A DNA stretch of 64,000 nt from Candidatus Manganitrophus noduliformans (GCF_012184425.1 NZ_VTOW01000001.1:1364001-1428000), one strand, 5' to 3'; counted from the stretch's first letter, positions 1 through 64,000 are shown. Notes: generated by a model from the letters alone, not told the origin. Made by a program: numbers and translations.

Positions 1-43
1 TTCCAAGCGAGGGTTAAGTGAGCCGATCGGTAAGGGTTGTAAA

Positions 44-1156
44 ATGATTGATCGAAGAAGCATTGCCGGCTACGACTGGCTTCTCTTTGTCGTTGTGATT
101 CTTATTTTGGGGATCGGCGTCGTCTCGATATACAGCGTCACGTCCGCCTCCGAGGCTCGCTCGCCGCTCTACATGAAGCAGATTTACTGGATCATTCTCG
201 GGTGGGTCGTCTTCCTGGTGATGGCCTGGATCGACTACCATGAAATCGCCCGATTCGCTTACCCGATTTATGCGGTGACCTTGCTCCTTTTGGTCTTGGT
301 TCTCTTTATCGGCCGGACCGCGCTGGGAGCGCAGCGGTGGCTCTCGTTCGGTTTTTTTAACATGCAGCCATCGGAGCTGGCGAAAATCAGCCTCTTACTG
401 GTCTCGGCGAAATATTTCTCGGACTACTTTCCAAAAAAAGGGCTGAACCTCCGCCAGCTGCTGGTTCCGGGGGGATTGGTCCTTTTGCCGGTGCTCCTCA
501 TCCTGAAACAGCCCGATCTTGGGACCTCCCTGGCGATTTCGTCGGTTTTCTTCAGCATGGTCTTAGTGATCGGGTTGCGCTCCAAGTTCCTGATCTATTT
601 CTCCCTCATGTCTCTGATGATGTTCCCTTTCTTATGGCAGTTTTTCTGGAATCGTCTAAGGGGTTATCAGCGGGAACGCCTTCTGACGTTCGTCGATCCG
701 ACCAACGATCCGACCGGAACCGGCTATCATATCATCCAGTCGAAGATTGCGATCGGGTCGGGGGGACTTTTTGGAAAGGGGCTCTTCGGCGGGACCCAGA
801 GTCAATTGAAGTTTCTTCCGGAGAGCCACACCGACTTCATCTTCTCGGTTTTTTCCGAGGAGTGGGGCTTCGTTGGAATTTTCGTTTTTTTCATGCTCTT
901 CTTCTTTTTGCTCCTTTGGGGGGTTGAGATCGCTTACAAGGCCAAAGATGTGCTCGGGTCGCTCCTGGCGGTCGGGATCATCGGTCTGATTTCGTTTTAT
1001 TTCCTGGTAAACGTCGGGATGACGTTGGGGGTCATGCCGGTGGTCGGGGTTCCGCTCCCGCTGGTCAGTTACGGGGGAACCTCCATGGTCACCACCATGG
1101 GTTTGCTTGGGCTTCTTTTCAATGTTAAACTGAGACGATTTATGTTATTTTACTGA
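44..1156 (+). CDS. rodA: RodA, SEDS-family peptidoglycan glycosyltransferase
   Basis: RodA polymerises lipid II into glycan strands in the inner membrane as part of the elongasome, together with its class B penicillin-binding protein partner. The 370-residue product is almost entirely hydrophobic, with about ten membrane segments. It carries the SEDS signature around residues 225-280: FVDPTNDPTGTGYH, GKGLFGGTQSQLKFLPESHTDF, with the conserved Asp at about residue 264 inside ESHTDF. The C-terminal PLPLVSYGGTS motif is also present. The start is supported by AAGGG seven bases upstream of the ATG. The first 20 bases of the window read as a possible end of an upstream gene (PSEG-stop), which could be the PBP2 gene, but this is too short to assign. 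The stop lies 75 bases before the next start, so rodA and the RNase gene are probably cotranscribed, as in many mre/mrd loci. Confidence 0.95.
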   Translation: MIDRRSIAGYDWLLFVVVILILGIGVVSIYSVTSASEARSPLYMKQIYWIILGWVVFLVMAWIDYHEIARFAYPIYAVTLLLLVLVLFIGRTALGAQRWLSFGFFNMQPSELAKISLLLVSAKYFSDYFPKKGLNLRQLLVPGGLVLLPVLLILKQPDLGTSLAISSVFFSMVLVIGLRSKFLIYFSLMSLMMFPFLWQFFWNRLRGYQRERLLTFVDPTNDPTGTGYHIIQSKIAIGSGGLFGKGLFGGTQSQLKFLPESHTDFIFSVFSEEWGFVGIFVFFMLFFFLLLWGVEIAYKAKDVLGSLLAVGIIGLISFYFLVNVGMTLGVMPVVGVPLPLVSYGGTSMVTTMGLLGLLFNVKLRRFMLFY

Positions 1157-1231
1157 TTCATGGGGAAACTCGGCGTTTCGTTCCCGGTTGGGACGATGCA
1201 CGAGCAGACCCCCTACGCATTGAGGATTCTT

Positions 1232-2782
1232 ATGTCAATTGAGATTGTGATCAATTCCACCCGCGAAGAGACGCGGGTCGCCCTTCTCGAAAATAAAATT
1301 GTCACCGAGCTCTATTTCGACCGGAAAAAAGACCGCGGCATCGTCGGCAACGTTTACAAGGGGAAGGTCGTCAAGGTCCTGCCGGGAATGCAGGCCGCCT
1401 TTGTCGATATCGCCACTGAGAAAGCCGCCTTCCTCTACGTCGCCGATGTCATGACCAACATGGACGATTACGGCCATATGATGGAAGAGGCCGAGGAGGT
1501 CGAAGAAGAGCCGCTGGAGTTCGAAGAGACATCCGAAGCGACGCAGGTCCCGGTCATGACGCGGCCGAAGAAGGGCTCTTCCCAGACGATTGAAGATCTC
1601 CTCCAGGAGGGGCAGGAGGTGGTGGTCCAGGTCTCCAAGGAACCGATCGGGACGAAGGGTCCGCGGGTGACCACCTACATTTCCCTTCCCGGACGCTACC
1701 TCGTCTACATGCCGACGGTCAACCATGTCGGGGTTTCCCGCCGGATCGGCCGAGAGGACGAGCGCCATCGTCTGAAAGACATGATTCTCCGGCTGAGAAA
1801 ACCGGGGGCCGGATACATCGTTCGAACCGTGAGCGACGGCATCACCGAAGAGGAGTTCAAACAGGATATCGAATTCCTGGAGGTGGTTTGGCAGAACATT
1901 CTCAAGAAGCGGGATAAATTGCCGGCGCCGGCGTTGCTTCATACCGACCTGGACCTGGTCTTCAGAACGGTTCGAGACCTCTTTACAAAAGATGTCGACA
2001 AGCTGACCATCGATTCCAAGCCCGAATATGAACGGATCAAAGAGTTCGTCGGCACCTATCTTCCGAGTTTTCTCCCCCGTGTGGAGCTCTGGGATAAGGA
2101 TGAGCCGGTTTACGACGCCTACGGTCTTGAGATGGAAATCTCCAAGGCGAAGAACCGGCGGGTCTGGCTGAAATCGGGAGGATACATCGTCATCGATCAT
2201 GCTGAAGCGCTGACGGTGATCGACGTCAACACCGGCCGATTCGTCGGGAAACGCGACCTGGAAGAGACGATTTTGAAGACCAACCTGGAGGCGGTGAAGG
2301 AGATCGCCTACCAGCTGCGTCTTCGGAACATCGGCGGGATCATCATTATCGATTTCATCGATATGGAAAAGGAGAAGAACCGCGAGAAGGTCTTCAATGC
2401 CCTCCACGACGCGGTCAGCACCGACAAGGCCCGAACCCATCTCTTGAAGATCTCCGAGCTCGGCCTGGTGCAAATGTCCCGTGAGCGGACCCGCGAGGAC
2501 ATCTTGCGGATCCTTTGCGAGCCCTGCCCGTATTGCGAGGGGAGAGGCTATACCAAGTCTCCCACCACCATCTGTTACGAGATCTTCCGTGAGATCCGCC
2601 GGATCGGCTCCTCCCCCCGGGACAAAAAGATCATCATCGGGGTGCACCCGACCGTCGCCAATCTGCTCTACGATGAAGAGCGGCATGGAGTGGAGGAGTT
2701 GGAGCGGGAGTATCATAAGAAAATCATCATCAAGGCCGACTCCAATCTCCATATCGAACAGTATGATATTGTGACCCTCTGA
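1232..2782 (+). CDS. rng: Ribonuclease G/E family endoribonuclease
   Basis: This is a single-strand-specific endoribonuclease for rRNA processing and mRNA turnover, acting in the cytoplasm. The product begins MSIEIVINSTREETRVALLE, typical of RNase G. An S1-type RNA-binding region follows (about residues 35-170) and contains a strongly acidic insertion (EEAEEVEEEPLEFEE) not seen in E. coli RNase G. The nuclease core has the metal-binding aspartates in VIDVNTGRFVGKRD and IIIIDFIDM. The CEPCPYCEGRGY segment matches the zinc-link of the family. An in-frame start exists 72 bases upstream (position 1160), but the family-like N-terminus and a GAGGA ribosome site place the start here. At about 516 residues it lacks the long C-terminal degradosome scaffold of RNase E, so RNase G is the better name. 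A hairpin terminator follows directly. Confidence 0.93.
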   Translation: MSIEIVINSTREETRVALLENKIVTELYFDRKKDRGIVGNVYKGKVVKVLPGMQAAFVDIATEKAAFLYVADVMTNMDDYGHMMEEAEEVEEEPLEFEETSEATQVPVMTRPKKGSSQTIEDLLQEGQEVVVQVSKEPIGTKGPRVTTYISLPGRYLVYMPTVNHVGVSRRIGREDERHRLKDMILRLRKPGAGYIVRTVSDGITEEEFKQDIEFLEVVWQNILKKRDKLPAPALLHTDLDLVFRTVRDLFTKDVDKLTIDSKPEYERIKEFVGTYLPSFLPRVELWDKDEPVYDAYGLEMEISKAKNRRVWLKSGGYIVIDHAEALTVIDVNTGRFVGKRDLEETILKTNLEAVKEIAYQLRLRNIGGIIIIDFIDMEKEKNREKVFNALHDAVSTDKARTHLLKISELGLVQMSRERTREDILRILCEPCPYCEGRGYTKSPTTICYEIFREIRRIGSSPRDKKIIIGVHPTVANLLYDEERHGVEELEREYHKKIIIKADSNLHIEQYDIVTL

Positions 2783-2802
2783 TTCCTACGTGACTCATAA
2801 CC

Positions 2803-2838
2803 AAAAGGGTGGGATGCCTTCGCGTTCCCACCCTTTTT
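2803..2838 (+). terminator. Intrinsic terminator after the RNase G gene
   Basis: AAAAGGGTGGGA (2803-2814) pairs with TCCCACCCTTTTT (2826-2838), with an 11-base loop and a run of five T at the 3' side. It lies 20 bases after the RNase stop and separates rodA-rng from the next gene. Confidence 0.88.
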
Positions 2839-3055
2839 ATCTCCTCGTCATAAGGATTTACCCTGCCGGTTTCGATACTTGCCTGCATATTTCGGGATCC
2901 TGTTTGCACACTTTCCTCATCGTTCTTCGAATCTCTTTTTTAAATCCTGCTAAATCAGGCGAATAAAGAGACGGTCCTCTTATTGCAATTTTTGTCTCCC
3001 ACCGAAGCGCCGAAACGGCCTCGGGTTATTGGGGGCCTTCCTATTGATTCAAAAG

Positions 3056-5404
3056 ATGCAATTCCAGCCACTGCTGTTGTTCGTTCTCCTGCTCCTTGCC
3101 GCGTGCGGCAGCGGAGGAGGGGGGGAGATTGGGGCTCCGACCGTTTCAGAAACGACTCCTCCGAACCAGGCGACGAATGTCGGGGTTGATTCTCATATCA
3201 CCGCCAAGTTTTCTTCATCGATCGATCCGGTTACGGTGAATGACAAGACCTTCATCGTGATCGATATGACCGGAACAGTCGACTATCGCGATAAAACAGC
3301 AATTTTTACCCCTTCCTCCCCCTTCGAGAGAGGAAGGCGGTACAACGCGATCCTTACCACCGGGATCAAAGACCTCGACGGCATTCCCCTTCCATCCAAC
3401 TTCACCTGGGCCTTTGAAACGGAGGGTGGTCTCGATACAACCCCTCCTTCGATCGAGGCGACCGTTCCAAGGGACCAAGCGACCGGGGTATCCTCCACCT
3501 CTTCGATTCGGATCGTCTTCTCGGAGTCGATCGATTCCGCCAGCATTCATGAAGGGACTTTTTTCGTGAATGGAGGGGTCACGGGGACCTATCGTTATGA
3601 CGAGCCGAATCGAACGGCGATATTAACCCCTTCACGACCGCTTTCTTCCTCGACCGTGATCACGGTCACTGTGACAAGAGGTGTGACCGATCTGGCTGGA
3701 AATCCATTGGAGAGCGACTTTACCTGGTCTTTTACGACCGCCTCCGGCTCCGACCGGACCCCTCCCAGCATTGTTACGAAAACCCCCGGCGAGAACGCCC
3801 AGAACGTTTCGGTCAACAGCAACATCTCGGCGACTTTCGATGAGGATATCGATCCGGCGTCGCTCCAGTCTCATTTTATTTTGACGGGACCCTCCGGAGA
3901 GGAGATTCCGGTCCGCCTTTCGTATAATGTCGGATCGAACACGGCGACCCTTGATCCGGAGGCCGATCTGGCGTTCGACACGAGGTATCAGGTCTTTGTA
4001 GGGAGAGGGGTCAGAGATTTGAGCGGCAATGCCGCCTCTTCGGATGTCAGCTGGTTTTTCACCACCGGCCGGGCCCCTGATATTACTCTTCCCGTGTTGA
4101 CCGAACAGCAACCGGGAGGAGACGGCGTGCCGGTCAGAAGCTTGATTACGGTCACTTTCAGTGAACCGATCAAACCTGAAACATTGAACGGAAACTTTAT
4201 CGTCAGCAGCAATCAAGGGAGCCTCCCAGGCCAAATCAACTACGATGCCCGCTCCCTCCTGGCGATCTTCAACCCCTCCGGGCCGAGGCTGGAGTATGAC
4301 ACCACTTATACCGTTCTTCTCACGCAGGGAATTGAAGATCTCGCCGGGAACCGGCTCGCGCAGGTCAGCTGGACATTCACCACAATCGATCCTCCGCGGG
4401 TGACCGGGATGTCTCCCGCCGGGCAGGGGGTCTCGACCAATCCCCCCCCCGTTATTCAGGCGGTTTTTTCTCGCGAGATGAATCAGAGCAGCATCACTCA
4501 GAGCAGCTTTCAGGTTGTCCGTGTCGACCCGTTCACCCAACAGGGGGTCACCGTTCCCGGGTTGATTTCCTATGCCAATGCGATTGCGACCTTTACCCCG
4601 AGCGTTCCTCTTTCGGACAACACCCTTTACCGGGTGACCGTCACGACGGGGGTCGAGGATGCCGACGAAAACCCGCTCCCGGCCGAAGTAACCTGGACCT
4701 TTCAAACGGCGGCCCCGCCCGATCCGGCGCCGCGGGTCGCTTCGACGGCGCCGGCCGATGGAACCGTCGACGTCTCGGTGAATATTTCGAGTCTCTCCGC
4801 TCAATTTATGCGGCCGATCGATCCTTCGAGCCTTCTGGGTCAATTTGAAGTCCGGGAGACGAACGGGGTCTGCTGTCTGCCGAGGAGAATAGAATATGAC
4901 GCCGGCCGGCAACGGGCGATGTTGGTCTTCACCGGAGGACCGCTGGCATACAATACCTCCTATACGGCGGTGCTCGGGGCGGGGATTCGATCCACCTCCG
5001 GGACGCCGATGGGGAGTGACTTTGTCTGGACCTTTACCACCGAGGCGGCCCCTGATACTACACCCCCTTCGGTGACGGGGGGAGATCCCCCCGACGGCGC
5101 TCGCGACGTTCCGGCGACCGATCTCTCCGGGCAGCCGTTTCAGATTCGCGTCGATTTCAGCGAGCCGATCCTCTCTTCTACGGTGACCGCCGCAACGTTT
5201 GTCGTGAGGAGAGTCGAGTCGGAGTTCGATAAACCGGAAATCTCCGGCACCCGTCGAACGGAATCATCCTCTCTCTTTTTCGTCCCTTCCTTTCCTTACG
5301 ATCCCGGAAAGACGTATGAGGTGATCCTGACCACCGGGATCACCGATTTGGCCGGAAACCCCCTTCCATCCGATGTTGTTCGGTCGCTCACGACGGCGCC
5401 GTAA
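3056..5404 (+). CDS. Lipoprotein with seven tandem bacterial Ig-like (Big_5) domains
   Basis: This is an exported, probably surface-exposed lipoprotein of about 782 residues. The N-terminus is MQFQPLLLFVLLLLAACGSG, a signal peptide with lipobox LAAC, followed by a glycine-rich linker. The rest consists of seven repeats of about 105 residues. Each begins near 'TPPS...P..QATxVS', has an 'I.ATFSE.IDP.S' strand, a 'YD...ATLTP..PL...T.Y.V.V..GV.DLAGNPL' stretch, and ends 'WSFTT'. This is the SbsA/Big_5 Ig-like pattern. The fold is used in adhesins, S-layer-type and scaffold proteins; no enzymatic domain is seen. TTG codons at 3029 and 3044 are in frame. The ATG is chosen because it gives a clean lipoprotein signal, but GGGGG at 3030-3034 would suit the TTG at 3044. 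The gene stands alone between a terminator and the dprA promoter. A related Ig-like domain occurs at 58442-59563. Confidence 0.8.
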   Translation: MQFQPLLLFVLLLLAACGSGGGGEIGAPTVSETTPPNQATNVGVDSHITAKFSSSIDPVTVNDKTFIVIDMTGTVDYRDKTAIFTPSSPFERGRRYNAILTTGIKDLDGIPLPSNFTWAFETEGGLDTTPPSIEATVPRDQATGVSSTSSIRIVFSESIDSASIHEGTFFVNGGVTGTYRYDEPNRTAILTPSRPLSSSTVITVTVTRGVTDLAGNPLESDFTWSFTTASGSDRTPPSIVTKTPGENAQNVSVNSNISATFDEDIDPASLQSHFILTGPSGEEIPVRLSYNVGSNTATLDPEADLAFDTRYQVFVGRGVRDLSGNAASSDVSWFFTTGRAPDITLPVLTEQQPGGDGVPVRSLITVTFSEPIKPETLNGNFIVSSNQGSLPGQINYDARSLLAIFNPSGPRLEYDTTYTVLLTQGIEDLAGNRLAQVSWTFTTIDPPRVTGMSPAGQGVSTNPPPVIQAVFSREMNQSSITQSSFQVVRVDPFTQQGVTVPGLISYANAIATFTPSVPLSDNTLYRVTVTTGVEDADENPLPAEVTWTFQTAAPPDPAPRVASTAPADGTVDVSVNISSLSAQFMRPIDPSSLLGQFEVRETNGVCCLPRRIEYDAGRQRAMLVFTGGPLAYNTSYTAVLGAGIRSTSGTPMGSDFVWTFTTEAAPDTTPPSVTGGDPPDGARDVPATDLSGQPFQIRVDFSEPILSSTVTAATFVVRRVESEFDKPEISGTRRTESSSLFFVPSFPYDPGKTYEVILTTGITDLAGNPLPSDVVRSLTTAP

Positions 5405-5527
5405 AAGTTTCCAGGTCCTGGGAGGGGCGCCGTTTTCCTTCCTAAAGACGCTTGCTTCCTATGCTCCTGAGTCGTTGACTTTGATCGCCTTTCATGAAGG
5501 CCGTCTCCTCCATGATCCCCCTTCGGC

Positions 5528-5555
5528 TTGACAGTCCCCCGATCTTCTGTATAAT
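5528..5555 (+). promoter_or_regulatory. Consensus sigma-70 promoter for dprA
   Basis: A perfect TTGACA (5528-5533) and a perfect TATAAT (5550-5555) are separated by 16 bases. Transcription would start near 5562, about 19 bases before the dprA ATG at 5581. The in-frame ATG at 5554 lies inside the -10 box, so it cannot be the start on this transcript. Confidence 0.82.
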
Positions 5556-5580
5556 GAACCCCCATTTCCGGCGAGGGGGG

Positions 5581-6663
5581 ATGGAACGCTATCGATCTTG
5601 GTTGGCCTTGAAGCGGGTGACCGGTGTTGGGAACGTCCTCTATCGGCGGCTGCTCGACAGATTCAAGACGCCCGACGCAGTCTTCGCCGCAGGTGAAGAG
5701 GCGCTTCAGACGGTGGCCGGGGTTTCCCTCGACCTTGCAAAGGCGATCTGCAGCTTTGCCGCGTTCGATCAGGTGGACCGTGAGATTGAGAAGCTCGATG
5801 CGTTGGGGGTGACGCTCCTCTCCCTTCAAGATCCCGATTATCCGCCGCTGCTTGCGGCGATCTATGATCCTCCCCCGTTTCTCTATGTGAAAGGAGACCC
5901 TCAAACCGCCAATCCCTATCCGGTGGCGGTGGTCGGGAGCCGGCGGGCGAGTCACTATGGGAAGACCGTGGCTGAACGGCTCAGCCGGGAGTTGGCGGAG
6001 CAGGGGGTGACGATCGTCAGCGGTTTTGCGAGAGGGATCGACGCGTTGGCCCATCACGCGGCGCTGGCGGCGGGGGCGAGAACGATCGCGGTCCTCGGCA
6101 CGGGAATCGATCGGATCTATCCCCCCGAGCACCGTCGCCTCTATAAGGAAATATCGGAGCAGGGACTCATCCTTTCCGAATTCCCGCTGGGGGCCTTGCC
6201 GGAGGCGCACCACTTCCCTCAGCGAAACCGGGTGATCAGCGGGTTGTCGCTCGGCTGTCTTGTCGTCGAAGCGACCCTGGAGAGCGGATCGCTGATCACC
6301 GCCCGGTGTGCCCTCGATCAGGGAAGAGAGGTCTTCGCTGTTCCGGGATCGATCCTCTCCGAGACCACGGCAGGGACCCACCATCTGATCCGATCGGGGG
6401 CTAAACTGGTGGAACGGGTGGAAGATCTCTTGGAAGAGATTCTCCCTCAGGTAAGGAAGGTTCCAAGAGAATCGGCCTTTGCCCCTGTGCTGGAGGGTGA
6501 GGAAAAAAAGCTTTATGATCTCTTGGGTTTCGAGCCGAAGCACATCGATCAGCTGATCCATGAAAGCGCGCTGTCGACCGCTGCCGTCTCCGGTTTACTC
6601 CTGGCGTTGGAGCTGAGGGGAATCGCCCGCCAACTCACCGGAAAGTTTTATGTTAGAATATAG
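5581..6663 (+). CDS. dprA: DNA processing protein DprA (Smf)
   Basis: DprA loads RecA onto incoming single-stranded DNA during natural transformation. The product has an N-terminal helix-hairpin-helix/SAM-like region (RVTGVGNVLYRRLLDRF), then the DprA Rossmann fold (AVVGSRRASHYG, SGFARGIDALAHHAAL, LGTGIDRIYPPEHR, QRNRVISGLS, ESGSLITARCALDQGREVFAVPG). A small winged-helix-like C-terminal domain (about residues 300-360) follows. At about 360 residues it has the usual full length. The start is set by the promoter immediately upstream and a GAGGGGGG purine run directly before the ATG. It is followed after 29 bases by topA, a common pairing. No other competence gene is visible in the window, so DprA here says little about whether the cell is competent. 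Confidence 0.94.
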   Translation: MERYRSWLALKRVTGVGNVLYRRLLDRFKTPDAVFAAGEEALQTVAGVSLDLAKAICSFAAFDQVDREIEKLDALGVTLLSLQDPDYPPLLAAIYDPPPFLYVKGDPQTANPYPVAVVGSRRASHYGKTVAERLSRELAEQGVTIVSGFARGIDALAHHAALAAGARTIAVLGTGIDRIYPPEHRRLYKEISEQGLILSEFPLGALPEAHHFPQRNRVISGLSLGCLVVEATLESGSLITARCALDQGREVFAVPGSILSETTAGTHHLIRSGAKLVERVEDLLEEILPQVRKVPRESAFAPVLEGEEKKLYDLLGFEPKHIDQLIHESALSTAAVSGLLLALELRGIARQLTGKFYVRI

Positions 6664-6692
6664 AAGAACAAAAGAGGAAAACGGAGGCGTTA

Positions 6693-9062
6693 TTGGCCAA
6701 AGCAGTTAAAAAGAAAAAGGAATCGGGGAAGAGTGGCCCAGGGAAAGGGACGACCGCCGGTGCCCGGGGGAAAAAGACGGCCACACGGACGAAGTCGCTC
6801 GTGATTGTGGAGTCCCCTTCGAAGGCGAAGACGATCTCGAAATATTTGGGAAAGCAGTTTTCCGTGATGGCCTCGGTCGGGCATGTAAAAGACCTCCCCA
6901 AGTCGAAGTTCGGCATCGATATCGATCATGACTTTGAGCCGGAGTACACCGTCATCAAGGGAAAAGCGAAGGTCCTCTCCGAAATCAAAAAGGCGGCGAA
7001 GGAAGCCGATAAGATCTATCTGGCCCCCGACCCCGACCGGGAAGGGGAGGCGATCGCCTGGCATATCGCCCAAGAACTGAAATCGCGCAACGGCGATGTC
7101 TACCGGGTCCTTTTCAACGAAATTACCGAAAAGGCGATCCAGCGGGCGATGCAGTCGCCCGGCAACATCGACATGAAGCGGGTCAATGCCCAGCAGGCGC
7201 GCCGGGTCTTGGACCGGATCGTCGGTTATCGGATCAGTCCGCTCCTCTGGGAAAAGGTCCGCCGCGGTCTCTCCGCAGGCCGGGTCCAGTCGGTGGCGGT
7301 CCGTCTGATCTGCGAGCGGGAGGCGGAGGTCCTCGCCTTCGTTCCGGTAGAATATTGGAGCATCACGGCGAAGCTGCTGGGACCGAATCCCCCTCCGTTC
7401 GTCGCCCGGTTGATCCAGCGCGGAGGGGAGGCGATTGAGATGGGAAATGAGGCCGATGCGCAGGCGGTCCTCGAAGCGCTCCGTCCCCTTCCCTTTGTCG
7501 TCTCCAAGATCGAGAAAAAGGAGCGGAAGCGAAACCCGACCCCTCCCTTTACCACCAGCCGGTTGCAGCAGGAGGCGGTGCGCAAGCTTCATTTCACCCC
7601 GAAAAAGACGATGATGCTGGCGCAACAACTCTATGAAGGGGTCGAGACCCAGGCGGAAGGGGCGGTCGGTTTGATCACCTATATGCGGACCGACTCGGTC
7701 CGTGTCTCGCCCGACTTTCAGCAGGAGACGGCGGCGTGGATTCGTGGAAAATATGGAAACGAGTATGTTCCGGAGGCGGCCCCGGTTTATAAAAGCAAGA
7801 AGGGGGCGCAGGAGGGGCATGAGGCGATCCGTCCGACCTCGCTTGCGCGTGATCCCGAACAGCTCAAAGCCGATCTGACGAGGGACCAATACCTCCTCTA
7901 TAAATTGATCTGGAACCGGTTTGTAGCCAGCCAGATGACCCCGGCTGTCTTCGACGTGACCCGGATCGACATCACTGCGGGGGATTTCCTGCTGCGGGCC
8001 TCCGGAGCGATCATTAAATTCGCCGGCTTCTCCATCGTCTATATGGAAGGGAAAGAAGAAGGGATTCCGCAGGAGAAAAAGGAGGGGGAAGAGACGGAAG
8101 ATACCTCCGAAGAAGCGGTGATCCTGCCGGAGCTGACTGTCGGGCAGCGCCTGACCCTCCAATCGCTCGATCCGAAACAGCACTTTACGCAGCCTCCCCC
8201 CCGTTACAACGAGGCCCTGCTGATCCACGATCTGGAAGAGAAAGGGATTGGGCGACCCAGCACCTATGCTGCGATCATCTCGACCATTCAGGATCGAAAA
8301 TATGTCGAGAAGCGGGAGGCCCGCTTCTATCCGACCGAGTTGGGGAAGGTCGTCAATGAGCTTCTGATCCAGCATTTTCCCGATGTGGTGAATGTCGAGT
8401 TCACCGCCCAGATGGAAAATGAGCTCGATGGAATCGAAGACGGAGAAAAAGAGTGGGTCGCGACGGTCCGCGGGTTCTACGAGCCGTTCAGCAAAGAGTT
8501 TAATCGGGCGCAGGTCGAAATGCGGGATGTGAAGCGGGAAGAGACGCCGACCGACCTCACCTGTGAAAAGTGCGGCAAGCCGATGGTGATTAAATGGGGC
8601 CGCTTCGGCCGATTCATCGCCTGCTCCGGCTATCCCGACTGCAAGAACACCAAGGAGTTTGCCGAGACGGCCAATGGAATCGAGGTGGTGGAGAAAGAGA
8701 CCGCCACCAACGAGGTCTGTGAAAAATGCGGCAAGCCGATGGTGATCAAAAACGGCCGCTTCGGCCGATTCATGGCCTGCTCCGGTTATCCCGAGTGTGA
8801 GAATACCAAGCCGATCAGCACCGGCGTCGCCTGCCCCGAAGAGGGGTGCGGCGGGGCCCTCATCGAAAAGCGAACCCGGCGGGGAAAGAACTTTTTCGCC
8901 TGCAATCGCTATCCCAAATGTACTTTTGCCCTCTGGGAGCGTCCTGTTCCCCGGGCCTGTCCGGAATGTAAAGCCCCCTTCCTCATCGAGCGTCGCGAAC
9001 AGGGGGGCGGGATGAAGGTGGTCTGCCGAAACGAGGGGTGCGGCTTCGAAGATGCCGGTTGA
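6693..9062 (+). CDS. topA: DNA topoisomerase I
   Basis: This type IA topoisomerase relaxes negative supercoils. It has a basic Lys/Gly-rich leader of about 35 residues, then the TOPRIM domain (LVIVESPSKAKTISKYLG, with the acidic DPDREGEAIAWH motif), and the catalytic core with the active-site Tyr at about residue 330 in LITYMRTDSVRVSP. Four C-terminal zinc-ribbon modules follow. Two are near-identical, of the form CEKCGKPMVIK-x-GRFGRF-x-ACSGYP-x-C, then CPEEGCGG...CNRYPKC and CPECKAP...CRNEGCG. The start is a TTG with GGAGG six bases upstream; the basic leader is in frame and no better start is visible. A 118-base gap containing a 28-bp palindrome separates it from trmFO. Length (789 residues) and domain order are normal for the family. 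Confidence 0.96.
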   Translation: MAKAVKKKKESGKSGPGKGTTAGARGKKTATRTKSLVIVESPSKAKTISKYLGKQFSVMASVGHVKDLPKSKFGIDIDHDFEPEYTVIKGKAKVLSEIKKAAKEADKIYLAPDPDREGEAIAWHIAQELKSRNGDVYRVLFNEITEKAIQRAMQSPGNIDMKRVNAQQARRVLDRIVGYRISPLLWEKVRRGLSAGRVQSVAVRLICEREAEVLAFVPVEYWSITAKLLGPNPPPFVARLIQRGGEAIEMGNEADAQAVLEALRPLPFVVSKIEKKERKRNPTPPFTTSRLQQEAVRKLHFTPKKTMMLAQQLYEGVETQAEGAVGLITYMRTDSVRVSPDFQQETAAWIRGKYGNEYVPEAAPVYKSKKGAQEGHEAIRPTSLARDPEQLKADLTRDQYLLYKLIWNRFVASQMTPAVFDVTRIDITAGDFLLRASGAIIKFAGFSIVYMEGKEEGIPQEKKEGEETEDTSEEAVILPELTVGQRLTLQSLDPKQHFTQPPPRYNEALLIHDLEEKGIGRPSTYAAIISTIQDRKYVEKREARFYPTELGKVVNELLIQHFPDVVNVEFTAQMENELDGIEDGEKEWVATVRGFYEPFSKEFNRAQVEMRDVKREETPTDLTCEKCGKPMVIKWGRFGRFIACSGYPDCKNTKEFAETANGIEVVEKETATNEVCEKCGKPMVIKNGRFGRFMACSGYPECENTKPISTGVACPEEGCGGALIEKRTRRGKNFFACNRYPKCTFALWERPVPRACPECKAPFLIERREQGGGMKVVCRNEGCGFEDAG

Positions 9063-9123
9063 TTTTATCGCGCTCCTTCCCTTAGAATAATAAATTCAAT
9101 ACAGATCATCATTTCGAATTCAT

Positions 9124-9151
9124 GTAGGGGCACGACATGTCGTGCCCCTAC
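9124..9151 (+). repeat. 28-bp perfect palindrome (GTAGGGGC-type dispersed repeat)
   Basis: The arm GTAGGGGCACGACA (9124-9137) is followed directly by its exact reverse complement, ending CCCCTAC at 9151. It sits between topA and trmFO. Related shorter palindromes ending in CCCCTAC or CCTCTGC occur at 46796 and 47588, so this is probably a member of a dispersed REP-like family. It could also act as a transcript-end structure, but no T-run follows. Confidence 0.75.
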
Positions 9152-9180
9152 GATTTAAGGAAGGCATTACAGGGTCAATC

Positions 9181-10620
9181 ATGTCTGAAAAAAAACTAAT
9201 CGTCATCGGCGGAGGCCTGGCCGGTTCCGAAGCGGCTTGGCAGGCGGCGCAGCGAGGGGTTTCCGTCGTCCTCTACGAGATGCGGCCGGTCCGTCCGACC
9301 CCGGCGCATAAAACCGGAAATCTTGCAGAGCTGGTCTGCAGCAACTCGCTCGGCTCGCTCGATCCGAACAGCGCCCCCGGGCTTTTGAAAGAAGAGATGC
9401 GACGGCTTGGGTCGTTGATTATCCGGGCCGGCGAGGCGGCGCGTGTTCCCGCCGGGGCGGCGCTGGCGGTCGATCGGGAGATCTTCTCGCAGCAGATCAT
9501 GGAGGCGATCCGGAATCACCCTAAAATTACCCTTTTGCACGAAGAGGTGAAGGAGATCCCGACCGATGGGGTCGTCATCATGGCGACCGGCCCGCTGACC
9601 TCCGACGCATTGGGAGAGTCGCTTCGAAATCTGACCCGGTCCGACTACCTCTACTTCTTTGATGCCATCTCTCCGATCATCGACGCGGAGAGCATCAACG
9701 ACGAGATTACCTTTCGCGCCTCCCGCTACGACAAGGGGGGAGACGACTACCTCAACTGTCCGATGGATGAGGCGCAATATAATGCCTTTTATGATGCATT
9801 GATGTCGGGCGAAAAAGTAGAGGCGAAAGAGTTTGAGAAGGTCCCTTATTTTGAGGGATGTCTTCCAATTGAGGTCTTGGCGGAGCGGGGACGGCTGACC
9901 CCGGTCTTCGGTCCGATGAAGCCGGTCGGCCTGGTGAATCCCAAGACCGGGAAGGAGCCGTTCGCCGTCGTTCAGCTGCGAGCGGAGAACCAGTTCGGAA
10001 GCTGCTATAACATGGTCGGCTTCCAGACCAAGCTGAAGTGGCCGGAGCAGAAGCGGATCTTCCGGATGATCCCGGGGCTGGCGCAGGCGGAGTTCTTAAG
10101 GCTCGGAAGCCTCCATCGGAATACCTTCATCAACTCCCCTCGCCTTCTTTCCGAGACCCTCCAGATCCGAACGCGGCCGGGGCTCTTCATGGCGGGCCAG
10201 GTGGTCGGGGTGGAAGGGTATGTCGAATCGGCGGCGATGGGGGGGCTGGCCGGAATCAACGCGGCGCGACTGCTTCACGGTGAGAAGACCGTCATTCCGC
10301 CGAAGACGACGGCGCACGGAGCCCTCATCCAATACATCACGCAGAGCCACCCGGCCTTCTTCCAGCCGATCAATACCAATTTCGGTCTCTTCCCGCCGCT
10401 CGATGAAAAAGAGAACGACTTCGGGAAGGGAAAGCGGGCGACCGGCTCCGCCAGCGCGAGCGAGGGGCGTGGGGGCATCGGAGGAGCCGCTGCACCGGAC
10501 GGGCCCCCACATAAAAAGATGAACAAACAGCTTCGCCACCAGAAGGTGGTCGAACGAGCCCTTGGAGAGCTCTCTCAATGGATCGCGCAATCGACGATTT
10601 TGCCCGATATCTCCAGATAG
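9181..10620 (+). CDS. trmFO: TrmFO, folate/FAD-dependent tRNA (uracil-54-C5)-methyltransferase
   Basis: TrmFO makes ribothymidine at tRNA position 54 using methylene-tetrahydrofolate and FAD. The N-terminus carries the dinucleotide-binding motif [19 protein letters not shown], followed by [13 protein letters not shown] and the cysteine-containing LVCSNSLGS. The middle contains [12 protein letters not shown] and [18 protein letters not shown], and the C-terminal FAD segment is [19 protein letters not shown]. The start is chosen at [11 protein letters not shown] with AGGG six bases upstream; the earlier in-frame start at 9142 lies within the palindrome. The tail is unusual: after [13 protein letters not shown] a low-complexity segment rich in Ser, Ala, Gly and Pro (about 29 residues) interrupts the usual C-terminus. 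The last 43 bases overlap the start of xerC. Confidence 0.94.
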
Positions 10621-11486
10621 AGGAAAACGTCTCTCCCCACACCTATCGGAATTATCTCTCCGATTTGGCGGCATTTAAGGCGTTTCTTGTTGGCGCGCCG
10701 GAGAAGGAGTCGAAAGCGCCTTCTCTTGAGTCGATCGACCATCTGATGATCCGCGGCTATCTGGCCGCGCTCCAGAAGCGGGGGGCGAAGAAGCCGACGA
10801 TCGCCCGGAAGCTCGCCGTCCTTCGCTCCTTTTTTCAATATCTGGTCCGTGAGGGGCGGCTTTCGTTGAACCCCGCGAAGCGGGTCCTTCGCCCCAAGCT
10901 GGAGAAACGGCTGCCGAAGTTTCTCACTGTCGATCAGGCGCAGGCCTTGATGACCACCCCCTCCGGAGAGGGATGGACCGTCCAGCGGGATCGGGCGATC
11001 CTGGAGACCTTTTATTCGACCGGAATCCGGATCTCGGAGCTGGTCGGATTGAATCCCGACGATATCGATTTCGATTCGGGGATGGTGAAGGTCTTCGGCA
11101 AGGGACGGAAGGAGCGGATCGTTCCGATCGGGCAGAAAGCGATCGACGCGCTCCGCGCCTATTTAACCGCAAGGCCTTTTTCGGCGGAGGCGCTTTTCAA
11201 CAATACGCGGGGAGGGCGGCTGACGGTGCGAAGCGTCGATCGGATCGTCAAAAAGTATGTCCGCCGGATCGATCAACCGAACATGGTTCCCCATGGCCTG
11301 CGGCATACGTTTGCAACCCATCTGCTCGAAGGAGGGGCCGATCTGCGGTCGGTCCAGGAGATGCTGGGGCACGCGAGCCTCTCGACGACACAGCGGTATA
11401 CGCACCTTCAGGTCGACCATCTGATGCAGGTGTATGATCGGGCTCATCCGAGGGGAGACGGGAATGGTATTGGGAGTAAGGAGTAA
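10578..11486 (+). CDS. xerC: Tyrosine recombinase XerC
   Basis: XerC resolves chromosome dimers at dif with XerD and acts with FtsK at the septum. The product has the N-terminal SAM-like core-binding domain ([22 protein letters not shown]) and a C-terminal catalytic domain. Catalytic residues visible are Arg in [12 protein letters not shown], Lys in [12 protein letters not shown], His-x-x-Arg in [12 protein letters not shown], His in [10 protein letters not shown] and the nucleophile Tyr at about residue 274 in QRYTHL. Length (302 residues) is typical. The ATG has GGAGAG eight bases upstream and lies inside trmFO, giving a 43-base overlap. hslV follows after three bases. The xerC-hslV-hslU order is the classic codV-clpQ-clpY arrangement. 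XerC rather than XerD is assigned from context. Confidence 0.92.
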
Positions 11487-11489
11487 AGC

Positions 11490-12035
11490 GTGACAGGTGA
11501 AGAAAACAAGGTCCGATCGACCACGATTCTCTCCGTCCGCAAGGACGGACGGGTGGCGATGGGCGGAGACGGCCAGGTGACGTTCGGCCAGACGGTGATG
11601 AAGCACAATGCCAAGAAGATCCGGCGGATCTATAATAATTCGATCCTCGCCGGTTTCGCGGGTGCGACGGCCGACGCCTTCACGTTGGTGGAGCGGTTCG
11701 AGGGAAAGCTGGAGCAGTACCACGGCAATCTCACCCGCGCGGCGGTCGAGCTGGCCAAAGATTGGCGGACCGATCGGATTCTCCGGCGGCTGGAGGCCTT
11801 TTTGGCGGTGGCCGACCGGGAGCACTCGCTGATTATCACCGGCACCGGCGACGTGGTGGAGCCCGACGATGGGATTTTGTCGATCGGATCGGGCGGCCCC
11901 TACGCCCTGGCGGCGGCACGGGCGCTGATTGCGGCCTCCCCTCTTGATGCCCGCGGCATTGTCGAGCGGTCGATGGCGATCGCCGGCGATATTTGCATTT
12001 ATACGAATCGAGAAGTTATTATTGAAGAGTTATAA
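11490..12035 (+). CDS. hslV: HslV, ATP-dependent protease catalytic subunit
   Basis: HslV (ClpQ) is the proteasome-like peptidase that forms a double hexamer and degrades proteins unfolded by HslU. The product has the family sequence [60 protein letters not shown] and AGDICIYTN. The nucleophile is expected to be Thr11, the first Thr of TTILSV, exposed after removal of a ten-residue leader. The start is GTG with AAGGAG overlapping the end of xerC. The gene is 18 bases from hslU, so the two subunits are made from one transcript. Length (181 residues) is normal. Confidence 0.96.
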
Positions 12036-12053
12036 AAGGAGTCTTACTCGAAA

Positions 12054-13436
12054 ATGACATTTAATGAGGAATACGGCCATTTGATTCCGCGGAAGATCGT
12101 GGAGGAGCTCGACCGGTATATCATCGGCCAGCGCGAGGCGAAGCGGATGGTGGCGATCGCCTTGCGCAACCGCTGGCGCCGCCAGCACCTCCCGCCGGAA
12201 TTGCGGGATGAGGTCCTCCCGAAAAACATCATCATGATCGGCCCGACGGGCGTTGGGAAGACGGAGATCTCGCGCCGATTGGCGAAGCTGGCGGGCGCTC
12301 CTTTTGTCAAGGTCGAGGCCTCGAAGTTTACCGAGGTCGGCTATGTCGGCCGCGACGTCGAGTCGATGGTGCGCGATCTGGTGGAGCTGTCGATCAACAT
12401 GGTCAAGGCGCAACATGCCGAGACGGTGAAGGAGAAGGCGGCGAAGCTGGCGGAAGAGCGGCTGCTCGATCTCCTGCTTCCCCCCCCGACGACGACACAG
12501 GCCCCGGGCATCTTCAGCGAGACGCGGGAACCGGTCCCCGTCTACTCCGAGTCGTACGAGCAGAGCCGTGAAAAGCTGCGCCAGCAGCTGCGCGAGGGAA
12601 AGCTCAACGAGCGGGCGGTGGAGCTGGAGGTGAAGGATAAAAACTTCCCGCCGGTCGGGGTGATCTCGAACGTCGGCATGGAAGATCTGGAGATGAATCT
12701 GCGCGAGATGCTCGGCAACATGATGCCGGGGCGGAAGAAGAGACGGCGGGTCAAGGTGCCGGAGGCCCTCGCGCTCCTCGGCCAGGAGGAGTCGCAAAAG
12801 TTGATCGACATGGACGAGGTGACCCGGGATGCGGTTCAGCGGGCCGAAAACGCCGGGATCATTTTTATCGACGAGATCGACAAAGTGGCCAGCCGTGAAA
12901 AAGGGGCCGGCCCCGACGTTTCCCGAGAAGGGGTCCAGCGCGATCTGCTCCCGATCGTCGAAGGGTCGACCGTCAACACCAAATACGGGGTGGTGAAGAC
13001 CGACCATATCCTCTTCATCGCCGCCGGCGCCTTTCATACCGCCAAGCCGTCCGATCTGATCCCCGAGCTGCAGGGGCGGTTCCCGATCCGGGTCGAATTG
13101 ACCTCGCTCGGAAAGGACGATTTCGTCCGGATCTTGACCGAGCCGCAAAACGCCCTCACCCGGCAATATGTCGCCCTGATGGGGACCGAGGGGATTCATC
13201 TTGAGTTTACCCGGGACGGAATCGAAGAGATCGCCGCGACCGCGGTCAGCGTCAACGAGCGGACCGAAAACATCGGCGCGCGGCGGCTTTTCACCATTAT
13301 GGAGCGGCTGCTCGACCAGGTCTCGTTCGAGGCGCCGGAGATGACCGAAAAGAAGGTCGTCATCGATGCGAAAATGGTCCGGGAGAGGATGCAGGATATC
13401 GTAAAAGATGAAGATCTCAGCCGGTATATTCTCTAG
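12054..13436 (+). CDS. hslU: HslU, ATPase subunit of the HslVU protease
   Basis: HslU (ClpY) is the AAA+ unfoldase that feeds substrates to HslV. The N-terminus [20 protein letters not shown] is characteristic. Walker A is GPTGVGKTE and Walker B is [12 protein letters not shown]. The long intermediate I-domain lies between them (about residues 110-245), with the sensor region GRFPIRVEL downstream. The C-terminus is EDLSRYIL, the conserved tail that inserts into HslV to activate it. An AAAGGAG site lies 12 bases upstream. Length (460 residues) is typical. A small unknown gene starts seven bases after the stop. Confidence 0.97.
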
Positions 13437-13443
13437 GTAGGAG

Positions 13444-14698
<1,255 letters not shown>

Positions 14699-14897
14699 AG
14701 AGCGATTCTCCGGCCGACTCCAATGTCGAAATTCACCCGTTCGACCCTCACCGTTTTCCTGCCGACCTGTTTGCGGGCTGAACACTTGCATTTGGTCTCC
14801 CGATTCCTTAATCTAATAAAGATGTTATTCATTTGCTTTCTCGACTGATGAAGACCCCTGGGGCCTGCATTTTAAGGAGCTTTTTGTCATTGGTCCA

Positions 14898-17879
14898 ATG
14901 ACTCATAAACCGGATCGACCTCTGTCCGACGAGTGGTTGATCGGAGGGGGTGAACTGGGCGCGCTCATCCGCGCATTCGACTGGTCCAGGACGAGCCTTG
15001 GACCGAGAGAGGCGTGGCCGCAGAGCCTGCGGACGGCGGTCAACATCCTGCTGCAATCGCCGGTTCCGATCGTCATGCTCTGGGGTGAAGAGGGCGTGAT
15101 GATCTACAATGACGCCTACTCCGGTTTTGCGGGCGGCCGGCATCCGCGCCTTCTCGGCTCGAAGGTGCTGGAGGGCTGGCCCGAGGTGGCCGACTTCAAT
15201 GCCAACGTCATGAAGGTCGGCCTCTCGGGCGGGACGCTCGCCTACCGCGACCAGCACCTGATCCTCTACCGCAGCGGCGGCGCCGAAGATGTCTGGATGA
15301 ACCTCGATTATAGTCCGGTTATCGACGAGAGCGGAAAACCCGCCGGCGTGTTGGCCATCGTGGTGGAGACCACCCGGCGCGTCATCGGTGAGCGCCGTTT
15401 GTGGACGTTGCGTGAGGTCGGCTTGCGCACCGCGTCGGCCGAATCGGTAGAAGCGGTCTGCCAAGCCGCCTTGCAGGCGATGGCATCGGAGAACCGCACC
15501 GATCTGCCGTACGCGCTGCTCTTCCTTCTGAACGGAAAAGAGAAGGCCCGCCTGGTCGCTTCCTATGGCATCGAGCCGCGCGAGGAGGCGCGCGAACTCG
15601 ACCTCCGGGACGGCAATGCGTGGGCCGCATCCCTCCTGCGCGTTTGTGAGACAAGGCTGGCCGAAGAGAGTCGGCTGCTCGACGCCGTCTCGGCGTCGTC
15701 GGCCTCCGAGAGGATGCTTGTCCTGCCGATCACGGCCGGCGCATCGGTGGAAGGCCTACTCATCGCCGGCCTCCCTCCACGTGTCGGTCGCGAAGAGGAT
15801 CACCGCGACCTCCTTCATCTTCTCGCGGCTCAGATTTCCAAGGCGGTTTCCACCGCGAAGGCGCTGGAAGAAGAGCGCAAACGGGCCGAAGCGCTTGCCG
15901 AGCTGGATCGGGCGAAGACCGCCTTCTTCAGCAATGTCAGCCATGAGTTTCGCACCCCGCTCACGTTGATGCTCGGACCGATCGAAGAGGCCCTCTCCGA
16001 CAAGGAAAGACCCCTCCCGCCGGAGCAGCGCGAGCGGGTGGAACTCCTCCATCGCAACGCGTTGCGCCTTTTGAAGTTGGTGAACACCTTGCTCGACTTC
16101 TCTCGGATCGAGGCCGGCCGCATTCAGTCAGTCTATGAGCCGACCGATCTCGCCTCTCTGACGGCCGATCTGGCGAGTGTTTTTCGCTCGGCGATCGAAA
16201 AGGCCGGTCTTCGCTTCGTCGTCGATACTCCGCCGCTGCCGGAGCCGATTTATGTCGATCGGGAGATGTGGGAGAAGATCGTGCTGAATCTCCTCTCGAA
16301 TGCGTTTAAATTCACCTTCGAAGGGGAGATCGAGGTGGCGCTGCGCTGGGCGGAGGATCGGGTGGAATTAAGGGTGCGGGATACCGGCACCGGCATTCCG
16401 AAAGAGGAGCTGCCGCATCTCTTCGAGCGCTTCCATCGGGTCAAAGGGGCGCGCGCCCGGACGCATGAGGGCTCCGGCATCGGGCTGGCGCTGGTGCAGG
16501 AGCTGGTCCGGCTGCACGGCGGTACGATCGGTGTGGAGAGTGAGGTCAACCGGGGGACCACTTTCACGGTGACCCTTCCGTCCGGCGCGGCGCATCTTCC
16601 GGCCGATCGGATCGGCCGAACCCGAACGCAGGTTTCGACGGCGACCGGCGCCGCCCCCTATGTGGAAGAGGCGCTCCGTTGGCTCCCGGAAGCGCAGAGC
16701 GCCCATTCCGGAGTGCGGAGTGAAGAAGCGGCGCTCAGCGGGACTTCGCGGTCGGCCCGGATTCTGCTTGCCGATGACAACGCCGACATGCGGGAGTATG
16801 TGGAGCGAATCCTCTCCCGGCATTGGACGATTGAGGCGGTTCAAGACGGCGCCGCCGCCCTCGCCGCCGCCCGAGAACGAGCGCCTGATCTGGTCTTGAC
16901 CGATGTAATGATGCCGGAGATGAACGGCTTCGAGCTGCTGCAAGCGCTGCGGGCCGACCCGCGGACGCGGGAAATACCGATCATCCTCCTCTCCGCCCGG
17001 GCCGGCGAAGAGTCGCGCGTGGAGGGGCTGGAGGCGGGGGCCGACGACTACCTGGTGAAGCCCTTCTCCGCGCGCGAGCTGACGGCGCGGGTGGGCGCGC
17101 ATCTGGAGCTGGCCCGTCTTCGACGCGAGACCCTTCGAAGCGAGCAGCAATTGCGTCTGGAGGCGGAGGAGGCGAACCGGTTCAAATCTCAATTCTTCTC
17201 GAGCGTCTCCCATGATCTACGGACGCCGCTCAACGCCATCGTCGGTTACATTTATCTTCTTATGAGCGAGACCTACGGCCCCGTGGCCGACAGTCAAAAG
17301 ACGCCGCTGGACGGCATTCAGAGAAATGTCCGCGAATTGTTAAGATTGATTAATGACGTGCTCGATCTCGCCAGAATCGATTCAGGGAAGATGTCGGTGG
17401 AGCTTTCCTCCGTTCGTCTCTCCTCCATCATTGAAGCGATCACCATCGAGATGAAACCCCTTCTGGAAATGAGATCGCTCTCCCTTCAATCCCGCATTCC
17501 GGAAAACCTGCCCGATATTGAATCCGACGCCGCCAAGATCAAGCAGATCATCACCAACCTGATCTCCAATGCGGTCAAATTTACGAATGAAGGGGGGGTG
17601 AAGATCGAGGTCGGAGAGCTTCCCGAAGAAGGGGGGGTGGAGATCGCCGTGAGCGACACCGGGATGGGGATCGAACCGGACCTCTTGCCGAAGATCTTCG
17701 AGCGCTTCTATCAAGTGGAAGAGAGCCGCGCCTTCGGAGGAAGCGGCTTGGGGTTGACCATTGTCAAAGAGCTGGTCGGCTTGCTGCAGGGCGAGGTCCG
17801 CGTCGCCAGCGAGATTGGAAAGGGTTCCACCTTTACCGTTTTCCTGCCGTATCGGCCGAAGCGAATCGGACCCGGTTGA
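14898..17879 (+). CDS. Hybrid sensor kinase with two complete histidine-kinase cores (PAS-GAF-HK-REC-HK)
   Basis: This is a cytoplasmic 993-residue signalling protein with no membrane segment. The domain order by eye is: N-terminal PAS-like domain (about 20-165, WPQSLRTAVNILLQSPVPIVMLWG), GAF-like domain (about 170-320), HisKA with His349 in NVSHEFRTPL, HATPase (RDTGTGIPKEELPHLFERF, GSGIGLALVQEL), receiver with DDNADM and phospho-acceptor Asp669 in LVLTDVMMPEMNG and Lys in DYLVKPF, then a second HisKA with His772 in SVSHDLRTPLNA and a second HATPase (SDTGMGIEPDLLPKIFERF, GGSGLGLTIVKEL). The second core is much more like the cores at 19163, 22117 and 24857 than like the first core, which suggests fusion of two kinases. 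No output DNA-binding domain is present. Ligand and target are unknown. Confidence 0.88.
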   Translation: MTHKPDRPLSDEWLIGGGELGALIRAFDWSRTSLGPREAWPQSLRTAVNILLQSPVPIVMLWGEEGVMIYNDAYSGFAGGRHPRLLGSKVLEGWPEVADFNANVMKVGLSGGTLAYRDQHLILYRSGGAEDVWMNLDYSPVIDESGKPAGVLAIVVETTRRVIGERRLWTLREVGLRTASAESVEAVCQAALQAMASENRTDLPYALLFLLNGKEKARLVASYGIEPREEARELDLRDGNAWAASLLRVCETRLAEESRLLDAVSASSASERMLVLPITAGASVEGLLIAGLPPRVGREEDHRDLLHLLAAQISKAVSTAKALEEERKRAEALAELDRAKTAFFSNVSHEFRTPLTLMLGPIEEALSDKERPLPPEQRERVELLHRNALRLLKLVNTLLDFSRIEAGRIQSVYEPTDLASLTADLASVFRSAIEKAGLRFVVDTPPLPEPIYVDREMWEKIVLNLLSNAFKFTFEGEIEVALRWAEDRVELRVRDTGTGIPKEELPHLFERFHRVKGARARTHEGSGIGLALVQELVRLHGGTIGVESEVNRGTTFTVTLPSGAAHLPADRIGRTRTQVSTATGAAPYVEEALRWLPEAQSAHSGVRSEEAALSGTSRSARILLADDNADMREYVERILSRHWTIEAVQDGAAALAAARERAPDLVLTDVMMPEMNGFELLQALRADPRTREIPIILLSARAGEESRVEGLEAGADDYLVKPFSARELTARVGAHLELARLRRETLRSEQQLRLEAEEANRFKSQFFSSVSHDLRTPLNAIVGYIYLLMSETYGPVADSQKTPLDGIQRNVRELLRLINDVLDLARIDSGKMSVELSSVRLSSIIEAITIEMKPLLEMRSLSLQSRIPENLPDIESDAAKIKQIITNLISNAVKFTNEGGVKIEVGELPEEGGVEIAVSDTGMGIEPDLLPKIFERFYQVEESRAFGGSGLGLTIVKELVGLLQGEVRVASEIGKGSTFTVFLPYRPKRIGPG

Positions 17880-17993
17880 TCTCTTTTCCCCTTCTCGTAG
17901 CTCTCTTTGTATCGACTCGCGGGTGAGAGAGGACCGGGGCGGAGGAATTTTCCGTTCTCTCTGCAGAATCCAATCAAATGAAGAGGAGTGGGG

Positions 17994-19157
17994 ATGCCGC
18001 TGCTGGATTTGAGTGAGATTTTAAGACGGACCGAGGAGATCGCCCGAGAGGTCGTTGCCCCGTCGGCCGAGGCGGTCGATCGGGAGGGACGCTGGCCGGA
18101 GGCGAATCTGCGGGCGCTGCAACAGGCGGGCCTCGGCGGACTGGTCATCCCGCGGGAGAGCGGCGGGCTGGGCCAGGGGCTTTTCGCGCTGGCCAGGGTG
18201 TGTGAAACGCTCGGCCGAGTGTGCGGATCGACCGCCATGTGTTTCGGGATGCACCACGTAGGGTCTGCCGTCTTGGCCGCCAAGGCGACCGCTGATCAAA
18301 AAGAGCGGTATCTGATTCCAATCAATGAAGGAAGGCATCTCACGACGCTGGCACTGAGCGAGCCGGGGACCGGCAGCCAGTTTTATATCCCCCAGACCCG
18401 CCTGGCCGAGATCTCTTCCGATCTCTTTCAGGTGAGCGGCGTCAAATCGTTCGTGACCAACGGCGGACATGCCGACTCTTACGTGATCTCCACCGTCGCC
18501 GCCTCCCCGAACGCCCCACCCGGTCAGTTCTCTTGCGTCGTCCTCCCGGGGCAGGCGCCCGGGATGATCTGGCAGGAGTCGTGGAAGGGGGTGGGAATGC
18601 GTGGAAATGCGTCCCGGACGGTCGAAATGAAGAACGTTGAAGTGCCCCGTCGTGACCTTCTCGGAAACGAAGGGGAGGAGATCTGGTATCTCTTTACGGT
18701 GATCGCCCCCCATTTTCTGATGGCGATGGCCGGAACCTACATAGGGATCGCGGCCGCGGCGCTGGAAGAGATAAAGGCCCACCTTACCCGACGCCGCCAG
18801 GCCCACAGCGGCGCCACCCTCGGCCAGCAAACGCTGATCCAGCACCGATTCGGCGCCTTATGGGCGGAGGTGGAGCGGACCCGCCGGCTGATCTACCATG
18901 CTGCATCCCAGGGGGACGCGGGGAGCGCCGATGTTTTGCCGGCGCTCTGCTCCGCGAAAGCCGAGGTGGCCGACTGCGCCGTCCATGTGGCGAACGAAGC
19001 GATGACCCTGGCGGGGGGAATCGCCTATCGAGAAGGATCGATCCTCCAGCGCTGCCTCCGCGACGCGCGTGCTGCCCATGTCATGGCGCCCACCACCGAT
19101 AATCTAAGGATCTGGGTGGGACGCGCCCTGCTCGGTCAGCCGCTGTTGGGAGATTAG
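17994..19157 (+). CDS. Acyl-CoA dehydrogenase-like flavoprotein
   Basis: The protein has the full acyl-CoA dehydrogenase fold at 387 residues. The N-terminal helical domain is followed by TLALSEPGTGSQF and KSFVTNGGHADSYVI for flavin contacts, GVGMRGNASRTVEMKNVEVPR, and the C-terminal helical domain ending AGGIAYREGSILQRCLRDARAAHVMAPTTD-NLRIWVGRALLG. The family would oxidise acyl-CoA thioesters with FAD and pass electrons to ETF. In many members the catalytic Glu lies in a 'YEGT' segment at the C-terminus; the aligned stretch here is VMAPTTD, without a Glu. The reaction is therefore uncertain, and a flavin-dependent monooxygenase or non-canonical dehydrogenase is possible. The start is chosen at 17994 because AAGAGGAG lies five bases upstream; a GTG at 17988 overlaps that site. 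The next kinase gene starts five bases after the stop. Confidence 0.85.
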   Translation: MPLLDLSEILRRTEEIAREVVAPSAEAVDREGRWPEANLRALQQAGLGGLVIPRESGGLGQGLFALARVCETLGRVCGSTAMCFGMHHVGSAVLAAKATADQKERYLIPINEGRHLTTLALSEPGTGSQFYIPQTRLAEISSDLFQVSGVKSFVTNGGHADSYVISTVAASPNAPPGQFSCVVLPGQAPGMIWQESWKGVGMRGNASRTVEMKNVEVPRRDLLGNEGEEIWYLFTVIAPHFLMAMAGTYIGIAAAALEEIKAHLTRRRQAHSGATLGQQTLIQHRFGALWAEVERTRRLIYHAASQGDAGSADVLPALCSAKAEVADCAVHVANEAMTLAGGIAYREGSILQRCLRDARAAHVMAPTTDNLRIWVGRALLGQPLLGD

Positions 19158-19162
19158 CCGGA

Positions 19163-21169
19163 ATGGGGAGTGTTCTTTTAGTCCAGGTCGATTCCGAAAC
19201 CAAGTCCTTTCTCTCCTCGGACCCGCATACGCGCGAGACGTTGTTTCGCGAGGCGTCCACCGCGCAAGAAGCGGTCTTTCAATTGGAGGAAAATGCGGCG
19301 GCGATGGACGGCGTCGTCCTGGGGCCCCATCTCGAACAGCCGGTGCAGGTCGCCCAACAGGCGCACCTACTCGATCCCGATCTGAGCGTGGTTGTTTTAA
19401 GTCCGCCGGACCGCCATCCGCAGATCGTGCATGCCCTGCAATTTGCCCTTTTCATCGGGGAAGAGGTCTGCTGCCACCCGCTCGAAGAAGCGCGTTCTCT
19501 CGGAGCGGCGGTCGCGGAGGCCGTCACCCGAACACAACAGCGCCGGGAGTATCGTGCGACGGTTCGCGCGATGAATGCAGCGGCGGCCATCCCTTCACCG
19601 TTCCAGGCCCAGGCGGCGCAATACCTCGGGCGTCTGCTCGATCATGCGCCGATCGGTGTCGTCGCTGTGGATGACGCAGGGTGTGTTCTCGCCTGGAATC
19701 CCAAGGCAGGAGAGATTTTCGGAAAGAGCGAACGGGAGATGTTGGGCCGGTCCATGGCTCCCCTCTTTCCGGAGCGCGAGCAGCAGAAATGGCGCCGATT
19801 AATCGAGGAAGGTCTCTCCGCCCCAAAAAAGATCCCCTATGAAATTATAGAAAGAGAGAGAGAAGAGGGTACCCGCCAGTGGGTCGAGCTTCGCGCGGCG
19901 GCGCTGGCGAGTTCGATCGATTATGAGACCACTCTTCTCGGTCTGGCGCGCCTGGCGGTGCCATACCTTGCCGACTTCTGCATTGTCGATCTCTGCGAGG
20001 AACGGCAGATCCGCCGGGTGGCGGTGGTGCATCACGATCCGGAAAAAGAAATCCTTTTGAAAGAATTACAGCGTCGTTATCCTCCCGACTCGGATTCTCC
20101 CCAGCCGGCGGCGAGGGCCATTGCGACCGGGGAGCCGGAGCTGTTAGAGGAGGTCGATGAAGCGGTGGTCGCAGCCCATACCCGGGACACGGCCCATTTC
20201 GATCTGATTCGAAGGCTCGATCTTCGCTCTCATCTTGCTGTGCCGCTGATCGCGCGCGGGCGCACCCTCGGGGCCCTGAGCCTCGGCCTGACCGAACCGG
20301 GGCGACGCTATCGGCCTTCGGATGTTGTCTTGGCCAGGGAGTTGGCGCGTCGCGCCGCGTTCGCGGTCGATCATGCCCGTCTCTATCGGGAGGCGCAAAT
20401 GGAACTGGCCGAGCGTCGGCGGGTAGAAGAAGCGTTGAAGGAAAAGACGGCGGAGGCCGAAGAGGCGAACCGATTAAAGTCCCAATTCCTATCGAATGTC
20501 TCTCATGAACTGAGGACCCCTTTAAACGCGATCATCGGGTATAACAGCCTCCTCATCGATGGAGTCTATGGCGCCTTGGGTTCGAAGTCGAAGGAAGCGC
20601 TGGAAGCAGTGGAACGGAATGCGAAAGATCTGCTCAAACTGATCAATGATATTCTCGACTTATCCAGAATTGAAGCAGGAAAATTATCGATCGATCGCGG
20701 GCCGGTGAGAATTCGACCTTTGGTCGAGGAAATCATCGCCGACATTCGACCTCTTTTCGAAAAAAAATCGCTCATTGTGGAATTAAAAATCTCGGAGGGG
20801 TTGCCGACAATCGAGTCGGACGCCGGCAAGATCCGCCAGATCCTGAGCAATCTATTGTCAAATGCCGTAAAATTTACCAGGCAAGGAGGGATTACGGTCC
20901 ATATCAACAAACGGCCTCAAACGGAGGGGATTGAAGTGGCCGTTGAGGACACCGGCATCGGTATCCCCGACGAAGAGCGCGACAACATCTTCAATCCGTT
21001 TCATCAGGTGGACGGTTCTTCCATCCGTACGTTCGGTGGGGTGGGGCTGGGGTTGACGATCGTGAAGGAGTTGATCGGCCTGCTCGGCGGGGAGATCCGA
21101 GTTGAGAGCGAGGTGGGGAAGGGCTCCACCTTTACCGTCTCTCTGCCATATCGGATTGCCCCTGAATAG
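19163..21169 (+). CDS. Sensor histidine kinase with degenerate receiver-like N-terminus, PAS and GAF
   Basis: This is a soluble 668-residue kinase. Residues 1-125 look like a degenerate receiver (SVLLVQVDSETKSFL, MDGVVLGPHLEQPVQV, LSVVVLSPPD). Where the phospho-acceptor should be, there is no Asp in the usual context. A PAS domain (about 155-230, ARLLDHAPIGVVAVDDAGC-like region) and a GAF domain (about 250-415) follow, then a coiled coil, HisKA with His448 in NVSHELRTPLNA and a HATPase (EDTGIGIPDEERDNIFNPF, GVGLGLTIVKEL). It begins five bases after the acyl-CoA-dehydrogenase-like gene, so the two are probably cotranscribed, which hints at metabolic or redox sensing. The kinase core is paralogous to the second core at 14898-17879 and those at 22117 and 24857. 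Confidence 0.87.
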   Translation: MGSVLLVQVDSETKSFLSSDPHTRETLFREASTAQEAVFQLEENAAAMDGVVLGPHLEQPVQVAQQAHLLDPDLSVVVLSPPDRHPQIVHALQFALFIGEEVCCHPLEEARSLGAAVAEAVTRTQQRREYRATVRAMNAAAAIPSPFQAQAAQYLGRLLDHAPIGVVAVDDAGCVLAWNPKAGEIFGKSEREMLGRSMAPLFPEREQQKWRRLIEEGLSAPKKIPYEIIEREREEGTRQWVELRAAALASSIDYETTLLGLARLAVPYLADFCIVDLCEERQIRRVAVVHHDPEKEILLKELQRRYPPDSDSPQPAARAIATGEPELLEEVDEAVVAAHTRDTAHFDLIRRLDLRSHLAVPLIARGRTLGALSLGLTEPGRRYRPSDVVLARELARRAAFAVDHARLYREAQMELAERRRVEEALKEKTAEAEEANRLKSQFLSNVSHELRTPLNAIIGYNSLLIDGVYGALGSKSKEALEAVERNAKDLLKLINDILDLSRIEAGKLSIDRGPVRIRPLVEEIIADIRPLFEKKSLIVELKISEGLPTIESDAGKIRQILSNLLSNAVKFTRQGGITVHINKRPQTEGIEVAVEDTGIGIPDEERDNIFNPFHQVDGSSIRTFGGVGLGLTIVKELIGLLGGEIRVESEVGKGSTFTVSLPYRIAPE

Positions 21170-21212
21170 CTGTTCTCGCGCTCCGTTTTCCCGACCTGTG
21201 GCACTGAACATC

Positions 21213-22013
21213 CTACGGCGATTTCGCGCAGCGAAATCCGAGATCGGCGTAGGCCTCCTCCGGCGGGATCGACGAGCGGTAGGCGGTCCGATAAAAAAGC
21301 GGCAGAGAGAAATGCCCCTGTCCCCCCCATCCCCCTCCCCGGAACACTTTCTGCTTCTCTCCGAAGTTGGGGTGTTTGTAGTCGGAGCCGGGATAGGGTT
21401 GATACCAGTCGGCGGTCCACTCCCAGACGTTCCCCGACATGTCCATCGCCCCATAGGGGCTGGCGCCCGCCGTGAAAGAGCCGATCGGCACGATATCCCC
21501 GAAACCGGAGTCCCCCGCGTTCAGTTTTTTGTTATCGTACTCGTTCCCCCACGGAAACTCCCTTCCGTCGGTCCCCCGCGCCGCTTTTTCCCACTCCGCC
21601 TCGGTCGGCAGGCGTTTTCCGGCCCATTTGCAGTAGCGGTCGGCATCGTGCCAGTTGACGTCGGTCACCGGATGGTTCTCCCGCCCCGGCGGAACGCTCC
21701 GGATAAAGAAAGAGACCGGGGGGCGCGATCGGGTGGCGTCGATGAAGGTTTTGTATTGGGCGTTGGTGATTTCGTAGCGGTCGATATAAAATGCGGGAAG
21801 GTGCATCTTGTGCTGCGGGTGCTCGTCGAGATACCACGGTTTTGCAGAGCCGAACTCTTGCCCCTGGCGGTCGGCATCGACCTTGTCGCTTCCCCGAATG
21901 AACTCCCCGGCGGGGACGGCGACCATCTCGGGGGGAGGGGGCGGAACCCGGAGAAAACAACTCGATAAGATCATCCCAATAAAGACGATGGCGGGAAAAA
22001 CAAGCTGAACCAT
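21213..22013 (-). CDS. SUMF1/FGE-fold lipoprotein, probably non-catalytic
   Basis: The product is an exported lipoprotein (signal MVQLVFPAIVFIGMILSSC, lipobox LSSC) carrying one formylglycine-generating-enzyme-like domain. Diagnostic stretches are MVAVPAGEFIRGSD, FYIDRYEITNAQYKTFI, HPVTDVNWHDADRYCKWAGKRLPTEAEWEKAARG, GNVWEWTADWY and ADLGFRCA. True sulfatase-modifying enzymes have a catalytic Cys pair near the C-terminus. Here the corresponding stretch is GGWGGQGHFSLPLFYRTAYR without cysteines, so a structural or ligand-binding role is more likely than sulfatase activation. No sulfatase gene is in the window. The start at 22013 gives a good lipoprotein signal; a TTG lies 36 bases upstream. It follows the two minus-strand kinases after a 100-base gap. 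Confidence 0.82.
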   Translation of the reverse strand: MVQLVFPAIVFIGMILSSCFLRVPPPPPEMVAVPAGEFIRGSDKVDADRQGQEFGSAKPWYLDEHPQHKMHLPAFYIDRYEITNAQYKTFIDATRSRPPVSFFIRSVPPGRENHPVTDVNWHDADRYCKWAGKRLPTEAEWEKAARGTDGREFPWGNEYDNKKLNAGDSGFGDIVPIGSFTAGASPYGAMDMSGNVWEWTADWYQPYPGSDYKHPNFGEKQKVFRGGGWGGQGHFSLPLFYRTAYRSSIPPEEAYADLGFRCAKSP

Positions 22014-22116
22014 GGCGGGGATTATAGAGATTTTGCCGGAGAGGGTCAAGGGGGACGGATAAGAAAAGGGGGTAGGGGGATAGGGGGTAGAAACTTATCG
22101 GCTACCCCGTGTTCAT

Positions 22117-24843
22117 CTATTCCTTATCCCCCTCTCTCCCTTCAAGGTTCGGCAAGTACACCCTAAACACCGACCCCTTTCCATAAGTGCTCTGGACCGC
22201 GATTTTTCCCTCGATCAGCTCGATCGCTTTTTTTACGATCGTTAGGCCGAGGCCGGTGCCGCCGATGTGCCGGGTCAGCGATCCGTCGATTTGCCGGAAC
22301 GGATCGAAGATGGTGGGAAGGTCTTCTTCTTTTATCCCCATGCCGGTATCCTCCACCGAAAGATAGAGGCCCTTCCGCCGGGGGGCGGCGGTCACCGAGA
22401 TCGTGATCGATCCCGCTTCGGTGAATTTGATGGCATTGGAAAGGAGGTTCAAAAAAATCTGCCTGATTTTTTGAGGGTCGCTTTGAAGGGGCCGGAGCTG
22501 CTTTCCGATCTTCCAGAGGACCTCAATCGGTTTTGCTTCCATCAGCGGCTTGATCTCGTCGAAAAGAGCGGGGAGAAAATGCTTTAAATCGATCGTCTCC
22601 GGAAGAACCGACATCTTTCCCGCCTCGATCCTCGAGAGGTCGAGCAGATTGTTGATGAGGCCCAAATGAGCGCGGGCGTTTCGATGAATGCTCAGGAGGG
22701 CCTCTTCTTGCCGCGGGCCGATCTCTCCGAAAGTCCGATGGAGGAGGAGCGAGGTGTAGCCGATGATCGCGTTGAGCGGGGTCCGAAGCTCGTGGGAGAC
22801 GTTCGAGACGAACTCCGACTTCAACCGATTGGCCTCTTCCGCCTCGATCTTCTTTTGCTGTAGCTCTTTTTCGGCCCGCTTGCGCTGGGTGATGTCGCGG
22901 ATGACGGCCAGAACCTCTTCCTTCCCGCTCACGGCGATCCGCGCCTCGTAGTCGCGGGGCTCCCCGTTGATCCAGAGGGGGTATTCAAAAATCTGCACTT
23001 CTCCTGTTTTTAAAGCCTGCGCAATATGGCGCAGGGTCGGACCGGCGACTTCGGGCGGGAGAATGTCAGCGAGGTTCTTTCCGAGGAATTCGCCCGGCGG
23101 AACCAGCGGCTCGATATTCTTCGCTTTTTTAAAATCAAGGATGGTCCCGTCCCGCCGAAGCTGAAACATCATGTCCGGGATGGCGTTCAAGAGGGCGCGG
23201 TTCTTCTCCTCGCTTCGCCTCAACGCCCCCTCCGCCTGTTTTCTCTCGGTGAGGTCGAAAGAGACGCCGATGATTCCGATGATCCGCCCCTCCTGGTCGT
23301 ACACCGGGGAGTCGGTGACCATCGCCGTGAAGGTCGTTCCGTCCCGGCGCCGAACGGCGAATTCACCGCTCCAGGTTTTGCCCTGCCGCAGCTCCGCCAT
23401 GATCTCGGCCGCTTTCTCCCCAGAAGCGGGAGCGGCCATGATTTCCAGCACGTCCCGGCCGAACGCCTCCTCGGACGACCATCCGTAAAGCTTCTCGGCG
23501 AAATGGTTCCAGTAAATAATCCCTCCGCGCGAATCGGTGGCGATGACCGCCTGGCCGATCACGTCGAGGAGGTGGGCCTGAAAGCGGACCTTTTCCTCCG
23601 CCCGTTTCCGCTCCGCCAGCTCTTCCTGCGCTTTCTGATAGAGCCGGGCGTTGTCGACCGCCAGGGCGGCGCGGCGCGCCAGCTCCACCGCGAAGGGGAG
23701 TTCCGATTCCCGGTAGCGGCGGTTCGAATCGGCCATCCAGAGCGAGAGGACCCCCATCGCCCGCTCCCGGCCCAAAAGCGGGGCGCAGATGCCCGATTGG
23801 AGGGAGAGCCCGCGCAGGATCTCCATCAATTCGGCATGGGCGCCGGCGAACTGGGCCAAGACCTCCTCGGTGACCTCGGGGAAGAATTTCGGCTCGCCGG
23901 TCCGGAGGACCTTCGGGATGCCGTGCGGCGCGTTCATGTCGTGCGGATATCGCCGCCGGATTTCGCCGATCTGCGCCTCCCGCGTTTGATCGACGTGGGC
24001 CACGGCCAGCCGGCGGATCGACCCATCCTTTTCCAGAATATCGACGATGCAGCAGTCGGCGAACCGGGGGACGGCGAGGCGGGCGACCCGCTTCAGCGTG
24101 GTTTCGTAGTCGAGCGACGCCGAGAGGACCATGCTCGCTTCGGAGAGAAAGGTGAGGCGCTGCCGGGCGCCTTCCGCCTCGGCGCGCGCGGTCTGCTCGG
24201 CCTCGTAAAGAAGGGCGTTGTCGACCGCCAGCGAGGCGCGGTGGGTCAGCGCCTCGGCGAAGGCGAGATCGGCGGGCCCGAATCGGCGGCCCGATTCCGC
24301 GGAGAGGAAGGTAATGGTCCCCAAAATTCGATCGCGGGCGCAGAGCGGGATCACCATCGCCGATTTGAACGCCATTTCACGGAGGGCGCGAAGGTGAACG
24401 TCGTCCTGGGCGGCCGCCTGGAGCATGGCGTCGGTCACCTGGGGGTAGAGCTCCGATCGGCCGGTCATCAGCGCCCGTTCCGGTCCGCTCGACAGGTTGA
24501 TCCCGATCGGGCATCGTTCGCTCAACGAACAGGCCATTTCGACCCGGGACGGATCGGTGTGGGCCGTGGCGAGTTGGGAGAGGACGCCGTCCGGGCCGAG
24601 CATGTGAATGACGCACCAGTCGGAGAGAAGGGGGACCGCCAGGCGCGCGACGCTGGCGAGGGTGGTCGGATAATCGAGCGAGGAAGAGAGGATCGCGCTC
24701 GCCTCGGAGAGAAAGGTCAGTCGCCGCTGCGCCGCCTCCAGGGCGGGATGGTTTTGATCTTCGCCGGGATCAGGCAAGCGCTGCGCGCCGGTGTGATAAT
24801 GAACGGAAGGGCTGGAAGGCTGCTTTTTCTTCCTGGGATTCAA
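22117..24843 (-). CDS. Sensor histidine kinase, GAF-GAF-PAS-PAS-HisKA-HATPase
   Basis: This is a soluble 908-residue kinase. The order by eye is two GAF domains in tandem, which share the motif 'RLTFLSEAS..LS.SLDYxTTL..VARLAVP' (about residues 38-215 and 228-400) and look like an internal duplication. Next come a PAS domain (about 415-540, VIATDSRGGIIYWNHFAEKLYGW), a second PAS (about 545-665), a coiled coil, HisKA with His684 in NVSHELRTPLNA and a HATPase (EDTGMGIKEEDLPTIFDPF, GTGLGLTIVKKA). There is no membrane segment, so a diffusible or redox-type signal is likely, though no haem or Fe-S ligand set is obvious. It starts 13 bases after the upstream kinase gene, so both are probably made together. 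No partner regulator is nearby. Confidence 0.88.
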   Translation of the reverse strand: MNPRKKKQPSSPSVHYHTGAQRLPDPGEDQNHPALEAAQRRLTFLSEASAILSSSLDYPTTLASVARLAVPLLSDWCVIHMLGPDGVLSQLATAHTDPSRVEMACSLSERCPIGINLSSGPERALMTGRSELYPQVTDAMLQAAAQDDVHLRALREMAFKSAMVIPLCARDRILGTITFLSAESGRRFGPADLAFAEALTHRASLAVDNALLYEAEQTARAEAEGARQRLTFLSEASMVLSASLDYETTLKRVARLAVPRFADCCIVDILEKDGSIRRLAVAHVDQTREAQIGEIRRRYPHDMNAPHGIPKVLRTGEPKFFPEVTEEVLAQFAGAHAELMEILRGLSLQSGICAPLLGRERAMGVLSLWMADSNRRYRESELPFAVELARRAALAVDNARLYQKAQEELAERKRAEEKVRFQAHLLDVIGQAVIATDSRGGIIYWNHFAEKLYGWSSEEAFGRDVLEIMAAPASGEKAAEIMAELRQGKTWSGEFAVRRRDGTTFTAMVTDSPVYDQEGRIIGIIGVSFDLTERKQAEGALRRSEEKNRALLNAIPDMMFQLRRDGTILDFKKAKNIEPLVPPGEFLGKNLADILPPEVAGPTLRHIAQALKTGEVQIFEYPLWINGEPRDYEARIAVSGKEEVLAVIRDITQRKRAEKELQQKKIEAEEANRLKSEFVSNVSHELRTPLNAIIGYTSLLLHRTFGEIGPRQEEALLSIHRNARAHLGLINNLLDLSRIEAGKMSVLPETIDLKHFLPALFDEIKPLMEAKPIEVLWKIGKQLRPLQSDPQKIRQIFLNLLSNAIKFTEAGSITISVTAAPRRKGLYLSVEDTGMGIKEEDLPTIFDPFRQIDGSLTRHIGGTGLGLTIVKKAIELIEGKIAVQSTYGKGSVFRVYLPNLEGREGDKE

Positions 24844-24856
24844 CGGTCTTCCTTCG

Positions 24857-27800
24857 TTACTGTGTGGCGATTCGGCCGGGCCGAGGCCGGCTCTGAGGAT
24901 TTTGATCCTTTTTTGTTGCGAGGTGGGGGAGGAAAACGGTGAAACGAGAGCCTTTCCCGAACGCGCTTTCGACTTCGATTGTTCCCTCGATCAGATTCAG
25001 CGCCTTCTTCACGATCGTCAGGCCGAGACCGGTTCCTTCAGCCGACCGGGTGAGGGAGCCGTCCACCTGCCGGAAGGGGTCGAAGATGGAGGGGAGATCC
25101 TCCTCCCGCATCCCGATGCCGGTATCTTCGACCGAAAGAACGATCCCCCTCGGCATCGATTGGTTCGCCGCGGAGATGGTGATCGATCCGCGGTCGGTAA
25201 ACTTAATGGCATTGGAGAAGAGATTCAGAAAGATCTGACGGACCCGCTGCGGATCGCTCCAAAGGGGAGCAAGCGGCCCGGCCAGACGCCAGTGGACCTC
25301 GACCGCCTTCTCGTGCAGGAGCGGCTTGACGTTTTCGAAGACCTCCTGCAAGAGCTCCTCCAGATCGAATTCCTCCAGGTTCACTTCGATCTTTCCCGCC
25401 TCGATCTTCGAGAGATCGAGCAGATTGTTGATCAGCGATAAAAGCGATGCGGCGTTCCGCCGGATGCTGCTCAACGGTTCCTTCTGACGGTCCCGCAGGG
25501 GGCCGTAGATTTCGTCCTGGAGCAGGTGGGTATAACCGATGACGGCGTTCAACGGGGTCCGCAGCTCGTGCGACACGTTCGAGAGGAACTCGGTCTTCAG
25601 ACGGCTCGCCTCTTCCGCTTCCCTTTTTTTGTGGGTGAGCTCCTGAAAAAGCCGGGCGTTCTCGATAAAGGGAGCGAGGTGGTTCGCAAAAGGGAGGAGC
25701 GACTCGATCAGGGTGTCGGAGTAGGCGCCGGGCCGGTCGCTCTTGAGATTGAGCGTGGCGATCACCACCCCCTTCAACACGACCGGAAGGATGGCGTAAG
25801 AGCGGATCCCTTCTTCAAAGAGAAAGCGATCCTCGACATAAATTTGGGAGGCGCCGAGATCGGGGCGGATCAACGGCCGTTGATGCGCAAGGACCCAATC
25901 GATGGCCGATTGCTCCTGCGGCCACCGGGCGGTCCCGATCCGATTCTGCTGCTCGATCCGGAGGAGTTGGATCTCTTTGAGCGATTCATCCCGAAAGCCG
26001 ATGCTGAGGCGGCTGTAGGAAACATGGCGTTTGAGCCCCTCGGCGATGTGGAAAAAGACCTGATCGAGATTCCGGCTGAGGCTGATCTCTTTGGTCAGGA
26101 GGGCGAAGCGCTCGTGAAGCGCCGCCGTCTCGGCGTGAAGCCGCTCGTTTTCGATGGCGATGGACGCGTAGCGCGCGAGGATCTCGATGGTTTTTCCATC
26201 TTCGCGGCTCAGGCTTCTTCCCCGTTGGGCCGTGAGGAAAAAGAGGACGCCGACCGCTTCTCCTTTGACCAGGATCGGCGTTCCGATCGCCGACTGAACG
26301 GACCTTCCGCGGAAGAGGGGGAGGGCTTCGAAGAAGTCGGGGTGATCTTCGATCGTGATGTTTTTCTTCTCCCGGAGGATCGGGCCGATCATCTCATCCG
26401 GCGCGACCCGCTCGCCGGCCTCCGGAGAGGAGGGGCCGACGGAGACCTGCATGACGTACGAAGCGCCGTCCCGGTCCTGCAGGACGATCCCTCCTTTTTC
26501 CATCTCCATCAGGGAGCATCCCCGTTGGACCACCAGATCGAGCACCGCAAGCCAGTTCGATTGGGCGCCGATCTCCTGAGCGATCTCCCGGAGCGCCTCG
26601 GTCCGGGCCAGGTGGCGGTCGCGCTCTTCGAGCCACTTCAGATAATGGACGGCGGTGGCCGCTTCCGAGGCGATCGCGGAGAGGATCTCAATTTCGTGCG
26701 GCCGGAAAGCGCCGGCCTCGCCGGAATAGACCACCAGGGCGCCGCTGCTCTCCTCCTGGAAGAGGAGCGGGACGGCCACCAGCGAGAGAAAGCCGAAGCG
26801 GGTCGCCTCTTCCCGCAGCGGGAGGGGAATCGTCCGCTCGGATTGAAGCTCGGGGATCGTGACCACCCGCCGTTCGCGAATCGCAGTGATGCCGGGGCTT
26901 TCCTCCTGCACCGTGGCGATTTTAAACGCCTCGGTGAAGAAGGGGATCTGGACCGGCGGAACCTGATAGGCCCCCTTCGGAACGATCTCCTCCCCCTGTT
27001 TTAATAGTAGGACAGAGAAGGTCCCATGCACCGTCTCCGCCGCGATCTGGGCCAATCGATGGAGAATTTCCTGGGGGGGAAGGTTGGAGGAAACGGCGCT
27101 GACCACTTTGTAGAGGAGCGCCTGCCGCCGCGCCTGCTCGACCGATTGCTGGAACAGCCGGGTATTTTCGATCGCCACCGCGGCCTGCTGCGCCAGCATT
27201 TCGCCGAGCTTCCGGTCGGCGTCGGTGACCGTTTTGTTCGGCTGAGAGGTCGCCATGTTGAACGCGCCGATCACCTCCCCCTTCCAGAAGATCGGGATTC
27301 CGATATAGGTTTTCAACTGAAGGGCGGCGATCTCCGCAATCGGACTGTTCAACGAAGGATCATCGTATACGAGGACAATCTTCTTTTCTTCCGCCACGCG
27401 GCCGACAAGCCCTTCTCCTCTTCGGAATTTCTGTCCCACCAACGACGGAGGGAGATTTGCAACGCCGCGCAGGACAAAGGCCTCCTCTCCCTTCCGCCAC
27501 AGCAAAAAACCGGCCACTTCGAAATCAAGGAGCCGCAACCCCTCGAAGAGAATCAGTTGGATGAGCCGATCCAGTTCCGATTCGGCCGTCAGACGGCTGC
27601 TGATCTGCTGGAGCGTTTCGAGATGGGAGGCGAACCGCGCCCGCTCCAAGGAGGTCGCTTTTTCTTTTTGATAGGCCTCCTCCTTTTGGCTGGAGAGGAA
27701 GTTGATGATCCAGCCGATCGGGAAATAGAAAAAGGAATAAATCCCCTCCAGGGTCATGGTATTCGAAGAGAAGGCGGCCGGATCATAAGAGAAGGGGAGC

Positions 27801-28213
27801 AGCGTGAAGAGGAAGGCGGCGATCATGACGGTGAGATTCTCTTTCCGGGAGAGAAAGAAAGAGGACCAGAAGATCACAAGAAAATATAAGAAAGCATAGG
27901 GGCTGGCGGCCCCGCCGCTGAAAAAAACGAATCCGGCGATATAAAAGAGGGTCAACACCGTGGTGAAATAAAAAACGCGAATGGAGAGGCGTCGCCAATC
28001 GAGCATGAGGAAGAAACAGCCGGTGACGGCGGAGATCAGGCAGATCAGATCGAGAACGCGGGGGACGCTTTGATCCGATTGGGGGAAGAGGTGGAGCGTC
28101 GTCCAGACGACGGCCGTCGAAAAGAAATAGAGGAGACCGGCCGTTTTCGCCATGGTGACCCGCTTTTCCTCGCCGGGTTGAGGCAAGATCCATCTGGCTG
28201 CAGGCTGCTTCAT
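24857..28213 (-). CDS. Membrane-anchored sensor histidine kinase with multiple GAF domains
   Basis: At 1118 residues this is the largest kinase in the window. The first about 180 residues contain six hydrophobic segments (for example TAGLLYFFSTAVVWTTLHLF, VFYFTTVLTLFYIAGFVFF), an integral-membrane sensor unit. Four GAF-type domains then follow (about 195-345, 360-520, 535-690 and 700-860, for example AAVAIENTRLFQQSVEQA and ASIAIENERLHAETAAL). A coiled coil, HisKA with His882 in NVSHELRTPLNA and a HATPase (EDTGIGMREEDLPSIFDPF, GTGLGLTIVKKA) complete it. The core is close to that of the downstream kinase, so the pair probably arose by duplication. A second possible start lies 60 bases in, at MAKTAGLLYFF. 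The 84-base gap to the exported hydrolase operon upstream leaves open cotranscription with it. Confidence 0.87.
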   Translation of the reverse strand: MKQPAARWILPQPGEEKRVTMAKTAGLLYFFSTAVVWTTLHLFPQSDQSVPRVLDLICLISAVTGCFFLMLDWRRLSIRVFYFTTVLTLFYIAGFVFFSGGAASPYAFLYFLVIFWSSFFLSRKENLTVMIAAFLFTLLPFSYDPAAFSSNTMTLEGIYSFFYFPIGWIINFLSSQKEEAYQKEKATSLERARFASHLETLQQISSRLTAESELDRLIQLILFEGLRLLDFEVAGFLLWRKGEEAFVLRGVANLPPSLVGQKFRRGEGLVGRVAEEKKIVLVYDDPSLNSPIAEIAALQLKTYIGIPIFWKGEVIGAFNMATSQPNKTVTDADRKLGEMLAQQAAVAIENTRLFQQSVEQARRQALLYKVVSAVSSNLPPQEILHRLAQIAAETVHGTFSVLLLKQGEEIVPKGAYQVPPVQIPFFTEAFKIATVQEESPGITAIRERRVVTIPELQSERTIPLPLREEATRFGFLSLVAVPLLFQEESSGALVVYSGEAGAFRPHEIEILSAIASEAATAVHYLKWLEERDRHLARTEALREIAQEIGAQSNWLAVLDLVVQRGCSLMEMEKGGIVLQDRDGASYVMQVSVGPSSPEAGERVAPDEMIGPILREKKNITIEDHPDFFEALPLFRGRSVQSAIGTPILVKGEAVGVLFFLTAQRGRSLSREDGKTIEILARYASIAIENERLHAETAALHERFALLTKEISLSRNLDQVFFHIAEGLKRHVSYSRLSIGFRDESLKEIQLLRIEQQNRIGTARWPQEQSAIDWVLAHQRPLIRPDLGASQIYVEDRFLFEEGIRSYAILPVVLKGVVIATLNLKSDRPGAYSDTLIESLLPFANHLAPFIENARLFQELTHKKREAEEASRLKTEFLSNVSHELRTPLNAVIGYTHLLQDEIYGPLRDRQKEPLSSIRRNAASLLSLINNLLDLSKIEAGKIEVNLEEFDLEELLQEVFENVKPLLHEKAVEVHWRLAGPLAPLWSDPQRVRQIFLNLFSNAIKFTDRGSITISAANQSMPRGIVLSVEDTGIGMREEDLPSIFDPFRQVDGSLTRSAEGTGLGLTIVKKALNLIEGTIEVESAFGKGSRFTVFLPHLATKKDQNPQSRPRPGRIATQ

Positions 28214-28297
28214 AGGGACTGAACCTTAAGATTCGGAATAAAAATGGGGTTTCGTCATTATAGGGAAATGACGATGGACGATGCAAGTGGGGATCGA

Positions 28298-29371
28298 TTA
28301 TCCCAGCGTAGACTGAAAGTGCCGGAGCGCCGTGGAGCGGATGTAGGGGAGGAAGAGCCCGGCGGTATAGTGGCCCGCCGGAATTTGGATGCGCGGCGGT
28401 TTTCCCATCTTTTTCCAGAGTTGTTCCGCATAGACGGGGAGAATCACCCGGTCGAACCGGGCGTCGACCAGAAGGGTGGTGGAAGATCGGATGCAGCCGG
28501 CGTAGGTCAGCGGATCGACCGGCGAGAAGGCCGCGCTCGCCTCTTGGTGGAAGGACTCTTTCGAAAACTCTCCGGAGCTTAAAATTCGTTTGCGGATCTG
28601 GGCGAGGCTTCTCTCCTCTGTCGAGGAGAGAATGCCGGCGAGCCCCCCCCCTCCCAGAATGAAGACGCCGGCCTGAATCCGCGGATCGAGCCCCGCCACC
28701 AAGCTGCCGACGATCGCCCCTTGGCTGATCCCGAAGAGGCCGATCTGCGATCGATTGACGATCGATTGGGACTCCAGCCAGTCGATCCCGCGGAGAACAT
28801 CGATCACGTAGGCGTGAAAATAATCCCGAAAGCGTTTCAGGGCGGCGCGGCCGCTCTGATCGGGCGGGATGATTTCGGCGAAGTTGCCGCGGGTGGTGTA
28901 CTGCAGCACGGCGAACCGCCGTTCGGCGAAGAAGCGGGCGAAGTGCTCCGTGATCGCGTCTCCGTTCGTGATCGGAAGGAGGATCACGGCGGGAAAGGGG
29001 GGCCGCCCCGAGGGGCGGTAAAAATAGGCGCCGACCTCCTTTCCGGCTTCGACGGAGGGATAGGCGAGGTTTCGAACGGTGTAGGCGATCCGATCCCTTT
29101 CCTTTCCGAAATGGGGTCGGATGATGGAAAGGCGGTTCGATCGCCCGGGCTCTTTACCGCCGCGCCCTTGCGAGATGAGGTGAAGATCGCTCTCGGGGGA
29201 GGCGGGGAGGGGGGAGAGCGGTTTTCGGAAAGGCTGCAGCCGATCTTCCCTGCAAGCGTTCTCTTTTCGGGAAGATCCCCCGTCCGCAACATTTTCGGAG
29301 GGAAGGATGGCGCAGCCGAAGAGGAGGAGAGAGAGACTGTAGCAGATCACGTTTTTAAACGAAGGGGGCAT
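28298..29371 (-). CDS. Exported alpha/beta-hydrolase lipoprotein
   Basis: The product has a lipoprotein signal (MPPSFKNVICYSLSLLLFGC, lipobox LFGC), so it acts in the periplasm or at the outer membrane. The mature part is an alpha/beta-hydrolase of the dienelactone-hydrolase/acyl-peptidase type. The early strand PPFPAVILLPITNGD is followed by the nucleophile elbow IGLFGISQGAIVGS (Ser in GISQG), an acid in LVDARFDRVILPVY, and a likely catalytic His in IPAGHYTAGLF. Substrate is unknown; esterase or deacylase activity is plausible. It is the last gene of the five-gene exported hydrolase operon, eight bases after the preceding gene. Confidence 0.8.
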   Translation of the reverse strand: MPPSFKNVICYSLSLLLFGCAILPSENVADGGSSRKENACREDRLQPFRKPLSPLPASPESDLHLISQGRGGKEPGRSNRLSIIRPHFGKERDRIAYTVRNLAYPSVEAGKEVGAYFYRPSGRPPFPAVILLPITNGDAITEHFARFFAERRFAVLQYTTRGNFAEIIPPDQSGRAALKRFRDYFHAYVIDVLRGIDWLESQSIVNRSQIGLFGISQGAIVGSLVAGLDPRIQAGVFILGGGGLAGILSSTEERSLAQIRKRILSSGEFSKESFHQEASAAFSPVDPLTYAGCIRSSTTLLVDARFDRVILPVYAEQLWKKMGKPPRIQIPAGHYTAGLFLPYIRSTALRHFQSTLG

Positions 29372-29379
29372 ACGTCACC

Positions 29380-30732
29380 TCACTGGCGCGGGTTCAAAAA
29401 ACGATGGTATCGTCCCATCCAATAGGGGAGGAGGTAGTCGACCCCGGCGAAGCGGGTCATCCCGTCTCCTCCCCCTTTCAGACGATACGGATTTTCCTTC
29501 CACTCGAACGAATCGGCCGGACGGTCCTGAATCGGGAGCGGCGCGCACGATTGACGGCGCCCGAGGCGGTCTCTCCAGATCGAACGGCAGAGGTCCCGGC
29601 GGCGGCTCTGATCGACCGGCGCGTTTCGCTTCACACCCGGAAAATGGAAGAGGGTCTCGACGGCGCGGGCCGATGCCCGCGCTTCCTCCGCGCCGGTCAG
29701 GGCCCGATAGATGAAGGTGAAGAGGGGATTCGCCTCGACCCGAACCACCTCCCACGCCCGCCGGAGCCCCCGTCGATAGATCCGCCGGAGCGCCCGATCT
29801 TTCTCCAATTGCATCAGCGGGTAAAAGGCGAGGAAGGCGAGATTGTTGTCTGAGTGATTGGTCCCGACGAAGTATTCCCACCATTTGTCCCGCGCCGCCG
29901 CGGCGCGGAGGTGGTACTCTTTCCGGGTGATCAGACGGCGATAGGCCGCCGCGAATCGGGGCTCGGCCGTGATGTGGTGGGCCACCTTCATGATCATCAA
30001 CGCGATCAGGGCGTTGAGGTCTTCCGAGAAAAAACCGTCCCCCAGATCGCCGTGCTTCGTCCGCTTTCCGTCGCGGCCGATGATCTGCATTTGATGTTCG
30101 AGGAGATGGTCGGCGACGGCGGCGACGGTTTCGGCGGTCTCTCTATGGACGGTCGGCTCGTCGAGAAGATCGAAGGCGACCGCGTAGCCGAAGAAAACCC
30201 CATCGACCTGATCGACGCTGACGTCTCCCATCCAGCGATATTCTTCATGCCGTCTCTTCCCTTGGCGCCATCTTCCCTTTTCCCCCCGCGCCGGGGCGGT
30301 GGCTCTTCGGAAGGCCCGCGCCAAGAGCCCCTTTTTTCCGGTGACCTGGTGGAGGAGATGAAGCGCGTTGAGCGACGCCATGAGCCGCTGCCGGGCCTCC
30401 GGATCGCCGGTGACCTTCCATCGAAAAGCCTCGGCGGCGACATAACAGCCGGTCCAGATCGCCGCGTCGGCAAGACTCAACGTCGGGGGCTCTTTTTCTC
30501 TCACCCGGTAGAGGACCAGCCCCTCCAGGGAGAGGTGCCGTTCTCCCATCTGCCGTTCGTGCTCCAGCGCTTTCTCCAACAAAACCCCTTTGTCCGGGAG
30601 AACCGGCCGCGCGGGGGGAAGGAGGGAAGGATCGTCCCGGAAAAAGGGCAGACTGACCGCGGGGCGGCAGGCGTTCAGCGCCAGCAGGCCGCTCTCCAAC
30701 AGCAGCGCGGAGAGAAAAAGCCGCCTATTCAC
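29380..30732 (-). CDS. Unrecognised exported helical protein (possible alpha/alpha toroid)
   Basis: I do not recognise the family with confidence. The N-terminus MNRRLFLSALLLESGLLALNAC has an RR start and a lipobox-like ALNAC, so it is likely a lipoprotein. The mature protein is rich in amphipathic helices with conserved-looking aromatic/acidic stretches: DAAIWTGCYVAAEAFRWKVTGD, YRWMGDVSVDQVDGVFFGYA, HGDLGDGFFSEDLNALIAL and WEYFVGTNHSDNNLAFLAFYPL. This pattern recalls (alpha/alpha)6 toroid proteins such as glycoside hydrolases and polysaccharide lyases; that is inference from pattern only. It overlaps the upstream ceramidase-like gene by four bases and is followed eight bases later by the alpha/beta hydrolase, so it belongs to the same operon. 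Confidence 0.7.
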   Translation of the reverse strand: MNRRLFLSALLLESGLLALNACRPAVSLPFFRDDPSLLPPARPVLPDKGVLLEKALEHERQMGERHLSLEGLVLYRVREKEPPTLSLADAAIWTGCYVAAEAFRWKVTGDPEARQRLMASLNALHLLHQVTGKKGLLARAFRRATAPARGEKGRWRQGKRRHEEYRWMGDVSVDQVDGVFFGYAVAFDLLDEPTVHRETAETVAAVADHLLEHQMQIIGRDGKRTKHGDLGDGFFSEDLNALIALMIMKVAHHITAEPRFAAAYRRLITRKEYHLRAAAARDKWWEYFVGTNHSDNNLAFLAFYPLMQLEKDRALRRIYRRGLRRAWEVVRVEANPLFTFIYRALTGAEEARASARAVETLFHFPGVKRNAPVDQSRRRDLCRSIWRDRLGRRQSCAPLPIQDRPADSFEWKENPYRLKGGGDGMTRFAGVDYLLPYWMGRYHRFLNPRQ

Positions 30733-32132
30733 TTCGACACCTCCCGGCCGGCCGCTTCCGAAGACACCTCTTCGGAAAACGGCGGCGCATCGATCCGATC
30801 GATGAGGCGCGCGACCACCTCCACCAGGTACTCTCCCATCTGCGGGCCGTGAAATGACATCCTCGCCTCGTAAGCGGGGGTGAGGTAGAGGTCGCGCGGA
30901 AGGAGATAGCCGATGTAATCGTTGGCGAAGCCGACGATCATCGCTTCCATCCCCCGCGCGCGGGCGGAAGCTTTCATCTCTTCTCCCAAAACCACGCTTA
31001 TGTCGCCCGGAATCCCGATCAGGAGAACGGGGCCGATCCGGATCGTCTGGACGATCGTTTCGGCGTCGAAGAAGGGGGAGGAGAGAAAGGAGGCGAGCCG
31101 CTTCCCCGATTTCATTTTGACTCGCGCCGGCGGGAGGTGAATGGAGAGGGTCTGAACGGAGAGCCCCCGCGTTTCTTGGGGCGTCATCCGCGGCGATTCG
31201 CCGACCCGACGGGCCAGTTCCCGTCCCATCGCCCGGGCCTGTTCGTAGCGGTCCGATCCCTCGGGGGGGTGGGCGGTCTGGTCGGCGACCGAGCCTGCGG
31301 TGAAGAGGGCCACTCCCCCCTGTTCTTCGATCGCCGCTTCCAGGAAGCCGGGGTAGTCGCCGGAGAAGTGGAGATTGTCCGGCTTGAGGACCGTTGCGTG
31401 GGCGGAGAAGTTGACCAGTGTGGCGATCGTCTCCCCCTCTTCTCCGAGCATTTCGACAAAGCGGACCTCGGGATCGACCGGGCCCGACGACTTCATTCGA
31501 TTGCGGATCAAGTCGGGGGCCGAGGCCGCCCCGTGGCGGATCCGGGCCGGTTTCATCGCGCCGGCGGCGAGGAGGGCGGCCTCGGCGAGGGTGTCGGTTA
31601 TCTTTTCAAAATAAGAGCGGTCGAAGGGGCCGGCGGCGAACTGTTCCAGAAAGCCGCTCGACAAGGCCCCCGGACCGGAGTGGGTATGGGTGGCGGCGAT
31701 CATCAGCCCACGCGCGGGGAAGGGAATTTTCGTCCGGATTTTCCGGAGGACCGCCCCTCTCATCTCGTCGGTGACGGCAAGAAGATCGACCGAGATCACG
31801 ATCACCCGCTCCTCCCCCTGCCGGAGGGCGAGCGCCCGGGCGAAGAGAAGATCATGCATCCCCTTCGCCGTCCCGACCCGCTTGCCGTAGCCGGCCATCG
31901 GAAGGCCGGGGGAGAGGGGAAGGGGAATCTTGGCGGCGCCGGCAAGGAAGATCGGTTGGGAAGCGGTTTCCGGACGGGGCGGGGCGAGCCGATCGATCTC
32001 GGAGAGGGTCGCTTTATAGAAGTCGGCCCGGTCGAGCCGGACCTCCTCGATTGCGAGGCAGCCCCAGAGAAGGGTGAGGTTGAGAAGGATGAGAAAGAGG
32101 ATGAGGGTGATTCGATGAGATCGTTTTTTCAT
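30729..32132 (-). CDS. Neutral/alkaline ceramidase-like exported hydrolase (shorter paralog)
   Basis: The mature protein matches the N-terminal domain of neutral ceramidases, zinc enzymes that cleave the amide bond of ceramide. Visible motifs are AGAAKIPLPLSPGLPMAGYG, VISVDLLAVTDEM, the zinc-site stretch MIAATHTHSGPGA, a second histidine in LVNFSAHATVL and an ALFTAGSVADQT loop where the catalytic Ser region lies. The C-terminal Ig-like domain of classical ceramidases is absent (467 residues). A hydrophobic N-terminus (ITLILFLILLNLTLLWGC) with lipobox-like LWGC points to a lipoprotein. It lies 20 bases after a longer paralog and overlaps the next gene by four bases. True ceramide activity cannot be claimed, because the family also includes uncharacterised amidases and esterases. 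Confidence 0.83.
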   Translation of the reverse strand: MKKRSHRITLILFLILLNLTLLWGCLAIEEVRLDRADFYKATLSEIDRLAPPRPETASQPIFLAGAAKIPLPLSPGLPMAGYGKRVGTAKGMHDLLFARALALRQGEERVIVISVDLLAVTDEMRGAVLRKIRTKIPFPARGLMIAATHTHSGPGALSSGFLEQFAAGPFDRSYFEKITDTLAEAALLAAGAMKPARIRHGAASAPDLIRNRMKSSGPVDPEVRFVEMLGEEGETIATLVNFSAHATVLKPDNLHFSGDYPGFLEAAIEEQGGVALFTAGSVADQTAHPPEGSDRYEQARAMGRELARRVGESPRMTPQETRGLSVQTLSIHLPPARVKMKSGKRLASFLSSPFFDAETIVQTIRIGPVLLIGIPGDISVVLGEEMKASARARGMEAMIVGFANDYIGYLLPRDLYLTPAYEARMSFHGPQMGEYLVEVVARLIDRIDAPPFSEEVSSEAAGREVSK

Positions 32133-32152
32133 GGGGCGATTCCTCTCGTTGC

Positions 32153-33808
32153 TTACTTCAGTAGCTCCACCAATGTTTCCACCACCCGCGGCGCCATCCG
32201 GGAACCGGCGGAGACGATCTCTTCATAATGATCGTCGTCGCCGCAGCGGTCGGCGCCGTAGCGGAGCTTCGGTTTGAGCCGCGGGGGGACGAAATCGTTG
32301 GCCGGAACGATGTAGCCGAGCTCGTCGTTCCCCAGGCCGACGACAAAGCGGTAGTCACCCGCCATCTTCTCACCGAGGACCGGCTCCGGCGCGATGTCGG
32401 GATGGGCCGGGCCGATCCGTTCTCTTCCGCTCCCGCCCAATTCTCTTTTTCGGCCGGTATACGTCCAGCAGCGTTTCTTTTCGGTGAGGTGCCCGCCGAG
32501 GATGGTCTCGGGAAAAGGCTCGCCGGGGAGGGTGATGAACTGGGCGGCGATTCCCTCTTCTCCGTAAAAGTTGATCACATTCACCTCTGTCAGCAGATCG
32601 GGCCCCTCTTTCCCGGCCGGTTTTCCGTCCCGATAGGTCTCCCTTTGAAAGAGCCCCTTTTCGTAGAGGCCGCGAAGAAAGGGGTTGTCGAAGGGGACAA
32701 AGAGGGTTTTGGAGCGAACTTCGATCCGGACGATCGGCCGGGGAGGTTGATCCCGGAGCGCTTCCAGGGCGGTCCAGGCGGCGATCTCGCCGATCCGCCG
32801 GGCCTTCGACCAGGAGCGCTCCGGGATCGGCTCCCCCTCCTCGTCGCGGATCGGAATCCGAAGCGGCGTGAGAAGCCCCCCGACGCTGCCGCTGAGGTAA
32901 ATGGCGACGCCGCCGATCCCCTCCGCGCGCCGCCACCCGACGGAGAATCCCCCCTCCTCGATCCCTTTGCGGAGGTAATGGGGAAAGTCGGAGGTGATCA
33001 GGCTGCTCCCCGCGCCGACCGTTTCGGGATGGGGGGACCAGTTGATCAGTGTGGCGATCGTCTTCCCGTCGAGCGCTTCCGCCCGCATCACCCGAAGCTC
33101 GTCGTCGATGACGACCGGGTTGCGCAGGTCGTTGATCAATATCCCGAACCGGGAGAGGGGACGCCCCTTCCCCCAGCTCAATCGGGCGGGGCGGCGCGCG
33201 GCCCAGGCCCGGCGGATCGCCTCCTCGGTTCGGGAGCGGATCTGTTCCATCGTCCGGGGATCTTTGCCGTCGATCGAGAAGTTCGGACCCCAGAGACCGA
33301 GCGTATCGACCCCGCCGTGCGTGTGGGTGGCGGCGACGATCACCTGTGTCAGCCCCAGATCGGCGACGCGCTCCCGGATTTGCGCCACCTCCGGATAAAG
33401 CAGTCCGACGACGTCGAGCGCTACGATCGCGAGCGTTGTTTCCCCCTGCTCCAGAACCAGCGCCCGCGCCCAGAGGGGGTCGTGCACGCCGGTGGCGGTG
33501 TAGTAGGGGCCGTGGTGGAAAAACCCGGCGAGGAAGGGGCCGTCCCACTTGCCGTTGCCGTTCAGATCGGTGAACGGCTCGCCGCGCTGCCTGGGACGAT
33601 CGGGATCGGGAGCATCATACCGGCCGTTCTTGTTTCGATCTTCATACGGCTCCTGCCGGAGGCGGCCTTGGTCGTCGACCGGCGTGATCTCCAGCGCCGC
33701 GGCGCCGGCCAGGAGCGGCGCGTCGGCCATTGCGGAAGAGGGGAGCAAGAAGATCAACAGGACGAAACTCAAAAGACCGAGATCGCTCTTCAGCCGAACG
33801 CCGATCAT
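32153..33808 (-). CDS. Neutral ceramidase-like exported hydrolase with calcium-loop insert
   Basis: This is a longer (551-residue) paralog of the next gene. It has a cleavable signal (GLLSFVLLIFLLPSSAMADA), the family start LLAGAAALEITPV, VAIVALDVVGL-like strand IVALDVVGLLYPEV, the zinc-site VIVAATHTHGGVD, a second zinc His in LINWSPHPETV and IYLSGSVGGLLTPL in place of the usual active-site loop. Between strand 1 and the 'G..DPLWARALVLE' segment it has an insert with two calcium-binding-type loops, DRNKNGRYD and DLNGNGKWD, like those in dockerin or EF-hand proteins. This suggests Ca2+-dependent folding outside the cytoplasm. It starts nine bases after the metallohydrolase gene. The substrate is not determined; ceramide, other N-acyl lipids and lactones are options. 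Confidence 0.84.
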   Translation of the reverse strand: MIGVRLKSDLGLLSFVLLIFLLPSSAMADAPLLAGAAALEITPVDDQGRLRQEPYEDRNKNGRYDAPDPDRPRQRGEPFTDLNGNGKWDGPFLAGFFHHGPYYTATGVHDPLWARALVLEQGETTLAIVALDVVGLLYPEVAQIRERVADLGLTQVIVAATHTHGGVDTLGLWGPNFSIDGKDPRTMEQIRSRTEEAIRRAWAARRPARLSWGKGRPLSRFGILINDLRNPVVIDDELRVMRAEALDGKTIATLINWSPHPETVGAGSSLITSDFPHYLRKGIEEGGFSVGWRRAEGIGGVAIYLSGSVGGLLTPLRIPIRDEEGEPIPERSWSKARRIGEIAAWTALEALRDQPPRPIVRIEVRSKTLFVPFDNPFLRGLYEKGLFQRETYRDGKPAGKEGPDLLTEVNVINFYGEEGIAAQFITLPGEPFPETILGGHLTEKKRCWTYTGRKRELGGSGRERIGPAHPDIAPEPVLGEKMAGDYRFVVGLGNDELGYIVPANDFVPPRLKPKLRYGADRCGDDDHYEEIVSAGSRMAPRVVETLVELLK

Positions 33809-33817
33809 CGCGACCCT

Positions 33818-34990
33818 CTATCTTAAATAAATAGGGTTTGAGTAGATCCAAGGCCACCAGCGGTCGCCGCGATGGATCGTCCATTCGACCCGGTAGACCC
33901 CTTTCTCCGTCGGAGAAAACGAGAACGCGGTTCCCTCGCCACCATAAACGACCGCGCCGTCTTTGATCAACCGAAATCTCCCCGGCCGCGGCGCGCGGGC
34001 GTGGAGCGCGATTCCTTCCCGAAAAGGGATCTCGCCTCCCATCCGCCATGCTCGATCTTCATGTCGGGCGCCGAAGAAAAAGCCGCCGGCGTCGGCAAGG
34101 ATGTCGAACGAGATATAGCCGTGCCCTTCTCTCAGGGCGTGAAGGATCGCCTCCTGATCGAGCGCGGGGACGAGGAGATGGGTGTTCACGAAGCGGAAGG
34201 AGCGGGCGTAGGGATCGAGCTGGCGGCCGAGGATCCGGACGTTTTGATGGGCGTCGTTTCCGGCGATGCCGGCGACCTTCCGCGACGGCGTCATCCGGTC
34301 CCAGAGGGCCAGCTCCCGCTCCGGCCGGTCCAGAATCGATAAGAAAACTTCGTCCGGGTAGCGGTTGAAGCGAAAGAGGATGTCGAAAAAATAACGGACA
34401 TAGCGCGCGTTGCGGTCGGTGGCGTCGTCGAAGATATCGTAGATCTCGATTCCGTCGAGCCCTTTTAATTTTCGCCACCCCGGATAGTTCTTCGGGTGGG
34501 CGGCGAAGAGGATCGCTCCCTCTGCTTTGAGCCGATCGACCACCTCCTGGAGGGGAATCGGGCGGTGATCGATGAATTTTTTGATCCCGATGGCAAGGAG
34601 GGACGCCTCTTCCTTGATGATCTCCATCCCCCGAATCACCAAGAGATCGCCGTGCCGCCCTTCCAGTCCCTCGGTGAAGATGTTGGGATTGCTGTGATCG
34701 GTCATGACGATGAAGTCCAATTTCGCCTCGCCGGCGGCCTTCAGGATTTCTTCGGGCCTTCCTTCGCTGTCGTGCGAGAGGTAGGAGTGGACGTGGATTG
34801 CCCCGCGGATGTCGCGGTATCCTTCCGGTAAAGGGGCGCGGGAGGTTGGGGGCGGGGGCTCTTGCAAGGCGCGCCGCAGCTTTTGCAATGATTTTGTCGA
34901 AGCGCAAGAAAGGGTGGCCGACAGGAGCAGGAGCAGGCCGACGGCCAGGCCTCTTTTCAGTGTTTTCTTGTCGGGGGCGCTCATCTGCAT
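33818..34990 (-). CDS. CehA/PHP-type metallohydrolase lipoprotein
   Basis: The first gene of the exported hydrolase operon encodes a 390-residue lipoprotein (signal AVGLLLLLSATLSC, lipobox TLSC). The mature protein has a PHP/CehA-like metal-dependent fold: YRDIRGAIHVHSYLSHDSEG supplies the first His-x-His, LDFIVMTDHSNPNIF the next Asp-His pair, VIRGMEIIKEEASLLAIG and ILFAAHPKNYPG further ligands, and GIAGNDAHQNVR the final Asp-x-His. CehA/McbA enzymes hydrolyse phosphoesters or carbamates; the substrate here is unknown. A C-terminal Ig-like segment (FRLIKDGAVVYGG...YRVEWTIHRGD) follows. No strong ribosome site is seen before the ATG at 34990, and a second ATG lies six bases in. The promoter should lie in the 160 bases before tRNA-Leu on the opposite strand. 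Confidence 0.85.
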   Translation of the reverse strand: MQMSAPDKKTLKRGLAVGLLLLLSATLSCASTKSLQKLRRALQEPPPPTSRAPLPEGYRDIRGAIHVHSYLSHDSEGRPEEILKAAGEAKLDFIVMTDHSNPNIFTEGLEGRHGDLLVIRGMEIIKEEASLLAIGIKKFIDHRPIPLQEVVDRLKAEGAILFAAHPKNYPGWRKLKGLDGIEIYDIFDDATDRNARYVRYFFDILFRFNRYPDEVFLSILDRPERELALWDRMTPSRKVAGIAGNDAHQNVRILGRQLDPYARSFRFVNTHLLVPALDQEAILHALREGHGYISFDILADAGGFFFGARHEDRAWRMGGEIPFREGIALHARAPRPGRFRLIKDGAVVYGGEGTAFSFSPTEKGVYRVEWTIHRGDRWWPWIYSNPIYLR

Positions 34991-35154
34991 GGAGATAGAC
35001 CGGCCGGCGGAGGTTTGTGTGACGAACGAGCGATCGCTGCGTGATCGATGATTCTTATTCTATCGATCTATCGATCCGCATGCCGTAAGCTGGATTTCAC
35101 CGGATCAATTTCTTGATTAATAGAAGGAGATATGTTAAATATTGGGAGCTTTCG

Positions 35155-35241
35155 GGGCGCGTGGCGGAAACGGTAGACGCAGCAGTCTCAAAAACTGCCG
35201 AGGGCAACCTCATGCCAGTTCGATTCTGGCCGCGCCCACCA
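35155..35241 (+). tRNA. tRNA-Leu (anticodon CAA)
   Basis: The acceptor stem GGGCGCG (35155-35161) pairs exactly with CGCGCCC (35231-35237), followed by encoded ACCA. The D arm is GCG-GAAACGGTAGA-CGC. The anticodon stem GCAGT/ACTGC encloses the loop CTCAAAA, giving anticodon CAA. A long variable arm (GAGG/CCTC) marks a class II tRNA, and the T arm is GCCAG-TTCGATT-CTGGC. It reads TTG codons. It sits alone between the divergent hydrolase operon and a small outer-membrane-type gene. The 3' end of a tRNA next to a probable toxin-antitoxin island is a common integration site, but no attachment repeat was found. Confidence 0.97.
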
Positions 35242-35483
35242 TTCAATTCGAAACATAGATCCTCGCCGGTTCTCTCGCCCATTCCATTTTCTTTGATCCT
35301 CCATTCAATTGATCCCGATCAATTATCGATGATGTGTTCTGCGCAGTGATGGAGAATCATCGATTGAGCTTCTAAATTCTTCAATTCCCCAGAGTCATGC
35401 GGTTATTACCCACTTATTTTTACTTGATTCACTATTCGCATTGGTTTAATATCCCGGCTGCCGATACATTGGCATTACTTACA

Positions 35484-35512
35484 TTCCACGGTGAAGGTCT
35501 CGAGTTTATAAT
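35484..35512 (+). promoter_or_regulatory. Probable promoter for the small beta-barrel gene
   Basis: TTCCAC (35484-35489), 17 bases, then a perfect TATAAT (35507-35512). The predicted start of transcription is about 25 bases before the ATG at 35543. The rest of the 300-base gap after tRNA-Leu shows nothing else recognisable. Confidence 0.5.
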
Positions 35513-35542
35513 GGCATAAACCCCCAAAACATGGAGACTCGC

Positions 35543-36076
35543 ATGAAGAAACTCGCATTGGCTGTATTGCTGGTTGTGTTCGGAATTTCGAATGTGTATG
35601 CGCAAGAGGCGGCTTTAAAAAAGGAGACGATTGAAATCGGTATCTTTTCCGACGCGATTGAGGGAGATCTTGTTCCGTTTATCGGTTACTTTGTTTCGGA
35701 TAATTTAGAACTGGCTCTTCACTTTAACTTTGTACATGCAGAAATAGATTTGCCCGGAGTTGCTGATGACATTGAGCAGGACTCCTTCATCGTGTCGTTT
35801 GATGTGCTTAGCAATCTCCCAACCGGAACCCGATTTGTGCCCGTAGTCGGGGCCGGCGTGAACTTCTCCAGGGATGAAATAGAGGATGAAACGACTGAAA
35901 CGGTTGGTTTCGATCTTACGGCCGGAGTCCGCTATTTTATTGCTGAGAGGGGAGCGGTGACCCTTTTCGGTCAATATGAATTTGCCGACATTGACTTTTC
36001 TGATGATATCGGAACGATAACGGCGGACGGCACGGCATACGCTGTCGGTCTGCTCTATTCAATCTTCTTCCAGTAG
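35543..36076 (+). CDS. Small outer-membrane beta-barrel protein
   Basis: The 177-residue product has a clear signal peptide (MKKLALAVLLVVFGISNVYAQ). The mature part is made of alternating amphipathic strands (TIEIGIFSDAIEGD, LVPFIGYFVSDNLELALHFNF, SFIVSFDVLSNLPTGTRFVPVVGAGVNF, TVGFDLTAGVRYFIAERGAVTLFGQYEF) and ends in an aromatic residue region (LLYSIFFQ), as expected for an eight-stranded OmpX/OmpA-like barrel. The start at 35543 is preferred over the ATG at 35531 because GGAG lies six bases before it. A promoter precedes it and a long hairpin follows. Function beyond outer-membrane location is unknown. Confidence 0.75.
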   Translation: MKKLALAVLLVVFGISNVYAQEAALKKETIEIGIFSDAIEGDLVPFIGYFVSDNLELALHFNFVHAEIDLPGVADDIEQDSFIVSFDVLSNLPTGTRFVPVVGAGVNFSRDEIEDETTETVGFDLTAGVRYFIAERGAVTLFGQYEFADIDFSDDIGTITADGTAYAVGLLYSIFFQ

Positions 36077-36140
36077 GTTCCCGCGTCAAAATAGGGATTA
36101 AGCGGCGAAGGATCCGCCTGGTTCACATCATGAAGGGGCC

Positions 36141-36186
36141 GGTCTTTACTTTGCCCGTTGAAATTCTCGATGGCGAAGTAAAGACC
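36141..36186. terminator. Long hairpin between convergent genes, possible bidirectional terminator
   Basis: GGTCTTTACTTTGCC (36141-36155) pairs along all 15 positions, with one G-U pair, with GGCGAAGTAAAGACC (36172-36186), leaving a 16-base loop. AAGG and CCTT extend the stem beyond a GGCC bulge. It lies between the beta-barrel gene and the convergent hicA-like gene. No long T-run follows, so termination is likely but not certain; a structured RNA or degenerate mobile repeat is possible. Confidence 0.55.
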
Positions 36187-36243
36187 CCTTGACGACCCTT
36201 CATTGCTTTTTACCTCTGGACAATCAGGTTTCAAAAAAGGCAA

Positions 36244-36474
36244 TCATTGGTAGTAGGTCAGAAATTCCTCCACCATCAGACCGGCCTTTTTGATTTGGTC
36301 TAAAAGCAGTCCCTTCTTGATCGGCTTTCCCTTGTGGACAGGGATGGAAAGGATGTTGGAGTTTCCTTCTTTGATGAGCTTGATGTGGCTTCCCCGCTGT
36401 CCCCTGATGGTCCATCCGGCCCTTTCAAATGCCTTCACGACACGATCCGGTCTGAGATTGTGAACTCCGGCCAC
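36244..36474 (-). CDS. hicA: HicA-family mRNA interferase toxin
   Basis: HicA toxins are small ribosome-independent RNases with a double-stranded-RNA-binding-like fold. The 76-residue product shows the family pattern: a start region RPDRVVKAFERAGWTIRG, the catalytic His in RGSHIKLIK, then ILSIPVHKGKPIKKGLLLDQIKKAGL. The start is GTG, immediately adjoining the stop of the upstream antitoxin gene (TAA at 36477-36475), so translation is coupled. HicA usually precedes or follows a small hicB; here the partner is an unusual MerR-HicB fusion. Full length and the catalytic His suggest an active toxin. Confidence 0.88.
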   Translation of the reverse strand: MAGVHNLRPDRVVKAFERAGWTIRGQRGSHIKLIKEGNSNILSIPVHKGKPIKKGLLLDQIKKAGLMVEEFLTYYQ

Positions 36475-37143
36475 TTATCTGGTCCCCTTCTTCCTCTTTC
36501 CGCCTCTGGTGGCCGCTCTATTTTCTAGGCCATTCATCTCTGCTTCCACCTCTAGGTGGCCGAGGATAGCATCCTTAATCATCATAAGGGCTTCCTCCAC
36601 GGTCTCCCCCTGTGACGCACAGCCGGAAAGAGAGGGGCATTCAACCCAAAAGCCCCCTTCCTCCAAATCGGGATGTAGAATTACATCGTAGGACTTTCCC
36701 CTGACCACGACCTTATACTTCCGATCCTGAGCGATTTTCTCTACCTCTCCCTTCAATCCTTCGACGATCTCCCCGATGGCCAGGGCAAAAACCATCTGCC
36801 CCTTTGAAAGGGTGTCGAGGATAACGTTTTTGTCTCTCGTCAAGACGAAGATTGTTTCCCCATCGGTAAGAAATTTCATCTCTGCCAGGGGTTTTTTCAC
36901 GTCGGGGAAGTTCTTTTTTAAGTAGGTCATCGCCTTCCGGATTTTCTGGAGCGAGATCCCCTTATCCATAAGGGTCTTGGCCACTTTCAACTGAACCAGA
37001 TCGGTGAATGAATAGAGTCGGGTGCTCCCATATCCGGACGCCTCTTTAATGGAGGGTTTGATGAAATGGCTCCGGTCCCAGTAGTCCACTTGTCTTGTGG
37101 TCAGTCCTGTTAATTTGAGAACCTGTTTTGTGCCAAATGCCAT
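36475..37143 (-). CDS. MerR-type HTH fused to a HicB antitoxin domain
   Basis: The 222-residue product joins two families. Residues 1-75 are a MerR winged-helix domain: FGTKQVLKLTGLTTRQVDYWDRSHFIKP, SGYGSTRLYSFTDLVQLKVAKTLMDKGISLQKI. A linker domain (about 75-150, GETIFVLTRDKNVILDTLSKGQMVFALAIGEIVEGL) resembles the effector part of short MerR-like regulators. Residues 155-205 are a HicB fold: YKVVVRGKSYDVILHPDLEEGGFWVECPSLSGCASQGETVEEALMMIKDAI. Classical HicB antitoxins carry a ribbon-helix-helix or HTH_3 domain after the HicB fold, so a MerR domain in front is unusual. The start is set by AGAGGGGGG six bases upstream of the ATG at 37143. It should repress its own promoter and neutralise the toxin next door. 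Confidence 0.85.
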   Translation of the reverse strand: MAFGTKQVLKLTGLTTRQVDYWDRSHFIKPSIKEASGYGSTRLYSFTDLVQLKVAKTLMDKGISLQKIRKAMTYLKKNFPDVKKPLAEMKFLTDGETIFVLTRDKNVILDTLSKGQMVFALAIGEIVEGLKGEVEKIAQDRKYKVVVRGKSYDVILHPDLEEGGFWVECPSLSGCASQGETVEEALMMIKDAILGHLEVEAEMNGLENRAATRGGKRKKGTR

Positions 37144-37185
37144 CGCTATCCCCCCTCTTATGAGCATTTAAAAAAACATAGATGT

Positions 37186-37213
37186 ATTTTATCAGACAAG
37201 AAAATGAAGTCAA
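37186..37213 (-). promoter_or_regulatory. Promoter of the merR-hicB/hicA operon
   Basis: On the minus strand TTGACT (37213-37208), 16 bases, TAAAAT (37191-37186), with transcription expected about 35 bases before the antitoxin start. MerR proteins typically act on promoters with long 19-20 base spacers; the spacer here is short, so simple repression is more likely than MerR-type activation. Confidence 0.6.
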
Positions 37214-37435
37214 GGAAGAAATGAGGGAGGAGGGAGAAGGAGAATCGACACACGGCCCAGCGGAAAGTGAGCCGGTTCGATCATGGTTCTTATCACGGTT
37301 GCAGGTATAACGAAATCATGCCCCATCGCAATCTAAAGGCGGGAAAATCCTTGATTGACAAGGGAATGACCACACTTCGTCACACGCGATCATCTCTGAG
37401 GCTATCGCCGTGAGGGATATCCTTTCCGTTTTAGA
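37214..37435. other. Non-coding stretch between divergent operons
   Basis: No gene, repeat or RNA gene could be recognised between the hic promoter and the promoter of the next lipoprotein gene. Confidence 0.5.
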
Positions 37436-37464
37436 TTGACTCTCTCGATGGCCGGTCCTAAAAT
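37436..37464 (+). promoter_or_regulatory. Promoter for the small lipoprotein gene
   Basis: TTGACT (37436-37441), 17 bases, TAAAAT (37459-37464). Transcription should start near 37471, about 60 bases before the lipoprotein ATG. The two hexamers are the same as those of the divergent hic promoter. Confidence 0.55.
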
Positions 37465-37529
37465 GGCTCTGTTTTGAGGAGTGCCAGCTAAGGTACTTCG
37501 ATGATTGAACGGTGAATAAAGAATCTATT

Positions 37530-37952
37530 ATGAAATGGATCGTCCTCGGATTGGTCGTCCTCTTTACATTTGGGTGTGCGGCGGTGCCCCTTGCGCCGGA
37601 ACAGAAGGAGAGGGTTTATCAGGCTGATTATGATAGAACGTGGTTCGCCGTTTTGGATGTACTGAACGAACGGGTCATCCCGCTTACGATCGTTCAGAAA
37701 GACAGCGGTTTAATTATTACCGATGTCGTGGAAGCTCGGACGGGGATGATCGACCGGTTCAAGTTAAATATCTCCGTTCGGCAGCAATCGAATGCAACAA
37801 AGGTTCGGATTGATGGTCGTTTTGAGTATTTTAATCGAAGCGGTTCATTTGACCTGGGGCGGTGGGAAGTTCAGGAATCGACTGGGAAGCTGGAATCGGA
37901 GTTGTTCCGAAGCATTGAAAAGAAGCTGGTAGCAACTCTCGTTAAAGAATAA
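37530..37952 (+). CDS. Small outer-membrane-type lipoprotein, BamC/NlpB-like fold possible
   Basis: The product has a lipoprotein signal MKWIVLGLVVLFTFGC (lipobox TFGC) and a mature part of about 125 residues. The pattern YDRTWFAVLDVLNERVIPLTIVQKDSGLIITD, then LNISVRQQSNATKVRIDGRFEYF, resembles the helix-grip module found in BamC-type lipoproteins and related envelope proteins; this is a fold-level guess. A GTG at 37512 is in frame, but the ATG gives a cleaner signal peptide. Neither has a strong ribosome site. The gene is followed 64 bases later by the giant lipoprotein gene. Confidence 0.65.
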   Translation: MKWIVLGLVVLFTFGCAAVPLAPEQKERVYQADYDRTWFAVLDVLNERVIPLTIVQKDSGLIITDVVEARTGMIDRFKLNISVRQQSNATKVRIDGRFEYFNRSGSFDLGRWEVQESTGKLESELFRSIEKKLVATLVKE

Positions 37953-38016
37953 TGATACAGATCGATGATGAGACGTCGTTTTAGCAAGCGCGACATCCCT
38001 TAGAAAAGGCGAATGA

Positions 38017-41000
38017 GTGAAGAGCGGACTGGCTTGGTTGCTCGGAATCATGCTTCTGCTGTCTGGGTGCGGTAGTGGTGGGCACGGGGCTGGAAAAGAC
38101 GAACCACAAGATCAGACAGATCCCGTTCCCACCTGCTGTGCTGATGTAGGAGAGCGAAGGGATCCTCCCTTCAGCACGACTTACCTCTTTCAATTCAAAA
38201 CCGGATCCAGCGACATCGTTGCTCCCAATCCCGACCGGCTCCTGCGGATCATCACGGAAGCCGACATCATGACACTGATGCACTTCGCCGGGGCCAGCCA
38301 GCTGAATCGAAACGGAATTGTCGGCGGGGTTGTTCAGGGGCCGCAGGGACCGGTGCGCGAGGCGGCCCTTCAGGTGACCGACGCGGATGGGAACATCATC
38401 GGACATGTCACGGGGACGAGCCGAAATCTCTTTTACAATAGCCTGGGACGGATTCCTGATTTTACGATCGATCAAGGAACTGCCTCGGAGGGAACATTCA
38501 CCCTATTTAATGCGCCGCCGGGAGAGACCTTCTTTCAGGTTGTTCGGGGGGGTCGGGGCAATGGCCGGATCACTTCTTTTGCCAGCGCCGTCTCCATCGG
38601 CCGAATCGACGCTCTTCCCGTCCTTCCCGAGCGGATCGGTTTGTTGGGGGTGGCAATCGATGCTTTCACCGGGGCCGGGGTTCCCGGTGCTTCTGCCTCC
38701 TTTTTTGGAAGGGATCAAGCCGAGACAGCCAATGGCGCAGGCCTGATCCTGATCCCTCTCGATCAGGGCTTGCCGACCAACGGCGAATATCTGGTCCGTC
38801 TCGCCGCTCCCGGTTTCCGAGAGACAACTCGTCGCTTCAGTACCTCCATGCGGGATGTTATAACAAGGCAGCAGGCGTTCGATCCTCTCATCGATGATAA
38901 TATGCTCCTCTACTCAGAGAGGAACATCGAAGACTGGGCGCAGCGTCTCGGAGTGGCGCTGCGCGCGACGACCAGTGTGATTATTGGACGGATTACGCCC
39001 GGCCAGGCCAATGTCGTGATTACACCGACCGGGGCGGATCCGGCTTCCCTCGGGAGAGTCTTCTACTTCGATGAAAGCGGGAATCCCGCGAATCTGGGAA
39101 AAACAACCAACACCTCCAGTTTTGTGCTTTTTCCTGACTGCGCGCAGAACCCGGGCGGGGAGATCTTTCTGAATGCTTCGGTTATCTCCAAAGATCCACA
39201 AAATAACGATATCCTCTCCACGGGACGGGCAATCGCTTACTGTCAGCCCGGAGAAGTCTTCTTTCAGAATGTCGCGATCGCACCCCTTCCCGTAGGATCT
39301 CCTTCTTTTTCGGTGCCGGTCAATGGCGCGGTCAGGCCTGAATCGGGGGGAAGCCCGGTTGCAGGCGCGACACTTCAGATCATTGGAGGGGACGGGACAA
39401 CTTACTTTTCCGACGGCCAGGGGCAGTTTACGATCAACGCCTCTGGTGCGCCCGATTCGATCTTTCCGCTCCTGGCGAACAGCGCTTACACGATCAAGGC
39501 CGAAGGACAAGGGTTCCTTCCGACCTACCAACCGCTCTCCACGGGGCGGGCGGGTGGAAAGCGAAATCTGATCTTGCTGGAGGCCGATCGGATGACTCGC
39601 CTCTGCCCTTTGTCCGTCGGGGGGAGTCTTGTCGGCACCGCCCGCGATCTCGGCTTGGTCGATCCGTCGAGGAAGGGCCGCGCCGCGGAGGGAGTCTCCC
39701 TGAAGGTCTTCAAAGAGAACGGGGAAGAGGTCGGTCGGAGCGTCTCTTTCGACGACCAGGGCCGGTTTGTCATCTGTGATCTTCCCGTCTCTCCCAATGC
39801 CCCGAGTCTCTTTCAGATCCGCGTGACTTCCCCCGAAGACTCCGGCGCCTTTCTGGTCACCGCCTATCCGGACGGCGTGGCCGTTGTCTCCATTGACGTC
39901 AACAAAGCATTGCCTCGGGAAGTCTCATTGCGGGGACAGGTTCAGAGCCTCGCCGGTCCGGAAGGTGGGAACATCCCTTCCGGGAGTAGTCAACTTGCTG
40001 TTCTGGGGAGTACGCAGCGGATCACGACCGATTCCTCCGGCCAATTCGATCTCTCAATGGGGAGCAACGGCCGTTATATCGTCCGCGTCGAAAAAGAGGG
40101 CCACCTCCCTTCCTATAACTATCAGGTAGAAACGCCGGCGAGGCGTCCGACCGATTTTTCTTCTCCTCTCTGGACAATTTCGGCGGGGGATGCTTACGCG
40201 CTGGCCCAACAAGCCGGTCTCTCCCTTCCACTCCAAGGGGGAATTTTAATGGGGAAGGTGCTGGTTCACGGATTTGACGATCCTGTATCTATTGCAGCTT
40301 TGGGTGCTCCTACGCAGAACCTCCGTTTCGGCTTCTTTGATCAAGACACCCATATCGATCTCTTTTCGGTCTCTGAGCAGGGAATGATGACACTTCTCTT
40401 CGGAGACGGCCGAGGCGGTTTCCCATCTACGTTGTCTTTTCAATTGAAATACAGAGACCGTCTCGAAAACCCTCAAGACCTAGCTTCCGTGCAATCCGTT
40501 GAGATTGGAGACTTCAACCGGGATGGACAAACCGATATGATTGTTTTTGGAGATAACACGCTAATCTTCTTCCCTGGAGTTGGGAACCGAACCATTGGAT
40601 TTGAGGAGGGAAGTGAGAATCCGACCTCCCTCTTTGATTCAGGTAGTCCCAAAGCGATGACCGTGGCAGAACTAAACGGAGACAGCGCCCCCGATCTGGT
40701 CTTAGCTGTCAGTGGACCGTCTCCCCTTCTTCGTCTGGTTAACCAAACGGACGGCTCGTTCGTGCCGTTCGAAGCAGCCACCGGCGTGGACGATCCGTCC
40801 GGCATTTGTGGAGACAATCCGACCGCGATCGCCGTCCGACAAGTCGGATTGGCCGTGATCGACATTTTGATTTTCGACGCGGCCCGCGGACTCTGCGATC
40901 TCACGTTCGACAACGCGGGATCTCCGAACGCGCCGATCACGCTCACGCTTCCCACCGCTGTCTCCCCCTCCGATGTGATTGCCATCAAAACCGCTTTCCT

Positions 41001-41832
41001 TGATTCGGATAATATCCCCGATTATCTCCTCCTCCACAAAGCGGGAGGGGCCTTTTTCCTCGGTCTGCCGCCGGCGCAGGTGCAGGACACGCCGACCACG
41101 AATATCGCTTTTCTCCCGTCGTTTGAGCTTCCGGCGGATTTTATTCCGACCCGGATGCTCTTCACGGATATCAACCGCGACAGCAGGGCGGACCTGGTCA
41201 TCGGGGGGGCCGGGTCGACAGGGGAGGCGCGATTCCTCATCGGCAGTGGGAATGGAGCGTTTGGATCGTCCAAAAGCATCCTTTCGTCCCCGGTTTCCGA
41301 CCTCGCCTTGGCCGACGCAGACACCGATGGGAAGGAGGACCTGATTCTTTCTGGAGCAAGTAGCGGAACGCTCCAATTATTCCGCGGGTCGGATCGCCCT
41401 CAGGCAGGGGTCCGGATTGAGGCGAGGGATGCAGCGGGAGAGTTGGTCGGGGTGGCAGCATATCCCGATCAAAACGGTCGGATCGCGGGGGCCACGGCTA
41501 CTACCGACAGCGGCCGATTTATCTTCTTCAATGTCCCGGCCGAATTAACGAATCTGATCGTGGCGGAAGGAGGATCGGGGAATGCATTGGTGACCGCCTA
41601 CTCAGGAGGCCTCTCCTACGCCCACTTGAACATGAATCCGATCCAGCCGACGACCGTCATGGTGGACGGTCAGGTCATCAACCCGACGGCAGGAGACTTA
41701 GCCGGGATTTCGGTCGAGGGAATCGAAGTCAACTCACTCGGAACACCTGCGAAGACCATGTCAGGAACGGAAGGGAGATACCAACTCCACCTCGGAGCCA
41801 ACAGCGAGCATATCTTGAAGATTGATCCCTAA
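38017..41832 (+). CDS. Giant lipoprotein with carboxypeptidase-regulatory-like modules and FG-GAP-like repeats
   Basis: The 1271-residue product begins with a GTG and a lipoprotein signal (GLAWLLGIMLLLSGCGSG, lipobox LSGC). It alternates two kinds of module. One is a carboxypeptidase-regulatory/Ig-like beta-sandwich, seen several times as 'NGxVxGPxGPVxxAxLQVTDADG', 'PVNGAVRPESGGSPVAGATLQIIGGDG', 'GVSLKVFKENGEEVGRSV' and 'GVRIEARDAAGELVGVAAYPDQ'. The other is FG-GAP/VCBS-like calcium-binding repeats in residues about 755-1120: VEIGDFNRDGQTDMIVFG, AELNGDSAPDLVLAV, FTDINRDSRADLVIGG and ALADADTDGKEDLILSG. Such proteins are usually surface-anchored and bind ligands or build propeller scaffolds. 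No catalytic site is evident. It probably faces outward on the outer membrane. The 220 bases that follow hold only the promoter of the next gene. Confidence 0.78.
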   Translation: MKSGLAWLLGIMLLLSGCGSGGHGAGKDEPQDQTDPVPTCCADVGERRDPPFSTTYLFQFKTGSSDIVAPNPDRLLRIITEADIMTLMHFAGASQLNRNGIVGGVVQGPQGPVREAALQVTDADGNIIGHVTGTSRNLFYNSLGRIPDFTIDQGTASEGTFTLFNAPPGETFFQVVRGGRGNGRITSFASAVSIGRIDALPVLPERIGLLGVAIDAFTGAGVPGASASFFGRDQAETANGAGLILIPLDQGLPTNGEYLVRLAAPGFRETTRRFSTSMRDVITRQQAFDPLIDDNMLLYSERNIEDWAQRLGVALRATTSVIIGRITPGQANVVITPTGADPASLGRVFYFDESGNPANLGKTTNTSSFVLFPDCAQNPGGEIFLNASVISKDPQNNDILSTGRAIAYCQPGEVFFQNVAIAPLPVGSPSFSVPVNGAVRPESGGSPVAGATLQIIGGDGTTYFSDGQGQFTINASGAPDSIFPLLANSAYTIKAEGQGFLPTYQPLSTGRAGGKRNLILLEADRMTRLCPLSVGGSLVGTARDLGLVDPSRKGRAAEGVSLKVFKENGEEVGRSVSFDDQGRFVICDLPVSPNAPSLFQIRVTSPEDSGAFLVTAYPDGVAVVSIDVNKALPREVSLRGQVQSLAGPEGGNIPSGSSQLAVLGSTQRITTDSSGQFDLSMGSNGRYIVRVEKEGHLPSYNYQVETPARRPTDFSSPLWTISAGDAYALAQQAGLSLPLQGGILMGKVLVHGFDDPVSIAALGAPTQNLRFGFFDQDTHIDLFSVSEQGMMTLLFGDGRGGFPSTLSFQLKYRDRLENPQDLASVQSVEIGDFNRDGQTDMIVFGDNTLIFFPGVGNRTIGFEEGSENPTSLFDSGSPKAMTVAELNGDSAPDLVLAVSGPSPLLRLVNQTDGSFVPFEAATGVDDPSGICGDNPTAIAVRQVGLAVIDILIFDAARGLCDLTFDNAGSPNAPITLTLPTAVSPSDVIAIKTAFLDSDNIPDYLLLHKAGGAFFLGLPPAQVQDTPTTNIAFLPSFELPADFIPTRMLFTDINRDSRADLVIGGAGSTGEARFLIGSGNGAFGSSKSILSSPVSDLALADADTDGKEDLILSGASSGTLQLFRGSDRPQAGVRIEARDAAGELVGVAAYPDQNGRIAGATATTDSGRFIFFNVPAELTNLIVAEGGSGNALVTAYSGGLSYAHLNMNPIQPTTVMVDGQVINPTAGDLAGISVEGIEVNSLGTPAKTMSGTEGRYQLHLGANSEHILKIDP

Positions 41833-41970
41833 CCATTGTATCGCCAATATTGAAATGCGACCTTCGTCTTTCTAACAGCCGACAGTAATCATCACAACTC
41901 AGCCCGCCACAGCGCCAGGCTGCGCACCACGAAGGGCCGGTCTATAGGTGTCTCAACGGAGCTTTTGTTC

Positions 41971-41999
41971 TTGACGATTTTATGACTTACGGGTATCTT
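41971..41999 (+). promoter_or_regulatory. Probable promoter for the GGDEF-EAL gene
   Basis: TTGACG (41971-41976), 17 bases, TATCTT (41994-41999). Transcription would start about 47 bases upstream of the ATG at 42053. No second-messenger riboswitch is apparent in the short leader. Confidence 0.42.
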
Positions 42000-42052
42000 C
42001 TCTAAACACGGCTCACGGTAAGGCCGGTACTGGAGTTAAAGATAGAGAGAGC

Positions 42053-44728
42053 ATGATCGAGCAGTTGTTGGACCCGGCCTATTACGCGTACAGTCTGTTT
42101 TCCGTTCCGACCTTTCTCTTGGCCGTGGCATTGCTCTTTCTCGGAACGTTCGTCTGGGTGCGTGAGGGGGGAACGCGGGTCAGTTTTTCTTTTTTTATCA
42201 TGGCGCTGGCCGCCGGCATCTGGCTCTTCGCCTTTTCGGGAATGTACGCCGCGACCGATAAAAAGGTCGCCTTGCTCTGGGCGAAAGGGGCCTATCTGGG
42301 GGTCCCTTTTATCCCCTCCGCCGTTTATTTTTTCGCCGTGACCGTTTTGCGCATCACGGAGCGCAGGAAAATCATCGTCTGGATCGTTTCATTTCTTTCC
42401 CTCGTCTTTTCATTTTTCGCGCTCGCCACCGACCTGTTGATTTCCGACCTTCATTATTATCCGTGGGGATACTATCCGAAATATGGGGCGTTGGGTCTTC
42501 CCTTTTTGGCTTTTTTCTTCGGAACGATGGCCCTCAGCCTCTATGAGTTTTCGGCCGAGTTTAAAAAGACGGGGCCGGGAACACACAAGCTTCGCGTGAA
42601 GTCGTTCATGGTCGGGTTCGGCGTCGCCTCTCTCGGTTCCATCGATTACTTCGCGAAGTACGGCGTTCCGATTTATCCTTTCGGATACCTTCCGATCTTT
42701 GTCTTCTTTGTCATCGCGGTCCAAACGATCCGGCGTTATCGGTTGGTCGACATCACCCCCGCGTTTGTGGCCGATCAGATCATCGCAACCATGGCCGACT
42801 CCCTCATTGTTTGCGACGCCGAGGGGAAGATCCGGCTGGTCAATCCGACCGCTTGCTCGATCTTAGGCTACAGCAGAACAGAGCTTCTCGGAAAGCCGAT
42901 GGCCTCTTTTTTGGCCGCCGCCAGGGCGCATCGGTTCGGGGAGGCGCTGCAGGGGACGGTCATTCGAGACGAGGAAGCGGAGCTTCACGCAAAAGGGGGG
43001 CGGCGGGTCGACGTCAGCATTTCGGTCTCCCATCTGCGCGACCGGGATCATCGCGCCCAGGGGGTCGTCATCATCGGCCGGGATATCCGCGAGCGGAAAA
43101 GAATCGAGGAGGAGCTTAATTTTTTGGCGAAGTTCCCGGCGGAGAATCCGAATCCGGTGCTCCGCATCTCAAAGGAGGGGATGATTCTTTATGCGAACCG
43201 CGTGGCGCACTCCTTGCTCAAACTGTGGGATTGGAAATCGGGCGAGCCTTCTCCTTACTTTTTTCGGACGGAAGTGTCGAAGGTTTATCGGGCGGGTGTG
43301 AATCGGGAATTGGAAGTCACGGTCGGAAGCGCCATCTGGTCTTTGATGTTTAACCCGGTGCCGGAGGCGGGATATGTCAACGTCTATGGAACGGAGATCA
43401 CGGAACGAAAACGGGCCGAAGAGCGGCTGAAGCATATGGTGCATTACGACGCGTTGACGAACCTTCCGAACCGGCTTTTATTGACCGATCGTTTGAATCA
43501 AGCGCTGAGCCGATCGCGCCGGCATCATCAATTCGTCGTCGTGTTGTTTCTCGACCTGGACCGTTTCAAGATGATCAACGACACGCTGGGGCATCATTAC
43601 GGCGATTTCCTGCTCAAGGGGGTCGCCGACCGACTCGTCGCTTGTGTGCGCAGTGTCGATACCGTTTCGCGTTTAGGAGGAGACGAATTCGTGGTGATTT
43701 TGGACGACATCTCCGATACGGAGATGATTCCGAGAATGACCCAAAAGATCTTGGACGCCTTCTCCAAACCGTTTAATGTCCATTCCGTCGAGCTGTTCAT
43801 GACCCCGAGCATCGGCGTGAGCATTTATCCGAATGACGGCGAGAGCGCTGAAGAATTGCTCAAAAACGCAGACGCCGCCATGTACCGGGCCAAAGAGCAG
43901 GGAAAAAATAATTGCCGTTTTTATTCTTCCGAGATGCATCTGAATGTGATGGAGCGCTTGGAGCTGGAGACGAGCCTCCACCATGCGTTGGAGCGGAACG
44001 AATTTGTCTTGTATTATCAGCCGGTCATCGATCTTCGGGAGGGCCGGGTCGTCGGAATGGAGGCGTTGGTCCGCTGGGAGAAGCCTCATTCCGGAATGAT
44101 CTCCCCGGGGAAGTTTATCCCTTTGACGGAAGAGACGGGGTTGATCATCCCGATCGCCGAATGGGTCCTGCGGACCGCCTGCGCCCAAAACAGGTCGTGG
44201 CAGGAGGCCGGATTGCCCCCGGTGAAGATCGCCGTGAATCTTTCGGGCCGCCAGTTTCAGCAAAAAGATTTGTTGGAAACGATCACCCGGACCCTTGAAG
44301 AAACCGGTTTAAGCCCCGACTTTCTGGAGCTGGAGTTGACGGAGAGCATCTTGATGCAAAAAGGGGATGCGACGATTGCGACCTTGCGGGGATTGAATGC
44401 GATGGGGGTGCGGATTTCGATTGATGATTTCGGGACCGGCTACTCCTCGCTCAGCTACCTGAAGCGCTTCCCGATCGACAAGTTGAAAATCGATCAGTCC
44501 TTTGTCTCGTCGGTGATGGCCGATTACAACGACGCCGTCATCGCCAAAACGGTGGTGACGATGGCGCACGGTCTCGGCCTGAAAGCGATTGCCGAGGGGG
44601 TGGAAACGGCGGAGCAGTTGGCGTTCCTGCATTCCGTCGGATGTGATGAAGCGCAGGGATATTTCTTCAGCCGGCCTTTGCCGGCCGAAGAAGCGATGAA
44701 ATTATTGACCGAAAAATTTCACTGTTGA
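42053..44728 (+). CDS. Membrane sensor with PAS, GGDEF and EAL domains (c-di-GMP turnover)
   Basis: The 891-residue protein combines an N-terminal membrane sensor of about seven hydrophobic segments (residues 1-235, histidine-kinase-N/7TM type), a PAS domain (about 245-360, IATMADSLIVCDAEGKIRLVNPTACSILGYSR), a second PAS-like region (about 360-460), a GGDEF domain (DALTNLPNRLLLTDRL, intact GGDEF near residue 542 in RLGGDEFVVILDD) and an EAL domain (intact GMEALVRWEKP near 670, DDFGTGYSSLSYLKRFPIDKLKID, EGVETAEQ). Both catalytic signatures look intact, so it could make or degrade c-di-GMP depending on signal. A terminator follows and a PilZ effector gene lies 2.3 kb downstream, which suggests a local c-di-GMP circuit. 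Confidence 0.92.
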   Translation: MIEQLLDPAYYAYSLFSVPTFLLAVALLFLGTFVWVREGGTRVSFSFFIMALAAGIWLFAFSGMYAATDKKVALLWAKGAYLGVPFIPSAVYFFAVTVLRITERRKIIVWIVSFLSLVFSFFALATDLLISDLHYYPWGYYPKYGALGLPFLAFFFGTMALSLYEFSAEFKKTGPGTHKLRVKSFMVGFGVASLGSIDYFAKYGVPIYPFGYLPIFVFFVIAVQTIRRYRLVDITPAFVADQIIATMADSLIVCDAEGKIRLVNPTACSILGYSRTELLGKPMASFLAAARAHRFGEALQGTVIRDEEAELHAKGGRRVDVSISVSHLRDRDHRAQGVVIIGRDIRERKRIEEELNFLAKFPAENPNPVLRISKEGMILYANRVAHSLLKLWDWKSGEPSPYFFRTEVSKVYRAGVNRELEVTVGSAIWSLMFNPVPEAGYVNVYGTEITERKRAEERLKHMVHYDALTNLPNRLLLTDRLNQALSRSRRHHQFVVVLFLDLDRFKMINDTLGHHYGDFLLKGVADRLVACVRSVDTVSRLGGDEFVVILDDISDTEMIPRMTQKILDAFSKPFNVHSVELFMTPSIGVSIYPNDGESAEELLKNADAAMYRAKEQGKNNCRFYSSEMHLNVMERLELETSLHHALERNEFVLYYQPVIDLREGRVVGMEALVRWEKPHSGMISPGKFIPLTEETGLIIPIAEWVLRTACAQNRSWQEAGLPPVKIAVNLSGRQFQQKDLLETITRTLEETGLSPDFLELELTESILMQKGDATIATLRGLNAMGVRISIDDFGTGYSSLSYLKRFPIDKLKIDQSFVSSVMADYNDAVIAKTVVTMAHGLGLKAIAEGVETAEQLAFLHSVGCDEAQGYFFSRPLPAEEAMKLLTEKFHC

Positions 44729-44743
44729 TCGCCCGTCCGGTCT

Positions 44744-44780
44744 GAGTAGAAACGACTCATCGGCGGTTTCTACTCGTTTT
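44744..44780 (+). terminator. Terminator of the GGDEF-EAL gene, overlapping the protease stop
   Basis: GAGTAGAAAC (44744-44753) pairs perfectly with GTTTCTACTC (44766-44775), with a 12-base loop and GTTTTC following. The 3' arm contains the stop codon of the convergent protease gene, so the structure may serve both transcripts. Confidence 0.7.
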
Positions 44781-46752
44781 CGAGGACCGTGAGGTTTTTG
44801 ATCATTTTGTGAAGGGCCGATTCCATTTCACCCTGGTCGATGATTCCCGATTGAACATGGGTGACATCGTATAAAACAGAAGCCGCGGTGCTGGTCTTCA
44901 CGGGTGAGATGTTTTTGTAGACGGCGCTGATCGCCGTATTGTCTTTTATCAGATAAGTTTTCATATCGTACGGCTTTTCTCCCTCCAAGAGCCGCTGCCA
45001 CCGATTCAAATCGATCTCGTCGAGATCTTCATCGGCCCGCATATTCCGTGTGACGGCGAAGCCGTTATGCTTGAAGTTATTTTCGTTGAGAAATAATTTC
45101 GAGACATCCCAGACGATCGCATTCCCGCTTCGGTAATAACTGAATCCGAGGGTCAGCATGCTTTGGTCGGTCAGCTTGATGATGTCGGAGCTGCATGAGA
45201 GCTTCAGCCTTTTCGATTTGTATCGGAAATCGTCAGGATCGACGGTCAGCTCGATCGTGTTGAACAAGGGGGGAATGACCTCTTTCATTTCAAGATACTC
45301 GCGCCATTTTTTGAAGGTGCCGTCAAAGGAAACGTAGACGAAATCGGCAAGGACCTTCAAGTCGGGAATGTGGCCGTCGAACGTCTCTCCGGTTTGGCCC
45401 ACCCTCAGCATCGTGACGGCGCCGCCGGGCACCGGCAAGGAGAAGGTCACGACCTGCTGATCGATGTATGGAATCGCCCATGTTTTGACCATCCACTTCC
45501 GGCTATAAGAGTCGATATGAATAGATTCATCCTCCGCCTTTCCGAACGAGAGGATTCTCACCCGCTCCGGGCCGACGAACCGGTGCCAGGACATTCCTTT
45601 CAAGATGAGGTCCATGAATAGTTTTGAATCGGCGTAGAAATCGGAGAGAGGAATATTCTCCGGTTTTTGAATCTTAAAGAAGATCGAGTTCCGTATCCGG
45701 CCCATGGCGATCGAGCCGTTGTTTCCCAGATCGGCGCGATCGACCTTTTCGGGCGGAGCCGCGTCCCAATGGCCGTCCGGGCGTTTCATGATGAGCTGAG
45801 GGAAGTCGGAGAGGGCGTTTTTGTGGAGCAACTTTTTCGAGCCGCGGCCGTTCGGGAAAAGATCGGCTTGATTTTCGGACAAGAGCTCTTTCAACAGCTT
45901 GGCGTTGAATTCACTTTGAATGCGGATATATGCATTTCTGAAATCGCCATACGGCATCGGCAATTTTATTTGGGTGTCGAGCGTTCCGGTTTTGATCGAA
46001 TCGAAAACGTCCAATTGATAGGAGCTCTTTTGGTAAATCTCCGCCGAGCTGCCGTCGGCTTTCCGGACCTCGGCGATCGGCAAGGCCATATTCAGATTTT
46101 CGTTCGGCGATTTTCGGGTGATCACGCCGATCACTTTTCCATTTGAGTCGAGAAGCGGGCCGCCGCTGTTTCCCGGAGAGGCGGCGGCGGAGAATCGGAT
46201 CCAACTCCAAGCCCCTTCAACCTCTTCCGGCGTATTGGAGGTGTAGAGACCGTCCCGGATCACGATCCCTTCCCCCAAGGCGTTTCCGACGGCATAAACC
46301 TTTTCGTTGATTCGGGCGTTCGGATTAAGATCAAAATATTCCGACGGCGATTTGTCCTTCACCGTAAAGACGGCAAAATCGCGCCGGCTGGAAAATTTGA
46401 TCATCCGATCGACGGCAAAGACCTTTCCCTGATTGTCCCGCACGAAGGCCTCTTTAAATTGGCTTTTGACCCCCAGATTCAGCACATGGGCCGCGGTAAT
46501 AAATTCGGTGCCGTTGATCGCAAACGCGGTTCCGATCGAATAATATTTGTCGTTCCGGATGACGAAGGGGAGAAAGTCGAGCGGCAGCTCTTTTTCATAG
46601 GTCAAGGTGTCGTCCGGCGGCTTCGGCACGATCACTTCGTAAACGGCGCTGTTGATGCGGCTTGGGACGATACCTTCCGTTTGGGAGACCCCGCTTTTGG
46701 GAAGTGCAAGGATGGAGACCATGACGGCCAGCCCGATCAGTTTATAAATCAA
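44770..46752 (-). CDS. Secreted trypsin-like serine protease with large unknown C-terminal region
   Basis: The product is a 660-residue exported protein (signal LIGLAVMVSILALPKSGVSQ). The chymotrypsin/HtrA-type protease domain occupies about residues 50-235 with a complete triad: His89 in FITAAHVLNLG, Asp125 in SRRDFAVF and Ser196 in SPGNSGGPLLDSNGKVIGVIT. The following 420 residues contain no PDZ motif and are not recognised; they look like mixed alpha/beta with strand-rich stretches (GAVTMLRVGQTGETFDGH, ELTVDPDDFRYKSKRLKL). The start is a TTG with GGAGGT ten bases upstream and no better alternative. The gene is convergent with the GGDEF-EAL gene. The role is probably periplasmic proteolysis or regulated cleavage; the large extra region may recognise substrates. 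Confidence 0.83.
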   Translation of the reverse strand: MIYKLIGLAVMVSILALPKSGVSQTEGIVPSRINSAVYEVIVPKPPDDTLTYEKELPLDFLPFVIRNDKYYSIGTAFAINGTEFITAAHVLNLGVKSQFKEAFVRDNQGKVFAVDRMIKFSSRRDFAVFTVKDKSPSEYFDLNPNARINEKVYAVGNALGEGIVIRDGLYTSNTPEEVEGAWSWIRFSAAASPGNSGGPLLDSNGKVIGVITRKSPNENLNMALPIAEVRKADGSSAEIYQKSSYQLDVFDSIKTGTLDTQIKLPMPYGDFRNAYIRIQSEFNAKLLKELLSENQADLFPNGRGSKKLLHKNALSDFPQLIMKRPDGHWDAAPPEKVDRADLGNNGSIAMGRIRNSIFFKIQKPENIPLSDFYADSKLFMDLILKGMSWHRFVGPERVRILSFGKAEDESIHIDSYSRKWMVKTWAIPYIDQQVVTFSLPVPGGAVTMLRVGQTGETFDGHIPDLKVLADFVYVSFDGTFKKWREYLEMKEVIPPLFNTIELTVDPDDFRYKSKRLKLSCSSDIIKLTDQSMLTLGFSYYRSGNAIVWDVSKLFLNENNFKHNGFAVTRNMRADEDLDEIDLNRWQRLLEGEKPYDMKTYLIKDNTAISAVYKNISPVKTSTAASVLYDVTHVQSGIIDQGEMESALHKMIKNLTVLENE

Positions 46753-46795
46753 GACGGTTGATACCTCCTCTCCGGTTGGTTAATGAAGGCGCTCA

Positions 46796-46815
46796 GGGCA
46801 TATTGCAATACGCCC
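46796..46815 (+). repeat. 20-bp near-perfect palindrome, copy 1 flanking the pilZ gene
   Basis: GGGCATATTGCAATACGCCC is a palindrome with a single mismatch, followed by CCTAC. The inner ATTGCAAT and the outer GGGC...GCCCCTAC match the copy at 47588 and resemble the ends of the palindrome at 9124. Confidence 0.7.
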
Positions 46816-46998
46816 CTACGGCAATCCACATCCTATCACAAAACCGCGCGATTGCATCCACCGGGAAAGTCACCGATTAACGTGATTCGGCTCACTGTTT
46901 TTCTCGGTAGGCGGCAAGGCGTACAGAAATTTTCCGACCGCAAGAATCCATAAAAAAGGGAGATTGTTCAGGTCGGAATCGACCGTGCTTCTTCTTCC

Positions 46999-47026
46999 TT
47001 GACAGATCGGATAGTTCTGATAATTT
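46999..47026 (+). promoter_or_regulatory. Promoter for the PilZ gene
   Basis: A perfect TTGACA (46999-47004), 16 bases, then TAATTT (47021-47026) preceded by TGA, an extended -10. Transcription would start about 30 bases before the ATG at 47063. Confidence 0.55.
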
Positions 47027-47062
47027 TACATTGTCGTTCACGAATTTCCTCTGGAGGTGAGA

Positions 47063-47440
47063 ATGTTTTTTTCAAAAAATAATCCGGTCGATTATCGGCG
47101 ATATCCCCGCATTCCGTTGTCCGCTCGAATTCATTACACCCACCAAGGATACCAGCAGTGGAATGAGGCGCTGGTCCGGTCGGTCTCCACGCATGGAATG
47201 GGGATCTATACCGAGAAGCGGATGCAAAAGGGAGATCAGATCCTCATTGCACTCTCTTTGCTGACCGACGAGAGGGAATCGCTTCACGAATCGATTCTGG
47301 GGGAAGTGACTTGGGCTGGAACCGGAGATGACAAGAAACGCTACACCGCGGGAGTTTTTTTCGGAGAGATCGAAGAGAAACACCCCAAATTATACGCCTA
47401 CCTAAAACGCCTGGAAGCCGCCGTCGTCGCCATCCCCTGA
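47063..47440 (+). CDS. PilZ-domain protein, probable c-di-GMP effector
   Basis: The 125-residue product is a single PilZ domain. The c-di-GMP-binding RxxxR motif is present as RRYPRIPL, followed by SARIHYTHQGY, a degenerate second motif (SVSTHGMGIYTE, where the usual D/NxSxxG is partly kept as S-x-x-G) and a beta-barrel sequence ILIALSLL...ESILGEVTWAG...YTAGVFF. The start is ATG 47063 with GGAGG five bases before it; a GTG at 47057 overlaps the ribosome site. The gene is short and stands alone, like many PilZ adaptor proteins. It is flanked by two copies of a palindromic repeat and lies near the GGDEF-EAL protein. Confidence 0.85.
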   Translation: MFFSKNNPVDYRRYPRIPLSARIHYTHQGYQQWNEALVRSVSTHGMGIYTEKRMQKGDQILIALSLLTDERESLHESILGEVTWAGTGDDKKRYTAGVFFGEIEEKHPKLYAYLKRLEAAVVAIP

Positions 47441-47587
47441 TTTTCTAAGGCGGCATCCGATCGAATACGCCGGTTTAATTTCAGCCGCGCAGACCGCACC
47501 ATCTGTTTTGATGTTTCCTTCTTATGGTTTTTCTTCGCCTGTTTGAACTGTCCTTATTAATCTGTTATTCTACCTTCGTTTGAGAAG

Positions 47588-47605
47588 GGCGTATTGCAAT
47601 ACGCC
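47588..47605 (+). repeat. 18-bp perfect palindrome, copy 2 flanking the pilZ gene
   Basis: GGCGTATTGCAATACGCC is self-complementary, preceded by AGG and followed by TCTGC. It shares the core with the copy at 46796. The two copies bracket the pilZ gene and its promoter. Confidence 0.72.
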
Positions 47606-47631
47606 TCTGCAAACAAACGACACGAGGCCTT

Positions 47632-48872
47632 GTGCATGTTCACGAAGGAGGATCATCGCTGTTCAATAAGATAGACCGACGTGTCCGGATGACAATGGTT
47701 GTGCTGGTCGTTGTGGCGGTCGGTTTTGCCTGGACCGCCTTTAGCCGCATGCAGGAAGAGGCCGGTTCGAAAACAAGGAGCGAGGGAGATTCGCCGGCGC
47801 CGGTGGAAGTCGCCCCGATCGAGCGGGGACCGATCGTGCTGCGGCGGACCTTCAGCGGCACGCTGGAGGCGCTGGCGGAGTTCGTCGTCGCGCCGAAAGT
47901 GAGCGGCCGCGTCGAGGGCCTGGCGGTCGACCTCGCCGACACCGTCCGGCGCGGGCAGGTGGTCGCGGAGCTCGACGACGACGAGCACCTGCAGGCGGTC
48001 GCCCAGGCGCGGGCCGATCTGGCGGTGGCGAAGGCCAACCTCGCCGAAGCCGAAAGCGGGCTCGACATCGCGCTCCGGGAACTCCAACGGATCGAGACGC
48101 TGCTTGAGCGGGGCGTGGCGTCCGAGTCCCAGCGCGATACGGCCAAGATCAACCAGCTGGCGAAGCAGGCCCAGCTCGATGTCGCCGAGGCGCAGTTGAC
48201 CCGGGCCGAGTCGTCGTTGGAAACGGCGAATATCCGGCTGCGATACACGAAGATCACCGCCGATTGGAGCGGCGGCGACGACCGACGGGTCGTGGCGGAG
48301 CGCTACGTCGACGAAGGACAGACCGTTTCGGCCAACGCGCCGCTGCTCTTGATCGTGGAACTCGATCCCCTCACCGGGGTGATTTTCGTGACGGAGAAAG
48401 ACTACGCCCGTCTTCGGGTCGGCCAGACCGCCTCGCTGATGACCGATGCCTATCCCGGCGAGCCGTTCGAGGGACGGATCGCCCGGATCTCCCCGGTCTT
48501 CCGGGAAGCGACCCGGCAGGCGCGGGTCGAAATGACGATCGAGAATGCGAAGCGCCGGCTCAAGCCGGGGATGTTCATCCGGGCGACGATCGTGCTCGAC
48601 CGGGTTCCGGAGACGACGATCGTTCCGGAGCAGGCGCTGACCACCCGCGGCGACCGGACCGGGGTTTTCGTCGTCAATGAGGCCGACCGGACGGTCGCCT
48701 GGCGCGAGGTGACCGTCGGCATCCGGGAAGAAGGCCGCGTGCAGGTGGAGGGGGAAGGATTGTCGGGCCGTGTCGTCACGCTCGGCCAGCAATTGGTGGA
48801 CGACGGCTCCCGGGTGACGATTCCCGCCGAGCAGGGCGAAGCGGCTTCCCTCCCGAAGACGGCGGAGCGCGG

Positions 48873-48876
<4 letters not shown>
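47632..48876 (+). CDS. RND efflux periplasmic adaptor (membrane fusion protein)
   Basis: The product is a membrane-fusion protein of the HlyD/AcrA type, which links the inner-membrane pump to the outer-membrane channel. It has an N-terminal membrane anchor ([18 protein letters not shown]), the lipoyl-type half-motifs ([28 protein letters not shown]), a coiled-coil hairpin (residues about 120-195, [23 protein letters not shown]), beta-barrel ([19 protein letters not shown]) and membrane-proximal domains ([32 protein letters not shown]). The start is uncertain: the GTG at 47632 is used here, but AAGGAGG at 47645-47651 is ideally placed for a CTG at 47659, and the first downstream ATG is 47689. 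It overlaps the pump gene by four bases. Confidence 0.9.
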
Positions 48877-51961
<3,085 letters not shown>

Positions 51962-51965
<4 letters not shown>

Positions 51966-53590
51966 CCTTTCTCGGTCCGATCGGGCGTCTGATATTGATT
52001 CCGGCCGCGGCGCTGCTCGCGCTCTCCGGCGGCTGCCTTCAAATTGACCGATGGCGCCTCTTTGACGCCGATTTAGAATCCCACCTTCGTAAAGAAACCG
52101 TCCGTCCCATCACGCTGCCGGAGGAGGTTCAACCGGAGTTGGCCGAGCCGCCGCCGTTCACGTTGCCCGACGCGGGGCCGGTCGATCTTTCCATCGAGCA
52201 GGCGATCCTGCTGACGCTGCACAACAACCGCGATTTAAAAGTGCGCCAGATCAGTCCGGTCATCACCGGAGCGTTCGAGCAGATCGAGCGGGGGGTGTTC
52301 GATCCGGAATTGTTCGCGGAGCTTTCTTACGGGAGTGAGCGGCTCAGCGAGACCGACCGCGCCACCGGCACGCAGTTCAACGTCGAGGGAAGCGAGCGGA
52401 CCGCCGTGGCCGGGATTCGCCAGGATCTGCCGACCGGCACCACCTTCGAAGCGGCGGTCGGGCAGAGCCGAAGCAGCTCCGACCGGACCCCCGAGCAGCA
52501 GACCGCGCGGCTGGGACTGAGCATCACCCAGTCGCTGCTGCGCGGATTCGGCCCGGCGGTGAACCTGGTGAGCGTGCGCCAGGCGGAGCTCGACACCCTG
52601 GCGAGTCTCTACGAGTTGAGGGGATTTACAGAGGCGCTTTTGGCCGAGGCCGAGACCGCCTACTGGAACTACGTCCTGGCGCGTCAGGAGATCGAGATTT
52701 TCGAGCGGTCGCTGGAGGTGGCGCAGCGGCAGCGGCAGGAGGTCGAGCTTCGGATCGAGGTCGGTATTTTGCCGAAGATCGAGGCGGCGGCCGCCCGCGC
52801 CGAAGTCGCCCTGCGGGAGCAAGCGCTGATCGATGCGCGCAGCCTGGTGGAGGAGACCCGGCTGCGGCTGCTCCGGTTGATCAACCCCGGCGCAGAGCGT
52901 CCGCTCGATCTTCGGGTCGATGCGACGAGCGATCCCGCCATCGATCCGGAGCCGATCGCCGACCTCGACGACCGTCTCGATCTCGCCGAGCGGTCCCGCC
53001 CCGATTTGAGCGAAGCGCGCCTGCGGCTGACGCAGAACCGTTTGGAAACGATCGTCACCCGGAACGGTCTTCTTCCTCGGCTTGATTTTTTTATCGCTTT
53101 GGGGCAAACCGGTTTTGCAGGAAGCTTTTCCGATTCGTTCCGCGAGTTGAACGGAGAGACCTATGATGTCACCGCCGGCGTCCGATTGAGCCACTTCCTC
53201 GGCAATCGGACGGCGAAGGCGCTCGACCGGGCCGCGCGGGCGTCGCGGCGCCAGGCGGCCGAGGCGGTGGACAACCTCCGGCAGCTTGTCCGACTCGACG
53301 TGCGACTGGTGGCGAATGAGGTGGAGCGCGCCCGTCAGCAGATCTCGGCCACCCGGGCGACCCGCATTCTCCTGGAAGAAACGCTGGCCGCGGAAGAAGA
53401 ACGGTTTAGCGTGGGGTCGGGGACGGCGCTGCTGGTCGCCCAAGCCCAACGCGATCTGCTCGCCGGCCGCATCGCCGAGGTTGAAGCGATCGTCCAGTAC
53501 CGCATCGCGTTGGTGGATCTCTATCTCGCGGAGGGGAGCCTGCTGGAGCGCCGCGGCGTCCGGCTTCCGGCGGCGGGGCAAATTCCGTGA
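51962..53590 (+). CDS. TolC-family outer-membrane efflux channel
   Basis: The 542-residue product is the outer-membrane partner of the pump. The signal is a short lipoprotein-like sequence ([16 protein letters not shown]). The mature protein has two repeats of long alpha-helical hairpins typical of the OEP family: [54 protein letters not shown], then [22 protein letters not shown] and [51 protein letters not shown]. The short strands between form the beta barrel. It is translationally coupled to the pump gene. No regulator gene adjoins the operon. No clear terminator is seen in the 80 bases after the stop. Confidence 0.92.
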
Positions 53591-53670
53591 TTTAAAAAAA
53601 AGGAGAGAGGGGCCTTCCCGAGATCAGACCGCTTTGCCGATCATTTTGGGGGAAACGGAGAGGAGTCGTT

Positions 53671-53919
53671 CTATGCAGCGGCTTCCATTTTAAGAAGCCT
53701 CTTTAGTTTGTCTTTGATATAGTCTTCGGCCGATTGATCTTTCGAGTCGAGATAGTCGTCGATGTACATTCTGCGTATCTCTTTGTAGCCGTATCCCTTC
53801 CGGGTCACTTTATAGGAAGCCCCGCTGAACCAGTCGGATCCAAAGTGGAGCTCTTCCCGGTTCCCGCCGATTTCCTGATAAAAATTTAAAATCATCTGTT
53901 TTGCTTCTTCTTGATCCAC
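53671..53919 (-). CDS. Unknown 82-residue soluble protein
   Basis: I do not recognise this protein. It is small, charged and probably folded: EEAKQMILNFYQEIGGNREELHF, SGASYKVTRKGYGYKEIRRMYIDDYLDSKDQ, EDYIKDKLKRLLKMEAAA. The start is GTG with AGGA five bases upstream. A 37-residue Lys-rich gene lies 45 bases upstream on the same strand, so the small genes here may form one unit. It is convergent with the efflux operon. Confidence 0.55.
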   Translation of the reverse strand: MDQEEAKQMILNFYQEIGGNREELHFGSDWFSGASYKVTRKGYGYKEIRRMYIDDYLDSKDQSAEDYIKDKLKRLLKMEAAA

Positions 53920-53964
53920 GCGTTCCTCATCATTTGAATTGAAGCTGAAATCACTTCGATTGTT

Positions 53965-54078
53965 TTACCTCAAAGAACCCCGGGTTTCCTTCCCGGCCCG
54001 CTTCGCCGCTTTTTTTTCCTGCATCGTCTTGGCCGGCTTTTTCTTGGTCTGTTTTTTCGTGTCCCTGCCCTTGCTCAT
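53965..54078 (-). CDS. 37-residue lysine-rich small protein
   Basis: A short frame reads MSKGRDTKKQTKKKPAKTMQ and then EKKAAKRAGKETRGSLR before a TAA stop. AAGGAG lies eight bases before the ATG, an ideal ribosome site, which argues for a real gene. The composition (about 40% Lys/Arg, no hydrophobic core) suggests a disordered nucleic-acid- or ribosome-associated peptide; function is unknown. It overlaps a longer frame on the plus strand (53939-54358) that has no ribosome site and is judged spurious. Confidence 0.62.
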   Translation of the reverse strand: MSKGRDTKKQTKKKPAKTMQEKKAAKRAGKETRGSLR

Positions 54079-54103
54079 TGTTTCCGCTCCTTGTGTGTTC
54101 GAT

Positions 54104-54274
54104 TTACATTCGGAACTCTTCACAAATCCTCAACTCGGTTTGCTCGAGGATATCATCCAGACAGGTGAAGCAGGTAAAGGGGAAATCTTCAGCCGGGAAT
54201 GTGCGGGTTTCAGATTCGAGGGAATTGGCTTCAAGGGCCGGTCCACTGCAGACTTTATGGGTGATCAAAATCAT
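54104..54274 (-). CDS. 56-residue small protein with CxxC motif
   Basis: The frame reads MILITHKVCSGPALEANSLE, SETRTFPAEDFPFTCFTCLD, DILEQTELRICEEFRM. AGAGGA lies about nine bases upstream of the ATG. A Cys-x-x-Cys pair (CFTC) plus two further cysteines could bind a metal. It lies 25 bases upstream of the Lys-rich gene on the same strand, so the two are probably cotranscribed. I do not recognise the family. Confidence 0.45.
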   Translation of the reverse strand: MILITHKVCSGPALEANSLESETRTFPAEDFPFTCFTCLDDILEQTELRICEEFRM

Positions 54275-54416
54275 CTTTACATCCTCTCAAAGGGTTTGGA
54301 CGATCTGGAGCAATCAAGAGGACGCCGACATCTCGATTTTGTATCTGGACCTGTGTAGAGTCTACTCGGAATGCGGGAGAAGCGCAATAGCTTAAACTAA
54401 TGAGGGGGGAAAGGCC

Positions 54417-54445
54417 TTGACAAAAGATCATGGTACTTTTATAAC
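54417..54445 (+). promoter_or_regulatory. Near-consensus promoter for Crp-like gene 1, very short leader
   Basis: A perfect TTGACA (54417-54422), 17 bases, TATAAC (54440-54445). Transcription would start near 54452, only about six bases before the ATG at 54458. No ribosome site is visible there, so the mRNA is effectively leaderless. The 16-bp operator found before the other two paralogs is absent here. Confidence 0.75.
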
Positions 54446-54457
54446 AGATCCAACCCT

Positions 54458-55111
54458 ATGGCGCGTAAACGAGCCCTTCCTTTCAATGCCAAAACGTTCC
54501 TTGCCATCGTCGGCGGCGGGAAAGCGATTCTAAAGTCCCCGAAGAAACAAAGCCTCTTTTTGCAAGGGGATGCGGCGGACGCCGTATTCTATATCCAGTC
54601 GGGCAAGGTCAAACTCACCGTTGTCTCCCCGAAAGGGAAGGAAGCGGTCGTGGCGATCCTGGGACGCGCCGATTTTTTCGGCGAAGGGTGTCTCGCCGGA
54701 CAGTCGGTTCGTATGGCGACCGCGATCTCGATGGAAGATTCCACGATCGTCCGGATCGAAAAAGCCGCCATGATCTCCGTGCTCCATGAACAGCCCGCCT
54801 TCTCCGAACTGTTCATGGCCTATCTGCTCTCCCGCAACATCCGGATCGAAGAGGATTTGGTCGATCAACTCTTTAATTCAAGCGAGAAGCGGCTCGCCAG
54901 GGTCCTTCTTCTGCTCGCTCACTTTGGAAAAGAAGGCAAAGCCGAGCTCGTCATTCCGAAGATGAGCCAAGAGACGCTGGCGGAGATGGTCGGCACCACT
55001 CGATCCAGGGTCAGCTTCTTTCTGAACAAATTCAAGAAGCTCGGCTTCATTGAGTACAACGGTGAATTGCGCGTCCACAGCTCCCTTCTGAATATCGTTC
55101 TGCACGATTAG
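54458..55111 (+). CDS. Crp/Fnr-family regulator, paralog 1
   Basis: The 217-residue product has a cyclic-nucleotide-binding-type N-terminal domain (about residues 25-140, LFLQGDAADAVFYIQSGKVKLTVVSPKGKEAVVAILG, FFGEGCLAG), a dimer helix (LSRNIRIEEDLVDQLFNSSEKRLARVLLLLAHF) and a winged helix-turn-helix (IPKMSQETLAEMVGTTRSRVSFFLNKFKKLGFI), ending VHSSLLNIVLHD. It lacks the N-terminal cysteine cluster of oxygen-sensing Fnr. The cAMP-contact residues of E. coli CRP cannot be confirmed by eye. It is paralogous to the products at 56841 and 57647, with a near-identical DNA-reading helix, so the three should recognise the same or similar sites. Unlike the others it has a strong constitutive-looking promoter. 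Confidence 0.88.
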   Translation: MARKRALPFNAKTFLAIVGGGKAILKSPKKQSLFLQGDAADAVFYIQSGKVKLTVVSPKGKEAVVAILGRADFFGEGCLAGQSVRMATAISMEDSTIVRIEKAAMISVLHEQPAFSELFMAYLLSRNIRIEEDLVDQLFNSSEKRLARVLLLLAHFGKEGKAELVIPKMSQETLAEMVGTTRSRVSFFLNKFKKLGFIEYNGELRVHSSLLNIVLHD

Positions 55112-55264
55112 TTTTTCTTCTGTCTCTATTTGCCTTTCACGTGCTCTTCCTTATAAATAGGCTTTACTCGCGCTTTCCCGCCGGGGGTTGTCCTCTTCCG
55201 TCAATTGGATCAAAATGGAAATAAGTAATATGATCTATTCCAATCCGCCGATGGAAGAGAAACC

Positions 55265-56575
55265 ATGAAAGAAGAGGAAGAAAAGCCGGCCGAGAAGCCG
55301 TTCAAAGAGATCACCGGATTTCACGCACATCCCTTGATGGAACAGATGGAAGAGTCGGTGATCATAACCGACCCCAATGGGGTGATTGAATATGTCAATT
55401 CCGCCTTTGAAACGATGACCGGCTATCGCAGAGAAGAGGCCCTGGGCCGGACGCCCCGGATCGTTAAATCAGGAAGGCAAGGAGAGGAATTCTACAAACA
55501 ACTCTGGAAAACGATCTCTTCCGGCCGCGTTTTTCATGGTGTTTTAATGAACCGCAGAAAAGACGGGTCCCTTTATTATGAACAGAAGACCATCATCCCT
55601 CTCAAAGATGATCGAGGGCGGATCATCCAATATGGCTCGACCGGAAGGGACATCACCGAGCAGATACGGGCCGACGAAGAGCGCGCGCGGCTGGTCACCA
55701 TCCTGGAGGCAACGACCGACCTGGTTGCGATCACCACCCTTCAGGGAAGGGTGCGCTACATGAATCGGGCCGGAGAGAGGATACTCGGTCTTGCGGAGAA
55801 GACCGATCCCTCAAAGATCAATCTGCCCGATTTTGCGCCCGAATGGGTTCGGGCCCGACTGCGCGATGAAGGCATTCCCACGGCGATCCGAAATGGGGTC
55901 TGGAGCGGGGAGACCGCTTTTATCGACCGCTCCGGCCGGGAACTCCCGGTGTCACAAGTGATCCTCGCCCATCGCGCGCCGACAGGGGAGGTGGAATACC
56001 TCTCCACCATCGCCCGGGATATCAGCGATCGGAGGGCGCAGATCGTCGCCCTGGAGTATCAATCGACACACGATCCGCTGACCGGTCTCCCCAATCGCAC
56101 CCTTTTCTTCGATCGGCTGAGTTATGCCCTGGTTTCCGCCCGGCGTGAGAGGGAGCCGTTCGCGATGCTCTTTGTCGACTTGAATCGCTTCAAGGAGACC
56201 AATGACACCCTCGGCCATCATATCGGGGATCTCCTCCTGCAGCAGGTCGGCTGGCGTCTTCGGGGGACGCTCCGATTGTCGGATACGGTGGCCCGGATGG
56301 GGGGAGATGAGTTCGCGCTGATTTTGCCGGCGGTAGGAACCCAGGGGGGGATCTTGACCGCTCGGAAGATTTTAGAGGCGGTGGACCTTCCCTTTGTGTT
56401 GGAGGGCGTTTCTCTCTCGGCGGGGGCCAGCATCGGCATCGCGATCTACCCGGACCACGGGACCGACGCCGGGGTTCTGATGGACTGCGCCGATCGGGCG
56501 ATGTATGCCGCCAAAGAGAACGGGGGCGGGTATGCCGTCTATCAATCCGGCATGGGACTGCCGCATGCCGTCTGA
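55265..56575 (+). CDS. PAS-PAS-GGDEF diguanylate cyclase
   Basis: This is a soluble 436-residue signalling enzyme. PAS 1 is at about 25-140 (MEESVIITDPNGVIEYVNSAFETMTGYRREEALG, then ITEQIRADEERA) and PAS 2 at about 145-265 (LEATTDLVAITTLQGRVRYMNRAGERILGL). The GGDEF domain at about 270-430 contains HDPLTGLPNRTLFFDRL, DLNRFKETNDTLGHHIGD, an intact GGDEF near residue 346 (MGGDEFALILP) and the inhibitory-site-like region upstream is not clearly RxxD. It should make c-di-GMP from GTP. It lies between Crp-like genes 1 and 2 on the same strand, which suggests functional linkage; some Crp-family regulators respond to c-di-GMP. Confidence 0.9.
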   Translation: MKEEEEKPAEKPFKEITGFHAHPLMEQMEESVIITDPNGVIEYVNSAFETMTGYRREEALGRTPRIVKSGRQGEEFYKQLWKTISSGRVFHGVLMNRRKDGSLYYEQKTIIPLKDDRGRIIQYGSTGRDITEQIRADEERARLVTILEATTDLVAITTLQGRVRYMNRAGERILGLAEKTDPSKINLPDFAPEWVRARLRDEGIPTAIRNGVWSGETAFIDRSGRELPVSQVILAHRAPTGEVEYLSTIARDISDRRAQIVALEYQSTHDPLTGLPNRTLFFDRLSYALVSARREREPFAMLFVDLNRFKETNDTLGHHIGDLLLQQVGWRLRGTLRLSDTVARMGGDEFALILPAVGTQGGILTARKILEAVDLPFVLEGVSLSAGASIGIAIYPDHGTDAGVLMDCADRAMYAAKENGGGYAVYQSGMGLPHAV

Positions 56576-56740
56576 CGCGTTCCTTTTGTATCGAATGTTC
56601 CCTCTTAAGTTGATTCCCCTCGTCTATCCCATCTGTTCGTTCATCGCCCGCGCGGAAATGTTCTTCTTCCCGAGTCATGAGAGGACGATTCGCCCGCCAC
56701 AGGCTGACTGACGATATCCTTCTTCTAGATAAAACAAAGC

Positions 56741-56784
56741 TGAGCAATTTTGACCAGACCGCAGGCTGTTCTTACAGGCATAAT
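56741..56784 (+). promoter_or_regulatory. Class II Crp-type promoter, site 1 (before Crp paralog 2)
   Basis: The operator TGAGCAATTTTGACCA (56741-56756) is followed by CATAAT (56779-56784). The dyad centre is 30 bases upstream of the -10 hexamer, one more than at the other four sites, giving about -41.5 or -42.5. There is no separate -35 element. Predicted transcription starts about 50 bases before the gene. Confidence 0.7.
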
Positions 56785-56840
56785 ACTGTTATAGTAAGAC
56801 CGTTCAAAAATCAAAAAAATAAAACGAAGATGGGATCGGG

Positions 56841-57524
56841 ATGAACATGGAAACACCGGCGCCGCGCAAACGAATAAAAAAGCAAGCTTCGCTTTTCGAT
56901 GCCGAGGCCTTCCTGGGTGTCGTCGGAGCCGGCAAAAAAGTGTTGAAGATCAAAAAGGATCAGATCCTCTTTTCGCAAGGGGACCCCTCCGACGCCGTCT
57001 TCTATATCCTGGAAGGAAAGGTCAAGCTGATGGTGGTCTCTCCCCAGGGGAAGGAGGCCGCGGTCGCGGTTCTGGAGCGCGGCGCGTTCTTCGGCGAAGC
57101 CTGCCTCACCGCGCAATTATTCCGCATCGCGACGGCGATCTCCATGGGGGAGTCGAAGATCGTCCGCATCGAAAAGTCGGCCATGGTCCGGGTGCTTCAT
57201 GACGAGCCGACCTTCTCGGAGCTCTTCCTTGCGTACCTGCTCTCTCGCAATATCCGGATCGAAGAAGACCTGGTGGATCAATTGTTTAATTCAAGCGAAA
57301 AACGCCTCGCCCGGCTGCTCCTTCTGCTGGCCCACGTCGGGAAAGAAGGTAAAACGGAACTCGTTATCCCGAAGATGAGCCAGGAAACCTTGGCCGAGAT
57401 GGTCGGCACCACGCGGTCCCGCGTCAGCTTCTTTCTAAACAAGTTCAAAAAACTCGGCCTCATCGATTATGAAGGGGGCCTCCGCATCCACAGCTCATTG
57501 ATCAATGTCGTTCTGCACGATTAG
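56841..57524 (+). CDS. Crp/Fnr-family regulator, paralog 2
   Basis: This 227-residue paralog of the genes at 54458 and 57647 has a basic start (PAPRKRIKKQA), the effector domain (ILFSQGDPSDAVFYILEGKVKLMVVSPQGKEAAVAVLERG, FFGEACLTA), the dimer helix (LSRNIRIEEDLVDQLFNSSEKRLARLLLLLAHVG) and the winged helix (IPKMSQETLAEMVGTTRSRVSFFLNKFKKLGLI). The DNA-reading helix is identical to paralog 1. The start could be 56841 or the ATG six bases later. GGGA lies five bases upstream of the first. The gene is preceded by site 1 of the conserved class II promoter, so it is probably activated by itself or by a paralog. Confidence 0.88.
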   Translation: MNMETPAPRKRIKKQASLFDAEAFLGVVGAGKKVLKIKKDQILFSQGDPSDAVFYILEGKVKLMVVSPQGKEAAVAVLERGAFFGEACLTAQLFRIATAISMGESKIVRIEKSAMVRVLHDEPTFSELFLAYLLSRNIRIEEDLVDQLFNSSEKRLARLLLLLAHVGKEGKTELVIPKMSQETLAEMVGTTRSRVSFFLNKFKKLGLIDYEGGLRIHSSLINVVLHD

Positions 57525-57569
57525 TCTCCTCCATTCTTCACTCATTTATTCTCCCGTCTATTTTCCAAC

Positions 57570-57612
57570 TGGTCAATTTTGATCAGACGGCAATCTGCGT
57601 CACCGATATAAT
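57570..57612 (+). promoter_or_regulatory. Class II Crp-type promoter, site 2 (before Crp paralog 3)
   Basis: TGGTCAATTTTGATCA (57570-57585) is the most symmetric copy, with half-sites TGGTCAA and TTGATCA. TATAAT follows at 57607-57612. The dyad centre lies 29 bases before the -10 hexamer, that is at -41.5. Transcription would start about 27 bases before the ATG at 57647. Confidence 0.75.
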
Positions 57613-57646
57613 TATCTCTTGAAGTACTTTGGAAAGATGTGACCTT

Positions 57647-58300
57647 ATGGCGCGTAAACAGATTCCTGCTTTCGACCCGCAGGCCTTTCTCACCATCGTC
57701 GGAAAGGGAAAAACAATTTTGAGCTCTCGTAAAAAAGAGATCCTCTTTTCGCAAGGGGATGCCGCCGACGCCGTCTTTTATATACAGACCGGCAAGGTGA
57801 AGCTCACCGTCGTCTCCCCGAGGGGGAAAGAGGCGGTCGTCGCGGTTCTGGGCCCGAACCACTTCTTCGGCGAAGGCTGCCTGACCGCGCAGTTGGTCCG
57901 GATGGCGACCGCGAAATCGATGGCCGATTCCACGATCGTCCGAATCGAAAAAACCGCCATGATCCGGGTGCTTCACAAAGAGCGGACCTTTTCGGAGCTT
58001 TTTATGACCTATCTTCTTTCCCGCAACGTCCGGATCGAAGAGGATCTGGTCGACCAGCTTTTCAATTCGAGCGAGAAGCGCCTTGCCCGGATTCTTCTTC
58101 TGCTGGCCAACTTCGGAAAAGAAGGGAAGAAGGAGATCGTGATCCCAAAGATGAGCCAGGAGACGCTGGCCGAAATGATCGGCACCACCCGATCGCGGGT
58201 CAGCTTCTTCATGAACAAGTTCAAGAAGCTCGGCTTCATCGAATGCGACGGCGAATTGCGCATTCACAGCTCTCTCCTGAACGTCGTCCTCCACGACTAA
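57647..58300 (+). CDS. Crp/Fnr-family regulator, paralog 3
   Basis: The 217-residue product begins MARKQIPAFDPQAFLTIVG, close to paralog 1. Effector domain (ILFSQGDAADAVFYIQTGKVKLTVVSPRGKEAVVAVLG, FFGEGCLTA), dimer helix (LSRNVRIEEDLVDQLFNSSEKRLARILLLLANFG) and winged helix (IPKMSQETLAEMIGTTRSRVSFFMNKFKKLGFI) are all present, ending IHSSLLNVVLHD. An in-frame TTG at 57629 is less likely because the ATG matches the start of paralog 1. It is preceded by site 2 of the conserved promoter set. Effector and physiological role are unknown. Tandem duplication with divergence is likely for this gene and its neighbour at 56841. Confidence 0.88.
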   Translation: MARKQIPAFDPQAFLTIVGKGKTILSSRKKEILFSQGDAADAVFYIQTGKVKLTVVSPRGKEAVVAVLGPNHFFGEGCLTAQLVRMATAKSMADSTIVRIEKTAMIRVLHKERTFSELFMTYLLSRNVRIEEDLVDQLFNSSEKRLARILLLLANFGKEGKKEIVIPKMSQETLAEMIGTTRSRVSFFMNKFKKLGFIECDGELRIHSSLLNVVLHD

Positions 58301-58353
58301 TCCCTCTTCCTCTCGGTACGGATGATTCCCGCGTTTCCATGATTCTTCCAAAC

Positions 58354-58396
58354 TGAGCCATTTTGATCAGACGCCGATCTTGCCTGCGCGTATAAT
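58354..58396 (+). promoter_or_regulatory. Class II Crp-type promoter, site 3 (before Ig/DUF3494 lipoprotein)
   Basis: TGAGCCATTTTGATCA (58354-58369), then a perfect TATAAT (58391-58396). The dyad centre is 29 bases upstream of the -10, at -41.5. Transcription would start about 38 bases before the ATG at 58442. Confidence 0.75.
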
Positions 58397-58441
58397 ACCG
58401 CCCAAGTGAACGGATTGCTTTTAATAATAGAGGAGAGACAA

Positions 58442-59563
58442 ATGCGTGGATGCAGAACCGGTCAGATGAACAATTTAAAGATGGGATGGGTGGTATTGCT
58501 GTCGGTTATTTTTCTTGCGGGATGCGGCGACGGCGGCAGTCATTCTGGAGGGGGCGCAGGCGCCCCGGACGCGACGGTTCCCACCGTAAGCGCCACAACC
58601 CCTGACGATGCCACCACGGGGGTTGCGATCAACCGGAAAATCACGGCGACCTTCAGTGAAGCGATGGATGCATCGACGATGACCCCCACGACCTTCACCT
58701 TGCTGCAGGGAGCGACGCCGGTCTCGGGGGCCGTGACCTATGGAGGCACCACCGCGGTCTTTACCCCGGAAAGCAATCTCGCTTCCAATACCTCCTTTAC
58801 CGCCACCGTGACCACCGAGGCCAAAGATACGACCGGGAACGCCTTGGCGGCGAATAAAACATGGAGCTTCACGACCGGCAGTACGGTCGCGGCGGGCCCC
58901 GATCCTGTCAATCTGGGAACGGCCGGAAGCTATGTCCTTCTGGCGAAAGCGGGGGTCTCGACCACGGGAGCAACTGCGGTCGTGGGCGATATCGGCCTGA
59001 GTCCGGCGGCGGGAACGCTCCTTACCGGGTTCTCGGAAACGCTCGACGCCACCGGGACTTTTTCGACATCGGCTCAAGTCACTGGAAAGCTCTATGCCGC
59101 CGACTATACCGATCCGACGCCGTCGAATCTGACCACGGCGATCCTTGACATGCAGACCGCGTACACCGACGCCGCCGGGCGGGTCTTGCCCGATTTCACC
59201 GAGCTCGGCGCCGGAAACATCGACGGGATGACGCTTGTTCCCGGTCTTTATAAATGGGGAACCGGGGTGACCCTTCCGATCGGTGTGACCCTTGCGGGGG
59301 GCGCCAGTGATGTCTGGATTTTCCAGATCGCGCAAGATCTCGATGTCGGCAATGGGGCGATCGTCACCCTGAGCGGCGGGGCGCAGGCCGAAAACGTCTT
59401 CTGGCAGGTCGCCGGCCAGGCGACCCTCGGAACGACGTCCGACTTCAAGGGAATCATCCTGTCTCAAACGTTGATCGCGCTGAATACCGGCGCAGCGATG
59501 AACGGCAGGGCCCTGGCGCAGACCGCCATTACATTAGACGCCACGGCCATCACTGCGCCCTGA
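58442..59563 (+). CDS. Lipoprotein with an Ig-like (Big_5) domain and an ice-binding-like DUF3494 domain
   Basis: The 373-residue product has a lipoprotein signal (MGWVVLLSVIFLAGCGDGG, lipobox LAGC). Residues about 45-150 form one Big_5 Ig-like domain (VPTVSATTPDDATTGVAIN, ITATFSEAMDASTM, TTEAKDTTGNALAANKTWSFTT). The rest matches the DUF3494 ice-binding/adhesin-type solenoid: NLGTAGSYVLLAKAGVSTTGATAVVGDIG, then YTDAAGR, LGAGNIDGMTLVPGLYKWGTGVTLP, VWIFQIAQDLDVGNGAIVTLSGG, VFWQVAGQATLGTTSDFKG and GRALAQTAITLDATAIT. Such domains bind ice, or serve as surface adhesins in non-polar bacteria; the latter is as likely here. The ATG has GAGGAGAG upstream. Site 3 of the class II promoter set precedes it. 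Confidence 0.85.
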   Translation: MRGCRTGQMNNLKMGWVVLLSVIFLAGCGDGGSHSGGGAGAPDATVPTVSATTPDDATTGVAINRKITATFSEAMDASTMTPTTFTLLQGATPVSGAVTYGGTTAVFTPESNLASNTSFTATVTTEAKDTTGNALAANKTWSFTTGSTVAAGPDPVNLGTAGSYVLLAKAGVSTTGATAVVGDIGLSPAAGTLLTGFSETLDATGTFSTSAQVTGKLYAADYTDPTPSNLTTAILDMQTAYTDAAGRVLPDFTELGAGNIDGMTLVPGLYKWGTGVTLPIGVTLAGGASDVWIFQIAQDLDVGNGAIVTLSGGAQAENVFWQVAGQATLGTTSDFKGIILSQTLIALNTGAAMNGRALAQTAITLDATAITAP

Positions 59564-59601
59564 GGCAGCAGGCTTTTAAATCAGGACGATACGGAGGATG
59601 T

Positions 59602-59805
59602 ATGAACTGGGACCCAAACGAAGGGAATTGGAAACAGCTGAAAGGCCAGGTGAGGGAGACGTGGGGAAAATTCACGGACGATGATCTCGACGTCATCGGC
59701 GGCCGAAAAGATAAATTGATCGGCAAGCTGCAGGAGAGATATGGAATCGCCGAAGAAGCGGCGGAAGCGCAATTTAAAAAATTCTATGAGCAGCGCCGGA
59801 CATAG
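59602..59805 (+). CDS. CsbD-family stress protein
   Basis: The 67-residue product is a classic CsbD-family protein: MNWDPNEGNWKQLKGQVRE, then WGKFTDDDLDVIGGRKDKLIGKLQERYG, ending in a helical tail. Members are abundant general-stress proteins of unknown mechanism. GGAGG lies six bases upstream of the ATG. It begins 38 bases after the Ig/DUF3494 gene and is probably cotranscribed with it from the class II promoter. A strong hairpin follows the stop. Confidence 0.9.
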   Translation: MNWDPNEGNWKQLKGQVRETWGKFTDDDLDVIGGRKDKLIGKLQERYGIAEEAAEAQFKKFYEQRRT

Positions 59806-59833
59806 GATCCAAGAGCAATGAGACGGAGAAGCG

Positions 59834-59870
59834 CTCTCCCGGCGGGTGAAGGGAACCCCCGCCGGGAGAG
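59834..59870 (+). terminator. Strong hairpin after the CsbD gene
   Basis: CTCTCCCGGCGGG (59834-59846) pairs perfectly over 13 bases with CCCGCCGGGAGAG (59858-59870), with an 11-base loop. Only a weak T tract (AAGTTTCG) follows, but the position just past csbD fits a terminator. Confidence 0.75.
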
Positions 59871-59977
59871 AAGTTTCGAGCATTTTGCGATTTACTTCGA
59901 AGCGATCATCCTTTTAAAATAGACCTATTACGATCGAACCGAGGACGAGAGTCGCGCTGAATCAGAAGGAGGAAGTC

Positions 59978-60142
59978 ATGTCGCAAAGAAAAGCCCCGAC
60001 AGAGTTGGCCGCCGAAATACTCACCGCGGATGTGGAAGTAAAAGGATATGGGGATACCCCGCTCATCAATCGGTATGAGCTTCTGTTCAATAAGATTTTA
60101 GAATGCAGAAAAAAAGAAGACCAAACGCTTAAAGAAGGCTGA
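59978..60142 (+). CDS. Unknown 54-residue small protein
   Basis: This is a short frame with an excellent ribosome site (AAGGAGG five bases before the ATG). The product starts MSQRKAPTELAAEILTADVE, continues VKGYGDTPLINRYELLFNKI and ends LECRKKEDQTLKEG. It is soluble and helical with no recognised motif. It sits between two hairpins (59834 and 60220), so it appears to be a single-gene unit. No matching class II operator is seen upstream. Confidence 0.65.
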   Translation: MSQRKAPTELAAEILTADVEVKGYGDTPLINRYELLFNKILECRKKEDQTLKEG

Positions 60143-60219
60143 ACACGCGCCCCGTTGCATGGTCCACTTGGATCATACTATGAGCGGGTACGCTTTGCGC
60201 TTGCTTCGTGCGATGTAAA

Positions 60220-60244
60220 TTCCCCGCCGTTTTGCGGCGGGGAA
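60220..60244 (+). terminator. Hairpin after the 54-residue gene
   Basis: TTCCCCGCCG (60220-60229) pairs with CGGCGGGGAA (60235-60244) over ten bases with a five-base loop. It lies 78 bases after the stop and could also serve the convergent lipoprotein gene. The T tract is poor. Confidence 0.6.
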
Positions 60245-60321
60245 CTTCAATCAAGATCGATCGGTCCGGTTTTCTATCGTCCCTCAACGGTGTCATCCTG
60301 ACGATCGTCCACGAGTTTTCT

Positions 60322-60642
60322 TTAATTTTCTAATGACTCCGGATGCTCCCGTTCTGTCGTTTCGATTAAAAACGTTCCATCTTTGATTTTTTCTTCCCCT
60401 TCCTCAACGTTTTTTTCTCCCGTTGACGTCAGCTCTTTCGCTTCCCGCCGCTGTTCTTCTCCCTCCGTAATCTGCTCTTCTCCCTTCATAATCTGTTCTT
60501 TGCCGGACTCAACGAGGTCATTGCCCTTATCCCACTCGTCAGCGCCACTGCGCATATTGTCGGCAAACGTCGGCTGCTTGCCGGCGCATCCGGCGGCCAG
60601 TAAAAGAACAAATGCGACACTTGCGAATTTTATTTTATTCAT
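60322..60642 (-). CDS. Small helical lipoprotein
   Basis: The 106-residue product has a lipoprotein signal (MNKIKFASVAFVLLLAAGC, lipobox AAGC). The mature part is a long amphipathic helix made of short repeats such as SGKEQIMKGEEQITEGEEQRREAKEL and ekNVEEGEEKIKDG, a coiled-coil-like pattern similar to Lpp-type envelope proteins. AGGAG lies upstream of both ATG codons (60645 and 60642); the second has the better spacing. It is read from the class II promoter at 60763-60805 with a leader of about 114 bases. It may tether or brace the envelope; the exact function is unknown. Confidence 0.78.
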   Translation of the reverse strand: MNKIKFASVAFVLLLAAGCAGKQPTFADNMRSGADEWDKGNDLVESGKEQIMKGEEQITEGEEQRREAKELTSTGEKNVEEGEEKIKDGTFLIETTEREHPESLEN

Positions 60643-60762
60643 CATCTTCTCCTAGGTTTTCAGTCTCGTTGCGTTGGTCGTTCGGGAGAATTCATTCTCC
60701 TTAGGCGGTTCACCACTCTTCTGAAGTTTCTTTGCCGATCTTTTGATAGAACTATTTTCTAT

Positions 60763-60805
60763 ATTATGCCGGTAAAACGGCTTGCAGTCTGGTCAAAATT
60801 GCTCA
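60763..60805 (-). promoter_or_regulatory. Class II Crp-type promoter, site 4 (for the helical lipoprotein)
   Basis: On the minus strand TGAGCAATTTTGACCA (60805-60790) is followed by CATAAT (60768-60763). The dyad centre lies 29 bases upstream of the -10. It is divergent from site 5, so the two operators share an intergenic region about 85 bases apart. Confidence 0.75.
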
Positions 60806-60891
60806 ATTTTTCGGAGTGATTCACTGGATGATGGGAAAGCGGGACGATACTGAAGAGAAAGCAAGGTCTTCTCAGACCCGTTTTTTTAAAC

Positions 60892-60934
60892 TGAGCAATT
60901 CTGACCAGACGGTCGCCTCCCTTCCCTGCATAAT
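60892..60934 (+). promoter_or_regulatory. Class II Crp-type promoter, site 5 (for the TPR-protein operon)
   Basis: TGAGCAATTCTGACCA (60892-60907), then CATAAT (60929-60934), with the dyad centre 29 bases before the -10. Transcription would start near 60941, leaving a leader of about 115 bases before the ATG at 61056. Confidence 0.72.
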
Positions 60935-60976
60935 GTAAGAAAGCGAAGCTGTATTGATGTAAAACAAGATGAGGAG

Positions 60977-61013
60977 AAGGGAGCTGTTTTTCAAAGCAGC
61001 TTGGCTCCTTTTT
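60977..61013 (+). terminator. Possible leader attenuator hairpin
   Basis: AAGGGAGC (60977-60984) can pair with GCTCCTTT (61004-61011), one pair being G-U, and a run of five T ends at 61013. It lies inside the leader between the class II promoter and the ATG at 61056, where premature termination could regulate the operon. An inner stem AGCTG/CAGCT is also possible. Confidence 0.35.
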
Positions 61014-61055
61014 GTACTTCAAACAAGACACCCGCTAATAGAAAGGAGGCGTATC

Positions 61056-61625
61056 ATGAAACGCTATATGATCGCCGTACTTGTGATGATAGGCATTCTC
61101 GGTCTTTTGAACCTAAATGGGTATGGGGCCGAGCCGATGATGGCGCCGCCGAAAGAAGGGGCCGATCCGACCGCCGTCCTGCTGGTGGAGCAGGGGATCG
61201 AACAGGCGAAGGTGAAAGAGTGGGAAGCCGCCCGCGCCAGCTTTAAGCTTGCCTCTCAAATTGACCCGACTTTGTCCGCTGCGACCTTCAACGCCGGGGT
61301 GGCGGCGCTGGGGATGGGGCGGAGGATGGAGGCCTTGGATGATCTGGAACGATTTCTCTTGCTCCGACCGGGGAATCCGGAGGGCCAACGAATCGTGTCG
61401 AATATTCGAGAAGGCGTTTACAGCAGCCACACGGCCGCCGGCGCGGGGGGATTCGCTGAGTTCGGTTTCGCAAGTCTCCTGGGGTTTATTTTTGTCTTTG
61501 CCATGGGTGCTTACGAGATCGGTGCGACGTTTCCCCCCATGGAAACGAAAGAAAAATCATTCGAAAAGAAAAGACCATTGACCGAGGTGGAGTGGCTGGA
61601 GGAGCGATTGGCGGCAGCGGCCTAA
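61056..61625 (+). CDS. Exported TPR-like protein with C-terminal membrane helix
   Basis: The 189-residue product has a signal peptide (MIAVLVMIGILGLLNLNGYGA), a tetratricopeptide-like helical pair (ADPTAVLLVEQGIEQAKVKEWEAARASFKLASQIDPTLSAATFNAGVAALGMGRRMEALDDLERFLLLRPGNPEG) and a late hydrophobic segment (FGFASLLGFIFVFAMGAYEIGATF) that should anchor it in the inner membrane. This order (periplasmic TPR, then membrane anchor, then short charged tail) is not a layout I recognise as a named family. AAAGGAGG lies seven bases before the ATG. It heads a three-gene operon with the next two genes and is driven by class II site 5. Confidence 0.78.
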   Translation: MKRYMIAVLVMIGILGLLNLNGYGAEPMMAPPKEGADPTAVLLVEQGIEQAKVKEWEAARASFKLASQIDPTLSAATFNAGVAALGMGRRMEALDDLERFLLLRPGNPEGQRIVSNIREGVYSSHTAAGAGGFAEFGFASLLGFIFVFAMGAYEIGATFPPMETKEKSFEKKRPLTEVEWLEERLAAAA

Positions 61626-61650
61626 GCGCAGAGATGGACGGGGTCGAAAA

Positions 61651-62085
61651 ATGAAGCAGCAACTCATAAAGAATGTAATCGCCGTTTGGGTTGCAGCAGG
61701 ATCGATTTTCCTCTCTGCAGTCCCGTCGTTTTCAACGGAAAATGAGAAGGGGGAGGGATCTTCCTCCACCCGTTCGATTCAAACGGAAGCACCTCCCGAC
61801 CGGTCTCCGGTGATGAGCCGTCCCGAACGGAACTGGCGGAGGCGGATCTACTTCAATCCTTCCCTTCAATTTGAAGCGAAAGCCCGCCGGGAAACGATTC
61901 CAACAGAGCGGGAGGAGGAGGCGATTCGCCTCCATCAGAGCATGCTGCTTGACCGGTTTCAGGGGGCCGACGCTCAGGGGCAAGTTTTCCTCTCGTTCTC
62001 CGTCGACCGGATCGAACTCATGACGAGAAGCATTGCCGGGGTGGAGGCGCCGGCCGTCGGCCTGAGCCTGACGCCGGAAAAATGA
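61651..62085 (+). CDS. Unknown exported protein
   Basis: The 144-residue product has a signal peptide (VIAVWVAAGSIFLSAVPSFS) and a mature part with a low-complexity Ser/Pro stretch, then RNWRRRIYFNPSLQFEAKARRE and QGQVFLSFSVDRIELMTRSIAGVEAPAVGLSLTPEK. No family is recognised. It follows the TPR gene after 25 bases and precedes the DUF3185 gene by 13 bases, so the three are likely cotranscribed and may act together at the envelope. Confidence 0.65.
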   Translation: MKQQLIKNVIAVWVAAGSIFLSAVPSFSTENEKGEGSSSTRSIQTEAPPDRSPVMSRPERNWRRRIYFNPSLQFEAKARRETIPTEREEEAIRLHQSMLLDRFQGADAQGQVFLSFSVDRIELMTRSIAGVEAPAVGLSLTPEK

Positions 62086-62098
62086 GGAGGGTTTTACG

Positions 62099-62305
62099 AT
62101 GAACAGATCTATCTCGATCGCCGTTCTGGCCGGGGGTATTTTGCTGATCGTTTTCGGCGTCGGCGTGTCACAGTCGGTCAGCTCCGACATTTCTCGGTTT
62201 TTCACCGGCTCACCCACCGAAAAGGCGATCTGGCTGCTGTCCGGCGGCGTTGCCGCGACCGTTGTCGGCCTGCTGGGAGTGTCGCGCGGATCAATGCGAA
62301 ACTGA
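62099..62305 (+). CDS. DUF3185-family small membrane protein
   Basis: The 68-residue product has two membrane helices (ISIAVLAGGILLIVFGVGVSQS and KAIWLLSGGVAATVVGLLGVS) separated by the diagnostic SSDISRFFTGSPTEKAIW loop of the DUF3185 family. Function of the family is unknown; many members are stress-linked and sit near envelope genes. GAGGAGGG lies upstream of the ATG. It is the last gene of the operon begun at 61056. The 209 bases after it hold no clear gene or terminator. Confidence 0.87.
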   Translation: MNRSISIAVLAGGILLIVFGVGVSQSVSSDISRFFTGSPTEKAIWLLSGGVAATVVGLLGVSRGSMRN

Positions 62306-62514
62306 AGGGTTGGCCTATTCTTACGGGTACTCGGAGAGAGGGGAGTTCGCTCAGAGGAAAACCAATTGACAATAACGCCTTACATCCTTTGTTTACTTTA
62401 TCCCTCCGCTGCATCATTCTTTGAAACCGCCTCAAGGGATCGGGCCGGGATGATTCGGCGGCGTTTTGCGATGAGCAAGAGCGCTCCGCCATAAGCCAGA
62501 GAGGTCTTCCGTCG

Positions 62515-62730
62515 ATGATCTGTCCCAAATGTAAATCCCGGCAATACCTGGAATGCGTCTACACCGATCAGGGAACGCGAACGGTCTGGAGATGCTTCGG
62601 ATGTGAGCATTCGATCAATCCGGTTTTCCTTCTTAGGAAAGGAGGGCGGGAGAGAAAGGGGATACGCGGGACCCGGCATCTATTATTTTTCTGTTTTATC
62701 CATAGGACAAAAGGGTCATCCCATGTCTAA
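62515..62730 (+). CDS. Putative zinc-ribbon small protein
   Basis: The first about 40 residues, MICPKCKSRQYLECVYTDQG then TRTVWRCFGCEHSINPVF, have two Cys-x-x-Cys knuckles as in zinc ribbons. The remaining 30 residues (RKGGRERKGIRG...) look unstructured and may be a read-through tail. The frame overlaps the response-regulator start by eight bases. No strong ribosome site is visible. The cysteine pattern makes the gene plausible, but not certain. Confidence 0.5.
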   Translation: MICPKCKSRQYLECVYTDQGTRTVWRCFGCEHSINPVFLLRKGGRERKGIRGTRHLLFFCFIHRTKGSSHV

Positions 62731-63085
62731 AAGAATTTTAATCGTAGATGATGATCCGGACAGCCGCACGATTTTGACTTGTATCCTGGAACACGGCGGA
62801 TATGAGGTCGGAATTGCAAATGATGGATTCGAGGCGATCAAGGAGATTGGGGATCACCCCCCGGATTTGGTTCTTCTGGATATCATGATGCCGGGTAAGA
62901 ATGGTTTTGAGGTCTGCGAGTGGGTCAAGAGCAACCCCAAAATAAGTCATATCTTCATTATCATAATCAGCGCAAAATCGGACCCGATATCTCAAGAGCA
63001 AGCGTCGCATCTTGGGGCAAGTGATTATATAACCAAGCCGATCAACCCTTCCGAGGTTTTACGCCGCGTGAGAAAATTTTTATAG
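62723..63085 (+). CDS. Single-domain response regulator
   Basis: The 120-residue product is one receiver domain and nothing else. RILIVDDDPDSRTILTCIL gives the acidic pocket, LVLLDIMMPGKNGFEVC gives the phospho-acceptor Asp, IIIISAKSDPISQ the conserved Ser/Thr position and YITKPINPSE the Lys. Without an output domain it must act by protein-protein interaction or phosphate relay. AAGGG lies about seven bases upstream of the ATG. It is convergent with the partial sensor kinase 42 bases away, the only receiver-kinase pair that adjoins directly in the window, so the two probably form a partner pair. Confidence 0.88.
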   Translation: MSKRILIVDDDPDSRTILTCILEHGGYEVGIANDGFEAIKEIGDHPPDLVLLDIMMPGKNGFEVCEWVKSNPKISHIFIIIISAKSDPISQEQASHLGASDYITKPINPSEVLRRVRKFL

Positions 63086-63126
63086 AGAGGCGACCCTGTC
63101 CCTCCGCCGATGCCGCATTCGTATCC

Positions 63127-64000
63127 TCATGGACGCTTTCGCAGGGCATAGGGGAGGAAGATCGTGAAGGTCGATCCCTTCCCGTAAACACTTTCGACCT
63201 CCACGGAACCGTGCAGCAGCCTCGCCATGTTTTTCACAATGGCCAGTCCCAGACCGGTTCCCGGGGTATTCGTCATGCCGGGATCTTCCACCCGGTGGAA
63301 CTCTTCGAAGAGATGGGCGAGATCCGCCTCTTGAATCCCAATGCCGGTATCGACCACGTCTACCCGGACCCGCCTTTGCTCGGGAAGATTCTTGGCGAGA
63401 ACCTGGATCGAACCTTCCCGGGTGTATTTTACCGCGTTTGAGAAGAGGTTTAAAAAGATCTCCTTGAGCTTGGCCGGATCGCTCTTGATCAGGGGGAGGT
63501 CCCGATCGATCTTCAGGAAAAATTCAATCGGTTTTTCCGCGCTCAGAGAGCGCGCGTCCTTCAGCACATCCCGCAAAAGCGCTCCGAGATCGACCTCTTC
63601 CACGGCGACGATCATCTTTGTCGCCTCCAATTTGGAGAGGGTCAGGAGATCATTGATCATCTGGGCCAGCTCTTTTGCATTCACACGCGTTCGAGACAGC
63701 GCCTCTTTGGCCTTCTCCGGAAGCCGCCCGTAGCGTTCTTCTAAAAGGAGTCCCGTATATCCGACGATGACATTAAGCGGCGTTTTCAGCTCGTGGGAGA
63801 CGTGGCTGAGAAAGGTGGTCCTCACCCGTTCTCTCTCTTTTTGTTCGGCCAGATCCGTTTTGAGCCGCCGTTCCCGCTGCTTGAATTCGGTGATCTCGCG
63901 GGCCACCAGGATCCCCTCGGCAATTTTTCTCTTCTTGTCGTAGAGAAACCCTCCCGACAGGCTCAAATGAACGTCGCTCTTCTCCCCGGGACGCCGAATC
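63127..64000 (-). CDS. Sensor histidine kinase (3' part; gene runs off the window)
   Basis: The frame stays open to the window edge, so the N-terminus is missing. What is visible is the end of a PAS domain (DVHLSLSGGFLYDKKRKIAEGILVAREITEFKQRE), a coiled coil, HisKA (SHVSHELKTPLNVIVGYTGLLLEERYGRLP) with the phospho-His in VSHELKTP, and a HATPase (VDTGIGIQEADLAHLFEEF, GTGLGLAIVKNM) ending FTIFLPYAL. A TTG at 63966 is only an internal codon. The core is related to, but less similar than, the four kinases at 14.9-28 kb. It faces the stand-alone receiver gene. Confidence 0.88.
   Translation of the reverse strand, partial: IRRPGEKSDVHLSLSGGFLYDKKRKIAEGILVAREITEFKQRERRLKTDLAEQKERERVRTTFLSHVSHELKTPLNVIVGYTGLLLEERYGRLPEKAKEALSRTRVNAKELAQMINDLLTLSKLEATKMIVAVEEVDLGALLRDVLKDARSLSAEKPIEFFLKIDRDLPLIKSDPAKLKEIFLNLFSNAVKYTREGSIQVLAKNLPEQRRVRVDVVDTGIGIQEADLAHLFEEFHRVEDPGMTNTPGTGLGLAIVKNMARLLHGSVEVESVYGKGSTFTIFLPYALRKRP

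Follow-up and report, generated by a model that had tools for sequence, protein, structure and literature searches.

A conserved, apparently dispensable module of predicted exported hydrolases in Candidatus Manganitrophus noduliformans and its possible envelope glycolipid substrate

The window analysed here, a stretch of 64,000 nucleotides from Candidatus Manganitrophus noduliformans (NZ_VTOW01000001.1:1364001–1428000; host genome of 5.17 Mb in 22 contigs), contained five consecutive open reading frames on the minus strand, matching exactly the positions given in a preliminary description. From right to left these encode a PHP-domain metallohydrolase of the CehA/McbA type (PHP, 33818–34990; recognised by its reading frame, profile scans and PHP motifs), a divergent ceramidase-fold zinc hydrolase with a Sec signal peptide (CerB, 32153–33808; by profile and fold comparison), another ceramidase-fold zinc hydrolase that is a predicted lipoprotein (CerA, 30729–32132; by PF04734 and ligand alignment), a member of a new protein family with a GTG start, a Tat-type lipoprotein signal and, in a structural model, a predicted (alpha/alpha)6-type barrel (TOR, 29380–30732), and an alpha/beta hydrolase, also a predicted lipoprotein (ABH, 28298–29371; by profile and alignment of Ser, Asp and His). 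The computed intergenic distances were 9, 20, −4 (an overlap) and 8 bases, in agreement with the earlier claim of spacings of 20 bases or less and a four-base overlap.

Upstream of PHP there was a putative promoter-bearing stretch (34991–35108, strand not assigned), deleted in two congeners, in which no consensus sigma-70 promoter was found. At the other end, the operon terminated in the gap between ABH and a histidine kinase gene (28214–28297, minus strand), which has a TATAAT box inside it and is preserved in congeners without the operon. The kinase (24857–28213, minus strand; 1118 amino acids, with four GAF-domain stretches) starts 84 bases after ABH and was present in all congeners, with or without the operon; it was rejected as a sixth operon member because it stays, with its upstream TATAAT box, where the operon is missing. 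Elsewhere in the window, at 36475–37167 (minus strand), a single reading frame fused a MerR-type HTH with a HicB-like antitoxin domain, both scoring above Pfam cut-offs.

Signal peptides and lipoboxes were judged by eye and by conservation in alignments. All five products appeared to be exported, as previously proposed: four carry a lipobox-like signal and CerB has, by eye, a Sec-type signal at its N-terminus. The lipobox Cys was invariant in the ortholog alignments of CerA (C25), ABH (C20) and PHP (C29); TOR, again by eye, begins with an RR-type (Tat-like) sequence and a lipobox-like Cys, and looks Tat-exported. From these signals, the enzyme set was predicted to be mostly anchored in the outer membrane.

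PHP matched PF02811 and, with 81.8 bits, passed just above the cut-off of 80 for the CehA/McbA model NF038032. Its metal motifs, HxH (66, 68), TDH (98, 99), AHP (165) and DAH (246, 248), were invariant in five orthologues. PHP shares this domain model and all the PHP metal motifs with CehA/McbA metallohydrolases, but differs from them as a predicted lipoprotein set beside ceramidase-fold enzymes. ABH scored above the BAAT_C cut-off and keeps conserved Ser216 (within GxSxGA), Asp307 and His334. It has the nucleophile elbow, Asp and His in common with BAAT_C-type alpha/beta hydrolases and the RcgR family, although the profile matches are weak, the score against the putative quorum lactone hydrolase RcgR (NF047337) being 33.7 bits, below the cut-off of 182; it constitutes a conserved family of its own, a predicted lipoprotein with GGG(D/G)L and GHY motifs. 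A paralogue of ABH (about 230–270 bits) occurred elsewhere in the genus and in genome G013, and the genes surrounding paralogues of ABH and PHP offered no hint of a substrate.

CerA was far above the cut-off for PF04734, whereas CerB, at 25.9, was under it (32.1). Profile comparison confirmed the ceramidase family for CerB (E = 4.7e-9), and a Foldseek search with its low-confidence model (pLDDT 57) returned ceramidases as the only significant neighbours (E = 1e-13 to 2zws). The CerA and CerB profiles aligned with each other over 368 columns (E = 6.8e-32), and also with solved neutral ceramidases (2zws from P. aeruginosa and human 4wgk). The likeness consists in the fold and in aligned Zn-ligand positions, which were H149/H151, H245, D377 and Y409 in CerA and H162/H164, H260, E430 and Y499 in CerB; we take the ligands in 2zws to be His, His, Glu and Tyr, and CerA has Asp where ceramidases have Glu. 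Both proteins are shorter than the solved chains (467 amino acids for CerA and 551 for CerB, against 646–688), and in neither alignment was the catalytic Ser of true ceramidases present. This residue belongs to the GDVSPN motif and is presumably Ser354 of the human enzyme, a numbering that agrees with the chain positions in the alignment; it was replaced by T in the window's CerA, by T, R or G in CerA orthologues and, in the profile alignment to CerA, by L in CerB. Against the NCBIfam neutral-ceramidase equivalog, CerA reached 83.8 where the cut-off is 1200 and CerB gave no match. Judging by these alignments, 'ceramidase' denotes a fold in this case, with the Zn ligands kept and the catalytic Ser replaced.

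The host genome was searched with a single profile of the serine palmitoyltransferase type; the best match scored 353 bits against a cut-off of 640. Since the same protein scored better as BioF (488 bits) than against any SPT model and adjoins BioD, self-made ceramide is unlikely in this host. The preliminary description had placed two distinct ceramidase-like paralogues in an exported hydrolase operon with a PHP enzyme and an alpha/beta hydrolase. Profiles supported that composition and the fold and Zn ligands were upheld, but a literal ceramidase was made less credible by the replaced Ser and by BioF as the best match for ceramide synthesis. In one relative (G022, L059:8858–11286) a CerA gene broken by stop codons or a frameshift preceded another ceramidase-family gene, the third at this locus, which encodes 422 amino acids.

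TOR had no match in Pfam or NCBIfam, and none of its five members matched Pfam. A helical model predicted from the five sequences (pLDDT 69, pTM 0.76) had cellobiose 2-epimerase, AGE and GH76 barrels as its best Foldseek neighbours (E = 7e-4, TM about 0.45), so that the earlier guess of a toroid-like protein was tentatively supported, at the moderate confidence of that model. While the model suggests a possible (alpha/alpha)6-type barrel like that of AGE-type epimerases and GH76 enzymes, TOR is set apart by an identity of about 12%, the lack of a Pfam match and its own motifs, GxNHSDNNLA, KHGDL and EWxxNPYRL. Orthologues of TOR were found in four other genomes, the full-length ones only in CerA-positive genomes. 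A scan of genome contigs with strict TOR patterns returned only two Nitrospirota loci; no plasmid copies of TOR were found, the plasmids carrying only distant (about 30% identical) relatives of CerA and CerB. In the Nitrospira-like family f6, a distant TOR domain was contained in proteins of roughly 1000 residues (L022:9803–12916, L025:8596–11736 and L024:8458–11298), and the one of these that was scanned had no Pfam match.

Conservation was assessed among 197 genomes of the class, with CerA orthologues accepted at E below 1e-70 and ABH orthologues counted when adjacent to CerA or, in G001 and G002, when located at a contig end. CerA and ABH occupied the identical 12 of these genomes, from five families (a count uncorrected for phylogeny), and PHP, CerB, CerA and ABH orthologues co-occurred across families f1, f3, f7, f10 and f11. 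CerB orthologues, full-length or cut by a contig end, directly adjoined CerA in nine other genomes. All five genes were kept in G002, where ABH is split by a contig end, and PHP-CerB-CerA in G001, where ABH adjoins the kinase on another contig. Outside the genus, the order was PHP-CerB-CerA-ABH in G007, CerB-CerA-ABH in G019 and G038, PHP-CerA-TOR-ABH in G023 and PHP-CerA-ABH in G028. Four genomes (G022, G027, G034 and G036) combined CerB and CerA with an ABH set off from CerA by a small additional gene, and in the first two PHP lay 4–8 kb upstream of CerB. CerB was not found in the two f11 genomes G023 and G028, and TOR was absent from, or outside, most clusters; since each is missing from some clusters, not every step would seem obligatory. 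The cluster is therefore kept in distant relatives, as a check proposed at the outset had asked and contrary to the lack of conservation that would have refuted the idea. No description of the five-gene set was found in the open-licence papers searched, in line with the earlier remark that no described pathway with these genes was known.

Comparison of PHP, CerB and CerA with two congeners, and of TOR with one, gave pN/pS values of 0.27–0.43; these four genes are under purifying selection. Given these values, and because gene order recurs in other families, the five-gene pattern is not due to chance. The variable membership might nonetheless be read as genes with unrelated substrates that merely have their regulation in common, CerB not being found in two f11 genomes and TOR being absent or elsewhere in most. 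This is improbable, in view of the identical distribution of CerA and ABH, the order conserved over five families and the loss of the operon as one block.

That loss was evident in two close congeners, G003 and G005, in which the kinase gene adjoined a remnant of ABH, its final 31 or so codons, beyond which lay the promoter region and gene of a tRNA-Leu. Both genomes had the junction GGGAATT(T/C)GATTTTCTTG, and the two sides in the window share AATTT. The deletion reached through the stretch upstream of PHP to just before the tRNA-Leu promoter, and its simplest reading is a single event that would have removed the operon together with its upstream region. A recent insertion at the tRNA-Leu was rejected for these genomes, since the 3' scar of ABH indicates deletion. 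In the more distant G004 there was neither operon nor remnant. Loss by deletion in two close congeners implies that, as far as the genomes tell, the module is dispensable. A role in manganese lithotrophy is unlikely, as there are congeners without the operon, one of them a one-contig genome of 4.3 Mb; Ca. Manganitrophus noduliformans Mn1 has a reported genome of 5.2 Mb, and the cultured Mn(II) oxidisers SA1 and SB1 have reported genomes of 4.3 Mb (PMC9040806). The scar in G003 also held a short element beside the tRNA-Leu (L103, about 7640–7870; G003:C1, near 2955650–2955870), with inverted ends GGTAGTGGGTCAGTTT...AAACTGACCCACTACC and GGGAATTCG at both ends, which is probably a MITE.

The best clue to a substrate was the location of TOR, which alternates among genomes between the hydrolase cluster and an LPS-core operon. 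In G019 it lay outside the cluster, among MsbA, WaaA, LpxK, LpxL-type and heptosyltransferase genes, and overlapped by four bases the next gene, by eye a glycosyltransferase. In G028 it was again outside the cluster, in the company of WaaA and heptosyltransferase II genes. Both genomes carry the CerA-ABH cluster elsewhere, and within family f11 TOR was in the cluster in G023 and in the LPS operon in G028. Since TOR sits in LPS-core or lipid A operons in two cluster-bearing genomes, an envelope glycolipid is suggested as the substrate class, on the basis of two loci and a moderate-confidence model of TOR. This location would favour such a glycolipid over a free N-acyl lipid; an N-acyl lipid was the example named in the preliminary description.

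As the genes stay together in distant relatives, the five proteins probably work as one team on a lipid-bearing envelope molecule. Gene order, export signals, metal and triad residues, co-occurrence across families, the connection of TOR with LPS and loss as a unit were observed; from these we infer action on one common substrate, whose stepwise breakdown the preliminary description had suggested, and the identity of that substrate. Our tentative proposal, which we hold with less than even confidence, is that the five genes make up a single functional module whose products, exported hydrolases anchored for the most part in the outer membrane, deacylate or trim an envelope glycolipid; LPS/lipid A, or a molecule related to it, is the likeliest candidate. 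CerA and CerB, with one zinc each, would cleave amide-linked (or ester-linked) acyl chains, ABH would cleave ester-linked acyl chains, the PHP enzyme a phosphoester, carbamate or ester, and TOR may bind or process the sugar part. A narrower form, in which a dedicated outer-membrane set strips LPS/lipid A of amide-linked acyl chains through ceramidase-fold Zn enzymes that lack the Ser, with TOR as a sugar-acting barrel of mobile locus, is rather doubtful. Counting against the LPS reading, the gene trio in family f10 is found instead near a cluster of DUF3015 and Lnb (lipoprotein N-acyltransferase type) genes.

The main rival to glycolipid trimming is that the cell scavenges N-acyl lipids of neighbouring organisms (ceramides, N-acyl amino acids or lipopeptides), with CerA and CerB freeing fatty acids and amines, and ABH and PHP stripping esters or phosphates. 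The ceramidase fold of both Cer proteins, the exported lipoproteins, the dispensability of the module and an external lipid as the substrate left by the improbability of own ceramide are all compatible with it. However, genes for uptake or fatty-acid use are missing from the conserved cluster, true ceramidases have a catalytic Ser that CerA and CerB lack, and the association of TOR with LPS goes unexplained; scavenging is the less likely of the two. There is a small chance that the module hydrolyses compounds with a role in signalling or defence, for example lactones (acyl-homoserine lactones or others) or carbamates. The weak resemblance of ABH to the lactone hydrolase profile would fit, as would PHP, given that the CehA/McbA-like family includes carbamate hydrolases (PMC8292978), but ABH is far under its cut-off, NF038032 is a broad domain model, and neither the two ceramidase-fold enzymes nor TOR are accounted for. 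Maturation or turnover of lipoproteins by N-acyl removal is very improbable: an Lnb_N/DUF4105 gene, of the type reported as lipoprotein N-acyltransferase of Bacteroides (PMC12994826), lies upstream of CerB on the same strand in three f10 genomes, but two f10 genomes bearing the trio have no Lnb match, and in Manganitrophus Lnb lies apart from the operon and occurs in operon-free congeners too, for which reasons a general association of Lnb/DUF3015 with the cluster was rejected. One or more DUF3015 genes with an Lnb-type (DUF4105) gene formed a recurrent pair, seen in Manganitrophus also (L063:709–3823; L108:1035–3679).

The exported-hydrolase module is real and conserved and, by its deletion in congeners, dispensable; deacylation or trimming of an envelope glycolipid would be its mechanism, with lipid scavenging as the chief competitor. 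For a group of bacteria whose envelope biochemistry is little studied, it defines a conserved collection of exported enzymes yet to be characterised and points to a candidate class of substrate. The name 'ceramidase' in the annotation of such organisms may mislead, and the new family TOR gains a testable link to LPS.
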